From the NCBI RefSeq assembly GCF_011049865.1, contig NZ_DRGY01000049.1:19684-83683 (forward strand): a DNA stretch of 64,000 bases, read 5' to 3'. Below the pieces are notes generated by a model. The model did not search any database and was not told the origin of the DNA. It saw only the letters and a program-made list of their open reading frames with translations. This DNA comes from Marinobacter antarcticus (GTDB lineage: Bacteria > Pseudomonadota > Gammaproteobacteria > Pseudomonadales > Oleiphilaceae). The position numbers and the translations under genes were made by a program. Within the stretch, counting starts at the first letter, position 1; every line of letters starts with the position of its first letter. Shown here piece after piece: positions 1-64,000 of the stretch.

Positions 1-271
1 TATCGGTGTTCGGGTGCCGGATAATGCGATTGTTCAGGCTTTGTTGGGTGAGTTGGGCGAGCCTATTATGAGCAGCACGCTGATATTGCCGGGTGAGACG
101 GATCCTATGACCGATCCAGAGAAGATTCGGGAGATTCTGGGGCACGACCTGGATCTGATTATCGACGGCGGCTTCTGCGGCACGGAACCCACCACGGTGG
201 TGGACTTCACAGGGGCCGTACCCTCTGTTACCCGCGTTGGAAAGGGCGACCCGGCTCCGTTTGATGTTTGA
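1..271 (+). CDS. C-terminal part of Sua5/YciO/YrdC-type threonylcarbamoyl-AMP synthase family protein, truncated by window start
   Basis: The translation (..IMSSTLILPGETDPMTDPEKIREILGHDLDLIIDGGFCGTEPTTVVDFTG..) has the YciO-like C-terminal pattern. The frame runs into the window edge. Confidence 0.8.
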   Translation, partial: IGVRVPDNAIVQALLGELGEPIMSSTLILPGETDPMTDPEKIREILGHDLDLIIDGGFCGTEPTTVVDFTGAVPSVTRVGKGDPAPFDV

Positions 272-274
272 TGT

Positions 275-937
275 TCACGCCCGGGTGTTCAGGTTGAAGG
301 CGTAAGCGCCCCGATTTGCCGCAGCTTCAAACGGATCGGTAGGCGCTGAGCGGCGCAGGGTATCGTAGCGATGCACGAGATCCTGCAGGCCGTTGAACTG
401 TTGGTTTTCACTGATCAGTGTGTCCAGCAGTGAATTGTTAACGCCATAGGCCTGGTTGAGCTTCAGGGCGTTATCCATGAAGTCCAGCGTTGGCTCGTTG
501 ACGCTCAGCCGACTGAAGGCGTCTGCAAAGTTTTTATTGACGTTCAGATCATTCTCGATGCGCGTGCGGGTGTCGTCTGCCAGCGTGCCGCCCACCTCAA
601 TTTTACCGGCATCACTTTTACTGACGCTTATTGCTGTGGCCGGGTTCAGGTTGTACTCGGCAAGTTTGTGCCGCAGCGTTTCTCTTATAAAGGCAAGATC
701 CTGCCCTACAGTTTGCTTGTAATCTGCCAGCGGCAACGTCTGCGATTTCAGGCGGCCGGCATCACTCGCCGAGCCTCCCGACGACGTGAAGCGGTCATCG
801 CCGGGGCTTGCGGGAGGCGTTGCTTCCACGCTGCCGGCACCTTTGGCCTTCTGGTCTTCTGCCCCCGTGGCGGGCCGGTTCTCCAGAGTTTGCTGGAAGC
901 GGGTGCTGGCCTGAATCAGAGATGTCAGCAGTGACAT
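275..937 (-). CDS. hypothetical protein
   Basis: 220 aa ORF with no family recognised. Confidence 0.6.
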   Translation of the reverse strand: MSLLTSLIQASTRFQQTLENRPATGAEDQKAKGAGSVEATPPASPGDDRFTSSGGSASDAGRLKSQTLPLADYKQTVGQDLAFIRETLRHKLAEYNLNPATAISVSKSDAGKIEVGGTLADDTRTRIENDLNVNKNFADAFSRLSVNEPTLDFMDNALKLNQAYGVNNSLLDTLISENQQFNGLQDLVHRYDTLRRSAPTDPFEAAANRGAYAFNLNTRA

Positions 938-975
938 ATCGTTTTATCCTCCATTGGCTCGCGGCGCGCGTGCCA

Positions 976-1009
976 GAATATGCTTGTTAACAAGTTAATA
1001 AGCATATTC
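976..1009. repeat. 34-bp near-perfect dyad (16-bp arms, one mismatch) between two minus-strand genes
   Basis: GAATATGCTTGTTAAC-AA-GTTAATAAGCATATTC, read directly. No flanking T-tract. Confidence 0.8.
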
Positions 1010-1035
1010 CGGGCCATCAGGATAGAGACGGCTGA

Positions 1036-1419
1036 TCAGACGTTTCGGGTAACGTTAATGATTTTGAGATGGATATTGTTACGACCACGAATTGGCCACT
1101 CGATGGATTCGCCCACCGAAAGCCCGAGCAGTGCAGACCCTGCGGGTGCAAGAATTGAGATTTTACCTTCTCCGGTGCCCATTTCGTGTGGATACACCAG
1201 GGTCAGTTCCTGTTCCTGGCCGCTATCTTCATTCTTGAAGCGGACACTCGAATTCATCGTTACCACGTGTTCGGGCATTTCCGCGAGTGGCAAAAGTGTG
1301 GCGCGGCTCAACTCATCGTCCAGACCGTCTGCAATATCGGAATCTTTCTGTTTTTCGATCAGGGTTGTTAACCGATTAAAATCTTCTTCAGCAACCAGTA
1401 TTGCCGGCATATCAGCCAT
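1036..1419 (-). CDS. rnk: nucleoside diphosphate kinase regulator (Rnk / GreA-GreB C-terminal family)
   Basis: MADMPAILVAEEDFNRLTTLIEK...LVYPHEMGTGEGKISILAPAGSALLGLSVGESIEWP is a typical Rnk sequence. Start chosen inside the 1036..1431 ORF. Confidence 0.85.
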   Translation of the reverse strand: MADMPAILVAEEDFNRLTTLIEKQKDSDIADGLDDELSRATLLPLAEMPEHVVTMNSSVRFKNEDSGQEQELTLVYPHEMGTGEGKISILAPAGSALLGLSVGESIEWPIRGRNNIHLKIINVTRNV

Positions 1420-1797
1420 ACTAACCTCCAAGGCATAAATAAATAATTTGGAATTTCAGGATTTAGGCGCCGAATCCGGCGTTTTAAAAGCGGATTCAGC
1501 GAGAAACGAGAAAGGCAGACAACACACCAGCAGTACCTGCTTGTTGGCGGGCACTGTATTGATAAAAAGGAACGGACTCTGAGAAAAGTGTTCTCACAGG
1601 CTCACCTGATGCGTCGTTTCTGAATAAATAAAGGAGAAGCAGCAATATGGCCACTTCGGTCAATTTATAAGCTTTTGCCGGGTTCCACAAGCGAACCAGC
1701 GGAAAACGTAAGAAATAAAGCGTATAACGCCAAATTTGTTAGACTGACACCCTAGACATTTCACTCACAGCCCGCCCCAGGCAAGGAATTTCGTACC

Positions 1798-2928
1798 ATG
1801 TCCAAATTATTTCCTTCTGTTGATCCCGACGGGTTGCTGGAATATTCGGTCGTTTTCAACGACCGTTCGCTAAACCATATGTCAGCACCCTTCCAGCAGG
1901 TAATGCGGGATATCTCCTCCACACTGCGGCAAGTATACAACGCCAAAGGCGCCGTGATTGTTCCCGGTGGTGGTAGTTTTGGCATGGAAGCCGTTGCTCG
2001 CCAGTTTGCCAATGATGAACATTGTCTGGTGGTTCGCAACGGTTGGTTCAGCTATCGCTGGTCGCAGATACTGGAAGCCGGCCGAATTACCGACAAGATA
2101 ACCGTGCTCAAGGCCAAGGCTTTGGACGAAACGCCCCAGGCGGCCTATGCGCCAGTTCCCGCCGAGACAGTGGCAGAACGCATCAGGGCAGAAAAGCCCG
2201 CCGTTGTATTCGTTCCCCACGTTGAAACCGCTGCCGGCATTGTATTGCCAGACGCCTACCTGAAAACCATTGGTGACGCGGTAAAAGACGTCAACGGGCT
2301 GTTTGTGCTGGATTGCGTAGCCTCTGGCGCCCTGTGGGTTGATACCAAAGCCTGCGGCGTGGACGTTCTGATCACAGCGCCCCAGAAAGGCTGGAGCGCC
2401 TCGCCGTGTGCCGCGCTGATTACATTGAGCGAACGGGCCGTTGCCCGCATGGAAGAAACCACCAGCAGCAGTTTTGCGGCTGATTTGCGTAAATGGTCCC
2501 AGATAATGCAAACCTACGAGTCTGGCAGTCATGGCTATCACGCAACCATGCCTACAGACACCTTGGTGATACTGCGTGACGCCATGCTTGAGACTCTGAA
2601 AACCGGCCCGGAATTGCTCTACCAGCGCCAAACGGAGCTTGGCAAACAGGTGCGCGAGCTGTTTTACAGCGCCGGCTTCAACAGCGTTGCGGCGCCTGGT
2701 TTTGAGTCATCCAGCGTGGTGGTTCTGCACACCGACAACATAAACATTCACAACACCAGCCTCTTCCGCGAGCAGGGCGTGCAAGCCGCCGCTGGCGTGC
2801 CACTGATGTGCGACGAGCCAGAGGGCTTTCGAACGTTCCGGATCGGGTTGTTTGGTCTTGAGAAGCTGAATAACGTGGATCGAACGGTGAAGAATCTGCG
2901 GGTGGCTTTGGAGGCTATTCAGGGTTGA
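1798..2928 (+). CDS. class V aminotransferase (alanine-glyoxylate / serine-pyruvate aminotransferase-like)
   Basis: PLP-fold pattern (VPGGGSFGMEAVARQF, FVPHVETAAGIVLPDAYL, DVLITAPQKGWSASPCAALI with the PLP lysine in PQKGW). Confidence 0.85.
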   Translation: MSKLFPSVDPDGLLEYSVVFNDRSLNHMSAPFQQVMRDISSTLRQVYNAKGAVIVPGGGSFGMEAVARQFANDEHCLVVRNGWFSYRWSQILEAGRITDKITVLKAKALDETPQAAYAPVPAETVAERIRAEKPAVVFVPHVETAAGIVLPDAYLKTIGDAVKDVNGLFVLDCVASGALWVDTKACGVDVLITAPQKGWSASPCAALITLSERAVARMEETTSSSFAADLRKWSQIMQTYESGSHGYHATMPTDTLVILRDAMLETLKTGPELLYQRQTELGKQVRELFYSAGFNSVAAPGFESSSVVVLHTDNINIHNTSLFREQGVQAAAGVPLMCDEPEGFRTFRIGLFGLEKLNNVDRTVKNLRVALEAIQG

Positions 2929-3042
2929 AGTAATGCGTCTCTCAGCTCGATGTCAAATTGTCTTGGGATTGACTCCGAATCGTCATAGTGCCGCTTTAAG
3001 GTGTGTTGAAAATACAATCACATCGGACACTCTGAGGCGGCT

Positions 3043-4746
3043 ATGGACTTTCGAAAATCTCTTCTTGCTTTGGCTATCACGGGCTCAATCATCGCGCTGG
3101 CAGGCTGCAAAAACAACGGCGACAGCACTACGGCTACCGACGGCGCAGCCGGTAACAGCAATAAGCTGATTGAGCTGAGTGTATTGGGCACCTATGCCAG
3201 CGGCGCGTTCGACCAGAGCGCTGCAGAAATCGTTGCCCATGACGCGATCAATCAGCGCGTGTTCGTGATTAACGCTAACGATTCGAGCGTAGACGTGCTG
3301 GATATCAACGATCCGAAAATGCCAACCAAGCTTGGCACCATCGATGCCAGTGCAGAAGGCGCATCGGCTAACAGCGTTGCGGTATACGGCGCCCTTGTCG
3401 CCGTGGCTATTGAAGCGACGGTGAAACAGGACAACGGAAAAGTCGTGTTCTACAACACCACCGATCTGAACAAGGTAGGAGAGGTGACCGTTGGGGCGCT
3501 GCCAGATATGGTCACCTTTACTCGTGACGGCAAGGCCTTGCTGGTCGCCAACGAAGGCGAACCCAGTGGTGACTACGGGAACGACCCGGAAGGCTCCGTC
3601 AGCATCATCGATCTTTCCAGTGGTGCTGGCGCAGCGACGGTAACCACTGCAGACTTCACAACGTTTAACGCCCAGCGGGCAGACTTGATGGCGAAGGGCG
3701 TGCGAGTGTTCGGGCCGGGGTCTACCCTGGCTCAGGACCTGGAGCCGGAATACATCGCCGTATCCCTGGACAACAAAACCGCCTGGATCACGCTTCAGGA
3801 GAACAACGCGGTGGCCGAACTGGACATTGCCGCAGGTGAAATTACCGCCATCCTGCCACTCGGGTTCAAAGACCACAGCATTCCCGGCAATGAACTGGAT
3901 GCCAGCAACAAAGACGACGGAATTAACGTCCGCAACTGGCCGGTGCTTGGCATTTACAGCCCGGACTCTATCGCCAGCTACGGCTATAACAGCGAGACCT
4001 ATTATGTTACCGCCAACGAAGGCGACTCACGAGATTACGACGGTTTCAGCGAGGAATTCCGAGTTGCCGATCTGACTCTGGATGCAACTGCGTTCCCGAA
4101 CGCCGCTGAGCTTCAAAAAGACGCCAACCTCGGGCGCCTGAACGTCACATCTACCCTTGGCTACGGAAGCTCGTGCGACCCGAGCAATCCTGCAAACGTG
4201 GCTCTCATCGGTGGTAAGTACGACACCGCGTACGTGGAGACGACCTGCGTTTACGAGAAGCTATACGCCTACGGTGCACGCTCCTTCTCGATCTGGTCGG
4301 CGGACGGCACCCAGGTTTTCGACAGCGGCAGCGAGTTCGAGCGCATAACCGCTAATCGGATTCCGGACAACTTCAACGGAAACAACGACGAAAATTCCTT
4401 TGATAACCGTTCCGACGACAAAGGTCCGGAGCCGGAAGCCATCACCACAGGGCAGATTGGCGACCAGACATTTGCCTTCATTGGCCTTGAGCGCGCCGGC
4501 GGCATCATGGTGTACAACGTGACGGATCCCCGGAAGCCGGAGTTTGTGCAATATCTCAACAACCGGAATTTTTCGGTATCACAAGCCGATCTGGAAAATG
4601 GAATGGCGGGGGATCTGGGGCCGGAAGGAATGGCGTTTATCCCGGCAGAGGACAGCCCTAACGGCAAACCTGTGCTGGTAGTGGGTAATGAAGTGAGTGG
4701 CACCACGACTCTTTACGGCATTGAGGTGGTTGTTTCTAAACCGTAA
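3043..4746 (+). CDS. choice-of-anchor I / alkaline-phosphatase-like beta-propeller lipoprotein
   Basis: Lipobox-type signal (ALAGC). Repeats such as PEYIAVSLDNKTAWITLQENNAVAELDI, YYVTANEGDSRDYDGFSEE and GPEPEAITTGQIGDQTFAFIGLERAGGIMVYNVTDP. Confidence 0.85.
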   Translation: MDFRKSLLALAITGSIIALAGCKNNGDSTTATDGAAGNSNKLIELSVLGTYASGAFDQSAAEIVAHDAINQRVFVINANDSSVDVLDINDPKMPTKLGTIDASAEGASANSVAVYGALVAVAIEATVKQDNGKVVFYNTTDLNKVGEVTVGALPDMVTFTRDGKALLVANEGEPSGDYGNDPEGSVSIIDLSSGAGAATVTTADFTTFNAQRADLMAKGVRVFGPGSTLAQDLEPEYIAVSLDNKTAWITLQENNAVAELDIAAGEITAILPLGFKDHSIPGNELDASNKDDGINVRNWPVLGIYSPDSIASYGYNSETYYVTANEGDSRDYDGFSEEFRVADLTLDATAFPNAAELQKDANLGRLNVTSTLGYGSSCDPSNPANVALIGGKYDTAYVETTCVYEKLYAYGARSFSIWSADGTQVFDSGSEFERITANRIPDNFNGNNDENSFDNRSDDKGPEPEAITTGQIGDQTFAFIGLERAGGIMVYNVTDPRKPEFVQYLNNRNFSVSQADLENGMAGDLGPEGMAFIPAEDSPNGKPVLVVGNEVSGTTTLYGIEVVVSKP

Positions 4747-4827
4747 TCTCGTTTCGTTTGCCAAGCAGGTTTTTGTCGTAGAGCAAGCGCTGTCATTCAA
4801 CTAACGGAGTATCTTTTCCCCAGGCAC

Positions 4828-4858
4828 AAAAAAAGGTCGCCACCCGGCGACCTTTTTA
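4828..4858. terminator. Rho-independent terminator, probably bidirectional, between convergent genes
   Basis: AAAAAAAGGTCGCCACCCGGCGACCTTTTT stem-loop. Confidence 0.85.
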
Positions 4859-4874
4859 TTCACCCGTTCTGCTA

Positions 4875-5375
4875 TCAGGCAGAAGCGGGTGTCTTCTTCG
4901 TAGAGCTCTTACTTGCAGTCGGCTTCTTGGTGTTGACCTTGTGCTTGGTAGACTGCGCAACACTGGTCACTTCATCAGCGGCGTCAGCTGCGGCTTCAGA
5001 CACTGTGTCCGATCCCTTAGCTACTTTGTGCTTGGAAGACTGCGCTACGCTGGTTACGTCATCGGCTGCGTCAGATACAGCTTCTGAAACCGCGTCGGCG
5101 CCGTCAGCCGCTTCTTTCTCGAGTTTTGAAGCGATGTCAGCTGCAAAGCTGCCCATGCGCAGGTTGAGGCTACGAAGCTGCTCGAACAGTGTCTCACTGT
5201 AGCCGTAGTAACGTGTGCGCAAGGATTTGACGCTGTATTCACGAGCGCCAGATTCCAACTTCTCAGCGTACGCGAAAGGCTTGGCAGATAGCTTCTTCTG
5301 TTGCTCTTCTGCGGCATTGATGCCTTTTTCGACAATTTCCTGAATCTGTTGCTGATACGTTTTAAGTTTACCCAT
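4875..5375 (-). CDS. phasin-like protein with internal repeats and Lys/Ser/Thr-rich C-terminal tail
   Basis: MGKLKTYQQQIQEIVEKGINAAEEQQKKLSAKPFAYAEKLE..., Ala/Val-rich helical repeats, ending KKPTASKSSTKKTPASA. Start at 5375 inside the longer ORF. Confidence 0.6.
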   Translation of the reverse strand: MGKLKTYQQQIQEIVEKGINAAEEQQKKLSAKPFAYAEKLESGAREYSVKSLRTRYYGYSETLFEQLRSLNLRMGSFAADIASKLEKEAADGADAVSEAVSDAADDVTSVAQSSKHKVAKGSDTVSEAAADAADEVTSVAQSTKHKVNTKKPTASKSSTKKTPASA

Positions 5376-5602
5376 TTTGATTCTCCTGGTTTGCTGGTGA
5401 TCGCTTTGGTTGAAGAAGAATTCACCACGCGAATGTATTTGCGGGAATCCGTCTGACTTCAAGCTATGGATCTACAGTACGGTGAAAAATTAGAGTGTTC
5501 ATACTAGAACGCAGAAAAATCAGAAAAGATAATAAATGGTTTTTTCGCCAGCTTGCGCCGAGCCTGGTGTTCGGAAAGTATTGGTACTCAAAACACGAAC
5601 AT

Positions 5603-5632
5603 GAAAAAGGGCAGCGAATGCTGCCCTTTTAA
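5603..5632. terminator. Rho-independent terminator downstream of the PEP-CTERM gene
   Basis: AAAAAGGGCAGCGAATGCTGCCCTTTT hairpin. Confidence 0.8.
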
Positions 5633-5654
5633 AAACGTAGTTCAGGTAGTGCAA

Positions 5655-6284
5655 TCAGGCGCGGCGGCGACGGGCAGCCATCAAGCCAAGCAGGCCAGCG
5701 CCAAGCAGGCCAAGGGTGCCCGGCTCAGGCACTGTTGCGGTCACTTTTACATCATCCAGAAAGTTACCAATCGTGCCAGTCAAAGGATTCACAGAGGTGA
5801 ACCTGATAGTCGTAGTTGTGTCTGCGGCTACGAACGAATTTGAAAATATGCTCCAACCATCGGTCGTGTGGTCGTCTAGGAGCCAGTCCAGCGAATTTGC
5901 ACCCGAAATGACATCGAAAGAGAACGTCTCTTGGTCGTTAGCGCGCGCTCGATAGGCAAAGCTGATGTCGTAGGACTGGTTGGTAACGGTCACAAATTCC
6001 TGGTAAATGCTGAACGCAATACCTGAGCCAGGATGAGCATTCAGCTCGGCAAACTGGTCGCCCTCGGCGGCGGTTACGCCGTTATAGTCGTTCCAGATTT
6101 CGAATCTTTCATTATTGGCATCGGCTTCCCATCCTGCTATGTCAGTAAACGATTGCCAGCTGTTCGCAGAGATAACGTCATCTTCAAAACTGCCATTCTG
6201 AATAAGATTGGCACTGGCAGGTGCGGCAAGGACAAGAGAGAGGCTTAAAGCACTGAGCGCGGCGATGCGGTTGAATAAAGACAT
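5655..6284 (-). CDS. PEP-CTERM sorting domain-containing secreted protein
   Basis: N-terminal signal peptide. C-terminus VPEPGTLGLLGAGLLGLMAARRRRA (PEP motif, TM helix, Arg cluster). NLIQNGSFEDD.. carbohydrate-binding-like fold. Confidence 0.9.
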   Translation of the reverse strand: MSLFNRIAALSALSLSLVLAAPASANLIQNGSFEDDVISANSWQSFTDIAGWEADANNERFEIWNDYNGVTAAEGDQFAELNAHPGSGIAFSIYQEFVTVTNQSYDISFAYRARANDQETFSFDVISGANSLDWLLDDHTTDGWSIFSNSFVAADTTTTIRFTSVNPLTGTIGNFLDDVKVTATVPEPGTLGLLGAGLLGLMAARRRRA

Positions 6285-6666
6285 AAGTTCTTCCTTAACT
6301 ACGTTGTTTTACAGGATGCTTAAAAAATGCAAACTTAATGCCAGAAAAATTTTATTCTTTTATTTCAACGTTCTGAAAGTTTCAAGCCGCGGCTGTGAGG
6401 AGGCATGTGTATATTTATCTGACACTCTCGATGGCTGGCAATTATGCTCTGGTCTGGGTGGCGCGGACCATTGCGGATGTGATTTAGGCTAATGTCAGTG
6501 TTTTCGGGGCTTGGCGTGCGTTGGTGCCGTTGTTGCGCGAGCTTGTCTTGGGACGATCGGTCATTATTGAGTGGCTCGCGAAGTCGCTCAATCGGACGGC
6601 TGATCGGCTTTGGCATCACACTGCGTGAAACACCGCTTGCGTTTGTCGGGCCACAGAGTAAGTCGG

Positions 6667-7389
6667 TCATCCCAGACGAGCGAGTGCCGGAAACAGGTCA
6701 ATCATCCAGAGGGTTAATCGGGTCATCTGGCCGGTTAACACCATCACGCCCATGAAAATTAGCACCAAGCCTGCCAGCGCTCTCAACAGCCGGCTCCAAC
6801 GACTGAGCCAGCGCACTCGCTCCCGAAAGTGCTCAATGAACAGCGCTGTTCCGAGGAACGGCAGTGCCAGGCCCAGCGAATACACCGCAAGATATAACAT
6901 GCCCGTTTCGGCGTTGGCGTGGGTGGAGCTTAGGGCTAGTATGGCTCCGAGTATGGGGCCGATGCAGGGCGTCCAGCCGACGGCGAACGCCACGCCCAGC
7001 AAAAAGGCTGCCGTGGGGCGACCACCTTGCAGTGTTTGCCCCAGGCGCCAATCCCGTTGCAGCGAAGGCATGCTCCACCAGCCAAGCATGAACAGGCCCA
7101 TCAGCACAATCAGTGCCCCTGCAACTACGTTGGCTTCCCGTCGGTAGGCCATCAGCCACTGCCCCAGGAGACTGGCGCTTGCGCCCAGCGCGACGAAAAT
7201 CACGCTGAACCCGAGCACAAAACAAAAGCTCAGCCACAATGCTTTCAGACGATTGGAGGTTTCATTCACCGCTCCGCCGGTAACGACGGACAAGTAGCCG
7301 GGTACGAGGGGCAGTGTGCAAGGTGAAAAGAAGGACACCAGGCCGCCCAAAAATGCGGCCAGGATGCCCCAGGTTGCAAGATCTGGCAT
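6667..7389 (-). CDS. CcdA-family cytochrome c biogenesis / thiol-electron transport membrane protein
   Basis: GLVSFFSPCTLPLVPGYLS and VGWTPCIGPILGAILAL paired-Cys TM motifs. Confidence 0.9.
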   Translation of the reverse strand: MPDLATWGILAAFLGGLVSFFSPCTLPLVPGYLSVVTGGAVNETSNRLKALWLSFCFVLGFSVIFVALGASASLLGQWLMAYRREANVVAGALIVLMGLFMLGWWSMPSLQRDWRLGQTLQGGRPTAAFLLGVAFAVGWTPCIGPILGAILALSSTHANAETGMLYLAVYSLGLALPFLGTALFIEHFRERVRWLSRWSRLLRALAGLVLIFMGVMVLTGQMTRLTLWMIDLFPALARLG

Positions 7390-7425
7390 TCAAGAACTCC
7401 AAAATCGGTGGTTTTCCGGGTAGGG

Positions 7426-7854
7426 CTACTGGCTTTCTGTCTTTTGGTAATCCCGTTGTTCCTCCGTCCAGAGTGTTTTCAGGTAATCAATGACTGACTG
7501 GATCTCCTGAGCGGTCATCTGCTTCCCGAAGGCCGGCATCGTCAACCGATCGGATTTATTAAACGGGTGTCGCCACCCGTTCGCAATCATCTTAAATAGC
7601 ATGGCATCGCTGTGGCGCCAGGTGTGGCCGGTTTCATCATGAGGCGGCGGGGGAATTTCCCCCTTCTCATCCGGTTTTTTCCAGTTGGCAGCGCCTTCAC
7701 CCTGCCGTCCATGGCAAGCAGCGCAGTATTGCTCATAAATCTGTCTGCCCTGGGCGACTCCCGTCGGTGCACTTTCCGAACTCCCAGGCCCGCCCGAGGC
7801 GTCGGCAAAGACCGGCGCGGCGAGCAGGACTAGCGAGTAGACCCACTTATTCAT
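7426..7854 (-). CDS. class I c-type cytochrome, periplasmic
   Basis: Signal peptide plus haem motif CAACH and distal Met (LTMPAFGKQM). Start MNKWVYSLVLLAAPVFA inside the longer ORF. Confidence 0.9.
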   Translation of the reverse strand: MNKWVYSLVLLAAPVFADASGGPGSSESAPTGVAQGRQIYEQYCAACHGRQGEGAANWKKPDEKGEIPPPPHDETGHTWRHSDAMLFKMIANGWRHPFNKSDRLTMPAFGKQMTAQEIQSVIDYLKTLWTEEQRDYQKTESQ

Positions 7855-8701
7855 GGACAGGCGTCCACTGGTCAGCGCCACCACGGGCAAGCAGGCTCCC
7901 GTTTGCCGTGCCCACCACAAGTCCTTGTGACGGCGAGAAGGCAAGGGCTGTTACGGATTGGGGAGTCTTCAGGCTTATCCAGGTTTCGCCACCATCTGCG
8001 CTGTGATGAAGCTGGCCCTCGATCACCGCGTAAACGTTTTCCGGGGCAGCCGGGTCATAGCCAATTGCGGAAACAGTGCCACGCAGGTCTCCCGCATCGC
8101 CCCAGAAGCAAAAACAGTCCATGGACCTTGAGACACCACGGGTAGTAGCTGCAAATAGCCAGCCACTTTCCATGCTGCCGGGCATGTCCGAGTGCAGGAA
8201 TGCCAGCACCGGTTCCGGGGGACCGCTGTCCACTCTAACCCACTTGGCGCCACCGTCCCTGGACCGGAACATGCCATCCTTCCCAAGGTATGCGTAGAGC
8301 GTTCCGGGTTGTGTGGCGTGAGCGGCCATGGCAGTGACCCCGAGATCGGGCAAAGTATCGTTGAGGGACTGCCAGCTCTCACCGGCACTGTCGTACCGCC
8401 ACACGCCCAGCCCCGGACCGGCTACGTAGATGCTTCCATCCGCACCTCTGGCCATGGAGGTGGGTTGAGCCCCCTGGTCGGTTGCCGGTAGCGCGATCTC
8501 GGTCAAAGTTCCGTCTTCAATGGCAAAGAGATCACTGCCCTGCAGCACCAGGAGGGCGCCTGATGAGCTGATCGTCAGAGAAGTCACTGGTTGGGCGTCG
8601 TCTGCAGATTGGGCTTGAGCCAGCGCTGGCAGCAAGATTGCCAGCGTGAGCAAGCACAACCTCCAGGCCGCCCTGGTCGTAGAATGAACAATCGCTCTCA
8701 T
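7847..8701 (-). CDS. beta-propeller (YCF48/BNR, exo-alpha-sialidase-like repeat) periplasmic protein
   Basis: Repeats GMFRSRDGGAKWVRV and QLHHSADGGETWISL (Asp-box type). Signal peptide at MRAIVHSTTRAAWRLCLLTLAILLPALAQA. Confidence 0.75.
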   Translation of the reverse strand: MRAIVHSTTRAAWRLCLLTLAILLPALAQAQSADDAQPVTSLTISSSGALLVLQGSDLFAIEDGTLTEIALPATDQGAQPTSMARGADGSIYVAGPGLGVWRYDSAGESWQSLNDTLPDLGVTAMAAHATQPGTLYAYLGKDGMFRSRDGGAKWVRVDSGPPEPVLAFLHSDMPGSMESGWLFAATTRGVSRSMDCFCFWGDAGDLRGTVSAIGYDPAAPENVYAVIEGQLHHSADGGETWISLKTPQSVTALAFSPSQGLVVGTANGSLLARGGADQWTPVHE

Positions 8702-8711
8702 GGGTCCAGCC

Positions 8712-9224
8712 TCAATAATCGTTGTGTTCGCGGAACACGCTTTGCTGGCCGTTGGCACGGAAGGCGATGACCTGGTAATCCTCCTTCTTGCCGGTTTCCA
8801 TGCCGGGGCTGCCCTGAACCATGCCGGGCACCGAAAGCCCTAATGTATTGAACTGGGGGTTTTCCAGGTAAGCGACAATATCATCTGCTGGCACATGCCC
8901 CTCAATCACCACGTCACCGATCAACGCGGTGTGGCAGGAAGCCATTTCACGCGGCACGCCATATTGCTGCTTGATCTCGTTAATATTGTCGGTTTCTATA
9001 ATGGTGGTCTCAAAGCCATTGGCCTTAAGATGTTCAGCCCAGGACTGGCAGCAGCTGCAACTGGGGCTCTTATAGATTGTGATGGCCGGACCAGATGTGT
9101 CAGCGGCGGCCATAGAGGTCGATGATTCGGTGGGTTCATCAGCCTGCATCGCCAGAGTGGTGGCGCCGGCGGCGAGAACGATGGCGGCCACACCGGTATA
9201 CAGGGCAAGCTTTTTGGTCTTCAT
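8712..9224 (-). CDS. DUF411 domain-containing metal-binding protein
   Basis: ITIYKSPSCSCCQSWAEHLKANGFETTIIETDNINEIKQQYGVPREMASCHTALIGDVVIEGHVPADDI matches the DUF411 consensus. Confidence 0.92.
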   Translation of the reverse strand: MKTKKLALYTGVAAIVLAAGATTLAMQADEPTESSTSMAAADTSGPAITIYKSPSCSCCQSWAEHLKANGFETTIIETDNINEIKQQYGVPREMASCHTALIGDVVIEGHVPADDIVAYLENPQFNTLGLSVPGMVQGSPGMETGKKEDYQVIAFRANGQQSVFREHNDY

Positions 9225-9358
9225 AGTAAATCCTCGATTGGTTTGGTCATGATCAGCACAAGGCCCGTGACGAACGAAAGCACGGATCTTTTTACAAAAT
9301 CGTTGTAAGAAATAACGTCAATGACTTTGCCTCAATGGGCAAAAATACGAGTTACAAC

Positions 9359-9742
9359 TCAGGAGTGGTGTTCTGGAGGGGGCGTAGTAGAGGCCAGGAA
9401 CGGATCCTGATAAAGGGCCGCTCGGGCGGTCAATACCGGCTGGGAGCCGGTATCGGTTAAGCCTATGGATTTCTCAGGTAAGAGAGCGAAGCTGACGTTG
9501 ACGCCACATTTGCTCAGCCCGCTGACGCTCGGACAGACCATATCCGGGACTGAGGCACAACTATCTTCAGTGTCTGATGAGGAGTTGGCGTTTTCAACCT
9601 GGGCTATCATCATGGAACCACAATCTGTCCTCTCAGCACTCACTTGGCTGTCCGCTATGTTGGCCATAGCTAACGCCGGCCCGCTTATCACCATAAGCAG
9701 TGATAGCAGCGCAGAAATGAATTGGCGGGTCGTTGCGGTCAT
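9359..9742 (-). CDS. small secreted Cys-containing hypothetical protein
   Basis: Signal peptide MTATTRQFISALLSLLMVISGPALAMA, clustered Cys, tail STTPPPEHHS. Confidence 0.5.
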   Translation of the reverse strand: MTATTRQFISALLSLLMVISGPALAMANIADSQVSAERTDCGSMMIAQVENANSSSDTEDSCASVPDMVCPSVSGLSKCGVNVSFALLPEKSIGLTDTGSQPVLTARAALYQDPFLASTTPPPEHHS

Positions 9743-9919
9743 CCTGATCTCAAGCACCAAGCAGTGAAGGTTCGAGGCTGTGACACACAGCTCGTCTTTG
9801 AGTTCACCAAATCCTAGCAGTTTTTTATTTCAATGACACGACTACTTCGGTGTCTGAATTAGTGAGGCAAATTCATTCTGGCGTTTATGATTTTTCAATT
9901 ACGAGTCGTTCAAAAGCTA

Positions 9920-9950
9920 TTGACCTTAAAGTTAACTTTAAGGTTATGGT
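9920..9950 (+). promoter_or_regulatory. MerR-type promoter/operator (TTGACC-19 bp-TATGGT) with 22-bp perfect palindrome
   Basis: TTGACCTTAAAGTTAACTTTAAGGTTATGGT. The palindrome ACCTTAAAGTTAACTTTAAGGT (9923-9944) overlaps the elongated 19-bp spacer upstream of merR. Confidence 0.85.
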
Positions 9951-9987
9951 TACGGCAGTGATTGATGACTCAGCTTAAGGTGAATGA

Positions 9988-10389
9988 ATGAAAACGTTCA
10001 ATATCGGCGAACTCTCTGCCCAAAGTGGCGTGGCCAGTCATGCGATTCGCTTCTACGAGCGGGAAAATCTCATGCCCGATCCTGCGCGAACCCAATCCAA
10101 TTATCGCCGTTACCCCGAGGATGCGATCGCCAGGCTGCAGTTCATCATCCATGCCAAGCAATGGGGTTTCACTCTTGAGGAGATTCGTGAACTCCTGATG
10201 CTCCAGGATGCCAATGGTGACCGTGCAGAGGCCAAGCGCATTGCGAGCGAGCAACTGGAAAAGATCCGGCACCAGATCCAGAGTCTCTCCCGTATCGAGG
10301 CGGTTCTGTCGAAAACGCTGGAGGAATGTTCAGGGGAGGGTCCTATGGACGGTTGCCCGATCGTCGAGGCCATTGCCCAGGAAAGGTAG
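9988..10389 (+). CDS. MerR-family heavy-metal-responsive transcriptional regulator
   Basis: MKTFNIGELSAQSGVASHAIRFYERENLMPDPARTQSNYRRYPEDAIARLQFI..., and C-terminal CSGEGPMDGCPI (C-X8-C metal-loop pattern). Confidence 0.92.
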   Translation: MKTFNIGELSAQSGVASHAIRFYERENLMPDPARTQSNYRRYPEDAIARLQFIIHAKQWGFTLEEIRELLMLQDANGDRAEAKRIASEQLEKIRHQIQSLSRIEAVLSKTLEECSGEGPMDGCPIVEAIAQER

Positions 10390-10461
10390 TGCGCCCGTTT
10401 ATCGTTGGGATGAACTGATCCACGAGATGCTGGATTGGTTGCGCGGAGGAGCAAGGTCAGG

Positions 10462-10578
10462 ATGCAAAAAATAGAGATTGGTATTGAAGGAATGTCCTGC
10501 GCGTCGTGCGTAAGTCGCATTGAGCGGGCTCTCACGACTCAGCTCGGTGTCTCGGCAGCACAAGCCAACGTTTCATGA
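10462..10578 (+). pseudogene. truncated HMA domain remnant (N-terminus of a CopA-like P1B-ATPase or CopZ-like chaperone), 38 aa
   Basis: ATG at 10462 encodes MQKIEIGIEGMSCASCVSRIERALTTQLGVSAAQANVS*, with the GMSCASC motif, but is too short for a complete HMA fold. Not in the supplied ORF list. Confidence 0.75.
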
Positions 10579-10609
10579 CAGACCTGGCACACAGCACCAG
10601 GAGATTAAC

Positions 10610-10795
10610 ATGATGACAAGTGATGCATGCGTGTTTGGAATGGCGGGAATGGGATTGATATCCCTTTTGCTCATCGTCGCCCTTGTGCTTGGCGTTGCTG
10701 CCCTCGTCAAGTACCTGTTCTTCAGTAAGAAAAATTATTCTGGAAGTGCGAGGAAGAACGCCAGAGGGGATCATGAACACCACTCTGAAACGTAA
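10610..10795 (+). CDS. small single-TM hypothetical protein
   Basis: RBS-like CAGGAG before ATG at 10610. MMTSDACVFGMAGMGLISLLLIVALVLGVAALVKYLFF... ending DHEHHSET. Confidence 0.6.
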   Translation: MMTSDACVFGMAGMGLISLLLIVALVLGVAALVKYLFFSKKNYSGSARKNARGDHEHHSET

Positions 10796-11522
10796 CAGCC
10801 ATTGGGAACCACCGGCAAATGAGGGAATCAGGTTGAGCGTAAAAACAAAGGTGGCCGGGGTCCTGCTCCTGCTGATCGTCTTTGCAGCGATCTACTGGAT
10901 ACTGCTGGAGACGGGAGCGCTTGCCACAGTGACCAACAAAGTTGCGTTGCGGGAATGGATCGATCAACTCGGCTATTGGGGGCCGGTGGGCATCATCGGC
11001 CTGATGATCATGGCCATCGTCCTGAGCCCGATTCCCAGCGCCCCGGTCGCCATGGTCGCCGGGGCGGTTTATGGTTCCTTCTGGGGGACGGTGTTCGTGG
11101 TTGTCGGGGCTGAGGCCGGTGCGCTGATAGCTTTCGCCATTGCCCGATCCCTGGGTTACGACGTTATACATCGCTGGAGTCGGGTGCGCCCGGTGTTGAA
11201 CTGGCTAGGCAAGGACCGCTCTCAGGGTACTTTGATGCTAATTATTTTTGCATCAAGGCTGGTGCCCTTTATCTCCTTCGATGCGGTTAGCTATGCAGCG
11301 GGCCTGACACCGCTCGCTTTCTGGCGCTTCGTAGTCGCAACGCTGGCCGGTGTTATTCCGGCGGCCTATTTGATTACAGCATTTGGCGGATTGCTCATGG
11401 CGTCCGAGTCAGGGCTGGTGACGATAGTGCTGATTCTCGTCAGCGGCATTACCCTGTTGCCGGTTGTTGCGAAGCTGTTTTTTTCTCGACGCATAGGGCG
11501 TAAGAGCGTGCTCGAACAATAA
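10773..11522 (+). CDS. TVP38/TMEM64 (SNARE-associated/DedA-like) family membrane protein
   Basis: LSPIPSAPVAMVAGAVYGSFWGTVFVVVGAEAGALIAFAIARSLGYD and ASRLVPFISFDAVSYAAGLTPLAFWRF motifs. Confidence 0.88.
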   Translation: MNTTLKRNSHWEPPANEGIRLSVKTKVAGVLLLLIVFAAIYWILLETGALATVTNKVALREWIDQLGYWGPVGIIGLMIMAIVLSPIPSAPVAMVAGAVYGSFWGTVFVVVGAEAGALIAFAIARSLGYDVIHRWSRVRPVLNWLGKDRSQGTLMLIIFASRLVPFISFDAVSYAAGLTPLAFWRFVVATLAGVIPAAYLITAFGGLLMASESGLVTIVLILVSGITLLPVVAKLFFSRRIGRKSVLEQ

Positions 11523-11705
11523 AGTTTTGAGGAACTTATGCGCGCATGTCCAGTCTCAATTGACCGACGGGCCAGAGTGGAAAGACGAGGACGAGTCGTT
11601 TCTGTCTGCTTGGCGATGCCCACTGATTTGGGTTAGGGTGCTACGTGTTTCTCTACATGTGAAAGACACTTCATTCAGTTGTTCTGAAATCGGGATATTG
11701 ACACG

Positions 11706-12035
11706 ATGAAGAAGCGGTTTTTGGGATTAGCAGCAATGCTGCTCGTAGCTTCTTTCCTTTTTTCACAGGGAACTGCTGCGACCTCTTTTGAGGTGGAGCC
11801 CATGGCTGAGACTTGTGTTCTTTTGCTAGATGGCCCGGCGATGTCTGACTGCGCCATGCTGCAGGTTCAGGGTAGCTGTAGCGGCACGTGCCTTTCTTCC
11901 TATGTCACCAGATCTGTAATTCCGGATTTGCCACTATTATCGCTCTCTCCATACCCCAAGGCCTATTCTTCTCATTCCGGCCGTGTACTTTCAGGGCCAG
12001 ACCCCTTTCCTCCGAAGTATTCATCAACCTTTTGA
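11706..12035 (+). CDS. small secreted Cys-containing hypothetical protein
   Basis: Signal peptide MKKRFLGLAAMLLVASFLFSQGTAA and clustered Cys (ETCVLLL..SDCAMLQVQGSCSGTC). Confidence 0.45.
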   Translation: MKKRFLGLAAMLLVASFLFSQGTAATSFEVEPMAETCVLLLDGPAMSDCAMLQVQGSCSGTCLSSYVTRSVIPDLPLLSLSPYPKAYSSHSGRVLSGPDPFPPKYSSTF

Positions 12036-12162
12036 ACCGTTGATCGCCTGGGGTTCCCGCGTCGAGCGACTGTCGTTCGACCTTGAGCGGTATACCGCCA
12101 CGTAGTCAGTCACCCCTGACGGTTTTATTGCCTGATGAATACCTAAAAATGGGAACCTACTT

Positions 12163-12984
12163 GTGATGTCATTCTATTTGGAACACCCCGCGCAGCGCAT
12201 TGCCATGCTTTGCCGTAGGCTTTCGATGACACTATTTTTGAGTTTGATTGCGACCTTGGTAACTGCGGCACCAACGATGGATCCGGGAATCAGCGCTCTC
12301 CAGGAAAAAGTCGGTTTTACGGTGATCGAACGCTTCTCCACGCCAGCGGACGGCGTAACCGGGTATGTTGTAAAGGGTCGGGATGGAAAAGCCGGAATAG
12401 TCTATGGCCTCGGTGACTACATTCTGTCCGGCGCGCTTTTGGAGAGTAACGGCAACGATCTGACCCGCCAATATGCCGCACGCTATATTCCGAAGCCGGC
12501 GTATGCCTCGGTTGCAGAGCAGCTTTCGCGGGATACCCACTTGGTGAGCGAGGGCGGGAAGGGTGCCCCCGAGGTATACGTATTCGCGGATCCCAATTGC
12601 ATTTTCTGTCACAAGTTCTGGCAGCAGACCCGGAACTGGGTATCGGAGGGGAAAGTCAGGTTGCACTGGGTCATGGTTGGTTTTCTCAAGCCCTCCAGCC
12701 AGGGCCTGTCTGCGGCAATCATGAGCGCAGAGGACCGAGCCGGCGCGCTGCAGGCGTTTGAAGAGAATTTCGGCAAGAGCGGTAACGGCAGCGGAGTTTC
12801 TGAACTCACCCCCATCCCGGCTGACCTCCAGGAGGCGCTCGGACAACACAGCCAGTGGATGGTCGAATTGGGTTTCAATGGAACACCAGGGCTACTGTTC
12901 AAGAACACGAGCGGCCAATGGCGAGGCCAGACAGGTGTGCCCAAGCAGGAAGCGCTGGGCAGGATGCTGGGAATCACTGAGTAA
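12163..12984 (+). CDS. dsbG: thiol:disulfide interchange protein, DsbG/DsbC-like
   Basis: VYVFADPNCIFCHKFWQQTRNWVSEGKVRLHWVMVGFLKPSS, ELGFNGTPGLLFKN. CxxC and cis-Pro typical of DsbG. Confidence 0.85.
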   Translation: MMSFYLEHPAQRIAMLCRRLSMTLFLSLIATLVTAAPTMDPGISALQEKVGFTVIERFSTPADGVTGYVVKGRDGKAGIVYGLGDYILSGALLESNGNDLTRQYAARYIPKPAYASVAEQLSRDTHLVSEGGKGAPEVYVFADPNCIFCHKFWQQTRNWVSEGKVRLHWVMVGFLKPSSQGLSAAIMSAEDRAGALQAFEENFGKSGNGSGVSELTPIPADLQEALGQHSQWMVELGFNGTPGLLFKNTSGQWRGQTGVPKQEALGRMLGITE

Positions 12985-14174
12985 TGGATCAGCTTCCCTT
13001 TTTGCTCATCGCCGGCCAGATCCTTATGGCGATTGTGGCAGGTTTGCTGCTGAACTTGACGCCCTGCGTTCTGCCCGCGATTCCCATCAAGATCCGGACC
13101 ATTCTGCGGGAGGCTGGCAGTCAGCGGTCACACCGTATACTGGCTGCACTGGCATTCACAGCCGGAACACTGACCTTTTTCCTGACGCTGGGCGGCCTGA
13201 CCGCACTGCTGCAGTGGAATTGGGGTACCTTGTTCCAGTCGACGGTCTTCGTCGCCATCCTGGTTGCGCTGCTGGTCGGGTTTGCGATGGTCACCTGGCT
13301 GGACCTGCCGATTCCGATTCCCACGTTTGCCGCTACGATGCACGGCAGGCGTTACTTTGAAGCTTTCGTGTCGGGTCTGTTGAGTGCCATTCTGGCTGCA
13401 CCTTGCGCCGGGCCTTTCCTGGGTGGCGTTCTGGCCTTTGCCGTTACACAACCGGCACCAGTGATCATGGGAATATTTGTCAGTATCGGGCTGGGACTGT
13501 CTCTACCCTACGCCGTGCTGATGCTCAAACCCGAGTGGCTGAGTCGAATACCCAGGACCGGTCCCTGGACTCTGGCTATTCGTGAATCGCTTGCGCTGGT
13601 TTTGCTGGCTGCTGCCGTCTTTTTCAGCGCGAGCCTCGTCCCCAAGGCGGTTTACCCATGGCTATGGTCAGCCTGGCTGGCTTTTGTCCTCATCTGGGGT
13701 ATCCGCCGCTTCATCCAGGGTAGCGGAGCCGTGCGTGTGATCGCCGCGACGGCATCAGGCCTCGCGCTTACGACAGTGGTGGTTTTCGCAGGGCCTGCAG
13801 ATAATGATGAGGGCGGGCTGGCCTGGCAACCCTACTCAGCGCAACTCCTGAAAGAAACACAAGCCCGGGGCGATCCCCACTTGCTGGAGTTCACCGCGGA
13901 CTGGTGCATTAACTGCAAAGTACTGGAACGCACGGTGTATCAGGAGCCCGCTGTAGCCGAAGCCGTGCGGCGCGCCAACATGGTGCCCATACAGGTCGAT
14001 GTGACAGCGAGTGATTCTGAAAAGGACGCATTGTTGACTGCGATGTCGGGGCAGGCTTTGCCTTTCGCAGCGGTCATCGACGGTGATGGCGTCGTTATCG
14101 CGCGTTTCACGGGTCTCTTTGACACCGACAGCCTGGTCGCAGCCATCAAACGCACCGAAAAATCACAACGTTAG
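12984..14174 (+). CDS. DsbD-type membrane thiol reductase (beta + gamma domains only)
   Basis: NLTPCVLPAIPIKI, LAAPCAGPFLGGVLAF, and C-terminal thioredoxin-like LLEFTADWCINCKVLE. No N-terminal alpha domain. Confidence 0.88.
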   Translation: MDQLPFLLIAGQILMAIVAGLLLNLTPCVLPAIPIKIRTILREAGSQRSHRILAALAFTAGTLTFFLTLGGLTALLQWNWGTLFQSTVFVAILVALLVGFAMVTWLDLPIPIPTFAATMHGRRYFEAFVSGLLSAILAAPCAGPFLGGVLAFAVTQPAPVIMGIFVSIGLGLSLPYAVLMLKPEWLSRIPRTGPWTLAIRESLALVLLAAAVFFSASLVPKAVYPWLWSAWLAFVLIWGIRRFIQGSGAVRVIAATASGLALTTVVVFAGPADNDEGGLAWQPYSAQLLKETQARGDPHLLEFTADWCINCKVLERTVYQEPAVAEAVRRANMVPIQVDVTASDSEKDALLTAMSGQALPFAAVIDGDGVVIARFTGLFDTDSLVAAIKRTEKSQR

Positions 14175-14190
14175 ACACTGGAGATGAATC

Positions 14191-14784
14191 ATGGTGACCC
14201 GACCCAAAGCATTGCTAGCCAGCGTAGCGGTTCTACTGATCGCAACCGGGGCCGCATTCATGTTGATCGATACCAATCCTGGAAGTGCCACCAGCACTAT
14301 CCAGACTGCACCGGGCAGTTCTTCAGTCCCGGTTCCGGCTGCCCGTACGGGGCTGGCGAGTTCTTCCGATAAGGTGCGCCTGAAAGTTGTTGAAGGGAAT
14401 AAAGCATTGGCTGATGATACCGGGGAAATTCTTCTGACACTGGACATTCAGCCGGGTTGGCATGTGAACGCCAATCCGGCGTCCATGGAATTCCTGATTC
14501 CCACCGTCGCCAGCTCTTCAGTCAACGGCGAGTTGCTTGAGATTCAGACCCGGTATCCACGCGGTCGGGTCAGCGACATTACGCTTGGTGACATTGCTCT
14601 CGAAGTATACGACGACGACGCGAACATTCGGCTGTTGCCCGACGAAAAACAGACAGCCATGTTGAAAGAAGCAGGTAAGCTCGACATGACGGTACGAGTA
14701 CAGGCCTGCAGTGACGAGGGCGTGTGCCTGGCACCGGCTGACCTGCCTCTTACCCTGAATCTGAACGATACCAACACACAATGA
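14191..14784 (+). CDS. stand-alone membrane-anchored DsbD alpha-like domain protein
   Basis: LTLDIQPGWHVNANPASMEFLIPT... and VRVQACSDEGVCLAPADLPLTL. The C-X5-C matches the DsbD-alpha catalytic pair. Confidence 0.78.
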   Translation: MVTRPKALLASVAVLLIATGAAFMLIDTNPGSATSTIQTAPGSSSVPVPAARTGLASSSDKVRLKVVEGNKALADDTGEILLTLDIQPGWHVNANPASMEFLIPTVASSSVNGELLEIQTRYPRGRVSDITLGDIALEVYDDDANIRLLPDEKQTAMLKEAGKLDMTVRVQACSDEGVCLAPADLPLTLNLNDTNTQ

Positions 14785-14827
14785 CCCCAGGGTTTTCTTC
14801 CAAAATGGAATCAAACGGAGAACAACT

Positions 14828-15532
14828 GTGAATAACATAATAAGAGTATTCCTGATTTCCGTGGTTGCCTTGGGGAGCCTCAAGGCTTATGCCCACTCCA
14901 TGGAGGATGTTGAAGCGGCGCTAAATGAAAAAGAACGGTATGCTCAGTTTGTCGATCAACCAGCCCCTCCGTTTAAGCTGACCGAAAGCGACGGAAAAGC
15001 CCTCTCCCTGGCGGATTTAAAAGGCAAAACCGTTGTGCTCAATTTTCTCTACACGCGCTGTACGGAGGCCTGCCCTTTGCACATGAACCTGATCCGGCAG
15101 TTGCAGACCGGGGTAGAAGACGAGGGGCTGATCAAAGAGGTGGTCTTCATCACCATCGCCACGGATCGCGAGGACGTCGCCGGGACCCGGGATAACATGC
15201 GCGCTTATGGCAAAAATTTCGGCCTCAACCCCGGCAACTGGCACTTTCTCTACCGGGCCAGCGACGAACCGCCCGGGTTGACGTCGGAGCTTGCCCAAGC
15301 TTACGGCGTTCGATTCACGGACACGGGAGACGGAGTCCAGGTACATGGTGTAGTCACTCACGTGATCGATCCAGAAGGACGGATGCGTGCCCGTTTTCAC
15401 GGTTTAAAATTCCAGCCTGAACATCTGATGGCCTATCTCAAGGCCATCGCCATAGGCCCCAATGCTGCAACTGATGAGGGGTTCTGGAGCCGACTGCACA
15501 CGCGTATTGAAGGCCTGATGCAGAGCAAGTAG
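14828..15532 (+). CDS. SCO1/SenC family copper-chaperone/redoxin
   Basis: FKLTESDGKALSLADLKGKTVVLNFLYTRCTEACPLHMNLIRQLQ has the CxxxC SCO motif, plus conserved HGVVTHVIDPEGRMRARFHG. Confidence 0.92.
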   Translation: MNNIIRVFLISVVALGSLKAYAHSMEDVEAALNEKERYAQFVDQPAPPFKLTESDGKALSLADLKGKTVVLNFLYTRCTEACPLHMNLIRQLQTGVEDEGLIKEVVFITIATDREDVAGTRDNMRAYGKNFGLNPGNWHFLYRASDEPPGLTSELAQAYGVRFTDTGDGVQVHGVVTHVIDPEGRMRARFHGLKFQPEHLMAYLKAIAIGPNAATDEGFWSRLHTRIEGLMQSK

Positions 15533-15586
15533 TCCCTGTGGGCAGCAACGAAGCAGGAGACCAACAACCGTTAACGGGAGCAACCT

Positions 15587-16162
15587 TTGATGTGGCAGCA
15601 ACCTACACCTGTAGCCTGGGTACTGGCGGCAATGCTCGCTTTTGCTATTTCATTAACCCCCTCCGTTTCGACTGCGGGGAAAGTTCCAGGTTCGGTCGGT
15701 CCTCAGGGTTTTCTGATCTGGGAAACACCCCGAAATCTGCCCGAGCTCGCATTTGAAGATAAAAAAGGCAAGCCTTTAACGCTGGCAGATTTGCACGGCA
15801 AAGTGGTGTTGCTCAATATTTGGGCGACCTGGTGTGCGCCCTGTCGTGAAGAAATGCCGACGCTGGATTCACTTCAGGCTCAGTTGGGGGGCGAGCAATT
15901 CGAAGTGGTCGCTCTGTCGATTGACCATGCGGGGCGCGGTGCTGTTGAGAAATTCTATCGGGAAACCAGTATCAAGCATCTTCGCATGTATATCGATCCG
16001 TCTACACTGGCTGCTTCAACTCTTGGTATAGAGGGCGTTCCAACGACGTTGCTCCTTGATCGCGAAGGCCGTGAGATCGGCCGCCTGGTTGGAGCTACGG
16101 AATGGGACCGCCCGGCCATGGTTGATTTTATCACTCGTACCATCGTCGAGGTTTCACATTGA
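15587..16162 (+). CDS. TlpA/ResA-type thioredoxin-fold protein
   Basis: LADLHGKVVLLNIWATWCAPCREEMPTLDSLQ, GVPTTLLLDREGREIGRLVGATEWD. Confidence 0.92.
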   Translation: MMWQQPTPVAWVLAAMLAFAISLTPSVSTAGKVPGSVGPQGFLIWETPRNLPELAFEDKKGKPLTLADLHGKVVLLNIWATWCAPCREEMPTLDSLQAQLGGEQFEVVALSIDHAGRGAVEKFYRETSIKHLRMYIDPSTLAASTLGIEGVPTTLLLDREGREIGRLVGATEWDRPAMVDFITRTIVEVSH

Positions 16163-16200
16163 ACGTAACCCAAACTTAATGAAAGTCCTCAATAAAAGCC

Positions 16201-16231
16201 TTGACCTTAAAGTTGACTTTAAAGATACCGT
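16201..16231 (+). promoter_or_regulatory. second MerR-type promoter/operator upstream of peroxiredoxin
   Basis: TTGACCTTAAAGTTGACTTTAAAGATACCGT: same -35, same 19-bp spacer and same dyad core as the 9920-9950 site. Confidence 0.82.
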
Positions 16232-16277
16232 CTGTGCTGAACCTTGAACAACAGCGAAAGCAAAGGAGAATGAACTG

Positions 16278-16916
16278 ATGACATTGCAACTTGGAGAAAC
16301 CGCTCCCGATTTCACCGTGGAATCCACCGAAGGAAACATTAAGTTTCATGAATGGCTTGGCGACAGTTGGGCCGTCTTATTTTCACATCCCGCCGACTAC
16401 ACACCGGTCTGTACTACTGAGCTGGGTGCCTTTGCCAAGCGCAAGGACGAATTCGCCAAGCGCGGCGTCAAGCTGATCGGCGTATCCGTCGACCCACTCG
16501 ATTCCCATAACGACTGGGCAAAAGACATCGAGAGTACTCAGGGTACAGGGCTTAACTACCCCCTCCTTGCAGACAAGGATCGGGTGGTCGCGAATCTTTA
16601 TGGAATGATCCATCCAAAAGCCGACCCCAAGCTAACCGTTCGTACGGTTTTCATTATCGACGCCGCCAAGAAAATACGTCTGACGCTGACATATCCACCC
16701 AGCACAGGGCGCAACGTTGACGAGATCATGCGAGTTATTGACTCACTTCAACTGACTGACAACCACAAAGTTGCCACGCCGGTTGACTGGAAAAACGGAG
16801 ATGATGTGATCATCGTTCCGTCGCTTTCCAATGAAGAAGCCAAGGAGCGGTTTCCTGATGGGTGGGATGAGCAGACGCCGTATCTGCGCGTTACGCGTCA
16901 ACCCGGTCGGAAATAA
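16278..16916 (+). CDS. peroxiredoxin (1-Cys Prx6-type)
   Basis: MTLQLGETAPDFTVESTEG...SHPADYTPVCTTELGAFAK...LTYPPSTGRNVDEIMRVIDSLQ. Confidence 0.95.
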   Translation: MTLQLGETAPDFTVESTEGNIKFHEWLGDSWAVLFSHPADYTPVCTTELGAFAKRKDEFAKRGVKLIGVSVDPLDSHNDWAKDIESTQGTGLNYPLLADKDRVVANLYGMIHPKADPKLTVRTVFIIDAAKKIRLTLTYPPSTGRNVDEIMRVIDSLQLTDNHKVATPVDWKNGDDVIIVPSLSNEEAKERFPDGWDEQTPYLRVTRQPGRK

Positions 16917-17099
16917 TACAGAATCTGCCAACTGAGCCTCGCGTGCTGCTGATTAAAACCCGGGCGCACGCCTAGCGGAAGCGCTGAAGTCAGTGCTTCT
17001 GTGTCCTCAAATCGATTCCGCAGCCGCCCTAACAAGCACGGTACAGATCCATAGGGTTTGCCTGGGGGCAGCGGAGAACAGCTTCATTGGAGAGAGGTA

Positions 17100-17834
17100 A
17101 TGACGACGGCTTTTTCGAGAATATCCCGGGAATATGATGATCTTTGGCTCTTGACCGAAGGTTACCGAGACTGGATGCTGAAAAAGATTCTTGAGCATTT
17201 GAAAATTCACACAGACAGTAAGTTCGCAGACCTGGGAGGTGGATCCGGTTTATTCACGCACCTTCTAAAGGAGGGTGTACCGCTTGAATCTGACGCTATA
17301 TGCGTGGATCCCTCCGAAGCCATGCTCTTGAACGCCGGACAATACAGAGGCCTCCAGACATATTGTGAGTCTGCTGAAGTGTTCGCCCAAAGGCAGATGC
17401 CGCTGAACCGGATCCTTATCAAGGAATCGATCCATCACATCCGGAATCGTCAGGGTTTCTGGAAAGAAATAAGCTCCGGTTTAACGCCCAATGGCCGTAT
17501 CTTGGTGGTGACTCGGCCAAGCCTACCCGGATTTCCTCTTTTCAAGCGGGCGATGACTGCTTTTTCAGAGAGTCAGCCGGAACTTGAAGTTCTTCTCGAC
17601 GAAATATCTACCTCTGGCCTGAGCGCTGTCACGAACACGGAGGAGTACCACGTCGAAATCCCGAAGGAGCGCTGGTATACAATGCTTCGGGCCCGGTTTA
17701 TGTCAAGCCTGACAAGCTTTACTCCCGATGAAATTGAGCAGGGCATTCTGGAAGTCGATGGCCAGCTTGATGGAGACCAAATTCGTTTTACTGATCGTGT
17801 GTTCTTTGTGGTGATTCAGCACAAGACAAAATGA
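17100..17834 (+). CDS. class I SAM-dependent methyltransferase
   Basis: FADLGGGSGLFTHLLKEGVPLESDAICVDPSEAMLLNA (motif I/II). Confidence 0.8.
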   Translation: MTTAFSRISREYDDLWLLTEGYRDWMLKKILEHLKIHTDSKFADLGGGSGLFTHLLKEGVPLESDAICVDPSEAMLLNAGQYRGLQTYCESAEVFAQRQMPLNRILIKESIHHIRNRQGFWKEISSGLTPNGRILVVTRPSLPGFPLFKRAMTAFSESQPELEVLLDEISTSGLSAVTNTEEYHVEIPKERWYTMLRARFMSSLTSFTPDEIEQGILEVDGQLDGDQIRFTDRVFFVVIQHKTK

Positions 17835-17968
17835 TTATGGTGAAGCGTGTGTATCCAGTAAAAAGTGAGAAACTCGCCGACCGGATATTACATGACGAGG
17901 TGCTTGCGCAAGTCGACCGAATATTCGGCAAAGATCCATTTTTATGAAGAGGAATCTGAGAACCAACG

Positions 17969-18464
17969 CTTAACTATCCAAAAATCGATCCGATAGCGAT
18001 TTCATTGGGCCCGTTGCAAATCCATTGGTATGGCCTGATGTACCTTGTTGGCTTTCTTGCAGCCTGGTGGTTGGGCCGTCCATCAATTGGGGTTGAGCAC
18101 CGAAGCAGTCGAAACGCTGATCTTTGCCCGTAAGCAAAACTTACCATTTTTCGGCTCACGGACTTTGTCACACCACTGGTGTCAATTGGCCTGGGGCCAT
18201 GGTGTTCCCCAATATGGGGCCGGCCGCCACGCCACCCGTCGTCACTGTATGAGTTCACGCTGGAAGGTGTTGTGCTGTGTTGTGCTGTGGTGGTTCTCAG
18301 GCCATCCTCGCGGGAATGGCACAACGTCCGGCTTATTCCTGTTGCTCTACGGGGTTTTCCGCTTTTTTGTCGGTCAGAATGTGGAGATTGGGGCGGAATA
18401 TTGTGGATCGACAAGGATGCCGGAATTCGTTAAAGATGATCTAAAACAGATGGTTAAGTCTTGA
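17969..18464 (+). pseudogene. lgt: degraded prolipoprotein diacylglyceryl transferase (lgt) pseudogene
   Basis: Lgt blocks occur in order but in different frames: [36 protein letters not shown] (from 17972), RLTDFVTPLVSIGLG, MVFPNMGP, PPRHPSSLYEFTLEG, LWWFSGHPRGNGTTSGLFLLLYGVFRFFV. Confidence 0.88.
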
Positions 18465-18488
18465 TATGTATTGATACGAAATGGTTAC

Positions 18489-18565
18489 TGGTGCCCTCGG
18501 CAGGACTCGAACCTGCTACCTTCCCCTTAGGAGGGGGACGCTCTATCCAGATGAGCTACGAAGGC
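18489..18565 (-). tRNA. tRNA-Arg(CCT)
   Basis: On the reverse strand: GCCTTCG acceptor pairing with CGAGGGC, loop CTCCTAA (anticodon CCT), T-arm GCAGGTTCGAGTCCTGC, encoded ACCA. Confidence 0.93.
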
Positions 18566-18651
18566 GCTTCTTTCAGAAGGTCGGTATGATAACGGCCTGA
18601 GGCTTATGGCTCAAGGTGTTACCGTGTTTTCTGCCGTGCTGGGAGTGTGCT

Positions 18652-19359
18652 TTGTCTGATTCGTTCTCGCTAAGCGTTATTGTGCCAGTCTGGATGGAAG
18701 CGGCGGGCATTGTGGCGGCGCTTGAAGCTCTGTCACCGCTGCGCGCAGAGGGGTATGAGGTGATTGTGGTGGACGCGGACAGCACGGATGGCACAACCAG
18801 GTTGGCAATCCCGCTTGCGGATCGGGTGGTTCAGTCGGGAAAGGGAAGGGCCGTTCAAATGAATGCGGGCGCCTCTGTTGCTAACGGCAGTGTTCTGGTG
18901 TTTTTGCACGCGGACACCCGTCTTCCTGAAAATGCACTGAATTGCCTGAGTGAGTTTTTTAACAGTGACAAAGCCTGGGGCCGTTTTGATGTGCGCCTGA
19001 GTGGCCGGGGCGTGATGTTCAGGGTTGTTGCCTGGTTTATGAATCAGCGCTCGCGGTTAACGGGTATTTGCACAGGCGATCAGGCTCTGTTTGTGCGCAG
19101 GGAAGTTTTTGAGGCTCTGCGCGGATTTGATAGCCTGCCGATCATGGAAGATATTGAGTTTTCCAACAGGCTGCGCCTGGTTTCCCGCCCCTTCTGTATT
19201 GACGAACCGGTTGTTACCGACAGCCGGCGCTGGGAACAGCGAGGTGTGTGGCGCACGATTTTTCTGATGTGGCGTTTACGCTGGCGCTACTGGCGTGGTG
19301 AATCCCCGGCAACGCTTGCTCATTCCTACCGTATGGATGTTCGTAATGGCTCAGACTGA
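18652..19359 (+). CDS. TIGR04283-type family 2 glycosyltransferase (annotated 'arsenosugar biosynthesis glycosyltransferase')
   Basis: SVIVPVWMEAAGIVAALEAL, VVDADSTDGT, GKGRAVQMNAGA, VFLHADTRLPENAL, TGDQALFVRREVFEALRGFDSLPIMEDIEFSNRLR. Confidence 0.85.
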   Translation: MSDSFSLSVIVPVWMEAAGIVAALEALSPLRAEGYEVIVVDADSTDGTTRLAIPLADRVVQSGKGRAVQMNAGASVANGSVLVFLHADTRLPENALNCLSEFFNSDKAWGRFDVRLSGRGVMFRVVAWFMNQRSRLTGICTGDQALFVRREVFEALRGFDSLPIMEDIEFSNRLRLVSRPFCIDEPVVTDSRRWEQRGVWRTIFLMWRLRWRYWRGESPATLAHSYRMDVRNGSD

Positions 19360-19987
19360 ATTTCTCAATGCGCTGGTGATGCAGTTCGCCAAGTGGCCGG
19401 AAGCGGGCCGGGTAAAAACTCGTCTTATTCCTGCGCTGGGTGTGTCCGGGGCGCTGGATGCGCACTTAACGCTTACCCTGGCTGTGCTGGATAATCTGTG
19501 TGGCGCCGGTTTTTCTGTGCAGTTCTGGTGGGACAGGGAGGTTGAATCTGTGCCGGTGGATGCGCAGGCAATTGTCCGTACTCTTGAGCACAGAGGCTTG
19601 GCGCAGCATATACAGCGGGGGGCGAATCTGGGCGACAGAATGCTGGATGCGCTTGAAAGTGGTCTTGAGTCTCACGCTGCCGCTATGATCGTGGGCAGCG
19701 ATTGCCCGTCAGTTGAACCCGCGTATGTGCATCTGGCCGTGACCTGCCTGCAGGAATACGATGTTGTTTTAGGGCCGTCTGATGACGGTGGTTACGTGTT
19801 GATTGGCTCGCGCCGGGTGCTTCCGGGCATGCTCGACGGTATTGAGTGGGGCACGGAAGCTGTCCTTGAGCAAACCTGTGCGCGACTGAAGGAACTGGGG
19901 CTCAGCGTTGGTTTGCTGGAGCCCCGATGGGATGTGGATGAGCCGGAGGACTGGGCGCGCTTTCAGCGCCTCCCTGTCGACACGTAG
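19346..19987 (+). CDS. TIGR04282-type glycosyltransferase (annotated 'arsenosugar biosynthesis glycosyltransferase')
   Basis: LVMQFAKWPEAGRVKTRLIPALG, GSDCPSVEPAYVHLAV, VVLGPSDDGGYVLIGSRR, WDVDEPEDW. Confidence 0.85.
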   Translation: MAQTEFLNALVMQFAKWPEAGRVKTRLIPALGVSGALDAHLTLTLAVLDNLCGAGFSVQFWWDREVESVPVDAQAIVRTLEHRGLAQHIQRGANLGDRMLDALESGLESHAAAMIVGSDCPSVEPAYVHLAVTCLQEYDVVLGPSDDGGYVLIGSRRVLPGMLDGIEWGTEAVLEQTCARLKELGLSVGLLEPRWDVDEPEDWARFQRLPVDT

Positions 19988-19996
19988 CGGCCGTTT

Positions 19997-22849
19997 TTAC
20001 TTATCGGTAACGGGTGGTTGTTGCAGAATAAGGTCGCGGGCGTCCTTTGCGCTCAACCCTTCGCCACCCGTGTTCACGAGCAGCGCCCGGTCTCTGTTCA
20101 ATACGGAGTCCCTGAAGGTGGTTTTCAGCTCATCGAGACTGACGGCTTTAACGGCTTTTGCGAGCCTTTCTCGTGAGTCAAACCCCTCTTCGCCACGATC
20201 AATCTCGCGCCAATAGCGCCCTGAAATCTCTCCCAATTGACGATCCTGCTCCATAATGCTGCTGATCACTGCCCGCTTTTCCTGGGCCAGGCGCTCGTCA
20301 TCCAAGTTGGCAAGGGTCTCATTGTAGCCTTTGGCGAACTCGCGAATGGCCTGGTCGATGGCGTTCGGACTGGCGGTAGGGGATTGAACCACAAAGCCAA
20401 GGGCCGGGGTTTCAAGCATTTCGAAGGGTGTTGCGTACACAATGTAGCCAAGCTGGCGCGTGGTGCGGATATCTTCATAAAACGGGCTGCTTATAATCTG
20501 CGCCAGCAGGCGGAACCGCGCGCGCTCTTCAAAGCTGGTGTTCTTGCCCTGGGTGTAAAGCGTGTACCCGGTATCCGGATGTTCTACGTTCAAAGAGACG
20601 ACGATTTCTTCCGGCGGCAGCTTGCGCACCTGACTGCGCGCAACCGTTGCAAAATCGCTTTTGTTCAACACAATCGCATCAATCTGCTGGGCCAGGTTAA
20701 GTGCGTAAGCTTCGGTCAGGTTGCCATGAACCAGCAGTACCGGGTCAATTTTCGAGAGCAACGTCCCTGCGAATGATCTGAGTTCTTCGAGGGTTACGGT
20801 TTTTGCAGCCTGCAGCTGTTCGTCCGTGCTCCAGGTGTCTTCGAGCAGCGTGGATTGAATGAACTCGGACGTCTGTGCAACTGGCCGGTCTTTGGCTTTG
20901 TTCTGCAAACTGTCCATCAGGTTTTGCCGGGCGATATCAAAGCGCTGTCGGGTAATCTGCGGTGCTGCAACCTGCATGAGGATGCGGTTCATCAGGGTGT
21001 TCAGTTTGTCGCTGTAGCCGCCAACCCGCACAGTGATGCCGCGCAAGTGCGGATAGATGCTGTAATCCAGCCCGGCAAGACGCGCGGAATAGGCCCAGGC
21101 GTTCAAGTTGTTGTTGATGCTGTCAACCAGAAGACCTGTCAGTACATGGCTGCGGGCCGATGCGCGCACAGCGGGTGTGCGTAAGCTCAAAAATACGTTG
21201 GCCTTGGGTGTGTCAAAACGCGTGTCCCGGGCAAACCAGATTGCCATGCCGTCGTTATTGCCCAACCATTCGGGTTTGTCCATGGTTTTACCAGGCACCA
21301 TGGTCAGATTCTCAGGCACAAACGGGTTGGGCGCAGGAAGATGAAGCGCCTCGGCCAATGCGATGGGTGCCTTGGTTTTGAGTGCTTCGGTATCCAGTGG
21401 TTCAATCTGCCAGGGTGTTTCGTACCACTTGGTAAAGTTGGGGTTTTTGAGCTCGAGCTGTGGCGCCAGCAAATAGGCCATCACGTTATCCGGTGTCAGC
21501 ATTGAAAGAATATCCCGATACTGATCCGGCGCGTAACGCTCCATTAGCCAGGGCGCACTGAGAATATCTTCTGCCGGGTAGTCCTGGAGCTGGCTCGACA
21601 GTCGCATTGCCTCTTGAAGGGGTTCACCTTGCTCGCGAAAGCGAAAATCGATTCTTGCCAGTCGCTGCATTTCTTCAAAACGCTGCTCGCTAATGCCTTG
21701 CTCGCGAATGATGTCGATGTACCGAAAAACCAGTGACAGAATGTCTTCTTGCCGATTCAGGCCCTCAGGTGTAAGCGCAATGCTGATGTCCAATGTGGCC
21801 GCTTCGCCCGTATCCATGCCAATACCGGCGGACAGGTTATCTGCCAGGCCGTTCTTCTTCAGCACCTCCAAGAGGCTGCCTGGTCCTTCGTGGCCAAGCA
21901 GGTTGGCAATGTAACTGACGGGCTTTGTGCGGTAGTTTTCCTGCTGTGATGGAATCGGGAATGACAACGACAGGCTGCGCACATCCTTGATGGCTTGCAC
22001 CGTCACCTCTGCAGGCAGCGCATCGGCTTCAAGCAATTTGGCGCTATGAACCCTTGATTTCAGATTGCGGTTCTCAATGGCACCAAAACGCGCCCGTACC
22101 ATAGCTTCCAGCTGGTCCAGCGGCTGCGGGCCGTAAACCGCAAGGGTCATCAGGTTGGCGGAGTAACGGGCTTTCCAGAACTCAATCAGGTCAGGCCGAA
22201 GCGGATGGGTGTCGGTGTTTTCCAGCGTGGTCAGATTACCGACCGCGAACTGATGAAAAGCGCCTTGCGGGTTGCTGGCGGCCTTTTTGACGGAGTAGAG
22301 GCGGCGGCCATCTTCTTTTTGTTTGGAGCTGAACTCAGAGTTCACAGCGTTACGTTCGCGGTCTACAAGCTCGGCGGTAAACAGAGGCGCCGCAAACTGC
22401 TGCGAGAACCGATCCAGCGCAGATTCCAGGTAATTGGCCTGAATATCGAAAAAATAGTTGGTGTTGCGAAACGCGGTAAAGGCGTTATGACTGCCCCCGT
22501 GGCTTTTGATGAACTGTTGGTACTCTCCGGGCTCAGGGTACTTTTCCGTGCCCAAAAACAGCATGTGCTCGAGGAAGTGTGCAATGCCCTCCCGTTCTTT
22601 TGGATCATCGCCACTGCCAACCGCCACGTTCATGGACGCCGCGGCTTTGTCTGCGTTCTTGTCGGATATCAGAATGGCTCGCAAACCGTTATCCAGTTCA
22701 ATGAAGCGGTATTCGTTGTTGTCGTTCGGGCTTTTTTGTGGCGTTTGTGCGGCGGTTGCAAACGAACTGACAAATAATAGCAAAAGCAGTGCAAACGCAT
22801 TTGCCGTCAGCACCGGTATTCTGGCGTTTAATTGGGTACCAATACGCAT
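19997..22849 (-). CDS. M16 family zinc metallopeptidase (insulinase / protease III-like)
   Basis: GIAHFLEHMLFLGTEKYPEPGEYQQFIKSHGGSHNAFT (HxxEH), full-length 950 aa. Confidence 0.93.
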   Translation of the reverse strand: MRIGTQLNARIPVLTANAFALLLLLFVSSFATAAQTPQKSPNDNNEYRFIELDNGLRAILISDKNADKAAASMNVAVGSGDDPKEREGIAHFLEHMLFLGTEKYPEPGEYQQFIKSHGGSHNAFTAFRNTNYFFDIQANYLESALDRFSQQFAAPLFTAELVDRERNAVNSEFSSKQKEDGRRLYSVKKAASNPQGAFHQFAVGNLTTLENTDTHPLRPDLIEFWKARYSANLMTLAVYGPQPLDQLEAMVRARFGAIENRNLKSRVHSAKLLEADALPAEVTVQAIKDVRSLSLSFPIPSQQENYRTKPVSYIANLLGHEGPGSLLEVLKKNGLADNLSAGIGMDTGEAATLDISIALTPEGLNRQEDILSLVFRYIDIIREQGISEQRFEEMQRLARIDFRFREQGEPLQEAMRLSSQLQDYPAEDILSAPWLMERYAPDQYRDILSMLTPDNVMAYLLAPQLELKNPNFTKWYETPWQIEPLDTEALKTKAPIALAEALHLPAPNPFVPENLTMVPGKTMDKPEWLGNNDGMAIWFARDTRFDTPKANVFLSLRTPAVRASARSHVLTGLLVDSINNNLNAWAYSARLAGLDYSIYPHLRGITVRVGGYSDKLNTLMNRILMQVAAPQITRQRFDIARQNLMDSLQNKAKDRPVAQTSEFIQSTLLEDTWSTDEQLQAAKTVTLEELRSFAGTLLSKIDPVLLVHGNLTEAYALNLAQQIDAIVLNKSDFATVARSQVRKLPPEEIVVSLNVEHPDTGYTLYTQGKNTSFEERARFRLLAQIISSPFYEDIRTTRQLGYIVYATPFEMLETPALGFVVQSPTASPNAIDQAIREFAKGYNETLANLDDERLAQEKRAVISSIMEQDRQLGEISGRYWREIDRGEEGFDSRERLAKAVKAVSLDELKTTFRDSVLNRDRALLVNTGGEGLSAKDARDLILQQPPVTDK

Positions 22850-22887
22850 AAGGCCTCTGCTATTTGTTAGGGAGCGTCTGAAAGGTT

Positions 22888-23187
22888 TCAGTGCATCATT
22901 GTTTTGCGGGTGTTTTCTGGCTGTTGATCCAGAGTTTTGCGGGCCAGGTCCGCGGCTTTCTCTCCATCAAGCTGGCCTGACGCAATCCGTTCGAGCACGG
23001 TTGCCATAATGGCAACGGATTGGCGGTAATCGGCAAACTCTTCCTGAAATGCACTGTCGATTGCCTGGTAAACCGCCTGGATTTTCTGTTCACGGTCACC
23101 GGAATTTTTCGCCGTGTCGTTGATCGCTTTGAGGCACGCACGGGCAATGGTGATGTAACGTTCAGTATTGGGATTGTCGTTCGGCAT
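22888..23187 (-). CDS. hypothetical protein
   Basis: 99 aa helical ORF with no family recognised. Confidence 0.5.
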   Translation of the reverse strand: MPNDNPNTERYITIARACLKAINDTAKNSGDREQKIQAVYQAIDSAFQEEFADYRQSVAIMATVLERIASGQLDGEKAADLARKTLDQQPENTRKTMMH

Positions 23188-23384
23188 TATCGGGTTTCCG
23201 GGTATCGCTGGGTCTGTGAAAAGGACTGACGCCTAAAGAGGCAACAAGTTCCGGATTATCGCATTGCTGGCAGGCTGTTTCATTGCATTGCAGTAATTCA
23301 TCGTCAGGGAAGGCGGGCGCCAATTACTGTGCTAGTCTCAAAAGCGTTGTGTCGGCGAAAAATACAGGCGCGACGGATTTTTTT

Positions 23385-23432
23385 AGAGTAAAGGCTCTAT
23401 TTAAAACAACGGGTTACAGAGTAAAAACTCTA
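23385..23432. promoter_or_regulatory. two tandem copies of an AGAGTAAAxxCTCTA-type dyad, 33 bp apart
   Basis: AGAGTAAAGGCTCTA (23385-23399) and AGAGTAAAAACTCTA (23418-23432), upstream of the acyl-CoA reductase. Confidence 0.65.
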
Positions 23433-23566
23433 AAAAAGACCGATACATGAAAGTTGCATTTAAGTACAATGCCGGCCAATCAAGGCCGTTATTAGACTTT
23501 GGTCGAATAAGGCCGACGTAAATATTGAACAGACAACAACAGAGCAACAGGCAGGGTGGATTATCA

Positions 23567-25552
23567 ATGAACTATTTCCTGACCGGTGGTACCGGGTTTA
23601 TTGGCCGTTTTCTTGTGGAAAAACTTTTAGCACGGGGCGGCACCGTGCATCTGCTGGTGCGTGAGCAATCTCTGGACAAGCTTGACGCACTCATACAGCG
23701 GTGGGGCGTAGACGAATCCCGTGTTAAGGCGGTAGTTGGCGATTTGACGAGCGAAAATCTGGGTATTGATACCAAAACCCTTAAAGCCCTGACAGGAAAG
23801 ATTGATCATTTTTTCCACCTGGCCGCTGTCTACGATATGGGCGCTGACGAAGACGCCCAACAGGCCACGAACATTGATGGCACCAAGGCGGCAGTGAATG
23901 CCGCTGAAGCAATGAAGGCAAAGCACTTTCACCATGTTTCGTCTATCGCGGCTGCTGGCCTGTTCAAGGGTATTTTCCGTGAGGATATGTTTGAGGAAGC
24001 GGAAAAGCTGGACCATCCGTATCTGATGACCAAGCACGAATCGGAAAAAGTTGTGCGTGAACAGTGCAAAGTGCCATTTCGCATTTATCGTCCGGGCATG
24101 GTTATCGGCCACTCGAAAACCGGGGAAATGGACAAGGTTGACGGCCCTTACTATTTCTTCAAAATGATTCAGAAAATCCGCCGGACCCTGCCTCAGTGGA
24201 TGCCGACTGTGGGTATAGAAGGGGGCCGCCTGAATGTTGTTCCCGTAGATTTTGTGGTCAATGCGTTGGATCACATAGCGCACCTGGACAGCGAAGATGG
24301 CAAGTGTTTCCATTTGGTGGATTCTGACCCTTACAAGGTGGGTGAGATTCTTAACATTTTCTGTGAAGCCGGCCACGCGCCTAAAATGGGCATGCGCATC
24401 GACTCCCGCATGTTCGGTTTCATTCCGCCCTTTATTCGTCAGAGCCTTAAAAACCTGCCGCCGGTGAAACGTTTAACCAGCGCTGTGCTGGAGGACATGG
24501 GCATTCCGCGCTCAGTGCTGTCCTTTATCAATTACCCCACCCGTTTCGATGCCCGCGAGACTGAGCGCGTGCTGAAGGGAACGGGCATAGAAGTGCCCCG
24601 TTTGGCGGATTATGCACCGGTGATCTGGGACTTTTGGGAACGTCATCTCGACCCTGATCTGTTCAAGGACCGCACTCTCAAGGGTACGGTGGAAGGCAAG
24701 GTGTGTGTGGTAACCGGCGCTACGTCGGGTATTGGCTTGGCAACGGCTGAAAAACTGGCGGAAGCGGGCGCTATTCTGGTGATTGGAGCCCGCACCAAGT
24801 CGAAACTGGATGAGGTGACCGCGTCTCTGGAGGCGAAGGGCGGCAGTGTGCACGCCTACCAATGTGATTTCTCCGATATGGAGGCGTGCGATCACTTTGT
24901 GAAAACCGTTCTGGACAACCACGGCCATGTGGATGTGTTGATCAACAATGCCGGGCGCTCCATTCGTCGTTCGTTGTCGTTGTCGTTTGACCGGTTCCAT
25001 GATTTTGAGCGCACCATGCAACTGAACTACTTCGGCTCTGTGCGGTTGATCATGGGATTTGCACCGTCGATGTTGGAGCGTCATCGCGGCCATGTGGTTA
25101 ATATTTCGTCTATTGGTGTGCTTACCAACGCACCGCGGTTCTCTGCTTATGTGGCGTCTAAATCGGCGTTGGATGCATTCAGTCGATGCGCGGCTTCGGA
25201 GTGGTCAGACCGGAACGTGACGTTCACCACCATCAATATGCCGCTGGTGAAAACGCCGATGATCGCACCCACCAAGATTTACGATTCGGTGCCAACGCTT
25301 ACGCCGGAAGAGGCGGCGGAAATGGTGACGAATGCGATTATTGATCGCCCAAAGCGTATCGCAACGCGCCTTGGTATTTTCGCAGAAGTGTTGCACGCAC
25401 TTGCGCCGAAGATGGGCGAAATCGTGATGAATACGGGCTACCGTATGTTCCCGGATTCATCCCCTGGAGTGGGGGGCAAGTCAATTGAGAGGCCGAAGGT
25501 GTCCACGGAACAGGTGGCTTTTGCCGCGGTTATGCGGGGCATTCACTGGTAA
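23567..25552 (+). CDS. SDR-type fatty acyl-CoA reductase (fatty-alcohol/wax-ester pathway, two Rossmann domains)
   Basis: MNYFLTGGTGFIGRFLVEKLLARGGTVHLLVREQS... and second SDR domain VEGKVCVVTGATSGIGLATAEKLAEAGA. Matches my recollection of Marinobacter FAR sequences. Confidence 0.9.
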   Translation: MNYFLTGGTGFIGRFLVEKLLARGGTVHLLVREQSLDKLDALIQRWGVDESRVKAVVGDLTSENLGIDTKTLKALTGKIDHFFHLAAVYDMGADEDAQQATNIDGTKAAVNAAEAMKAKHFHHVSSIAAAGLFKGIFREDMFEEAEKLDHPYLMTKHESEKVVREQCKVPFRIYRPGMVIGHSKTGEMDKVDGPYYFFKMIQKIRRTLPQWMPTVGIEGGRLNVVPVDFVVNALDHIAHLDSEDGKCFHLVDSDPYKVGEILNIFCEAGHAPKMGMRIDSRMFGFIPPFIRQSLKNLPPVKRLTSAVLEDMGIPRSVLSFINYPTRFDARETERVLKGTGIEVPRLADYAPVIWDFWERHLDPDLFKDRTLKGTVEGKVCVVTGATSGIGLATAEKLAEAGAILVIGARTKSKLDEVTASLEAKGGSVHAYQCDFSDMEACDHFVKTVLDNHGHVDVLINNAGRSIRRSLSLSFDRFHDFERTMQLNYFGSVRLIMGFAPSMLERHRGHVVNISSIGVLTNAPRFSAYVASKSALDAFSRCAASEWSDRNVTFTTINMPLVKTPMIAPTKIYDSVPTLTPEEAAEMVTNAIIDRPKRIATRLGIFAEVLHALAPKMGEIVMNTGYRMFPDSSPGVGGKSIERPKVSTEQVAFAAVMRGIHW

Positions 25553-25576
25553 GCCGCGTTCTTGCAGCTTTGAATC

Positions 25577-25603
25577 AAAAAAACCCGCGTTGCGGGTTTT
25601 TTT
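25577..25603. terminator. bidirectional Rho-independent terminator between FAR and rnt
   Basis: AAAAAAACCCGCGTTGCGGGTTTTTTT. Confidence 0.9.
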
Positions 25604-25634
25604 GTGGATGACGTTCACCCGATTAAAGTCGGTG

Positions 25635-26291
25635 CTATTCGGCTTCATCCGAAATCACAGGTGGCGGAAACCCGCCCAGGTCGAGCCAGCGATTGACGAT
25701 CCCGCAGAACAGGTCGGCTGTCTTTTCGGCATCGTAGGCAGCAGAGTGCGCTTCTTTATTATCAAACGGAATGCCGGCCAGTTTGCAGGCCTGAGCCAAA
25801 ACCGTGTGGCCATAGGCCAGGCCTGCGAGGGCGGCGGTGTCGAACGTAGAAAAGGGGTGAAACGGATTCCGATTGATCTCCGCTCGCCGTGCGGCCGCAA
25901 ATACGAAGTTGTGATCGAAGGTGGCGTTGTGCCCCACCAGCACCGCGCGTTTGCAATCGTGTGCCTTGACGGCCCTGCGGATGGGGCTGAAGATTTCGCT
26001 CAGGCCCTCACGTTCGGGCACAGCTTCCCTGTCCGGATTCCACGGGTCAATGCCGGTAAAATCCAGCGCAGACTGCTCCAGATTGGCGCCTTCAAACGGA
26101 TCAATCTGTTGCAAATGGGTTTCACCCCTTTGCAATCTGCCGTCATCATCCATGGTGATCATCACCGCGGCTATTTCCAGCAGAGCATCCCGGTCTGGAT
26201 TGAACCCGCCGGTCTCAACATCGACAACAACGGGTAAAAAACCGCGAAATCTGCGGGACATTGGGTGCGATTGTCTGTTTTCGTCAGTCAC
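25635..26291 (-). CDS. rnt: ribonuclease T
   Basis: FRGFLPVVVDVETGGFNPDRDALLEIAAV, VGHNATFDHNFVFAAARR, HSAAYDAEKTADLFC (DEDD exonuclease). Confidence 0.94.
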   Translation of the reverse strand: MTDENRQSHPMSRRFRGFLPVVVDVETGGFNPDRDALLEIAAVMITMDDDGRLQRGETHLQQIDPFEGANLEQSALDFTGIDPWNPDREAVPEREGLSEIFSPIRRAVKAHDCKRAVLVGHNATFDHNFVFAAARRAEINRNPFHPFSTFDTAALAGLAYGHTVLAQACKLAGIPFDNKEAHSAAYDAEKTADLFCGIVNRWLDLGGFPPPVISDEAE

Positions 26292-26334
26292 TAAAGCTCC
26301 GGTCGTGGCCGTTTGTCAGGAAGTGTGGGTACGT

Positions 26335-27366
26335 TTATGCCAAGCGCCAGTTAATGGTTTCGCCAGCTTTCAACGGAACGATGGTACCACCGGCTAACGG
26401 TAATTCATCCGGCATTGTCCAGGGTTTCTTCACCAGGGTAATAGTATCGGTATTTCGCGGCAGACCATAGAAATCCGCGCCGTTCAGGCTGGCGAAGGCT
26501 TCAAGTTGATCCAGAATGCCGAGTTCTTCAAAAATGTCCGCGTACAGTCCGATTGCGCCGTAGGCGGAGTAACAACCGGCGCAGCCGCAGGCGGCCTCTT
26601 TTTTGTCACTGGAGTGTGGCGCGGAGTCGGTTCCCAGAAAAAACCGTTTATCACCGCTCGCGATGGCATCCCTGAGGGCTTGCTGGTGCCGGTTGCGCTT
26701 GAGAATTGGAAGGCAGTACAGGTGAGGGCGTATGCCGCCTACCAGCATGTGATTGCGGTTGTACATCAGGTGCTGAGGCGTGAGCGTTGCGCCCAGATTG
26801 TTACTCTGGTGATGGCGTATAAACTCGGCAGAATCGGCGGTTGTTATGTGCTCAAGCACAACCCGGAGATTCGGAAACGCGTCCAGAGTAGGCGCCAGAA
26901 CACGCTCAAGGAATACCTTTTCCCGATCGAAAATATCGATGTCTGCATCGGTCACTTCGCCGTGAACGAGCAACAGCATGCCGCATTCGGCCATGGCCTC
27001 AAGCACCGGATAGATATTGCGGATATCCTGCACGCCGGAGGCAGAGTTGGTGGTGGCTCCGGCGGGATAGAGCTTCGCAGCGACAATGCCGTCGGCACTG
27101 GCCTCAAGGATGTCCGCGCGGGTTGTCGATTCCGTGAGATAAAGCGTCATTAATGGCTGGAAACCCGTACCTGTTGCCGCAGCCAATATGCGATCCCGGT
27201 ATGCGGAGGCTTCAGCGGCGTTGGTAACCGGCGGGTTGAGGTTGGGCATGATGATCGCTCGCCCGAAACAGGCCGCGGTTGCCGGCACAACGTCTTTGAG
27301 AACATCGCCGTCGCGCACGTGGAGGTGCCAGTCGTCGGGGCGCACAAGTGTTAGCTGTTCGGTCAT
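26335..27366 (-). CDS. pyrC: dihydroorotase (homodimeric type)
   Basis: [66 protein letters not shown]. Confidence 0.96.
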
Positions 27367-27586
27367 TGGTTGGTTTCCGCACTACCTTCAAAAGGGCTAA
27401 TAAAGAGGCGTGAAAGACGCGTTCACCGTGGAAGGCGCTTTGATCCTGGAAAATTTGGGAAATTATAGCAGAAGGCGCCGGTGATTGTTTTTCCTGTGTT
27501 GGACTAAAGAACGCTGCATGCGTGCCGTTAAACAGGGAAACCACGAAACAGACGTGGACCCTCGGTATCACGGCTATGGCGCTCTT

Positions 27587-28504
27587 ATGGCAATCGGCTA
27601 CTCCAAAAAAACGCTGAACCTGTTGGCAATGCTCGTGCTGGGCACCATTATGCCGGGATCTGGTATGGCCGGAAACTATGGCGCGGGAATCTCGAACAGT
27701 CAGTGGTATCTTGCAGAATCCGTTTTTGAATGTTCTCTGGTGCATGAGGTACCGGGTTACGGTCGGGCTGTTTTTCGTCGTCGGGCCGGAGAAGATCTGT
27801 CGTTCTTTCTTGAATCCGATTCTCGTCTTATGCGTCCCGGGCGAGGCACTCTGGTTGTCGAGGCACCTGCGTGGAGACCGGGTGTCGCGCCAAAGCCCGT
27901 GGGTGCGGTCGATGTGTCTGAAGGGCACCGGCAGGTATCTCTTGAGGCCCGTCAGGCGGTGATTATTGCGCAAAGCCTGCTGAACGGTATGCGCCCAACG
28001 GTTACTCGTGCCTCCTGGTACGATGGCAGCCCGGTTCGAGTGCAGGTTTCCAACGTTAATTTCAGTGGCCAGTACCAGCGTTACCGGTTGTGTACTGCGA
28101 ATCTTCTGCCGGTCAACATTGATCAGATCGGGCGTTCACGAGTGGCGTTTGCCAGCGGTAGCAAATCGCTGTCTGAGGCAGATATGGATCTGCTGGACGA
28201 TATCGTTGCCTATCTCATGGCCGATTCCACGGTTGAGCGAGTGTTTGTTGACGGGCATAGCGACAGCCTTGGAAGCCGAATTGATAACAGGGCATTGTCT
28301 GAGGAACGTGCCAACGTGGTGGCGGATTACCTGAAAGCCCGTGGAGTGGATCCCGACCTGATTACGGTGAGGGCTCACGGAGATCGATACCCGGTATCCA
28401 AACGACCGGCCGACAACCGTCGCACAACCATCCGATTGCAGCGCGAGGGCGAACGCCCCGGATTGCAGCAGGCCAATGGCTACGGCGGCGTGTCTGCTGG
28501 CTAA
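27587..28504 (+). CDS. motY: MotY-like OmpA-domain sodium-type flagellar stator protein
   Basis: N-terminal MotY-like region (YGAGISNSQWYLAESVFECSLVHEVPGYGRAVF) plus OmpA C-domain (VFVDGHSDSLGSRIDNRALSEERANVVADYLKARG). Confidence 0.82.
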   Translation: MAIGYSKKTLNLLAMLVLGTIMPGSGMAGNYGAGISNSQWYLAESVFECSLVHEVPGYGRAVFRRRAGEDLSFFLESDSRLMRPGRGTLVVEAPAWRPGVAPKPVGAVDVSEGHRQVSLEARQAVIIAQSLLNGMRPTVTRASWYDGSPVRVQVSNVNFSGQYQRYRLCTANLLPVNIDQIGRSRVAFASGSKSLSEADMDLLDDIVAYLMADSTVERVFVDGHSDSLGSRIDNRALSEERANVVADYLKARGVDPDLITVRAHGDRYPVSKRPADNRRTTIRLQREGERPGLQQANGYGGVSAG

Positions 28505-28540
28505 CATGACGGCCTGAGCGCGGGGTTTTTTATAACCAGA

Positions 28541-29467
28541 TCAATAAATCGAGCTCAGAACCTCCAGGTGGGTATTCACGCTCTGTGCCAGCGCCTTGAG
28601 GTTATAGCCACCTTCCAGCGTCGAAATGATCCGGTCGTTACTGTGTTCGCGCGCCACGTCAGCCGCCATTTCGGTTAGCCAACGATAATCCTCGGTTTCC
28701 AGATTCAGTTCCCCCATCGGGTCGAGACGATGGGCGTCAAACCCGGCTGAGATCAGCACAAGCTGGGGTTTGAATGCATTCAGACGCTTGACCCACTCCG
28801 CTTCGACCCGTTCACGGAACCCGGCCGCAGAGCAGCCCGCTTCAATGGGAATGTTCACGATGTTATCGGCCTGACGGTGCACGTGCGAGTGAGGATAAAA
28901 AGGATGCTGGAAGCTGGAGCACATCAGTATGCGCTCATCTCCGCTCACAATGTCCACCGTGCCATTGCCCTGATGCACATCAAAATCAATGATGGCGACT
29001 CGCTCAAGATGATGAAAGTTGAGCGCGCGCATAGCCGCAAGGGCGATGTTGTTGTAAAAACAGAACCCCATGGATTTGCTGCGCTCAGCATGATGGCCCG
29101 GGGGCCGCGCACAGATGAACGCGTTGGTAACCTGGCTGCTCATGACCATATCCACTGCCTGAATATTGGCACCGGCAGCCAGCTTCGCCGCCCGCAGTGT
29201 GTCGGGCATCATGGCGGTGTCGGGATCGGTGAACACCCGGCCACGGGTAGGCTGCATCATGTCGAGTTGTTGCAGATACCGCTCGGGATGCACGCTTAGA
29301 AGTTGATCGCGGGTGATCTCTTCGGGCCGCACCCAGTCAAGCTTTTCAGCAAGTCCGGTGTCGGCGATGTAACTGATGATGGCTGCCAGGCGGGCAGGGC
29401 TTTCCGGATGCTCCGGCCCCATGTCGTGTTTCATACAGTCATCATGGGAAAAAAATGCGGTGGTCAT
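28541..29467 (-). CDS. class II histone-deacetylase-family protein
   Basis: FICARPPGHHAERSKSMGFCFYNNIALAA, VAIIDFDVHQGNGT, LVLISAGFDAHRLDPMGELNLE. Confidence 0.93.
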   Translation of the reverse strand: MTTAFFSHDDCMKHDMGPEHPESPARLAAIISYIADTGLAEKLDWVRPEEITRDQLLSVHPERYLQQLDMMQPTRGRVFTDPDTAMMPDTLRAAKLAAGANIQAVDMVMSSQVTNAFICARPPGHHAERSKSMGFCFYNNIALAAMRALNFHHLERVAIIDFDVHQGNGTVDIVSGDERILMCSSFQHPFYPHSHVHRQADNIVNIPIEAGCSAAGFRERVEAEWVKRLNAFKPQLVLISAGFDAHRLDPMGELNLETEDYRWLTEMAADVAREHSNDRIISTLEGGYNLKALAQSVNTHLEVLSSIY

Positions 29468-29625
29468 AAGTCTCGAAACGCCCCGACTACGCTGGTATTT
29501 CTTTCAATCCTATCAGGGATATTCCCATGGTGCCGCGTTTCTTTGGTCCTACAGTGGTAATAGGCATTTCACATGGGCTCGTCTATGCCTAAGATAGAGC
29601 GAACACAGATTTAAGGAGGGTCAGC

Positions 29626-32370
29626 TTGAGCACCCGATACCTGGAAAGCCTGTTCAATCCGGCTTCTATAGCGGTGATAGGGGCGTCGGAGCGGTCCGAC
29701 AACCTTGGCGGTATGGTGCTGCGAAATCTGATGAGTGGCGGCTATTCGGGCCGGCTTCTGGTGGTCAACCAGAATGATTACGACAACGTGCATGGCGTGC
29801 CGTGTGTCAAAAAAGTCTCGAAAATGGCGTTTTCGCCCGATCTTGCGATTATCTGTACGCCACCGGATACGGTGTCCAAAACCATAAAGCGCCTTGGCGA
29901 AGCCGGGGTCCGTACCGCGATTGTGATGACAGGGGGTATGTCCCGCACCCACAGCAAAACCGGTCAGCCCCTGATGTATTCTGTGCGCGAAGCGGCCAGG
30001 GCGGCAGGCATCAGGGTGCTGGGCCCGAATACCATTGGCCTCATCGTTCCGGCAAGGAACCTGAACGCCACCTATGCGCACATGGGGGTTCTTCCGGGGC
30101 GCGTGGCGTTTGTGGGCCAGTCGGGCACCATCGCCAGCTCGGTCATTGACTGGGCCTTTGCCCGTGGGGTTGGTTTCTCATACTTCCTCACCCTGGGCGA
30201 CGGTATGGACATAGATCACGACGATCTGATTGATTACCTCGCCCAGGACACCCAGACCCGCGCCATTCTCATGCACATCGAACACATTCCAAACCCCCGG
30301 CGTTTCATGTCCGCTGTGCGAGTGGCATCCAGAACCAAACCCGTGATTGTTGTGAAATCCGGCCGAGTGCCGGAATCCGAGTGGTTAACCCATGTGTTGC
30401 CGGATGGCATTATGCGCAGTGATCCCATTTACGATGCCATGCTGCAGCGTGCGGGTGTGCTGCGAGTTGACGGGCTTGGGCAGATGTTTGACGCGCTCGA
30501 AACGCTCACCCGCATGCGCCCGCTGCGCAGAGAATCCCTTGCGATTATGGCGAACGGGGTGGGCCCCGGGGTGCTGGCGGTTGATCGGTTGGCCGATCTG
30601 GGCGGTGAATTGGCCAGCCTGTCTGAACCCAGCATTGCGGCCCTGGCGGAGTTATTGCCTCCTTACTGGCGGCGCAAAAACCCCATCGATCTCAATTACG
30701 ATGCCTCCCCGGCGTTGTATGGAAAAGCGATCAAGATTCTGGCCAAGGATCCCAAAATAGCCAATGTTCTTGTGATGTACGCGCCCAGCCTGACGGAAGA
30801 CAGCCTGCAGATTGCCGACGCCGTTGTGCAGGCTGCGAAAGGCACGCGGCTGAATATCTTCACCTGCTGGCTTGGCCAGAGCACGGTGATGGAAGCCCGG
30901 GACGAGTTTTATCGTGCCGGCCTGCCATCCTTTTTTAATCCGGAGAAAGCGGTTGTCGCCTTTATGCAGCATGTGCGGCATCAGCGTGTTCAGCGCCTGC
31001 TCACGGAGACGCCTGAATCCTTTACCGATCACTTTGCAGACCACACCAAAATCCGGCGCGTTGTGGTGAATGCGCTTCGCTCGAATCGCACCCATTTGTC
31101 GAGCCAGGAAGCTCGGGAGGTTGTGCGCGATTACGGCATCAACACCATTGAAACCGTCTATTGTGACGATGTAGAGGAAGTTCTCGAGGCGTTTTCCATA
31201 GAGCGCCGGCCGGTAGACGTGACAATTATACACGAGGAGGCTTGCCACCCATTCGCAACGCTCACTGTTTCCCAGCGCCGCTACAAGGGCGCGGTGCAGA
31301 AACTTAGCAGTGAAGCAGCGATTATTGAGACCTGTCGGTTTTTGATGGATGAATATCAGAAACATTTTCCCGACAGTGGGTTTCTTGGCTTTGCCATGCA
31401 GCGGTCTTATCAGCACGTAGGAGGCATTGAATTCAGCGTAGGTATCACACGAGACGCCCAGTTCGGGCCTTTAGTGGTCTGTGGAGCCTCGGGTGCTCAT
31501 ATTAACGTGATGACGGATCGGCAGATTGCACTGCCACCATTGAACATGGTTCTTGCCCGCGAACTGCTGCGTCGCACTTATATGTACAAGCTGCTCAAAG
31601 AACACAGCCTGAGGCCTGAATCGGATATCCGGGCGGTCTCCGAAACGCTGGTGACGCTGTCCCAGATTGTGATTGATATCCCCGAGATCCGCGGGTTGGA
31701 AATTTCACCGCTGTTATTCAACGAGCAAGGTGCGGTTGCCGTTAACATTGCGATCAATCTGTCTGAAACCCCCGGTCGGCCAATTATTCAGCCTTATCCG
31801 AGAGAGCTTGAGGAGTGGCTGATGCTGCCCAAGTCGGGGCGCAGGGTGGTTATCCGCCCGGCGTTAGCAGAAGACGAACCATCGCATCGGGTGTTCCATG
31901 AGCTGCAGTCTCCGGAATCCATTCGCTACCGGTTCTTCCAGTATCGCAAACATTTTTCCCGGGAAGACGTCGCGCAAATGGTACAGATCGACTACGACCG
32001 GGAAATGGTGTTTATTGCCAATGCGCCGAAAGAGAACGGTGAAGGGGACGAAACGCTCGGTACTGTCAGAACCTGGACAGACGCAGACAATCTGCAGTGT
32101 GAATTCGCAGTGATGGTGCACGACAAAATGAAAGGTGAGGGCCTGGGCGTTGCCTTGATGCAGAAGATGATCGATTACTGCCGCGCTAGAGGTACGGTAG
32201 AAATGGTCGGCGACGTACTGGCCGATAATCGCCCGATGCTGCAGTTGGCCGAGCACATGGGCTTTGAGATCAAGTACAACCTTGAGGAAGAAGTGATGGA
32301 TCTGCGGCTGGTGCTGAACGAGCCGGACAAGGACTGGCAGAAAGAGCGATTGGGCGCGAGCACCCACTGA
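29626..32370 (+). CDS. acyl-CoA synthetase (NDP-forming)-like / GNAT fusion, protein lysine acetyltransferase (Pat/PatZ-type)
   Basis: N-terminal CoA-binding domain (NPASIAVIGASERSDNLGGMVLRNL), ATP-grasp-like region, and C-terminal GNAT (MVHDKMKGEGLGVALMQKMIDYCRARG). Confidence 0.9.
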   Translation: MSTRYLESLFNPASIAVIGASERSDNLGGMVLRNLMSGGYSGRLLVVNQNDYDNVHGVPCVKKVSKMAFSPDLAIICTPPDTVSKTIKRLGEAGVRTAIVMTGGMSRTHSKTGQPLMYSVREAARAAGIRVLGPNTIGLIVPARNLNATYAHMGVLPGRVAFVGQSGTIASSVIDWAFARGVGFSYFLTLGDGMDIDHDDLIDYLAQDTQTRAILMHIEHIPNPRRFMSAVRVASRTKPVIVVKSGRVPESEWLTHVLPDGIMRSDPIYDAMLQRAGVLRVDGLGQMFDALETLTRMRPLRRESLAIMANGVGPGVLAVDRLADLGGELASLSEPSIAALAELLPPYWRRKNPIDLNYDASPALYGKAIKILAKDPKIANVLVMYAPSLTEDSLQIADAVVQAAKGTRLNIFTCWLGQSTVMEARDEFYRAGLPSFFNPEKAVVAFMQHVRHQRVQRLLTETPESFTDHFADHTKIRRVVVNALRSNRTHLSSQEAREVVRDYGINTIETVYCDDVEEVLEAFSIERRPVDVTIIHEEACHPFATLTVSQRRYKGAVQKLSSEAAIIETCRFLMDEYQKHFPDSGFLGFAMQRSYQHVGGIEFSVGITRDAQFGPLVVCGASGAHINVMTDRQIALPPLNMVLARELLRRTYMYKLLKEHSLRPESDIRAVSETLVTLSQIVIDIPEIRGLEISPLLFNEQGAVAVNIAINLSETPGRPIIQPYPRELEEWLMLPKSGRRVVIRPALAEDEPSHRVFHELQSPESIRYRFFQYRKHFSREDVAQMVQIDYDREMVFIANAPKENGEGDETLGTVRTWTDADNLQCEFAVMVHDKMKGEGLGVALMQKMIDYCRARGTVEMVGDVLADNRPMLQLAEHMGFEIKYNLEEEVMDLRLVLNEPDKDWQKERLGASTH

Positions 32371-32416
32371 GGCGTTTGTGTAAAAGGCCCCAGTGGGTGC
32401 TCATTCCCACAAATGG

Positions 32417-33343
32417 CTAAGCTTCGACGATGGCCGAGCGATCTTCACCGCCCATGGCTTCCAGCAACCCGGGAATCAGCTTCGATAATTCCAGGGTCAT
32501 CAGCGTGAAGGCGGCATCAAACTTTGCAACCGCATCGTCCACATCCACGTCGTCGAGTTGGTCCTGAAGCGTTTCGCTAAATTTCAGTCGGCGGATGCCC
32601 ATTTCCTCATCCAGAACAAAAGACACGTTGTCGTCCCAGGTCAGGGCCAGCTTGGTGACTTCCATTCCCGCGTCCAGATGGTTACGAATTTCGTCCGCTT
32701 TCAAGTTCAGACCTTTGCAACGAACAACGCCGCCGTCTTCCGAAGGGTCTTTCAGCTCACATTCATCGCCTAGCACCACGGTGCCGGGCAGGTCGATGGT
32801 TTCGTTCAACCAACCCGTGAAAGTGAAGATCGGAGACTGTTCCAGAACCGGCGGGCGTACGGGCAGAGAACCCAGGCTTTTGCGCAGAGTTGAGGCCAGG
32901 TCTTCTGCTTGTTTTGCGGAGCCGGCATCGACAACCAGTACGCCATCCTGCGGTGCCAGGTACGCAAAACAGCGGCGGTTTCTTGAAAAGGCCTGGGGCA
33001 GCATTTCCAACATCACCTGTTCTTTGATTTCGTCTTTTTCCTTACGCCGAACTTTACGGCCCTGTTCGATTTCTATGGCCTCGGCTTTGTCTTCAACCGC
33101 ATCTTTGATGACGGGTCCCGGCAGAATTTTTTCTTCCTTGCGCAGGGCGATCAGGTGATAACCATTGGCACTGTGAACCAGTTGCTCACCGTGTTTGCCA
33201 AGGGGCGGTACCCAGCCTTGGCGAGCGGTTTCCTGTGGGCCGCAGGGCTTGAATGCATCGCCGCCGAGCTTTTCTTCCAGCTCTTCAGCAGAGATATCAA
33301 ACGGTTTGGTAAAACGGAAAACGCGGGCATTGCGAAACCACAT
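32417..33343 (-). CDS. rdgC: recombination-associated protein RdgC
   Basis: MWFRNARVFRFTKPFDISAEELEEKLGGDAFKPCGPQETARQGWVPPLG. Start corrected inside the longer ORF. Confidence 0.95.
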   Translation of the reverse strand: MWFRNARVFRFTKPFDISAEELEEKLGGDAFKPCGPQETARQGWVPPLGKHGEQLVHSANGYHLIALRKEEKILPGPVIKDAVEDKAEAIEIEQGRKVRRKEKDEIKEQVMLEMLPQAFSRNRRCFAYLAPQDGVLVVDAGSAKQAEDLASTLRKSLGSLPVRPPVLEQSPIFTFTGWLNETIDLPGTVVLGDECELKDPSEDGGVVRCKGLNLKADEIRNHLDAGMEVTKLALTWDDNVSFVLDEEMGIRRLKFSETLQDQLDDVDVDDAVAKFDAAFTLMTLELSKLIPGLLEAMGGEDRSAIVEA

Positions 33344-33362
33344 CAGGTTGGATCCTTGTCTT

Positions 33363-33581
33363 TCATATTTGCATGATCTCCACGAGCACTGTTTTAACGA
33401 TAAAACCGACGACGCCGGCCCCAAGCACCGTAAACAGCGCGAGAGTGCCAAACTTTCCGGCTTTTGATTTTTTTGCCAGATCCCAGACGATAAACCCCAT
33501 CCAGCCAATAAGGCCGGTCAGAAGCACCAGCATGGCGATCTGGGAAAATACGGCTTCAGTCATGATTTGCTCCGAACTCAA
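33363..33581 (-). CDS. small integral membrane protein (DUF2788-like)
   Basis: 72 aa ORF with two TM segments, upstream of rdgC on the same strand. Confidence 0.55.
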   Translation of the reverse strand: MSSEQIMTEAVFSQIAMLVLLTGLIGWMGFIVWDLAKKSKAGKFGTLALFTVLGAGVVGFIVKTVLVEIMQI

Positions 33582-33587
33582 TCCGGA

Positions 33588-34358
33588 TTACTGTTCATCC
33601 CGCAGGAAAACCCAGTTGTTGGCGTCGGACTGGTCTTCGCTGAAATAATAGCCATCAAGGTCAAAACCCTTGAGCTTGTTCGCATCGGTAATACGATTCA
33701 GGACGGCGTAGCGGCACATCAGGCCGCGGGCTTTCTTGGCGTAGAAGCTGATTATTTTGTACTGGCCATTCTTCCAGTCCTTGAATTGGGGGGTGATCAG
33801 TCTGCCTTCAAGGTCTTTCTGCTTCAAGCTTTTGAAGTATTCGTTCGAGGCCAGATTTACCAGCACTTCATCGTCGTTCTTCAACAGCTGGTTTATTGCC
33901 TGGGTGAGGCGAGCGCCCCAGAACGCGTACAAATCTTTGCCGCGCTTGTTTTCAAGCTTTGTGCCCATCTCCAGCCGATACGGCTGCATCAGGTCGAGAG
34001 GTTTGAGAATGCCGTACAGCCCGGACAACATGCGCAGATGCTTCTGGGCGAAACTGAAATCCTGTTCACTGAAGCTTTCCGCATCCAGCCCTGTGTAAAC
34101 ATCGCCCTTGAACGCAAGAACCGCCTGGCGGGCATTCTTTGAGGAGAAGGGCGTATGCCAGCTTTGGAAACGCTCGGCGTTCAACTGGCCCAGTTTGTCG
34201 CTGATGCTCATCAGGTTGCTGACCTGGTGAGGTTCCAGTTCCTTGAGCTGGTCAATCAGCTCGCAGGCGTCTTCCAGAAAGTCCGGTTTGGTAAAGGTTT
34301 CCGTTGCCAGCGGGCTCTCATAATCGAGGGTTTTAGCGGGAGAGATAACCATCAACAT
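33588..34358 (-). CDS. yaaA: peroxide stress protein YaaA
   Basis: [31 protein letters not shown]..., [29 protein letters not shown]. Confidence 0.95.
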
Positions 34359-34371
34359 GTCAGATAATTCC

Positions 34372-34605
34372 TCATTGCAGAAACGTAAGTAACTGATCCC
34401 GGTTAAATGGCCAGTCAAGTTCATGCCCGGTGTCGGTCCGCCGGAGCACGGGGATTCGAGTGCCGTAACGCTGCACCAGATGTTCTGATTGCGCGATATC
34501 CACCACGTCCACGGGAATGGGCACGGGCATAGGCGTACTCACCAACAGGGCTTCTGCCAGCTCACACAAATGACATTGGGTCGTGGTGTAAAAAAGCAGC
34601 TCCAT
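34372..34605 (-). CDS. glutaredoxin-family protein
   Basis: [21 protein letters not shown] (CxxC), [12 protein letters not shown]. Confidence 0.85.
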
Positions 34606-35354
34606 TATGTTGCTTGGGCGTTTACTTGTTGGCCGCTTACGCCTTTGCTGTCACTGCCCATCAGGTACAGGTAAACCGGCATCAGCTCTTCGGGTGTCGG
34701 ATTTTTTTGAGGGTTTTCTGCCGGGTAGGCGTGGGCGCGCATACTGGTTCGGGTTGCGCCGGGATTCAGGCAGTTCACTCGCACGTTATTGCGTTCGTCG
34801 TCCAGCTCATCGGCCAGAAGCTGGCTCAAGCCTTCGACTGCAAACTTGGATACCGCATAAGCACCCCAATAGGCCTTGGCCCGACGGCCAACACCGGACG
34901 ACGTAAAAATAACCGACGCGGCATCTGACTTGCGCAGCAGGGGAATCATTGCCCGGCTCAGCAGGAACGGCGCTGTCGCATTCACGTGCATGACCTTGTT
35001 CCAGGTTTCCGGATCGTACATTTCCACAGGGCTGCGATCACCAAGAATGCCGGCGTTGTGCAACAATCCGTCGAGCTTCCCAAAGTTGTCTTCAAGGGTC
35101 ATGGCCAGTTCTTCATAGTCTTTTACGGCCGCGCCTTCAAAATTCATCGGTACAATGGCCGGCTTAGGGTAACCGGCGGCTTCGATTTCATCGTAAATCG
35201 ACTCCAGCTTGCTCACCGTGCGTCCCATAAGAACGACCGTAGCCCCGTGAGCCGCGTAGGTTTTTGCCGCTGTGCGGCCAATTCCGCTGCCAGCCCCGGT
35301 TACGATTATGATTCGATCTTTCAAAAGGTCAGCGGGTGCCTGGTAATCTTGCAT
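34605..35354 (-). CDS. yciK: YciK-family SDR oxidoreductase
   Basis: IIIVTGAGSGIGRTAAKTYAAHGATVVLMGRT. Conserved neighbour of the phosphatase and ubiG. Confidence 0.88.
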   Translation of the reverse strand: MQDYQAPADLLKDRIIIVTGAGSGIGRTAAKTYAAHGATVVLMGRTVSKLESIYDEIEAAGYPKPAIVPMNFEGAAVKDYEELAMTLEDNFGKLDGLLHNAGILGDRSPVEMYDPETWNKVMHVNATAPFLLSRAMIPLLRKSDAASVIFTSSGVGRRAKAYWGAYAVSKFAVEGLSQLLADELDDERNNVRVNCLNPGATRTSMRAHAYPAENPQKNPTPEELMPVYLYLMGSDSKGVSGQQVNAQAT

Positions 35355-35429
35355 AACCTGTCTCCGTATCAGGCCGGGGGATTTTTAGGGTGCGTCAACG
35401 TGCGTTAAAACGGGTCAGTATCCGAATCA

Positions 35430-36104
35430 TTATAACAGCTTTGCGAGATCGTTTACGGTGTCAGCGATGATATCCGCTCGCCATAGATCAACGGTTTCAG
35501 GCTCCTCAATGTAGCCATAACGCACGGCAATCGTTTTCATGCGGGCATTGCGGCCAGCTTCAATATCCCGTTCGTGGTCGCCTACGTACACGGCTTGGGC
35601 CGGGTCTGCACCGATCTGCTCGCAGGCAAGAAAGAGCGCGTCCGGAGCCGGCTTTCGGTGAGTGACGTGATCCGGGCAGACCAGCGAGGCGCAGCGCGTA
35701 TCCAGGCCAAGCGCTTTAACCAAAGGTGCGGCAAAACGGAGCGGTTTGTTGGTAACAATACCCCAGGGAATTCCCCGGTGTTCCAGCGACCGGAGCAGCG
35801 CGTCCATGCCCTCAAACAGACGGGTTTCAACGGCAATGCCTGCCTCGTACAAATCCAGAAAAGCGCCGTGTTTTTCGAGGTAATCCGGATCTTCTGGCTC
35901 GAGCCCGAAACCCACTCTGACCATCGCACGGGCACCATTGGAAACAGAGCGGCGTATGTGGTCCGCCGGCAGCGCGGGGAGCCCGTGCTGCCGGCGCAGG
36001 TCGTTAAGGCAACGGATAAAATCCGGTGCTGTGTCGATCAACGTGCCATCGAGATCGAACAGAACGATTGAGGGGTGATCAGTTTTCACGAATATCCCGT
36101 GCAT
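35430..36104 (-). CDS. HAD-IA phosphatase (phosphoglycolate phosphatase/MupP-like)
   Basis: [42 protein letters not shown]. Gene order ubiG-HAD-yciK as in Pseudomonas mupP loci. Confidence 0.85.
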
Positions 36105-36795
36105 GCATCAGGTAGTTTACATCCACGTCCCGGCCCAGCTTGTAAGAGCGGGTAATGGGGTTGTAGGTCATGCCGGTCAGTTCACGCACGTCCAGCCCCG
36201 CGTGGCGCAGGTAATCAGACATTTCGGACGGACGGATAAATTTCTTCCATTCGTGCGTGCCCTTGGGGAGCATGTTCAGAACGTATTCAGCCCCGACAAT
36301 GGCAAACAGGAACGATTTCGGGTTGCGATTGATGGTAGACACAAACAGGTGCCCGCCGGGTTTAAGCAAAGCAGAGCAGGCTTTGATAACAGACGAAGGA
36401 TCTGGCACATGTTCCAGCATTTCGAGGCAGGTAACCGCGTCATACTGGCCTGCCTGTTCAGGATCACTGGCCAATTCTTCAACGGTAATTTGTTGATAGT
36501 CCACCTTGATCGCGCTTTCCAGGCCGTGCAATCGAGCAACTGCCAAGGGGGCTTCACCCATATCAATACCGGTCACATGAGCACCCCGCAGTGCCATACC
36601 TTCTGACAGCAAACCGCCGCCACAGCCTATGTCTGCAACCCGCTTGCCAGCGAGCGATACGCGTTCGTCAATATAGTTCAGGCGCAGCGGGTTAATATCG
36701 TGCAGCGGTTTAAATTCGCTGGTGGGGTCCCACCAACGGCTCGCCAGGGCTTCAAACTTGGCAATTTCGCTACGGTCAACGTTCTGGTTTGTCAT
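36079..36795 (-). CDS. ubiG: bifunctional ubiquinone O-methyltransferase UbiG
   Basis: [57 protein letters not shown]. Confidence 0.96.
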
Positions 36796-36830
36796 GTTAC
36801 GTTCTGCCTGATGAATCTGTCGGAATTCGG

Positions 36831-38186
36831 TTAGTCAGCTTGTTGCTGGCGAATTTTCCTGGCCCAGCCTTCAACGCGAAGCATAAGATCGGGTACGTCT
36901 ATGCGCGTCAGTTTGCCATCCTGTACTTGAGGTACGCCGTTAATCCAGCTATGGGTTACCGCGCGGCCGTGGTTGCTGTAAACAAGGTGGGAAGCAGGGT
37001 CGTAAACTGGCTGAGTAAACGGATCGCTAAGATCGATGGCAATAATGTCGGCCAGCTTGCCTGCCACCAGCGAGCCCAGCTCGTGGTCCCGGCCTAACGC
37101 TTTGGCGCCATTGAGCGTTGCCACTTGAAGTGCCTCATGGGCACTGAGCGCTGCGGCATCGTTGGCAACAACTTTCGCAACCATGGCGGCGGTTCGAATT
37201 TCGCCAAACAGATCCAGATCGTTATTGCTGGCGGCGCCGTCCGTGCCTATTGCCAGGTTAATACCGCTCTTCATAAGTTTATGGGCGGGGCAGAGGCCGC
37301 TGGCGAGCTTGAGGTTGGATTCAGGACAGTGAACGACGTGTGCACCTGTATTTGCAAGCAGGGCAATGTCGGAGTCGCTGATCTGGGTCATGTGAACACA
37401 CTGGGTTTTTTCCCCTAGAACCCCGAGTTCCGCGAGCCGCTCGATAGGGCGCTTGCCCTGTTTTTCGAGGCCGTCTGTAACTTCGAATTCTGTTTCATGC
37501 AGATGAATCTGGATGCGGGCCCCGGTTTTCCGGGAGAGCGCGACCGCTTTGGTCAGCGGGCCGTCAGATACGGTGTAGGGTGCATGAGGTCCGATTGCCG
37601 GCATGATATAGCTGTCATTTTTCCAGCTATTGATCAGTGCCTCACCCTTGCTCAGATACTCGTCTGGCCCGGCGCCCCAAACCGTGGGAAAATCCAGCAG
37701 CGGGAAGCAAACTTGCGCGCGCATGCCGGCATCGTGGGCCATCTGGGCCACAATCTCGGGGAAAAAGTACATGTCTGAAAAGGTTGTTGTGCCTGTTTTC
37801 AGCATTTCTGCCATGGCCAGCTGTGTTCCATCTGCAATAAATTGCTCACTGATAAACCGGCCTTCGGCGGGCCAGATATGGTCGTTCAGCCAGGTCATTA
37901 GAGGCAGATCATCCGCCATGCCACGAAACAGTGACATGGCCGCATGGCCGTGCAGGTTGATCAACCCGGGCATCACCACGTGGTGAGCCAGTTCAATGGT
38001 CTCCCGAGTGCGGAATTGGTGATCCGCCTCCGCCATGGGTAGCACGGCTACAATCCGGGTGCCTTGGATGATAACCGCCTGATGTTCCAGCACGATTCCG
38101 TGGGGTTCAATCGGAATCAGCCAGCGGGCGTTGATGCGAATATCGGCTGCGGTGATGGTATCTGCGGTAATGGTATCTGCGGTCAT
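36831..38186 (-). CDS. TRZ/ATZ-family amidohydrolase (5'-methylthioadenosine / S-adenosylhomocysteine deaminase-like)
   Basis: [70 protein letters not shown]. Adjacent to mtnA. Confidence 0.9.
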
Positions 38187-38325
38187 TAACCCTGCCTTGC
38201 AGCGTCGGCCACGAATGAAATCGAGCACGAACAAACGTGCACAAGAGCGCCGAACAGTAAAATGTAGACCGGAAGTATAACCGTTATACTGACCGTTTTC
38301 AGCGTTATGCAACGAGAGCCACGCT

Positions 38326-39408
38326 ATGAATAAGTCTAAAGAATTTCCTTCGCCCCGTGCAATGGGTACGGTCGCCCTCAGATGGCATGGCAGCAGTCTG
38401 GAACTGCTCGATCAGCGCCTGTTGCCCGCGCAGGAACAGTGGATAACACTCAAAGACGCTTCGGGTGTGGCGTGGTGCATTCAGGATATGACCGTGCGCG
38501 GCGCGCCGGCTATTGGTATCAGCGCGGCCTACGGAGTTGCGTTGGCGGCTCACCACGCCAAAAACGAAAGCTGGGAGGCTGAAATCGATCAGGCCATCCG
38601 TGAGCTTTCCGCGTCGCGGCCAACCGCGGTGAATCTGTTCTGGGCTTTGCAACGAATGGAGCGGGTTTTTCATGCCAGTGGATCACTCAATGAAGCCCGG
38701 AACCGGTTGGCGGATGAGGCGGTTGCTATCCATCAGGAAGATCTTGCGGGCAACCTGGCCATGGCCGATCACGCTCTGGACGCCATGGGGTTTTCGGCAG
38801 ATGCCGGCTCCGCCACGCCGGTTTCGGTGCTCACTCACTGCAACACAGGCGCGCTCGCAACGGGGGGCTACGGCACCGCGTTGGGTGTTATTCGCCGGCT
38901 GCATGAGCAAAAGTTGCTCAAGCAGGTCTATGCGGATGAAACCCGGCCCTGGCTTCAGGGCAGTCGCCTTACGGCCTGGGAGCTGATGCGCGATGGTATT
39001 CCGGTAACACTGAATGCCGATGGTGCGGCAGCGACTATTCTTGCAGCGGGAGATGTTCGGTGGGTTATTGTTGGTGCAGACCGCATTACCGCCAACGGGG
39101 ATGTGGCCAATAAGATAGGAACTTATAGCCTTTCAGTATTGGCACGCCATCACAACGTCAAATTTATGGTTGTGGCGCCCTCCAGCACCGTAGATATGAC
39201 GCTGAAATCGGGCGCAGAGATTCCCATTGAGGAACGTGATGGTCGCGAAATTCGGGAGATTCGAGGCATCCCGCTTGCCCCGGAGGGCGTGCGAGTATTC
39301 AACCCGGTGTTCGATGTAACCCCCGCAGCCCTGATTGACGTCATCGTGACCGAGAAGGGCTGGGTGCGAAATCCTGACGTTAACGCAATGCTCAGGCTAC
39401 TGGGCTGA
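38326..39408 (+). CDS. mtnA: S-methyl-5-thioribose-1-phosphate isomerase
   Basis: MTVRGAPAIGISAAYGVALAA, VLTHCNTGALATGGYGTALGVIR, ADETRPWLQGSRLTAWEL, VGADRITANGDVANKIGTY. Confidence 0.97.
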   Translation: MNKSKEFPSPRAMGTVALRWHGSSLELLDQRLLPAQEQWITLKDASGVAWCIQDMTVRGAPAIGISAAYGVALAAHHAKNESWEAEIDQAIRELSASRPTAVNLFWALQRMERVFHASGSLNEARNRLADEAVAIHQEDLAGNLAMADHALDAMGFSADAGSATPVSVLTHCNTGALATGGYGTALGVIRRLHEQKLLKQVYADETRPWLQGSRLTAWELMRDGIPVTLNADGAAATILAAGDVRWVIVGADRITANGDVANKIGTYSLSVLARHHNVKFMVVAPSSTVDMTLKSGAEIPIEERDGREIREIRGIPLAPEGVRVFNPVFDVTPAALIDVIVTEKGWVRNPDVNAMLRLLG

Positions 39409-39420
39409 TGATCCTTTGAA

Positions 39421-41595
39421 TCACTGCTTGGTTTCAGCCTGAGCAGCAAACTGTTGTGGCGTCAGAATGGACGCCATCCGCTTATCCAGTTCCAGCATGT
39501 CGGCCATGATGTCTCCGCCTTCGCGAATTACGAAGTCGAGCTCTTCGTCTTTCGTGCTCAGGTCCGCAGCCTGTTGGTCCTGCCAGTCTTCCAGCGCTTC
39601 CAGCGAGTCGAATGGCGCTTCGCCGCGCAGTTCCCTGCGCGCATTGGCGATGGTCAACTGGGTGCGCTCGATCTGCTTCTGTTCAACGGTGCGCTCGTCC
39701 AGGTTGAGGCTCACGGTATCTCTGAGGCGCTGATCCTTGAGGAAATCGATCTCTTGCTGAAGAAGGCTGAACTCAGCGCTATGGGCAAAGCGATTCTCAT
39801 GACGTGCCCGAAGTTCATCGATAATGCCGCTGAAATCGAAGTATCTGGCATGGGGCACGGCGTCTATCTGATCCCAGGGTAGGGCGTGATCCAGCGCATC
39901 CTCGCCAATCCGTGTTTTGTCGATACGCGAAGGGATTTCGATATCCGGGATCACGCCCTTGTGCTGGGTGGAACCGCCCGATACGCGGTAGAACTTCGAC
40001 TGGGTAATTTTGAGCTGGCCGTGGTTTAACGGGCGAACAGCCTGGACTGTGCCTTTGCCAAACGTTTGCGAACCAACGATCAGGCCGCGGCCGTAATCCT
40101 GAATGGCGCCCGCGAAAATCTCGGATGCCGAGGCGCTCATGCGGTTGGTGAGCACCACTAAAGGCCCACCATAGGCAACCGACGCATCGTTGTCACTAAG
40201 AACCTGAACCTCGTTGCTCGAGTTGCGAATCTGCACCGTGGGGCCCGTGTCGATAAACAGGCCAACCAGGTCATTGGCCTCATTCAGGGCGCCGCCGCCA
40301 TTGTTGCGCAGGTCAATCACCAGGCCGTCTACGTTGTCTTGTTCAAGCTCCGCAATCAGTTTCCGAACGTCACGGGTCGTGCTCTTGTAGTTCGGGTCGC
40401 CGGCCTGCATGGCGCGAAAATCAGCATAAAACGTAGGCACGGTAATCACGCCAACGGTGTATTTTTCGCCATTGCGTTCAAATTCGATCGTATCTTTGCT
40501 CGCGCTTTGCTCTTCCAGCTTGACCTGGTCACGGCTGATGGCGATGGATTTGGTCAGGGTTTCGTCCGTCGCGCTGGCGGGGACTACCTCAAGGGTAACC
40601 ACAGAGTTGCGCGGGCCGCGGATAAGGTCGACCACTTCATCAAGGCGCCATCCGATCACATTCACCGGCTTTTCGCCTTCCTGCGCCACCGATACAATTC
40701 TGTCGGCAGGCTTTAGCTGACCCTGCTTTGAAGCTGGGCCGCCCGGAACCAGCCGGACCACTTTGGTGTACTCGTTGTCTGCCTGAAGAACGGCACCGAT
40801 ACCTTCAAGTGAGAGGCTCATATTGATATTGAAGTTTTCGGATGTGCGCGGCGAAAAGTAGGAGGTGTGAGGGTCCCACATGCCGGTAAACGCGTTCATG
40901 TAAGCCTGGAATGCGTCCTCGCTGCGTGCTTGATAGGCCCGCTTGAGCTGGCCTTCATAGCGGCGTTTCAGCGTGTCGGTAATAGCGTCGTCTTCAGCAC
41001 CGCTGAGGCGTTGGGCCAACACGGCATTTTTGATGCGTTTCATCCACAACTCATCAAGCGCCTTTTTGTCTGGCTCCCACTCTGCATCAGAGCGATCAAG
41101 CAGAATGCTTTCATGGGTATTGAAATTCAGGTTCTCTATGCCATCGTCCAGAGTATCAAGCGCAAAGTGCAGGCGCTCGATAACGCGCTGCTGAACCAGG
41201 TTGTAAATATCAAATCCAGGCTGTAACTGGCCGGTTTTCAGGGCAGATCCAAGTCGGCTTCGCACTTTGCCGAGCGTCTGTACGTCGCTGCCGGTCAGGT
41301 AAATTTTCTGGCCGTCGAGGTAGCTCAGGTAGGCATCAAATACGTCGCCGGAAAGCTTGTCGTTAATACTCAGATCGCGGAAATGAGTGAACTGCAGCTG
41401 CCGGGCAATGAGTATGTTGGCACGAGCCTGATCAATCGTTGGGGCTACCGGTGTATACTTATCCGGTTCAGCCGCTTTTGCGTGAACGCCGAAAGGCGCT
41501 GACAGAAGCAGTGCAATGGTGAGTGCCTGGCAAACGCCCATCCGTGCTGACTTGAACGGCGTGTGACGGACAGATATTTTTTCCGCGATGGTCAT
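39421..41595 (-). CDS. prc: tail-specific (C-terminal processing) protease
   Basis: FTGMWDPHTSYFSPRTSENFNINMSLSLEGIGAVL, PDZ domain, NRMSASASEIFAGAIQDYGRGLIVGSQTFGKGTVQ. Confidence 0.95.
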   Translation of the reverse strand: MTIAEKISVRHTPFKSARMGVCQALTIALLLSAPFGVHAKAAEPDKYTPVAPTIDQARANILIARQLQFTHFRDLSINDKLSGDVFDAYLSYLDGQKIYLTGSDVQTLGKVRSRLGSALKTGQLQPGFDIYNLVQQRVIERLHFALDTLDDGIENLNFNTHESILLDRSDAEWEPDKKALDELWMKRIKNAVLAQRLSGAEDDAITDTLKRRYEGQLKRAYQARSEDAFQAYMNAFTGMWDPHTSYFSPRTSENFNINMSLSLEGIGAVLQADNEYTKVVRLVPGGPASKQGQLKPADRIVSVAQEGEKPVNVIGWRLDEVVDLIRGPRNSVVTLEVVPASATDETLTKSIAISRDQVKLEEQSASKDTIEFERNGEKYTVGVITVPTFYADFRAMQAGDPNYKSTTRDVRKLIAELEQDNVDGLVIDLRNNGGGALNEANDLVGLFIDTGPTVQIRNSSNEVQVLSDNDASVAYGGPLVVLTNRMSASASEIFAGAIQDYGRGLIVGSQTFGKGTVQAVRPLNHGQLKITQSKFYRVSGGSTQHKGVIPDIEIPSRIDKTRIGEDALDHALPWDQIDAVPHARYFDFSGIIDELRARHENRFAHSAEFSLLQQEIDFLKDQRLRDTVSLNLDERTVEQKQIERTQLTIANARRELRGEAPFDSLEALEDWQDQQAADLSTKDEELDFVIREGGDIMADMLELDKRMASILTPQQFAAQAETKQ

Positions 41596-41847
41596 ATAGG
41601 CTTACCTGACGATTCTGGGGGCCTGCCCGGTGTATCTGGAACTGGGTCACCCGTGGGCTGATTGATTTATTGTAGGCAAGGGCTACACCCGTTGCTATAG
41701 GCATGACGTATCGGTTCGTGACAATCTATCCATAAACCGGATGCGGTATTGGCGGAAATGCCCTTGATGGAAGGGCTGGGGGCAGCTCGGGCGTAGAATA
41801 AAATCGGAGGCGGAGGGAAGGGGCACTCCCTCCGCCATTCAGATATT

Positions 41848-43998
41848 TCAGGCGAAGCGTTTTTCCTGTTCTGCGTGCTCAAGCAGCAGCGCAGGTGGAG
41901 CAAAGCGCTCGCCATACGCTTCAGCCAGTTCTCCAGCGCGCTCGGCAAAGGCTCTCACGCCGTACTGATTGATAAACTGTATGGCGCCGCCGGTCCATGG
42001 GGCATAGCCGATACCGAAGATACTGCCGACGTTGGCATCTGCCACGGTGCGCAATACGCCTTCTTCCAGGCAGCGAACCGTTTCAATCGCCTGAATGAAC
42101 AGAATGCGGTCTTTCAGATCCTGCAATTTTACGTGGCGGGCTTTGTCGCTGTTCACATAAAGCGTTTCAAGTTCTTGCCACAGGAATTTCTTGCCTTTGG
42201 CGGGGTACTCATAGAAGCCCGCACCGGCGGCCTTGCCTTTGCGGCCGTACGTATTAACCATCTGGTCAATAATCGCCTCTGCGGGGTGCGCATTCCAGGT
42301 TTCCCCTGCGGCTTCCACGTCTTTTTTGCTCTGATCGCGAACATGCTGCATCAGCGTCATGCTGACTTCATCGGAAATCGTCAAAGGGCCAACGGGCATG
42401 CCTGCCAGCAAACCTGCGTTTTCGATGCTGGAAGGATGAATACCTTCGCCCAGCATACAAATCCCCTCGTTAACGAAGGTGCCGAAAACGCGGGAGGTGA
42501 AAAAACCGCGACTGTCGTTAACAACCACAGGAATTTTGCCGATCTGCTGAACGTAATCGAAGGACCGTGCCAGGGTTTCATCCGATGTTTTTTCTCCCAC
42601 AATGATTTCCACAAGTTGCATCTTGTCGACGGGAGAAAAAAAGTGCTGCCCGATGTAATTTTCTGGCTTGGCTGATGCTTCGGCCAACTGTGTAATGGGG
42701 ATGGTGGAAGTGTTGGACGCAAAAATGCCATTTTTGACCAGCCTTGGCTCGGCTTCAGCGGTCACTTTGGCCTTCAGGTCGCTGTCTTCAAATACAGCTT
42801 CAATCACCAGATCGCAGCCTTCCAGATCTTCGGCAGAGGCGGTGGCCATAATACGGCCCAGTATCTCAGCCTTCTTCTCTTCGGTCATGCGCCCTCGACT
42901 GACCTGTTTCGTCAGCAGGTTTTCCGAGTAGCTTTTGCCTTTTTCAGCGCTTTCGACAGAAACGTCTTTAAGCACCACGTCCATGCCACGGCTGGCGGTT
43001 GAGAAGGCGATGCCGGCCCCCATCATGCCTGCGCCAAGTACGCCAACCTTTTTGAAGGTCGCTTTCTCTACGCCTTGCGGGCGGCTGCCACCCGCATTGA
43101 TGTCATTAAGCTGGAACCAGAAGGTACCGGTCATGTTCTTGGCAACCTGGCCAGTGACCAGTTCAGCAAAATAGCGGGTCTCGATCAGGCTGCCGTTGTC
43201 GAAATCAACCTGCGCGCCTTCAACGGCGGCCGAAAGAATACGCTCCGGAGCCGGGTAGCATCCTTTGGTTTTCTGTTTCAGCATGGCTGGGGCAATGGCC
43301 AGCTTCTGTGCCATGGCGGGATGATGAGGCGCGCCACCTGGCAACTTGAAGCCTTTCTTGTCCCACGGCTGCTGACACTGGGGGTTTGCTTCAATGAAGG
43401 CTTTTGCCTTGGCCATCATGTCATCGACCGAATCGGCCAGTTCATCAACAATACCGGCTTTCAGGGCCGCGGATGGGCGCACTTTTTTGCCCTCCATCAA
43501 AAACGGGAAAGCGGCTTCCAGGCCAATCATTCTGGGTAAACGCTGAGTGCCGCCGCCGCCAGGAAGTAGGCCAAGCGTGACTTCAGGCAGTCCCAGTTGA
43601 ATGCTGTTGTCATTCAGCACTATGCGATGGTGACACGCCAGGGCGATTTCGAGACCGCCGCCCAGCGCAGCGCCGTTGATGGCAGCGACCATGGGTTTGC
43701 CGCAGGTTTCCAGCGCGCGCATCTGGGCTTTCATGCCGTTGACCATGTCTTCAAAGGCCTGGGCGTCGTCGCGGGTCACCTGATGAATTTCTTTCAGGTC
43801 GCCGCCGGCAAAGAAGGTTTTCTTGGCAGAGGTAATGATAATGCCGCGAAGGTTGTCCAGGTCGCCCTGAACTTTGCTGGCGGTTTCGTTGAGGGCTTCA
43901 CGGAAGACCGCGTTCATCGTGTTCGCGGATTGGCCCGGCATGTCGATGGTGAGGGTCAGAATCTGATCCGAACCCAGTTCATAACGGATAGCACTCAT
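41848..43998 (-). CDS. trifunctional fatty-acid oxidation alpha subunit (enoyl-CoA hydratase / 3-hydroxyacyl-CoA dehydrogenase, FadJ-like)
   Basis: ECH domain GLPEVTLGLLPGGGGTQRLPRMIG, HCDH Rossmann VGVLGAGMMGAGIAFSTASRGMDVVLKD. Confidence 0.93.
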   Translation of the reverse strand: MSAIRYELGSDQILTLTIDMPGQSANTMNAVFREALNETASKVQGDLDNLRGIIITSAKKTFFAGGDLKEIHQVTRDDAQAFEDMVNGMKAQMRALETCGKPMVAAINGAALGGGLEIALACHHRIVLNDNSIQLGLPEVTLGLLPGGGGTQRLPRMIGLEAAFPFLMEGKKVRPSAALKAGIVDELADSVDDMMAKAKAFIEANPQCQQPWDKKGFKLPGGAPHHPAMAQKLAIAPAMLKQKTKGCYPAPERILSAAVEGAQVDFDNGSLIETRYFAELVTGQVAKNMTGTFWFQLNDINAGGSRPQGVEKATFKKVGVLGAGMMGAGIAFSTASRGMDVVLKDVSVESAEKGKSYSENLLTKQVSRGRMTEEKKAEILGRIMATASAEDLEGCDLVIEAVFEDSDLKAKVTAEAEPRLVKNGIFASNTSTIPITQLAEASAKPENYIGQHFFSPVDKMQLVEIIVGEKTSDETLARSFDYVQQIGKIPVVVNDSRGFFTSRVFGTFVNEGICMLGEGIHPSSIENAGLLAGMPVGPLTISDEVSMTLMQHVRDQSKKDVEAAGETWNAHPAEAIIDQMVNTYGRKGKAAGAGFYEYPAKGKKFLWQELETLYVNSDKARHVKLQDLKDRILFIQAIETVRCLEEGVLRTVADANVGSIFGIGYAPWTGGAIQFINQYGVRAFAERAGELAEAYGERFAPPALLLEHAEQEKRFA

Positions 43999-44030
43999 AA
44001 TCGGTTGTCCTTGCAGAAAAAGTGTGGGAT

Positions 44031-45239
44031 TCAGACCCGCTCAATGATGGTGGCGATGCCCATGCCGCCGCCGACGCACAGAGTCGCCAGCCCGAAGCGC
44101 AGTTCACGACGTTCAAGTTCATCCAGCAGGGTGCCCAGAATCATCGCGCCGGTGGCGCCCAGCGGATGGCCCATGGCGATTGCACCGCCGTTCACATTCA
44201 CTTTTTCATCCGGAACCGAGAGCTCCTTCTGGAAGCGCATTACCACGGAGGCAAAGGCTTCGTTCACTTCAAACAAATCAATCTGATCGATGGTCATGCC
44301 AGCCTTTGCCAGTGCCTTGCGGGTAGCGGGGGCAGGGCCGGTAAGCATAATGGTGGGGTCCGTACTGGTGACCGCCGTGGCCACGATACGGGCACGGGGT
44401 GTCAGCCCCATGGCTTTACCTTTCGCTTCGCTGCCGATCAGGATGCCGGTGGCGCCATCTACCATGCCGGAGGAATTGCCGGCGTGGTGAACGTGGTTGA
44501 TTGTTTCCACATAGTGATACTTTTCACGGGCAACTCCGTCAAAACCCATGTCTCCCATCATCTGGAAGGAAGGCTTGAGGCCTGAAAGCGACTCGACGGT
44601 GGTCTCGCCTCGTATATGCTCGTCGTGATCGAGAATGACGACGCCGTTCTGATCGGTGACCGGAATGATCGACTTGGCAAAGAAACCCTGCTTCCAGGCG
44701 TTGGCCGCTTTTTGTTGCGATTTCACGGCGAAGCCGTCGACGTCTGCGCGGCTGAAGCCTTCCAGGGTCGCAATGAGGTCGGCGCCAATGCCCTGAGGCA
44801 TGAAGCCGGTATGCAGGTTGGTTTGCGGGTCCATGGCCCAGGCGCCGCCATCGGAGCCCATAGGTATGCGCGACATGGATTCCACGCCGCCGGCAACCAC
44901 CATATCTTCCCAGCCGGAACGCACTTTCATGGCGGCCATGTTGACGGCTTCCAGGCCCGAGGCGCAGAACCGGTTCAGGGTAACGCCCGATACTTTCTCG
45001 TCCCAGTCAGCGGCGAGGGCGGCCGTTTTGGCAATGTCGGCACCCTGGTCGCCCACGGCGGTGACGCAACCCAGCACGATATCGTCTACCTGGGCGGTAT
45101 CCAGATTGTTTCTTTGTTGCAGTGCTTTAAGGACAGTGGTCAGCAAGGTAATGGGCTTGACACTGTGCAGTGAACCGTCTTTTTTCCCACGCCCTCTGGG
45201 AGTGCGGACCGCATCGAAGATATACGCCTCGGTGGTCAT
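44031..45239 (-). CDS. acetyl-CoA C-acyltransferase (thiolase, FadI-like)
   Basis: [54 protein letters not shown]. Confidence 0.95.
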
Positions 45240-45384
45240 TGCTTTTCCTCTGGTGATGAATGCGTTGTGATTTGCTTAACAGAAACATCACCATATCGCT
45301 TTGATGGCATTGGAGGTAATGACGCGGCCTGACAATCGGATTGACAAAATTGCTCAGGCGCCATGACAGACGAGGTTGGGGGCT

Positions 45385-45400
45385 CTATCTTTAAAGATAG
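45385..45400. promoter_or_regulatory. 16-bp perfect palindrome upstream of comFB-like gene
   Basis: CTATCTTTAAAGATAG. Confidence 0.6.
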
Positions 45401-45448
45401 GCAGGGGCCTTTCAAAGATTCCTATGAAGATTCAGGAGGCACAGAACC

Positions 45449-45712
45449 ATGTCTTTCAGAGATGCCATAGACAACTTCTACGAACGCCTGGTGATGGACG
45501 CTATTGATGCGACGAGGCAACCGGGAGATACCGCAGACTTCCTGACCGACGTTATGTGCGTTGCGTTGAACCGGTTACCGCCCCGATATTACAGGCACAC
45601 AATCGATATGATGTTTTATCTGGCAGACGAAGAGCTAGGGGGCATGAAAGACAAATCCCTGGCTGCCGTTCAGAACGCCAGGGATTTTGTCATAGAGCAT
45701 CAGCGCGAGTGA
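45449..45712 (+). CDS. ComFB-family protein (late competence development / c-di-nucleotide receptor family)
   Basis: NFYERLVMDAIDATR...DVMCVALNRLPPRYYRHTIDMMFYL has the ComFB ALNRLPPxY signature. Confidence 0.82.
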   Translation: MSFRDAIDNFYERLVMDAIDATRQPGDTADFLTDVMCVALNRLPPRYYRHTIDMMFYLADEELGGMKDKSLAAVQNARDFVIEHQRE

Positions 45713-45755
45713 AACTCTTAAAGTCAAGATGTGTCAGGGTTTGATCAAAGTGTGA

Positions 45756-48326
45756 TCAAGGCGTTAAAAGATTGCCCAAAGCGTTGTTCAAACGATGTGC
45801 CAGAGACGGATCGGCAGGCTGATCATTCGGCTGCATGCACCAACTGGCGACCAGGGCTTCAATGCTCTGGAGTACGTTGTCGGATTGCTCGGTCGAGCCA
45901 ATTCCTTCTGCCAGACGCTGAACCTGTATTTCCATGCGTTTGCGCTGGTCTGCTTCCGGTGAAGAAACGCCAGCCAGAATTTCTGCACGAATGACCCGTT
46001 CCTGATCGGTCAATTCGCCCACGCTTTGCGCGAGCACGGCCCATTTGCCGGGGAGGGCGCTATCCGCAGAATCTTTGCCCTCTGTGCGGGCAAGCACAAG
46101 TGCCTGCCACTCAGAGATCCCCGCTTTGAGTTTTTGTTCGGAAACGGCTTGATCAAGCTTATGTTTTTCTCTCTGAATACGTTCTTTTATCACCGCAGAT
46201 ACATGCGCACCGTCGAGGCTGCGAAGGCTGGCAAATGCCTGCTCCAGCGTTTGAAGGTCCTGATCGGAATCTACGGTGGCAACCTGCAGCAGCACGGCTT
46301 CCGCTGCAGTGTCTGCCTCCTCTGTAGCCTGTCGTTGTTCCGAACGCTCAGTGTCTCGGCGCGCAAATACCTCGTCACAGGCTTTACGGAAGGCCTGCCA
46401 AAGTTTGCGGTCTTCCCGGTGGCGGGTGATGCCAACGGCTTTCCAGTCTGATTGCAGCGCTTTGGCTTTGTTCATCGCCTCTTGTAGCGGCTCGTATTCA
46501 GACAGAGACTGCGCCTGTTCAACGATTGCCTGTTTCCGGGCTTCGTTTTTCTGGCGTTCCTGATCAATGGGCGCTTCGAGCTTCTTGAGCAGTTCGTCAA
46601 ATTGCTTCTGTACCTGGCGATTGTCCCTGAACTCTATGGGCCATGCAGATTTCCATTCCTGGCGTGCGGTCTGCACGATGCGGTCGACTGCTTTCCAGTC
46701 GATCGTGTTCCAGTCTGCGCCGTTCACAAAATGTTCCAGTTCGGCACAAATGGTTTTGCGCTTTTCGAGGTTCGCCTGCTTCAGCCCGGACTTGGCTTTG
46801 AAATAAACTTTGCAGGGCTCATAGGCTTTATCGGAGGCCTGCTTGAAGCGAGACCACAGAGTGCGATCGGACGATCCGCCCAGTTCCCGCCATTCTTTTT
46901 GCAGATCCTTTATGCGTTCGGATTTTGTCTCTGGCTCTATGGGCTGTTCTGCCAGATGTTCCATTTGTTCGCACAGGGCGACTTGCTTGGGCTCGGTTGC
47001 AAATCCCTGCCAGTCGGACAGCTCCCGGAGTTGGCCGGTCAACAGCTGAATACGAGCCTGAAACGCTTTTGCGTGGCGATGATCGAGGGTTTTATAGCCA
47101 TGCTGTGCGGTTTTCAGAAGTTGCCTGGACTCCTTGAGCTGTTTGGATTCAAGAGCGGCTTCCAGCTGATTCAGGATTGCGTTCAGGCTATCCGCTGAGG
47201 CCTGCTGTTGGTTCACATCGTTATTCGTGTTAACCGGAACCTTGGGCTTTTCGGCCAGCTTGAAAGCGGGCGTCAGCAAATCTGGAACCGGGAAGTCCTG
47301 TGGCCAGTCGATCTCTTTCAGCAAGGCCAGGGCCTGTTCCCGGTGTTCCTGACTCACCTCTTCGCGCTCTAACGCATTGGAGAGTGTCAGAAGCGATTCT
47401 TTGCCAAGGCCGATCTGCCGAATTGCGCCAATATAAAGGCGCAGCGTCATCATCGACGCTTCGTAAGCTTTCTGCTGCTGCTTTTCAACCTGGGTATTGC
47501 GCGTTGCTTCCAGCCATCGGTTTTCCTGGGTTTTCTGAAGAGCGTCCAGTGAGGCGAGGGAGGCGAGTACTTCCGAAGGCTGGTGACGAAGCTCTTCCAG
47601 GGTTTGACTCATCATCGAAAGCGTTTCGCTGCGCTGGGTTTGCTGCTCGCGCTGACGCTTTTCGTCGGCTTGAGCGGCCTGCATGTCAGCAAGCCGCTCC
47701 CGGCAGATATGAACCGCGCGCAGGAACTCGTTTAACTGATCTGACGTTGCACTGGGCTCAACCGTCGCCCAGTGATTGAGAAGCGTATCCAGACGAGCAC
47801 CGTAGAGTTTTGTGTCGTCGCTTTTTGCCTGGTCGCTGACATTCTTGATCAGAGTGGCGACGGTTTCGGAGATGACATCACGGCTAGCCTGTTCTTCACG
47901 GATAACCTGCAGCTTCTGCCGGACCACCTGGTACACACCCTTGTCCCTGCCTTTCGCCAGCTTCTGCACTTGTTGAAGGAGTGCCATGTCTTGCAATTCT
48001 CCGGCCGCTCTAAGCCGTATCTCTGACGTTAAACCTTCAATTGTCAGCCTGGCTGCGATCTCTTGCGTTGGCGTTGTCCGGAGTGCTTGAAGCTGCTCTT
48101 CCCTAAGTTCGGCATGCTTGTCTACCGGTGGCGCGGCCACTGGCTGGGTAGCCCTGTCCGCCGCTTTGCGATCTTGCGCGGTTGGTTTGCGGGATTTAAA
48201 CAGTTTCTGGAGAAATGCAGCCATGAAGAGATCCTTAGGGATTGAAACCAGTCTACGGTGTCGGGCAAAGTAAGCCGTTACCGACCATCGAGGGATGGAA
48301 GAACCATCACCGACAGTGTCAAGCAC
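45756..48326 (-). CDS. DUF349 domain-containing protein
   Basis: Repeated WR/WKxxG..R...LW..F....D..F modules (EWRELGGSSDRTLWSRFKQASDKAYEPCKVYF, DWKAVGITRHREDRKLWQAFRKACDEVFARRD). Confidence 0.88.
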   Translation of the reverse strand: MLDTVGDGSSIPRWSVTAYFARHRRLVSIPKDLFMAAFLQKLFKSRKPTAQDRKAADRATQPVAAPPVDKHAELREEQLQALRTTPTQEIAARLTIEGLTSEIRLRAAGELQDMALLQQVQKLAKGRDKGVYQVVRQKLQVIREEQASRDVISETVATLIKNVSDQAKSDDTKLYGARLDTLLNHWATVEPSATSDQLNEFLRAVHICRERLADMQAAQADEKRQREQQTQRSETLSMMSQTLEELRHQPSEVLASLASLDALQKTQENRWLEATRNTQVEKQQQKAYEASMMTLRLYIGAIRQIGLGKESLLTLSNALEREEVSQEHREQALALLKEIDWPQDFPVPDLLTPAFKLAEKPKVPVNTNNDVNQQQASADSLNAILNQLEAALESKQLKESRQLLKTAQHGYKTLDHRHAKAFQARIQLLTGQLRELSDWQGFATEPKQVALCEQMEHLAEQPIEPETKSERIKDLQKEWRELGGSSDRTLWSRFKQASDKAYEPCKVYFKAKSGLKQANLEKRKTICAELEHFVNGADWNTIDWKAVDRIVQTARQEWKSAWPIEFRDNRQVQKQFDELLKKLEAPIDQERQKNEARKQAIVEQAQSLSEYEPLQEAMNKAKALQSDWKAVGITRHREDRKLWQAFRKACDEVFARRDTERSEQRQATEEADTAAEAVLLQVATVDSDQDLQTLEQAFASLRSLDGAHVSAVIKERIQREKHKLDQAVSEQKLKAGISEWQALVLARTEGKDSADSALPGKWAVLAQSVGELTDQERVIRAEILAGVSSPEADQRKRMEIQVQRLAEGIGSTEQSDNVLQSIEALVASWCMQPNDQPADPSLAHRLNNALGNLLTP

Positions 48327-48368
48327 GGGCTAGTCTAGCGTTTTGTGAGCGTTTGCGGGAAGGGGTGA

Positions 48369-48848
48369 ATGGCAAAACAGGAAAATTGTGATGATCAGGA
48401 GTACAAAGCTCGCTCGGTTGCCTTGAGACTGCTTGCCCGCCGCGAACACAGTCGTCAGGAACTTGCGTTGAAGTTACGGCAGCGCAGGCTTGAAAGCTCA
48501 GTTATCTCGATGGTCCTGGACGATTACGAGGGCAAAGGCTGGCTGGATGACAGCCGGTTTGCCGATATCTACGCTCGCCAGCGCATTGAGCTGGGTTACG
48601 GTCCTCTTAAAGTTCTGGCAGAGCTGCTGCAGCGTGGCATTCATCAGAGCCCGAGTTGCCTTGATGAGTTGTCTGATGCAGATTGGACGCGCAATGCACG
48701 GCTACTGAGGAAAAAGCGTTTCGGGTTCGCTGACCTGCGGGATGACTGGGATGAAAAGGCCCGGCAGGCCCGGTTTTTTACTCGTCGAGGGTTTACGGCA
48801 AACCAGATTGAGCGGGCGCTTGAAGTGAGTGAGTCGGACGACTCGTGA
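48369..48848 (+). CDS. recX: regulatory protein RecX
   Basis: ARSVALRLLARREHSRQELALKLRQRRLESSVISMVLDDYEGKGWLDDSRFADIYARQRIE. Confidence 0.92.
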   Translation: MAKQENCDDQEYKARSVALRLLARREHSRQELALKLRQRRLESSVISMVLDDYEGKGWLDDSRFADIYARQRIELGYGPLKVLAELLQRGIHQSPSCLDELSDADWTRNARLLRKKRFGFADLRDDWDEKARQARFFTRRGFTANQIERALEVSESDDS

Positions 48849-48857
48849 ATTTAGGCA

Positions 48858-50447
48858 TTAAAGCGTTGGTGGGATCATTCCAAGCTCCGGGGGCAGGCTG
48901 GCTCGTATGTCAGAACCGTCTTCCGGTGGCTTGTCGACAGAACGCGTCTCTACACCAACAACCGCCGGGTTGCCGCCGGTCGATTTTTCTTTCAGGTCCA
49001 TTAGTCGTGCTAATACGTCATAGTAGCGGCGTATATTCTGCACGTAGAGGACGGGTTCGTTTCCCCGGGCGTAACCGAAGCGGGTTTTTTTATACCATTC
49101 TTTTTGCGCCAGTAGTGGCAGAAACTCCTTCACATCCATCCAGCGGTCAGGATTTTTACCCGCACCCTCGGTAAGTCTGCGCGCATCCTCCAAATGTCCG
49201 TACCCCACGTTATAAGACGCCAAGGCAAACCAGGTTCGATCAGGTTCGGCGATGCGCTCGGGAACCCTTTCGTGAACCATTCGGAAATACTTGGCCCCGC
49301 CCTGAATGCTCTCTTCTGCGTCCAGTCGGTTATTGATGCCAATATAGTTCGCGGTATTGCGCGTTAGCATCATCAGCCCTCGGACTCCGGTTGGTGAAAC
49401 CGCATTGGGTCGCCAGTGTGACTCCTGGTAGCCGATGGCGGCGAGCAGGCGCCAATCCATGTTAAAGATGGACGCGTTTTCCCGGAACAAGGCCTTATAA
49501 CTGGGCAATCGATTCTCTACGTGATGCATGAACGTGCGTGCGCCCACGTAATTCAGATGATCCAGATGGCCGTAAAAGCGCTCGGAAAGCTGCGCAATGG
49601 TGCCATCTGCCTGCCTCTCTTTGAAAAAGGCTTTTGCCGCGTTGACCAACGAGTCGTCCTGGCCTGCCGGGAATAACCAGGCCAACTCTTTGGCGACGCC
49701 AAGAGTGAATCCTTGTTTGACCTGAGGAAAAAAGACATTGTTGAGCTCGAGTTCATGGGAGGAGACAACAGCGTAAGGCAGTTCTCCGGTCTCTACGCGG
49801 GCAAGAATGCCGACGGCATCCAGACCCGGATGAACCTGCCAGGAAAGCCCTGGGTTGTTGGCTTCAAGGGCCTGCAGTTGGTACTCATGATTGCTGTCCG
49901 ACACCATGTGCAGTGTTTGGCCGGTCAGGTCCATGAGCGCCTCCGGACGTTCCACTTCGCGATTGTAAACAACGATTGACTGGGCTTTGATGCCAGTAGG
50001 AACTGTCGTGTAGTGCTCTTTAAACATCGGTTGTTCCGAAAGGCCGGCCAATCCGATGTGTGCAAAGTCTTTGGAAAGCACGGAAAGCACTTCCGTGTTG
50101 TCGCCCGCAACCCTGAGCCGGAGTTCAACGCCAAGCTCCTCTGCGAAGAGCTTGGCCAGCTCGTAGTCATAGCCGGTTGGCCCCGTGCGCCCCTCATAAT
50201 AAATGGAGGGAGCAACGCGGGTAATAACGTGCAACACACCCTCGTTACGAACTTCCTGCAGCGTGCTCGGTTGGCTACAACCGGCGAGGGTCAGCAGGAT
50301 TATGATCAGCGTGCAGGCGAGCAGTGATGTATATGCCATCAGGATTCTGTGCAAGTCCCTGTTCTCCGTTACCGCTGAATCATCGGGATGCGCAAAAAAT
50401 GGGTTGTCTGCATCCGGTGTCTTTCCGGGTGTGGTTTCCATGCTCAC
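48858..50447 (-). CDS. mltF: membrane-bound lytic murein transglycosylase F
   Basis: Lipobox LTLAGC, SBP_bac_3 domain, SLT domain (LLAAIGYQESHWRPNAVSPTGVRGLMMLTRNTA). True start may be at about 50339. Confidence 0.93.
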   Translation of the reverse strand: MSMETTPGKTPDADNPFFAHPDDSAVTENRDLHRILMAYTSLLACTLIIILLTLAGCSQPSTLQEVRNEGVLHVITRVAPSIYYEGRTGPTGYDYELAKLFAEELGVELRLRVAGDNTEVLSVLSKDFAHIGLAGLSEQPMFKEHYTTVPTGIKAQSIVVYNREVERPEALMDLTGQTLHMVSDSNHEYQLQALEANNPGLSWQVHPGLDAVGILARVETGELPYAVVSSHELELNNVFFPQVKQGFTLGVAKELAWLFPAGQDDSLVNAAKAFFKERQADGTIAQLSERFYGHLDHLNYVGARTFMHHVENRLPSYKALFRENASIFNMDWRLLAAIGYQESHWRPNAVSPTGVRGLMMLTRNTANYIGINNRLDAEESIQGGAKYFRMVHERVPERIAEPDRTWFALASYNVGYGHLEDARRLTEGAGKNPDRWMDVKEFLPLLAQKEWYKKTRFGYARGNEPVLYVQNIRRYYDVLARLMDLKEKSTGGNPAVVGVETRSVDKPPEDGSDIRASLPPELGMIPPTL

Positions 50448-50635
50448 GGCTTAATGATCTCCGCTGCCGGGAGGGGGGTCAATCAAAATGGGGTAATAAC
50501 TGTGCAAAATAATGTCAATTGCGCATTGGGGAAATAGCGTTTCTGCGCTGTATCCGGCCTTCGCTTTCAAGTATGATATGCGCCTTCTCAGAATGCACCC
50601 GGACTTCCCCGTTTCGCGCGATACAGGTTGATATC

Positions 50636-53600
50636 ATGCTTGAACTTCGCGGCGCACCCGCGCTTTCGTCATTCCGCTCTCATAAATTGTTTGCCAAGAT
50701 TCAAGCCATTGTGCCGGAAATCGAGCACGTTTATGCCGAATTCATGCACTTTGCGGATCTTGAAGGTACGCTTTCGGATTTCGAACAGGCCATTCTTGAT
50801 CGACTTCTGACATACGGCCCCAGCGTGCCCGGTGAAGAACCGAAAGGTGTGCTTTTCCTTGTGGTGCCGCGCCCGGGAACCCTTTCCCCCTGGTCCAGCA
50901 AGGCAACCGATATTGCCCGCAATTGTGGTTTGCGCCAGATTCAGCGCATCGAGCGTGGCACGGCTTTTTATATCAAGGCCAACAGGAAGCTCGGGCTTGA
51001 CCAGCGTGAAAAAGTTGCGGCGCTGCTTCACGACCGGATGACCCAGAAGGTTTTCCATGAAATGGGCGGCGCCCAGCTGCTGTTCAGTCATGAGGAGCCG
51101 CGTCCTCTTGAGCGGGTTTCTGTGCTGGCGGGCGGCCGTAAGGCGTTGGTGAAAGCAAACACGCGCTTGGGTTTGGCGCTGGCGGATGACGAAATTGATT
51201 ACCTGGTGACATCGTTTATCGGCCTGGAGCGCGACCCGACAGACGTTGAACTGATGATGTTTGCCCAGGCAAATTCCGAGCACTGTCGCCACAAAATATT
51301 CAACGCTTCATGGGACATTGACGGTGAGGGGCAAGAAAAATCCCTGTTTGCCATGATTCGAAATACCTATGAGATGAACAGCGAAGGTGTGCTTTCGGCT
51401 TATAAAGACAACGCATCGGTTATTCGGGGCAGCCGCGGCGGCCGCTTCTTCCCGGATCCAGTAACCGGCGTTTATGGCTATAACCAGGAAGACATTCACA
51501 TTCTGATGAAGGTGGAAACTCACAATCACCCGACGGCGATTGCGCCAGCCGCCGGGGCGGCAACCGGCTCTGGCGGTGAAATTCGCGACGAGGGCGCAAC
51601 CGGCCGTGGCTCCAAGCCGAAGGCCGGGCTGTCCGGGTTTACAGTATCTAACCTCAATCTGCCGGAAGATCCCCAGCCGTGGGAAACCCACTACGGCAAG
51701 CCCGATCGGATCGCTTCCGCTTTGGATATTATGATTGAAGGGCCCATTGGCGGGGCAGCATTCAATAACGAGTTTGGTCGGCCGAACATAGCCGGCTATT
51801 TCCGGACGTTTGAAGAAAAAGTGGCTAGCCCGGCAGGCGATGAGGTGCGTGGGTACCACAAGCCCATCATGATCGCCGGCGGTCTCGGTAATATCAGGGC
51901 AGAGCACGTTGAAAAAGGTGAGATACCGGTAGGCGCAAAACTTATCGTACTGGGTGGTCCTTCCATGCTTATCGGCCTTGGAGGCAGCGCTGCTTCGTCC
52001 ATGGATTCCGGTTCCAGTAATGAGAATCTTGATTTCGCCTCTGTGCAGCGGGATAACCCGGAAATGGAGCGGCGTTGTCAGGAAGTGATTGACCGCTGTT
52101 GGCAGATGGGCGAGAAGAATCCCCTGTGTTTCATCCACGATGTTGGCGCAGGCGGTCTTTCCAACGCCATGCCGGAGCTGGTTAAGGACGGTGGCCGCGG
52201 TGGCAAGTTCGAACTGCGGGACATTCCGAGTGACGAGCCGGGCATGTCGCCTCTGGAAATCTGGTGCAACGAGTCCCAGGAGCGCTACGTTATGGCCGTC
52301 GCTCCCGAGAATCTGGAGCTTTTTGATGCGCTTTGTCGTCGGGAGCGCTGTCCCTATGCGGTGGTTGGAGAGGCAACGGAAGCTCATCACCTTGAGCTAA
52401 GTGATTCCTATTTTAACGAAAAGCCCGTTGATCTGCCGATGGATGTCCTCTTTGGCAAACCGCCCCGCATGCACCGGAGTGTTAACAGAACATCGTTTAC
52501 CAAGCCGGTGTTTGACTCGACCCGGATTGATCTGAACGATGCGATTCGCAGAGTGTTGCGCCTTCCTTCTGTAGGCTCCAAGAGTTTCCTGATAACCATT
52601 GGTGATCGCACGATTACCGGGCTTGTTGCCCGTGATCAAATGGTTGGTCCATGGCAGGTGCCGGTCAGCGATGTCGCGGTTACCTCAAGTTCCTTTGATG
52701 TATTGGCCGGTGAAGCCATGGCCATGGGTGAGCGCACGCCCGTCGCGACCATCGATGCGCCCGCATCCGGCCGAATGGCCGTAGGTGAGGCCATTACCAA
52801 TTTGGCCGCTGCCGCTATTGGGAAGCTCTCCGATATTCGCTTATCGGCTAACTGGATGTCTGCTGCCGGTCACCCGGGGGAAGACGAAAACCTATACGAA
52901 ACCGTGCGAGCGGTGGGTATGGAGTTGTGTCCAGCGCTTGGGATTACCATTCCCGTGGGCAAAGACTCCATGTCCATGAAGACCATGTGGGAAGAGGATA
53001 ACGGCGAACAGAAGAGCGTTACGGCGCCGCTTTCGTTGATTATCAGCGGCTTTGCCCCGGTTACGGACGTTTCGCGTACCCTGACGCCGCAACTGGTGAC
53101 AGGCGCAAGCGCGACCGATCTGATACTCGTTGACTTGGCCGCAGGGCAGAATCGTCTGGGTGGATCGGCGTTGGCTCAGGTGTACGGTCAAGTTGGAGCG
53201 GTGGCGCCGGATCTTGACGATCCCGAGGATCTCAAAGCGTTTTTCGCCGTTATTCAGGGCTTGAGCGCAGACGATAAGCTCCTTGCTTACCACGATCGTT
53301 CGGATGGCGGCTTGTTCGTGACGCTTGCCGAGATGTGCTTCGCAGGTCGTACCGGTGTAGACGTTAAGCTGGATGGTTTGGCAGACGATCGCACACAGTT
53401 TGCCCGTGAGCTGTTCAATGAAGAACTGGGCGCCGTTATTCAGGTGCTTAGTGAAGATACCGATTTTGTTCTGCAGCAATTTTCAGGGGCAGGGCTAGGC
53501 GATCACGTCAGTGTTATTGGTACATTAAATGATCAGGACCGGTTACGTTTGACGTTTAAGGGCGAAACGGTTTGGGATGATTCGCGAACAGAATTGCAAC

Positions 53601-54541
53601 GTCTGTGGTCTGAAACCAGCTACCGTATTCAATCCCTCCGAGACAACGCTGATTGCGCGGCGGAGGAGTTTGACAACCTGCTTGATGCAGACGATCCAGG
53701 CCTTCACGCGCAGCTTACTTATGATGTGAATGACAACATTGCTGCACCTTACATCAATACAGGTGCACGCCCGAGAATCGCTGTTTTGCGTGAGCAGGGC
53801 GTTAACGGTCAGGTTGAGATGGCTGCCGCATTTGATCGGGCCGGTTTTGAATCTGTTGACGTACACATGAGCGACCTGCTTTCCGGGCGGGTGAATCTGG
53901 AGACGTTTAACAGTTTGGTGGCCTGTGGTGGTTTCTCTTATGGGGATGTGTTGGGCGCCGGCGAAGGCTGGGCCAAGTCCATACTGTTCAATGATCGGGT
54001 TCGCGATCAGTTTGCAGCGTTTTTTAACCGTCAGGACACTCTCGCACTCGGCGTATGCAATGGCTGTCAGATGCTATCCAATTTGCACGAGCTGATTCCT
54101 GGCAGCGAGGGATGGCCACGTTTTGTTCGCAACCAGTCCGAGCAGTTTGAAGCGCGGTTGGCCATGGTTGAAGTGATGCCGTCACCGTCTGCGTTCCTGG
54201 AGGGGATGGCTGGCTCGCGCATGCCAATTGCCGTTGCTCATGGCGAAGGTAGGGCAGAGTTCTCAGGGGGAGCGTCGGCTACGGATCTGTCAGAAGGCGA
54301 ACGCGTGGCGCTGCGGTTTGTGGATAACCGGGGGCAAGCGACAATGCGTTATCCTTACAATCCTAATGGCTCGCAAGATGGTATTGCGGGTGCGACCACT
54401 CGTGATGGTCGTATTACGATTATGATGCCACACCCTGAGCGGGTTTTTCGTGCTGTCCAGCACTCTTGGCGTCCGCAAGAATGGCAGGAAGATGGCTCCT
54501 GGATTCGCATGTTCAGGAATGCGAGAGGCTGGTTCGGCTAA
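50636..54541 (+). CDS. purL: phosphoribosylformylglycinamidine synthase
   Basis: [58 protein letters not shown]-terminal GATase ([10 protein letters not shown]). Start moved to [14 protein letters not shown]. Confidence 0.97.
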
Positions 54542-54560
54542 GGGAACCCTGAGTGGAAAA

Positions 54561-54610
54561 GCCGACTTTAGGAAGGGCTGAGAAGGGGCCTTTCCGGAGT
54601 CGGTTTTTTT
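54561..54610 (+). terminator. Rho-independent terminator after purL
   Basis: CCGACT...AGTCGGTTTTTTT with an inner GGAAGG/CCTTTCC stem. Confidence 0.75.
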
Positions 54611-54881
54611 GTGGCTGTCACCCGGAGTTTTTGGCATTTTTCAAGCGATAAAGATTGTAAAATTAGAAATATAGCCCTTGACTCAATATATTTATGCACA
54701 TTTCGATCGTTTCTCTGTGTGTTCTATGAACAATGCACGTTATGCAGGTTCATTTTTTGATCGAGTCGTATAACGCATTGAAAAATATGAATAAAGTATA
54801 TCAGGTGAATTTGTCACCAATTTGACGTGAGGGTAGCAAATACGGGGTATAGAGAGGGGTTCCCCAATACTTTCCCCAGAG

Positions 54882-54904
54882 TTATCCACAGAATCTGTGG
54901 GTAA
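54882..54904. promoter_or_regulatory. head-to-head pair of DnaA-box-like 9-mers
   Basis: TTATCCACA-GAATC-TGTGGGTAA (consensus TTATCCACA and inverted TTACCCACA). Confidence 0.65.
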
Positions 54905-54956
54905 GTACCTAAGCTATTAATCTGTACAAAAAATATCCTGTTTGAAGAGGATTCTC

Positions 54957-55268
54957 ATGTACAAAATTTGTTATTTCGTTCCAGAAACGCACCTCGAGAA
55001 AACCAAGCAGGCGCTCTTCGATGTTGGCGCAGGTTGTATCGGTGATTATGATTCTTGCGCCTGGCAATGTCGTGGACAGGGTCAGTTCCGCCCCCTCGAG
55101 GGTAGCAGCCCTTTTCTGGGAGACGCCGGGGCACTGGAAGTTGTGGAGGAGTTCAAAGTTGAACTCGTTTGCAGAGACGATTTGATCCGTCAGGCAGTCG
55201 GCGCACTCAAGCAAGCCCATCCGTATGAGGAGCCTGCCTACGAAATTTACCGGATGGAAATATTATAG
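54957..55268 (+). CDS. YqfO/NIF3-like 1 family protein (short)
   Basis: MYKICYFVPETHLEKTKQALFDVGAGCIGDYDSCAWQCRGQGQFRPLEGSSPFLG...AHPYEEPAYEIYRM. Confidence 0.9.
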   Translation: MYKICYFVPETHLEKTKQALFDVGAGCIGDYDSCAWQCRGQGQFRPLEGSSPFLGDAGALEVVEEFKVELVCRDDLIRQAVGALKQAHPYEEPAYEIYRMEIL

Positions 55269-55826
55269 ATCGTGCTTACTCCGGGTAGCGGCCATAGGGT
55301 GGCGGATATCACTAACGTGCACGCCGAAGGAATCGTTTTTCAAGTCTTCCAAAAATAGTTCCAGCGTTTTGCGCACGGTTGGGAAGGAGATCTCATCCCA
55401 CGGAATGTCGTCCAGAGCAAATAAGCGGGTTTCAAGAGATTCTTCGCCAGCACCGAATCGACCGTCTTTAAGCGTCGCTCGATAGAACATATGCACCTGG
55501 TTAATGTGGGGAACATCAATAATGGAATACAGCCCCTCAATGTTGACTTCGGCCAGAGCCTCCTCCAGGGTCTCGCGCTGGGCGGCTTCAACCGTTGTTT
55601 CGGCATTTTCCATATATCCAGCGGGGAGGGTCCAGTACCCATAGCGCGGTTCGATTGCGCGGCGACAAAGCAGAATTTGTCCGTTCCACACAGGTACGGT
55701 GCCCGCGACGATGCGTGGATTTTGATAGTGTATTGTGCCGCAACTTGTGCACACAAAGCGGTGACGGTTGTCGCCCTCGGGGATACGTTGTTCAACCGGA
55801 TGGCCGCATGTGCTGCAGTACTTCAT
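55263..55826 (-). CDS. NUDIX hydrolase with N-terminal zinc ribbon
   Basis: MKYCSTCGHPVEQRIP..FVCTSCGTIHYQNPRIVAGTVP, Nudix box GYMENAETTVEAAQRETLEEALAEV. Confidence 0.93.
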   Translation of the reverse strand: MKYCSTCGHPVEQRIPEGDNRHRFVCTSCGTIHYQNPRIVAGTVPVWNGQILLCRRAIEPRYGYWTLPAGYMENAETTVEAAQRETLEEALAEVNIEGLYSIIDVPHINQVHMFYRATLKDGRFGAGEESLETRLFALDDIPWDEISFPTVRKTLELFLEDLKNDSFGVHVSDIRHPMAATRSKHDL

Positions 55827-55874
55827 GATTTTCCCCGTATACTTGAATTGGTAAAGCGTTCAGTTTAATGATCC

Positions 55875-56504
55875 TTGCTGTCGCTGTCTCATTCAACACC
55901 GGATTTGCCCAGGAGTTCCGATTTGCGTGATTTACTTGTTCAGCGTTTAACCGGCTATGCACCGCGGAAACTCGATCTGAAGTACCCCGAGGCGGGCATT
56001 CTCGTGCCGGTTACGGATAACCCTGGCAATCCCGAAATGATATTTACGTTGCGCTCGGAAAATCTGAGCACTCACCGGGGACAGGTTGCTTACCCTGGTG
56101 GGAAACGAGACCCTGGAGACTTGTCGCTGGCCGCTACGGCTTTACGTGAAACCCATGAGGAAATTGGTCTGCCGCCCGATCAAGTGGAAATTATATCGCC
56201 ACTGAGCCAGGTGATGTCGCTTCACGGGATTCTCGTGTCTCCGTATGTCGGTGTTGTGCCCGAAGAGCATCCACTGGAGCCCAACCCAGATGAGATCGAC
56301 AGTGTCTTTCGTGTGCCCCTTTCTTTTTTTCTTGAAGATCGGCGTGAGCGTACCGATGCACTTCTTTTTCAGAATCAAACAATTCATGTTCCTTGCTACC
56401 GTTGGGAGCGTTATCAGATATGGGGGCTGTCGGCTGTGGTTCTGGTCGATTTCCTGAACGCCGTTTATGACGCGGGCATTGATCTGCGGGAACCTCCAAA
56501 GTAA
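55875..56504 (+). CDS. CoA pyrophosphatase (NUDIX)
   Basis: FTLRSENLSTHRGQVAYPGGKRDPGDLSLAATALRETHEEIGLPPDQVEIISPL. Confidence 0.92.
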   Translation: MLSLSHSTPDLPRSSDLRDLLVQRLTGYAPRKLDLKYPEAGILVPVTDNPGNPEMIFTLRSENLSTHRGQVAYPGGKRDPGDLSLAATALRETHEEIGLPPDQVEIISPLSQVMSLHGILVSPYVGVVPEEHPLEPNPDEIDSVFRVPLSFFLEDRRERTDALLFQNQTIHVPCYRWERYQIWGLSAVVLVDFLNAVYDAGIDLREPPK

Positions 56505-56676
56505 GCCTGCCCCCTCCCTCTCTCCTGGTTTGATCTCCTACTGATGTCCCTTGGTACCGGAGCTGCACAGCCTCGCCCGCACCGCTATTTTGCACAACTT
56601 CTTTCCGCGCTCCCTCTCGTGTCGTGGTTCCGTCAGGAACGACTCGGCCTCGCTTTGCATTCAGAAATTGGCGTTA

Positions 56677-56694
56677 ATTAGACTAAAGTCTAAT
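56677..56694. promoter_or_regulatory. 18-bp dyad, candidate GntR operator
   Basis: ATTAGACT-AA-AGTCTAAT, about 80 bp upstream of the gntR start. Confidence 0.7.
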
Positions 56695-56776
56695 ACGCAT
56701 AAAAGGCGAACAGGTATTACATAGTGAATACTGTATGCAAACGACAGCCAAGGAGTTGCGTCGTGGAGTGTGATCA

Positions 56777-57469
56777 ATGAAGAAAATCCAAGCCGAGAAA
56801 AACCTGCCTGAGCTCATATACGATTCTGTGGTCAACGCCATCGTTGAAGGTTTGCTCAAGCCGGGTGAGCGGGTGACCCAAGAGAGCCTGGCCGAGAGGC
56901 TGGATGTCTCGCGATTACCGGTGAGTCAGGCCATGCAGCGCCTTCGAGACGATGGGTTTCTTTCCAGTGTGGGACGTCGGGGTCTGATGGTTTCGCTGCT
57001 CGATGAGAATTTTGTGGCGCAGTTGTACGAGTTTCGGTGCGGGATTGACCTGATCAGTGCCGGAGTCGCTGCCCAGCGGGTCGACGCCGGCTCGCGGAAG
57101 CGTGGAGAAGACATTATTGATGAGGGGCGTGCAGCAGGAAAGGCACATGATCTTCCTGCGCTTATCGAAGCTGATATGCGCTTCCATGGCTTCATCTACG
57201 AACTGGCGGGAAACACCTTTATCCTGGATTCAATGGAGGCCCACTGGAACCACGTAAGGCGAGTTATGAGCGACATCCTTATTGCGGAAAAAAATCAGAA
57301 ACAGATCTGGGAAGAGCACGCGGCGATACTTAATGCTGTATTGGCCGGCGACGTTCGGGCTGCTGAAACGCTTGCGAGGCAACATGTGGAAACCGCTTCG
57401 ACCTGGCTTCAGCAGGAAATTCAAAGCTCTCGTGAACCTCTGAAAAGAAGCGGAAACGCGGCGAGTTAA
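56777..57469 (+). CDS. GntR-family (FCD-type) transcriptional regulator
   Basis: LIYDSVVNAIVEGLLKPGERVTQESLAERLDVSRLPVSQAMQRLRDDGFL plus FCD-like C-domain. Confidence 0.93.
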   Translation: MKKIQAEKNLPELIYDSVVNAIVEGLLKPGERVTQESLAERLDVSRLPVSQAMQRLRDDGFLSSVGRRGLMVSLLDENFVAQLYEFRCGIDLISAGVAAQRVDAGSRKRGEDIIDEGRAAGKAHDLPALIEADMRFHGFIYELAGNTFILDSMEAHWNHVRRVMSDILIAEKNQKQIWEEHAAILNAVLAGDVRAAETLARQHVETASTWLQQEIQSSREPLKRSGNAAS

Positions 57470-57484
57470 TCCAAGGAGAATAAG

Positions 57485-57910
57485 ATGCAAAACAATGACA
57501 ATAGCGCAAATGTGATTCGTGTAATGTTGGCGAAAATCGGTCTGGATGGTCATGACCGAGGCATAAAAGTTGTTGCACGTGCGTTGCGGGATGCTGGCAT
57601 GGACGTGGTTTATACCGGATTGCATCGCACGCCGGAGGAAGTTGTGGATGCCGCTATTCAGGAGGATGTGGATATTCTGGGGATCAGTCTGCTTTCGGGT
57701 GCGCACATGCACATTTTCCCCAAGGTGCTGGAGCTCCTGAAAGCCAAGGAAGCAGACGACATGATTGTCGCAGGTGGCGGTGTCATCCCGGACGACGATG
57801 TCGAAGAGCTCTATCAGATGGGCGTTCACAAGATTCTTCTCCAGGACACTCCCCCTCAGGAAGTCATTGATTCGTTCCGTCAATTAGTGGCAGACCGTGG
57901 TGCCCGATAG
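57485..57910 (+). CDS. cobalamin-binding small subunit of acyl-CoA mutase (HcmB-like)
   Basis: VMLAKIGLDGHDRGIKVVARALRDAGMDVVYTGLHRTPEEVVDAAIQEDVDILGISLLSGAHM (DxHxxG cobalamin motif). Confidence 0.92.
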   Translation: MQNNDNSANVIRVMLAKIGLDGHDRGIKVVARALRDAGMDVVYTGLHRTPEEVVDAAIQEDVDILGISLLSGAHMHIFPKVLELLKAKEADDMIVAGGGVIPDDDVEELYQMGVHKILLQDTPPQEVIDSFRQLVADRGAR

Positions 57911-57986
57911 ATACGGCACCAGGGCGGTCGGGCGCTCATGACAGGTTTCCTCAGATGACAACCAATAATAATATCAGGAGTCTCCG

Positions 57987-59408
57987 ATGGAAGATTGGAA
58001 TTTTCCTCCCAGCTACAACAAAGATTACTTTCCTGATTCTGACAGCCCTTACTGGTTTCGGGAGCGGGAAACGATGGATCCTGCAAAGCGCGATGAACTA
58101 ATTGTTGCGCGCATACGGGATGTAATGGCCTATGCTTACGATCACTCTCCGTTTTACCAACGCAAATGGGACGATGCCGGTGTAAAGGCAGATGACATTC
58201 GTACCCTTGCAGACTTCGAACGGGTTCCTGTGGTCACTAAGCAGGAGCTTCGCGACTCCCAGGCAAGTAATCCGCCATTCGGGGATTATCTTTGCTGCCC
58301 TCAAAGCGATATTCATCATATCCATGGCACGTCTGGCACAACCGGTCGGCCTACCGCTTTTGGTATCTCCCGGGGTGATTGGGAAACCATTGCCAATAAT
58401 CATGCCCGGATCATGTGGGGTATGGGCCTGCGGCCGGGGGATACGGTGTTTGTGGCCGCTATTTTGAGTCTCTATATGGGATCCTGGGGCGCGTTGATCG
58501 GTGCTGAGCGGCTGGGCTGCAAAGCGTTCCCTTTCGGCGCCGGCGCCCCGGGGATGACGGCGCGAGCGGTTACTTGGCTGGCCATGATGAAGCCCGCCGG
58601 CCTTTACTCCACACCCTCCTATGCGCTGAGGCTGGCGGAAGTCGCCCGAGAGGAAGGGATTGATCCCCGGGAATTTGGTATCAAAGTGCTGTTCTTTTCA
58701 GGCGAGCCGGGCGGTTCCATCCCATCTATCCGTGACAAGATTCAGGATATTTACGGTGCGAAAGTGGTTGATTGCGGAACCATGGCTGAGTTGACGCCAT
58801 GGATGCATGCCTCCGGCAGCGCGGACACCGAGGGTATGCTCCTTTGGCAGGACATCGTCTATACAGAAGTGGCGGACCCGCATACTAATTGTCGTGTTCC
58901 TTATGGTGGGCAGGGCACACCAATTTATACCCATCTCGAGCGCACTTCCCAGCCGATGATCCGCATGGTCTCCGGCGATCTGACCCATTGGGTGATGGAA
59001 GACAACCCGTGCGGCCGCACCTATCCGAGATTGCCAAAAGGCATTTACGGGCGGATCGACGACATGTTCCAGATCCGTGGCGAAAACATATATCCCAGTG
59101 CCATCGCTGAAATCCTGGAAGGCCTTGTTGGCTATGGCGGCGAGCATCGGATTGTTGTTTCACGCGGTGGCTCGATGGACGAACTGGCCGTACAGGCAGA
59201 ATTTGATCATGAGACAGCCAGTAAAGGCCCCGATGCAGTCAAGGCGTTGTTAGGGCGGGTGGAGGCTGAGTGCAGTCGCGTGTTGGGTGTTCGTGCAAGG
59301 GTTGTGATGGTCGAGCCGGACACCTTTCCGCGTACCGACTTCAAGGCCCAGCGGGTGATTGATGACCGGGATCTTTACCAGAGCCTTAACCAGAAGCGAG
59401 GAGATTAA
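57987..59408 (+). CDS. phenylacetate-CoA-ligase-family acyl-CoA ligase
   Basis: HHIHGTSGTTGRPTAFGISRGDWE, GDLTHWVMEDNPCGRTYPRLPKGIYGRIDDMFQIRGENIYPSAIAEIL. Confidence 0.92.
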   Translation: MEDWNFPPSYNKDYFPDSDSPYWFRERETMDPAKRDELIVARIRDVMAYAYDHSPFYQRKWDDAGVKADDIRTLADFERVPVVTKQELRDSQASNPPFGDYLCCPQSDIHHIHGTSGTTGRPTAFGISRGDWETIANNHARIMWGMGLRPGDTVFVAAILSLYMGSWGALIGAERLGCKAFPFGAGAPGMTARAVTWLAMMKPAGLYSTPSYALRLAEVAREEGIDPREFGIKVLFFSGEPGGSIPSIRDKIQDIYGAKVVDCGTMAELTPWMHASGSADTEGMLLWQDIVYTEVADPHTNCRVPYGGQGTPIYTHLERTSQPMIRMVSGDLTHWVMEDNPCGRTYPRLPKGIYGRIDDMFQIRGENIYPSAIAEILEGLVGYGGEHRIVVSRGGSMDELAVQAEFDHETASKGPDAVKALLGRVEAECSRVLGVRARVVMVEPDTFPRTDFKAQRVIDDRDLYQSLNQKRGD

Positions 59409-60386
59409 ATGATTAGTCGCACATCCTCTATGAAGCTTGCTGAGCGGGTGCGGGAAGGACATCTTCGTGCCATCGCCAGGCTTATTACCCGGGTTGAGAG
59501 TCGCGACCCTGAGGTGCGCCAAGCCATGGCTGAACTCTACAAAAGCACCGGCCGCGCCCATGTGGTAGGCATAACCGGTGTGCCGGGGGCAGGCAAGTCG
59601 ACGCTCGTCGCAGAGCTGGTCCAGGAGTACCGGGCGAGTGGCCGCACAGTCGGTATTGTTGCTATAGATCCTTCCAGCCCTTTCTCCGGTGGGGCGATCC
59701 TCGGTGATCGCATTCGCATGGGCGAACTGGTTTCTGATCCGGGTGTCTTCATTCGTAGCATGTCAACCCGGGGAACCTTGGGTGGCCTGGCCAGGCCGGC
59801 TTTGGAAGCAGTCGATCTGTTGGATGCAGGCGGATTCGATGTGGTCCTGATTGAGACGGTCGGCGTGGGTCAGGATGAAGTCGATATCGTGCGTGCGGCG
59901 CACACCACCGTAGTTGTCAACGCGCCAGGCCTGGGCGACGACGTTCAGGCCATCAAGGCAGGGGTGCTTGAGATTGCCGACATTCATGTGGTGAGTAAGG
60001 CGGACCGGCCCGACTCCAACAAAACTATTCAGGAACTCAAGGTCATGCTTGCGATGAGCCTTGAGCCGGGCAAGGACATATGGCGGGTGCCGGTAGTGCC
60101 GACCAGTTCTGAAAAACACAGCGGTTTCGGTGAGCTGATGTCGGCAATTGATCGCCACGCGGTGCATCTGGAGCATAGCGGAGAAATCACCGAACGTCGT
60201 CGCCAGATTGCGTTAACCCGAGTGGTGAAAGTTGCCGAGGAGATCGTCCGGGACAATTTTGTACGTGACAGCAGGTCACAAACCGAAGAGTTGCTCAAAA
60301 TGGTTACTCAGCGCGAAATGGATCCCCATGGAGCGGCAGTGACTTTGCTAAAGGCCATGAAGGAGAAGATTCATGAAGCACACTGA
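59409..60386 (+). CDS. meaB: MeaB/ArgK-type G-protein chaperone of B12-dependent mutase
   Basis: VVGITGVPGAGKSTLVAELVQEYRASGRTVGIVAIDPSSPFSGGAILGDRIRMG. Confidence 0.95.
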   Translation: MISRTSSMKLAERVREGHLRAIARLITRVESRDPEVRQAMAELYKSTGRAHVVGITGVPGAGKSTLVAELVQEYRASGRTVGIVAIDPSSPFSGGAILGDRIRMGELVSDPGVFIRSMSTRGTLGGLARPALEAVDLLDAGGFDVVLIETVGVGQDEVDIVRAAHTTVVVNAPGLGDDVQAIKAGVLEIADIHVVSKADRPDSNKTIQELKVMLAMSLEPGKDIWRVPVVPTSSEKHSGFGELMSAIDRHAVHLEHSGEITERRRQIALTRVVKVAEEIVRDNFVRDSRSQTEELLKMVTQREMDPHGAAVTLLKAMKEKIHEAH

Positions 60387-62070
60387 TCAATATGACCCCG
60401 CTGCACTCAAGCACATTGAGAAAGAGTTTGACGAGTGGGAAAAGAATGAAGTGTCGTCTTTCATCAAGCGCGCTCCGGAGAGTCAGTCAGAGTACACCAC
60501 TGCTTCCGGGATGCCGACGAAACGAACCTATACGCCACTCGACCTCAAAAATACGTCCTTTGAAGACATTGGTTTGCCCGGGCAATACCCGTTCACCCGC
60601 GGGCCTTACCCAACCATGTATCGGGGTCGAAACTGGACAATGCGCCAGATAGCCGGCTTCGGTACGGCGAGGGAAACCAACGGGCGGTTCAAATACCTCA
60701 TCGCTCAGGGCCAGACCGGGCTTTCGATCGACTTCGATATGCCTACCCTGATGGGATACGACTCCAGCCACAGCATGAGTCAGGGCGAGGTCGGCCGCGA
60801 AGGCGTTGCCATCGACACGCTGGCTGATATGGAGGAGTTGTTCGACGATATTGATTTGACGAAAATCTCAGTATCCATGACGATCAATCCGTCGGCATGG
60901 ATACTCTACGCCATGTACATCGCCTTGGCGCAGAGTCGCGGCTACGACCTCAATGATCTGTCGGGTACCATTCAGAACGACATTCTCAAGGAGTATATTG
61001 CTCAAAAGGAATGGATATTCCCGGTGCGGCCGTCGGTTCGCCTGGTCCGTGACTGTATCCAGTACGGATCCGAGAGCATGAAGCGGTACAACGCCATCAA
61101 TATTTCGGGGTATCACATATCGGAAGCCGGCTCGACCGCTGTTCAGGAAGTGGCGTACACCATGGCAACCACCATGGAGTACGTTCAAACGGCAATTGAT
61201 GCAGGGGTTGATGTCAATGAGTTCGGGCCCCGGCTTTCCTTCTTCTTCGTGAGCCAGGCAGACTTCTTTGAAGAAATTGCCAAGTTTCGCGCGGCCAGGC
61301 GGATATACGCCAAGATCATGCGCGAAAAATTCGGTGCCACGAACCCCGAGGCCAGCCGGCTGCGCTTCCACGCACAGACTGCGGCAGCGACCCTGACCAA
61401 ACCACAGTATACGATCAACCCGATTCGCACCGCGCTGCAGGCTCTGTCTGCTGTGCTGGGCGGAGCGCAGTCGCTGCACACCAACGGTATGGATGAAGCC
61501 TTTGCCATTCCTACTGAGGAGGCGATGCGGATTGCCCTGCGCACTCAGCAAATCATCGCCCATGAGACCAATGTCACTCAGGTTGTGGATCCGCTGGGCG
61601 GCTCCTACTTTGTCGAAAGCCTCACCGATGAGATTGAGCGGGAAGTATGGAAAATTCTTGATGAGGTGGAAGAGCTCGGTGGCACTTTGCAATGTATCGA
61701 CGACGGCTACTTCCAGAGAGGCATATCCGATTCCGCATATGATTTCGCGTTACGCAAAGCCAGCGGAGAAAGACCGGTTATCGGTGTGAATATGTTCGTG
61801 CAAAATGAAGAGGATGTTAAAATCGAAATCCATCCTCACGATCCCGAAACCGAGCGTCGGCAGATTGATCGCCTGAACAGGGTCAAGAATGGTCGCGATG
61901 AGGAAAAAGTTCAAACGATGCTCAAACAATTGATAGAGCAGGCCGAAGACGAATCGGTAAATCTTATGCCGATCACTATTGAGTTGGTGAGAGAGGGTGC
62001 CTCCATGGGGGATATCGTTGAAACGCTCAAAGGTATATGGGGAACCTATCGCGAGAAACCCGTAATTTGA
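60373..62070 (+). CDS. large subunit of coenzyme-B12-dependent acyl-CoA mutase, HcmA-like (2-hydroxyisobutyryl-CoA mutase type)
   Basis: YPFTRGPYPTMYRGRNWTMRQIAGFGTARETNGRFKYLIAQGQTGLSIDFDMPTLMGYDSSHSMSQGEVG. Ile in TMRQ-I-AGF and Asp in LSI-D-FD. Confidence 0.88.
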   Translation: MKHTDQYDPAALKHIEKEFDEWEKNEVSSFIKRAPESQSEYTTASGMPTKRTYTPLDLKNTSFEDIGLPGQYPFTRGPYPTMYRGRNWTMRQIAGFGTARETNGRFKYLIAQGQTGLSIDFDMPTLMGYDSSHSMSQGEVGREGVAIDTLADMEELFDDIDLTKISVSMTINPSAWILYAMYIALAQSRGYDLNDLSGTIQNDILKEYIAQKEWIFPVRPSVRLVRDCIQYGSESMKRYNAINISGYHISEAGSTAVQEVAYTMATTMEYVQTAIDAGVDVNEFGPRLSFFFVSQADFFEEIAKFRAARRIYAKIMREKFGATNPEASRLRFHAQTAAATLTKPQYTINPIRTALQALSAVLGGAQSLHTNGMDEAFAIPTEEAMRIALRTQQIIAHETNVTQVVDPLGGSYFVESLTDEIEREVWKILDEVEELGGTLQCIDDGYFQRGISDSAYDFALRKASGERPVIGVNMFVQNEEDVKIEIHPHDPETERRQIDRLNRVKNGRDEEKVQTMLKQLIEQAEDESVNLMPITIELVREGASMGDIVETLKGIWGTYREKPVI

Positions 62071-62183
62071 TTGGTTTTTTTACTGACCCACCAGGGATTA
62101 GAAGCAGATATCAGAAACGGTTATCATGGTGTCTGAATGGGATCATCATGGTAGTCGTTAATGCAATCAGCTGAGGTGGCAGG

Positions 62184-62384
62184 ATGAAAGTTGCTGACAA
62201 GGTGCGCTCGCCCTGTGTGAGCATTTGTGCGCTGGATGAGAGCGATATGTGTGTTGGTTGCCAGCGCACCAGCGATGAAATTTTGCGTTGGAGCTCAATG
62301 ACTAACCGTGAGCGTAAAGCAGTGCTTGTAAACGTTGCTGAGCGGGAGCAGGGGATTGCACGTTCGTTTGACGCAAAGAAATGA
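62184..62384 (+). CDS. DUF1289 domain-containing protein
   Basis: [42 protein letters not shown]. Confidence 0.92.
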
Positions 62385-62415
62385 TGACGATAAGTCGTCT
62401 GTCGGGGGATGTAGT

Positions 62416-63618
62416 TTGAATAATGTTGGCAAGGTAACGCTGGGTACACCGCTTAAGGCGAATGCTTATAAGGTGCTGTTGTGTGGTTCGGGGGAGCTCG
62501 GCAAAGAGGTCGCTATAGAGCTGCAGAGATTCGGGGTTGAAGTAATTGCAGTAGATCGATATCCCAACGCGCCAGCGATGCAGGTAGCCCATCGCAGTCA
62601 CGTCATCGATATGTTGGATGCGCAGGCGCTACGCAATATTATCGAGCTCGAAAAGCCCGACCTCATTGTTCCCGAAATAGAAGCCATTGCGACTGCAGAG
62701 TTGGTCAAACTTGAGCAGGAGGGATACCGGGTTATTCCTTCAGCCAGAGCGGTCGACCTCACAATGAACAGAGAGGGGATCCGGCGCTTGGCGTCAGAGG
62801 AGCTTGGGCTGGCCACGTCGCCTTACTGGTTTGTCGATACGAAAGAGTTATTTGTTGAGGCAATCAATGCAATCGGATTACCTGTTGTTGTTAAACCGGT
62901 GATGAGTTCATCCGGCAAAGGCCAGAGCACGGTTACCGATGAGCGCCAAATTGATGCCGCTTGGGAGTACGCTCAGACAGGCGGTCGTGCAGGCAAGGGC
63001 CGGGTCATTGTAGAAGGGTTCGTAACGTTTGATTATGAAATAACGTTGCTGACGGTGCGGCATTCTGGAGGAGTCAGCTTTTGCGAGCCGATTGGTCATC
63101 GTCAGGAAGACGGTGACTACCGTGAATCCTGGCAGCCGCAGCCAATGAGTATGAAAGCCTTGGAGAGATCTCGTGACGTTGCCTTGAAGATTACAGAAAA
63201 TCTCGGTGGCTATGGCGTGTACGGAGTAGAGTTGTTTATTCACGGAGACGATGTCTATTTCTCTGAAGTATCCCCCAGGCCTCATGATACAGGCCTTGTC
63301 ACACTGGTATCTCAGGATTTGTCCGAGTTCGCCTTGCACGCGCGAGCGATCCTGGGCCTACCGATTCCTGCAATCCGACAGCAAGGACCATCGGCTTCCG
63401 CCGTGATCTTGCCTGAAGGAGACTCCACAGAAGTGGCATTTTCCGGGTTGGAGATGGCGCTTTCAGTGCCAGACGTACAGTTACGACTCTTTGGTAAGCC
63501 TGAACTCTCAGGGCGCCGCAGAATGGGCGTTGCTCTGGCTAAAGGTGCTACGATTGAGGACGCAAAAAGTAAGGCTGTATCGGCGGTGCAGGCCGTTGAC
63601 GTTCAGCTCTGGAAATAG
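62416..63618 (+). CDS. purT: formate-dependent phosphoribosylglycinamide formyltransferase
   Basis: [65 protein letters not shown]. Proposed TTG start at 62416, because the upstream ATG (62335) overlaps the DUF1289 gene. Confidence 0.93.
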
Positions 63619-63631
63619 TTACGAGCACCCG

Positions 63632-63659
63632 TTGACACCGTCGTTCAGCTCTGTAGAAT
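63632..63659 (+). promoter_or_regulatory. rrn promoter P1 (TTGACA-16-TAGAAT)
   Basis: TTGACACCGTCGTTCAGCTCTGTAGAAT. Confidence 0.85.
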
Positions 63660-63759
63660 GCTCATCTCCTTCGAGGGGAACGACGCGAAAACGTCACAAG
63701 GTCTCGGAGGTAACCGTTTGATTAGATTAAAGAACTTAGAATTTTTCTTTGATTGGCGG

Positions 63760-63787
63760 TTGACAGAAGGTTTTGAAGCTGTATAAT
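63760..63787 (+). promoter_or_regulatory. rrn promoter P2 (TTGACA-16-TATAAT)
   Basis: TTGACAGAAGGTTTTGAAGCTGTATAAT. Confidence 0.88.
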
Positions 63788-63858
63788 TCGCTTCCTGATT
63801 TAAGAAGTACCGGTTTGATTCGATTGAGTTTTTAGTGAGTTTCTTTCGAAGAAAGCAG

Positions 63859-63886
63859 TTGACAAGGTCGCGATTCGCTGTAGAAT
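63859..63886 (+). promoter_or_regulatory. rrn promoter P3 (TTGACA-16-TAGAAT)
   Basis: TTGACAAGGTCGCGATTCGCTGTAGAAT. Confidence 0.85.
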
Positions 63887-63915
63887 ACGCCACCTTGATT
63901 GAGCCAAGGCTCAAC

Positions 63916-63928
63916 CGCTCTTTAACAA
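63916..63928 (+). promoter_or_regulatory. rRNA antitermination boxA in the rrn leader
   Basis: CGCTCTTTAACAA. Window ends in the leader before 16S. Confidence 0.85.
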
Positions 63929-64000
63929 ATTAACCAAGTAATTCGTGTGGGCGCTGGCTGGAGTATTTCGACAAGAAATACCAAGGCAAGCGACTCGTCA

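What the first reader, a model, noticed from the sequence alone, without database searches (positions are those of the whole stretch)
56677..62070. Cluster for a 2-hydroxyisobutyryl-CoA-mutase-type B12 enzyme, not a canonical methylmalonyl-CoA mutase
Seen: a compact same-strand cluster of GntR regulator, stand-alone cobalamin-binding subunit, PaaK-type CoA ligase, MeaB GTPase and mutase large subunit, with meaB and mutase ORFs overlapping by 14 nt. Known: canonical MCM has Tyr in TIRQ-Y-AGF and Ala in GLSV-A-FD. 2-hydroxyisobutyryl-CoA mutase (HcmAB of Aquincola tertiaricarbonis) has Ile (Ile90) and Asp (Asp117) there. This ORF reads TMRQ-I-AGFG and GLSI-D-FD, with the same 27-residue spacing. 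The small subunit also closely resembles what I recall of HcmB. Inference: it isomerises a branched hydroxyacyl-CoA (2-hydroxyisobutyryl to 3-hydroxybutyryl-CoA or similar), and automated annotation as MCM would be wrong. The PaaK-type ligase may define the acid substrate and could differ from known HCM loci.
Basis: partly seen in the sequence, partly recalled or inferred. Interest (0 to 1): 0.78.

Follow-up and report, generated by a model that had tools for sequence, protein, structure and literature searches.

The report
2-hydroxyisobutyrate mutase operon in Marinobacter
A marine bacterium of the genus Marinobacter carries the complete, already described set of genes for breaking down 2-hydroxyisobutyrate with a vitamin B12 enzyme; the gene set is known, and what is mildly new is that its relatives carry it at one fixed chromosomal site, often next to genes that supply the vitamin.

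Summary
On the + strand lie a GntR/FCD regulator, hcmB, hcl, meaH and hcmA (56777-62070); meaH and hcmA overlap by 14 nt. A perfect inverted repeat at 56677-56694 is the probable operator. HcmA is 69% identical to Aquincola HcmA (PDB 4r3u), has its Ile, Asp and Gln at three diagnostic positions, and lies in a fully supported HcmA clade; placement with MCM or ICM-like mutases is rejected. HcmB is 68% identical to the 4r3u small subunit.

The suggestion that the ligase might differ from known loci fails: it is a 2-hydroxyisobutyryl-CoA ligase (HCL) ortholog, 62% identical to 6hdw. The whole layout, GntR gene included, is published (PMC7176365), so this is a new member of a known kind.

Added context: 16 of 124 Marinobacter species carry the operon, all beside the same CoA pyrophosphatase gene; in the 13 with both flanks on one contig it sits before purT. 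In 103 non-carriers that gap is only 728-869 bp. In 13 of 16 carriers a PduO adenosyltransferase gene follows hcmA, and ten also have B12 import genes there. In the window genome these are elsewhere. The natural source of 2-hydroxyisobutyrate is unknown. No activity was measured.

The parts
56677..56694 (.). inverted repeat ATTAGACT-AA-AGTCTAAT, probable operator of the GntR regulator
   Evidence: 0 expected by chance in the window; only exact TTAGACnnnnGTCTAA site in the genome; recognisable upstream of gntR in 12 related Marinobacter loci, a perfect 18-bp palindrome in L115 and L117
56777..57469 (+). GntR/FCD-type transcriptional regulator
   Evidence: Pfam FCD 95.7 bits and GntR 48 bits; 88-93% identical in 12 related Marinobacter loci, always upstream of hcmB
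57485..57910 (+). hcmB, cobalamin-binding small subunit of 2-hydroxyisobutyryl-CoA mutase
   Evidence: best solved relative 4r3u_C, 194 bits, 68% identity, DxHxxG motif DGHDRG at residue 21; Pfam B12-binding
57987..59408 (+). hcl, 2-hydroxyisobutyryl-CoA ligase
   Evidence: 6hdw 702 bits against 237 for the best PaaK; 62% identity to HCL
59409..60386 (+). meaH, MeaB-family GTPase of the mutase (G-protein chaperone)
   Evidence: TIGR00750 345.6 bits over cut-off 240.75; Pfam MeaB 306.5 bits; P-loop GVPGAGKS
60373..62070 (+). hcmA, large subunit of 2-hydroxyisobutyryl-CoA mutase (Ile93, Asp120, Gln211, His248)
   Evidence: 4r3u_A 878 bits, 69% identity, I/D/Q signature, inside the HcmA clade at 100/100 support

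Best explanation
This is a complete 2-hydroxyisobutyrate (2-HIBA) degradation operon of the HcmAB type in a Marinobacter species. HCL makes 2-hydroxyisobutyryl-CoA from 2-HIBA, ATP and CoA. HcmAB with adenosylcobalamin moves the CoA-carbonyl group by a radical rearrangement to give (S)-3-hydroxybutyryl-CoA; Asp120 is expected to hold the hydroxyl group and Ile93 to make room for the branched carbon. MeaH protects the mutase and helps load its cofactor. Ordinary 3-hydroxyacyl-CoA dehydrogenase and thiolase, one pair of which lies at 41848-45239 in the same window, then yield acetyl-CoA. The GntR regulator probably binds the repeat at 56677-56694 and lifts repression when 2-HIBA or its CoA ester is present. 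Shown: gene content, orthology, residue identities, phylogeny, fixed genomic site, conservation of the repeat. Inferred: reaction, substrate, stereochemistry, regulation.
For: Four of the five proteins have a best match in the characterised system or its protein class: 4r3u_A, 4r3u_C, 6hdw and the MeaB family. The I/D/Q signature is shared with HcmA and differs from Y/A/R (MCM) and F/A/Q (ICM-like) relatives. The I/D/Q sequences form one clade at 100/100 with the three diagnostic positions masked; AU tests reject joining the Marinobacter sequences to MCM (p 4e-6) or to the F/A/Q group (p 8e-7). The same hcmB-hcl-meaH-hcmA order is found in Alpha- and Betaproteobacteria, Eremiobacterota, Terriglobia, Mycobacterium and Conexibacter. 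It is the only PF01642 mutase in the genome. Both adenosyltransferase families and a B12 import/synthesis block are present elsewhere in the genome. A FadJ-type protein and a thiolase are in the window. Published operon layout: PMC7176365.
Against: No activity, growth or expression data. No upstream source of 2-HIBA was identified, and I did not search for one gene by gene. HcmA is recalled (paper not held) to act weakly on pivalyl- and isovaleryl-CoA, so the true substrate could be another branched acid.
Confidence: 0.93

Rival explanations
1. The enzyme pair acts in nature on another branched (hydroxy)acyl-CoA, for example 2-hydroxy-2-methylbutyryl-CoA, pivalyl-CoA or a plankton-derived tertiary hydroxy acid, with 2-HIBA only a model substrate.
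For: Carriers of the cluster come mostly from pristine habitats with no known 2-HIBA source, and authors in the field suggest an unidentified natural acid (PMC7176365). Between the flanking genes of the Marinobacter carriers read, the only other genes named are for B12 supply, none for tert-butyl ether degradation.
Against: Both HcmA and HCL are full-length orthologs of enzymes shown to use 2-HIBA and its CoA ester, with the mutase specificity residues kept.
Confidence: 0.2
2. An isobutyryl-CoA or methylmalonyl-CoA mutase that happens to resemble HcmA.
For: Database models name it only as methylmalonyl-CoA mutase.
Against: Residues I/D/Q rather than F/A/Q or Y/A/R; AU tests reject both placements; the HCL ortholog and the conserved operon order.
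Confidence: 0.02
3. The operon serves acetone assimilation: a thiamine-dependent lyase makes 2-hydroxyisobutyryl-CoA from acetone and a C1 unit, as proposed for sulfate reducers.
For: Such a pathway with a 2-hydroxyisobutyryl-CoA mutase is proposed elsewhere (PMC7176365, PMC7888143).
Against: The four TPP_enzyme_N proteins of this genome match acetolactate synthase or pyruvate-oxidase-like models, none a 2-hydroxyacyl-CoA lyase. The ligase in the operon points to the free acid as entry.
Confidence: 0.03

Closest known systems
HcmAB-HCL-MeaH operon of Aquincola tertiaricarbonis L108 / Methylibium petroleiphilum PM1
   Same: The same four enzymes and an upstream GntR regulator gene; HcmA 69%, HcmB 68%, HCL 62% identical; the same active-site Ile/Asp/Gln
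   Different: Host is a marine gammaproteobacterium; the gene order of the Aquincola operon was not compared; no fuel-oxygenate genes were recognised at the site in the related Marinobacter loci read
RcmAB of Kyrpidia tusciae
   Same: Same reaction class, also found with hcl
   Different: Published as only distantly related to HcmAB and preferring the (R) product (PMC7176365); the window protein belongs to the HcmA clade
Methylmalonyl-CoA mutase (human MMUT, M. tuberculosis MutB)
   Same: Family PF01642 and the active-site His
   Different: 41-42% identity, Y/A/R instead of I/D/Q, separate clade
Isobutyryl-CoA-mutase-like F/A/Q proteins with separate small subunit
   Same: Split architecture, Gln in place of the carboxylate-binding Arg
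   Different: Phe/Ala instead of Ile/Asp, mostly 49-55% identity, no HCL gene found in the loci read

Membership tests
2-hydroxyisobutyryl-CoA mutase, HcmAB type | Ile and Asp at positions 90 and 117 of HcmA | tested here: met
   Ile93 and Asp120 align with them
2-hydroxyisobutyryl-CoA mutase, HcmAB type | Phylogenetic placement with HcmA, outside MCM and ICM-like clades | tested here: met
   One clade at 100/100; alternatives rejected by AU tests
2-hydroxyisobutyryl-CoA mutase, HcmAB type | Separate B12-binding small subunit with DxHxxG | tested here: met
   57485-57910, DGHDRG, 68% identical to the 4r3u small subunit
2-hydroxyisobutyryl-CoA mutase, HcmAB type | Operon with hcl, meaH and a GntR regulator gene upstream | tested here: met
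   layout in PMC7176365
[quoted passage not shown]
   needs purified protein
2-hydroxyisobutyryl-CoA ligase (HCL) | Closest to characterised HCL, not PaaK | tested here: met
   702 against 237 bits
Methylmalonyl-CoA mutase | Tyr and Arg contacting the substrate carboxylate | tested here: not met
   Ile93 and Gln211
RcmAB ((R)-specific mutase) | Closer to K. tusciae RcmA than to HcmA | not tested

The most novel reading that the evidence does not exclude
In Marinobacter the hcm operon is a site-specific module that travels with its own coenzyme B12 supply genes, and it marks use of an unidentified natural tertiary hydroxy acid in the sea, possibly from phytoplankton.
Probability: 0.25. Interest if true: 0.5.

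Novelty: new member of a known kind. Interest (0 to 1): 0.25.

Why it matters
It corrects a likely 'methylmalonyl-CoA mutase' label: this mutase is the only PF01642 protein found in the genome. It adds a set of mostly well-assembled marine genomes in which the natural role and source of 2-hydroxyisobutyrate could be tested. The link with B12 supply genes at the same site is a testable ecological clue. The enzymology and operon layout themselves are known.

Tried and rejected
The idea that the ligase points to a different acid was dropped. An acetone entry through a thiamine-dependent lyase was checked through the enzyme family and found unsupported. Rfam search of the window found only a tRNA, no riboswitch in the operon; cobalamin riboswitches lie in the B12 blocks of relatives and in the window genome's own block. 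The promoter and terminator scan gave nothing above chance. The primary HCM papers (PMC4392272, PMC4551191, PMC3346121, PMC5244315) are not held, so mutant data on Ile90/Asp117 are from memory. The literature search for Marinobacter together with 2-hydroxyisobutyrate found nothing relevant. No structure prediction was run: at 69% identity to a solved complex it would add little.

Full report
What is there. Five genes run in one direction: GntR/FCD regulator (56777-57469), hcmB (57485-57910), hcl (57987-59408), meaH (59409-60386) and hcmA (60373-62070), with a 14-nt meaH/hcmA overlap. The gaps are 15 nt between gntR and hcmB, 76 nt between hcmB and hcl, and none between hcl and meaH, so one transcript is likely (inference). 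The host is a Marinobacter: the nearest named genome is M. guineae, with HcmA 96% identical, and the search tool places it in a genus set of 124 genomes.

Identity of the enzymes. The large subunit matches HcmA of PDB 4r3u with 878 bits against 429 for human MCM and is 69% identical to it. The small subunit matches the 4r3u small subunit (194 bits; 68%). The ligase matches the 2-hydroxyisobutyryl-CoA synthetase 6hdw with 702 bits against 237 for the best phenylacetate-CoA ligase (62%). The GTPase belongs to the MeaB family. At the three positions that separate subfamilies the window has Ile93, Asp120 and Gln211, as HcmA does. Among the relatives aligned (redundant rows included), 42 share I/D/Q, 57 have F/A/Q (as in isobutyryl-CoA mutases, from memory) and 3 have Y/A/R, which include both MCM references.

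Phylogeny. In a 90-row quick tree the I/D/Q rows form one clade at SH-aLRT 100. In a careful 35-row tree with the three diagnostic positions masked they are one side of a branch at 100/100, and AU tests reject grouping the Marinobacter sequences with MCM (p 4e-6) or with the F/A/Q rows (p 8e-7).

Conserved layout. hcmB-hcl-meaH-hcmA in this order recurs in Bosea, Methylobacterium, Burkholderiales, Eremiobacterota, Terriglobia, Mycobacterium and Conexibacter. PMC7176365 states that hcl is in operon-like organisation with hcmAB or rcmAB and meaH in many strains, usually with a GntR gene upstream, and that carriers mostly come from pristine habitats including marine dinoflagellates. The finding is therefore a further member of a published system.

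Regulation. A perfect 8-2-8 inverted repeat, ATTAGACT-AA-AGTCTAAT, lies at 56677-56694, 82 bp before the gntR start. None is expected by chance in the window and the genome has no other exact copy of its 16-bp core. It is recognisable at the same place in 12 related loci, with changes in the spacer and at one or two arm positions; in L115 and L117 it is a full 18-bp palindrome. A single-target, self-controlling regulator is the simplest reading (inference).

Genomic site. Seventeen of 124 genomes match HcmA. Fifteen are full length at 94% identity or more (the window genome included), one (G086) is cut off by a contig end at 95% identity, and one (G096) is only 46% identical and has Y/A/R. In the 13 carriers with both flanks on one contig, the CoA pyrophosphatase and purT genes are 5.9-20.9 kb apart with the operon between them; in 103 non-carriers they are 728-869 bp apart. 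The other three carriers (G004, G086, G111) have the operon next to the same CoA pyrophosphatase gene on a contig that ends before purT. In two of the three non-carriers read (L110, L112) a hexapeptide-repeat protein gene of the gamma-carbonic-anhydrase kind fills the gap; the window genome keeps only relatives of 39% identity or less elsewhere. So the operon occupies one fixed site and is patchy in the genus, which fits either gain by replacement or repeated loss.

B12 supply. In 13 of 16 carriers a PduO-type adenosyltransferase gene follows hcmA; the exceptions are the window genome, G033, and G086, whose contig ends there. Ten carriers also have genes for B12 import (btuB, btuF, btuC, btuD or most of these) at the site, and eight of the ten also have cobalamin synthesis genes there (cobD, cobB, cobQ, cobN or bluB, in varying sets). 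A cobalamin riboswitch precedes btuB in the relatives examined. In the window genome the corresponding block with its own riboswitch is on contig C14, and PduO is on C7. CobN is present in 9 of 16 carriers and 20 of 108 others (Fisher p 0.002); the genomes are related, so this is only suggestive.

Mechanism. From the characterised system: 2-HIBA is activated by HCL, rearranged by HcmAB with adenosylcobalamin to (S)-3-hydroxybutyryl-CoA, and degraded by beta-oxidation enzymes, of which one FadJ-type protein and one thiolase are at 41848-45239. Asp at position 117 is recalled as the residue that fixes the hydroxyl group and so the (S)-stereospecificity; that paper could not be read here. All catalytic steps are inferred from orthology.

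Verdict. Observation confirmed; HcmAB assignment very likely right; the ligase suggestion wrong; novelty low. The unexplained part is the natural source of 2-HIBA for a marine bacterium.

Noticed in passing
L103 6266-17096, also L100, L102, L104, L105, L108, L109, L116 (related Marinobacter): Directly after hcmA, relatives carry a B12 supply island: pduO, cobD, riboswitch-btuB, in most cobN, then btuF, btuC, btuD, cobB, cobQ and bluB.
   Followed up: partly
L113 6874-12541 (G096): One Marinobacter lacks the HcmA-type mutase but has a Y/A/R (MCM-type) split mutase with a MeaB-like GTPase, an enoyl-CoA hydratase family protein, a family III CoA-transferase and PduO, at another site.
   Followed up: partly
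L110 1851-2378, L112 674-1207: A hexapeptide-repeat gene fills the empty site in two non-carriers read; no close ortholog was found in the window genome.
   Followed up: partly
window 23491-23508: A one-mismatch copy of the operator-like repeat (ATTAGACTTTGGTCGAAT).
   Followed up: no
L011 3095-6300: A second, distant (34%) mutase with small subunit and GTPase genes lies just upstream of the hcm genes in an uncultured proteobacterium.
   Followed up: no
L003: A metagenome bin titled Halomonas sp. SAT58 carries a Marinobacter-type locus on a contig of the same length as one in G074 of the Marinobacter genus set; the title is probably a misassignment.
   Followed up: partly
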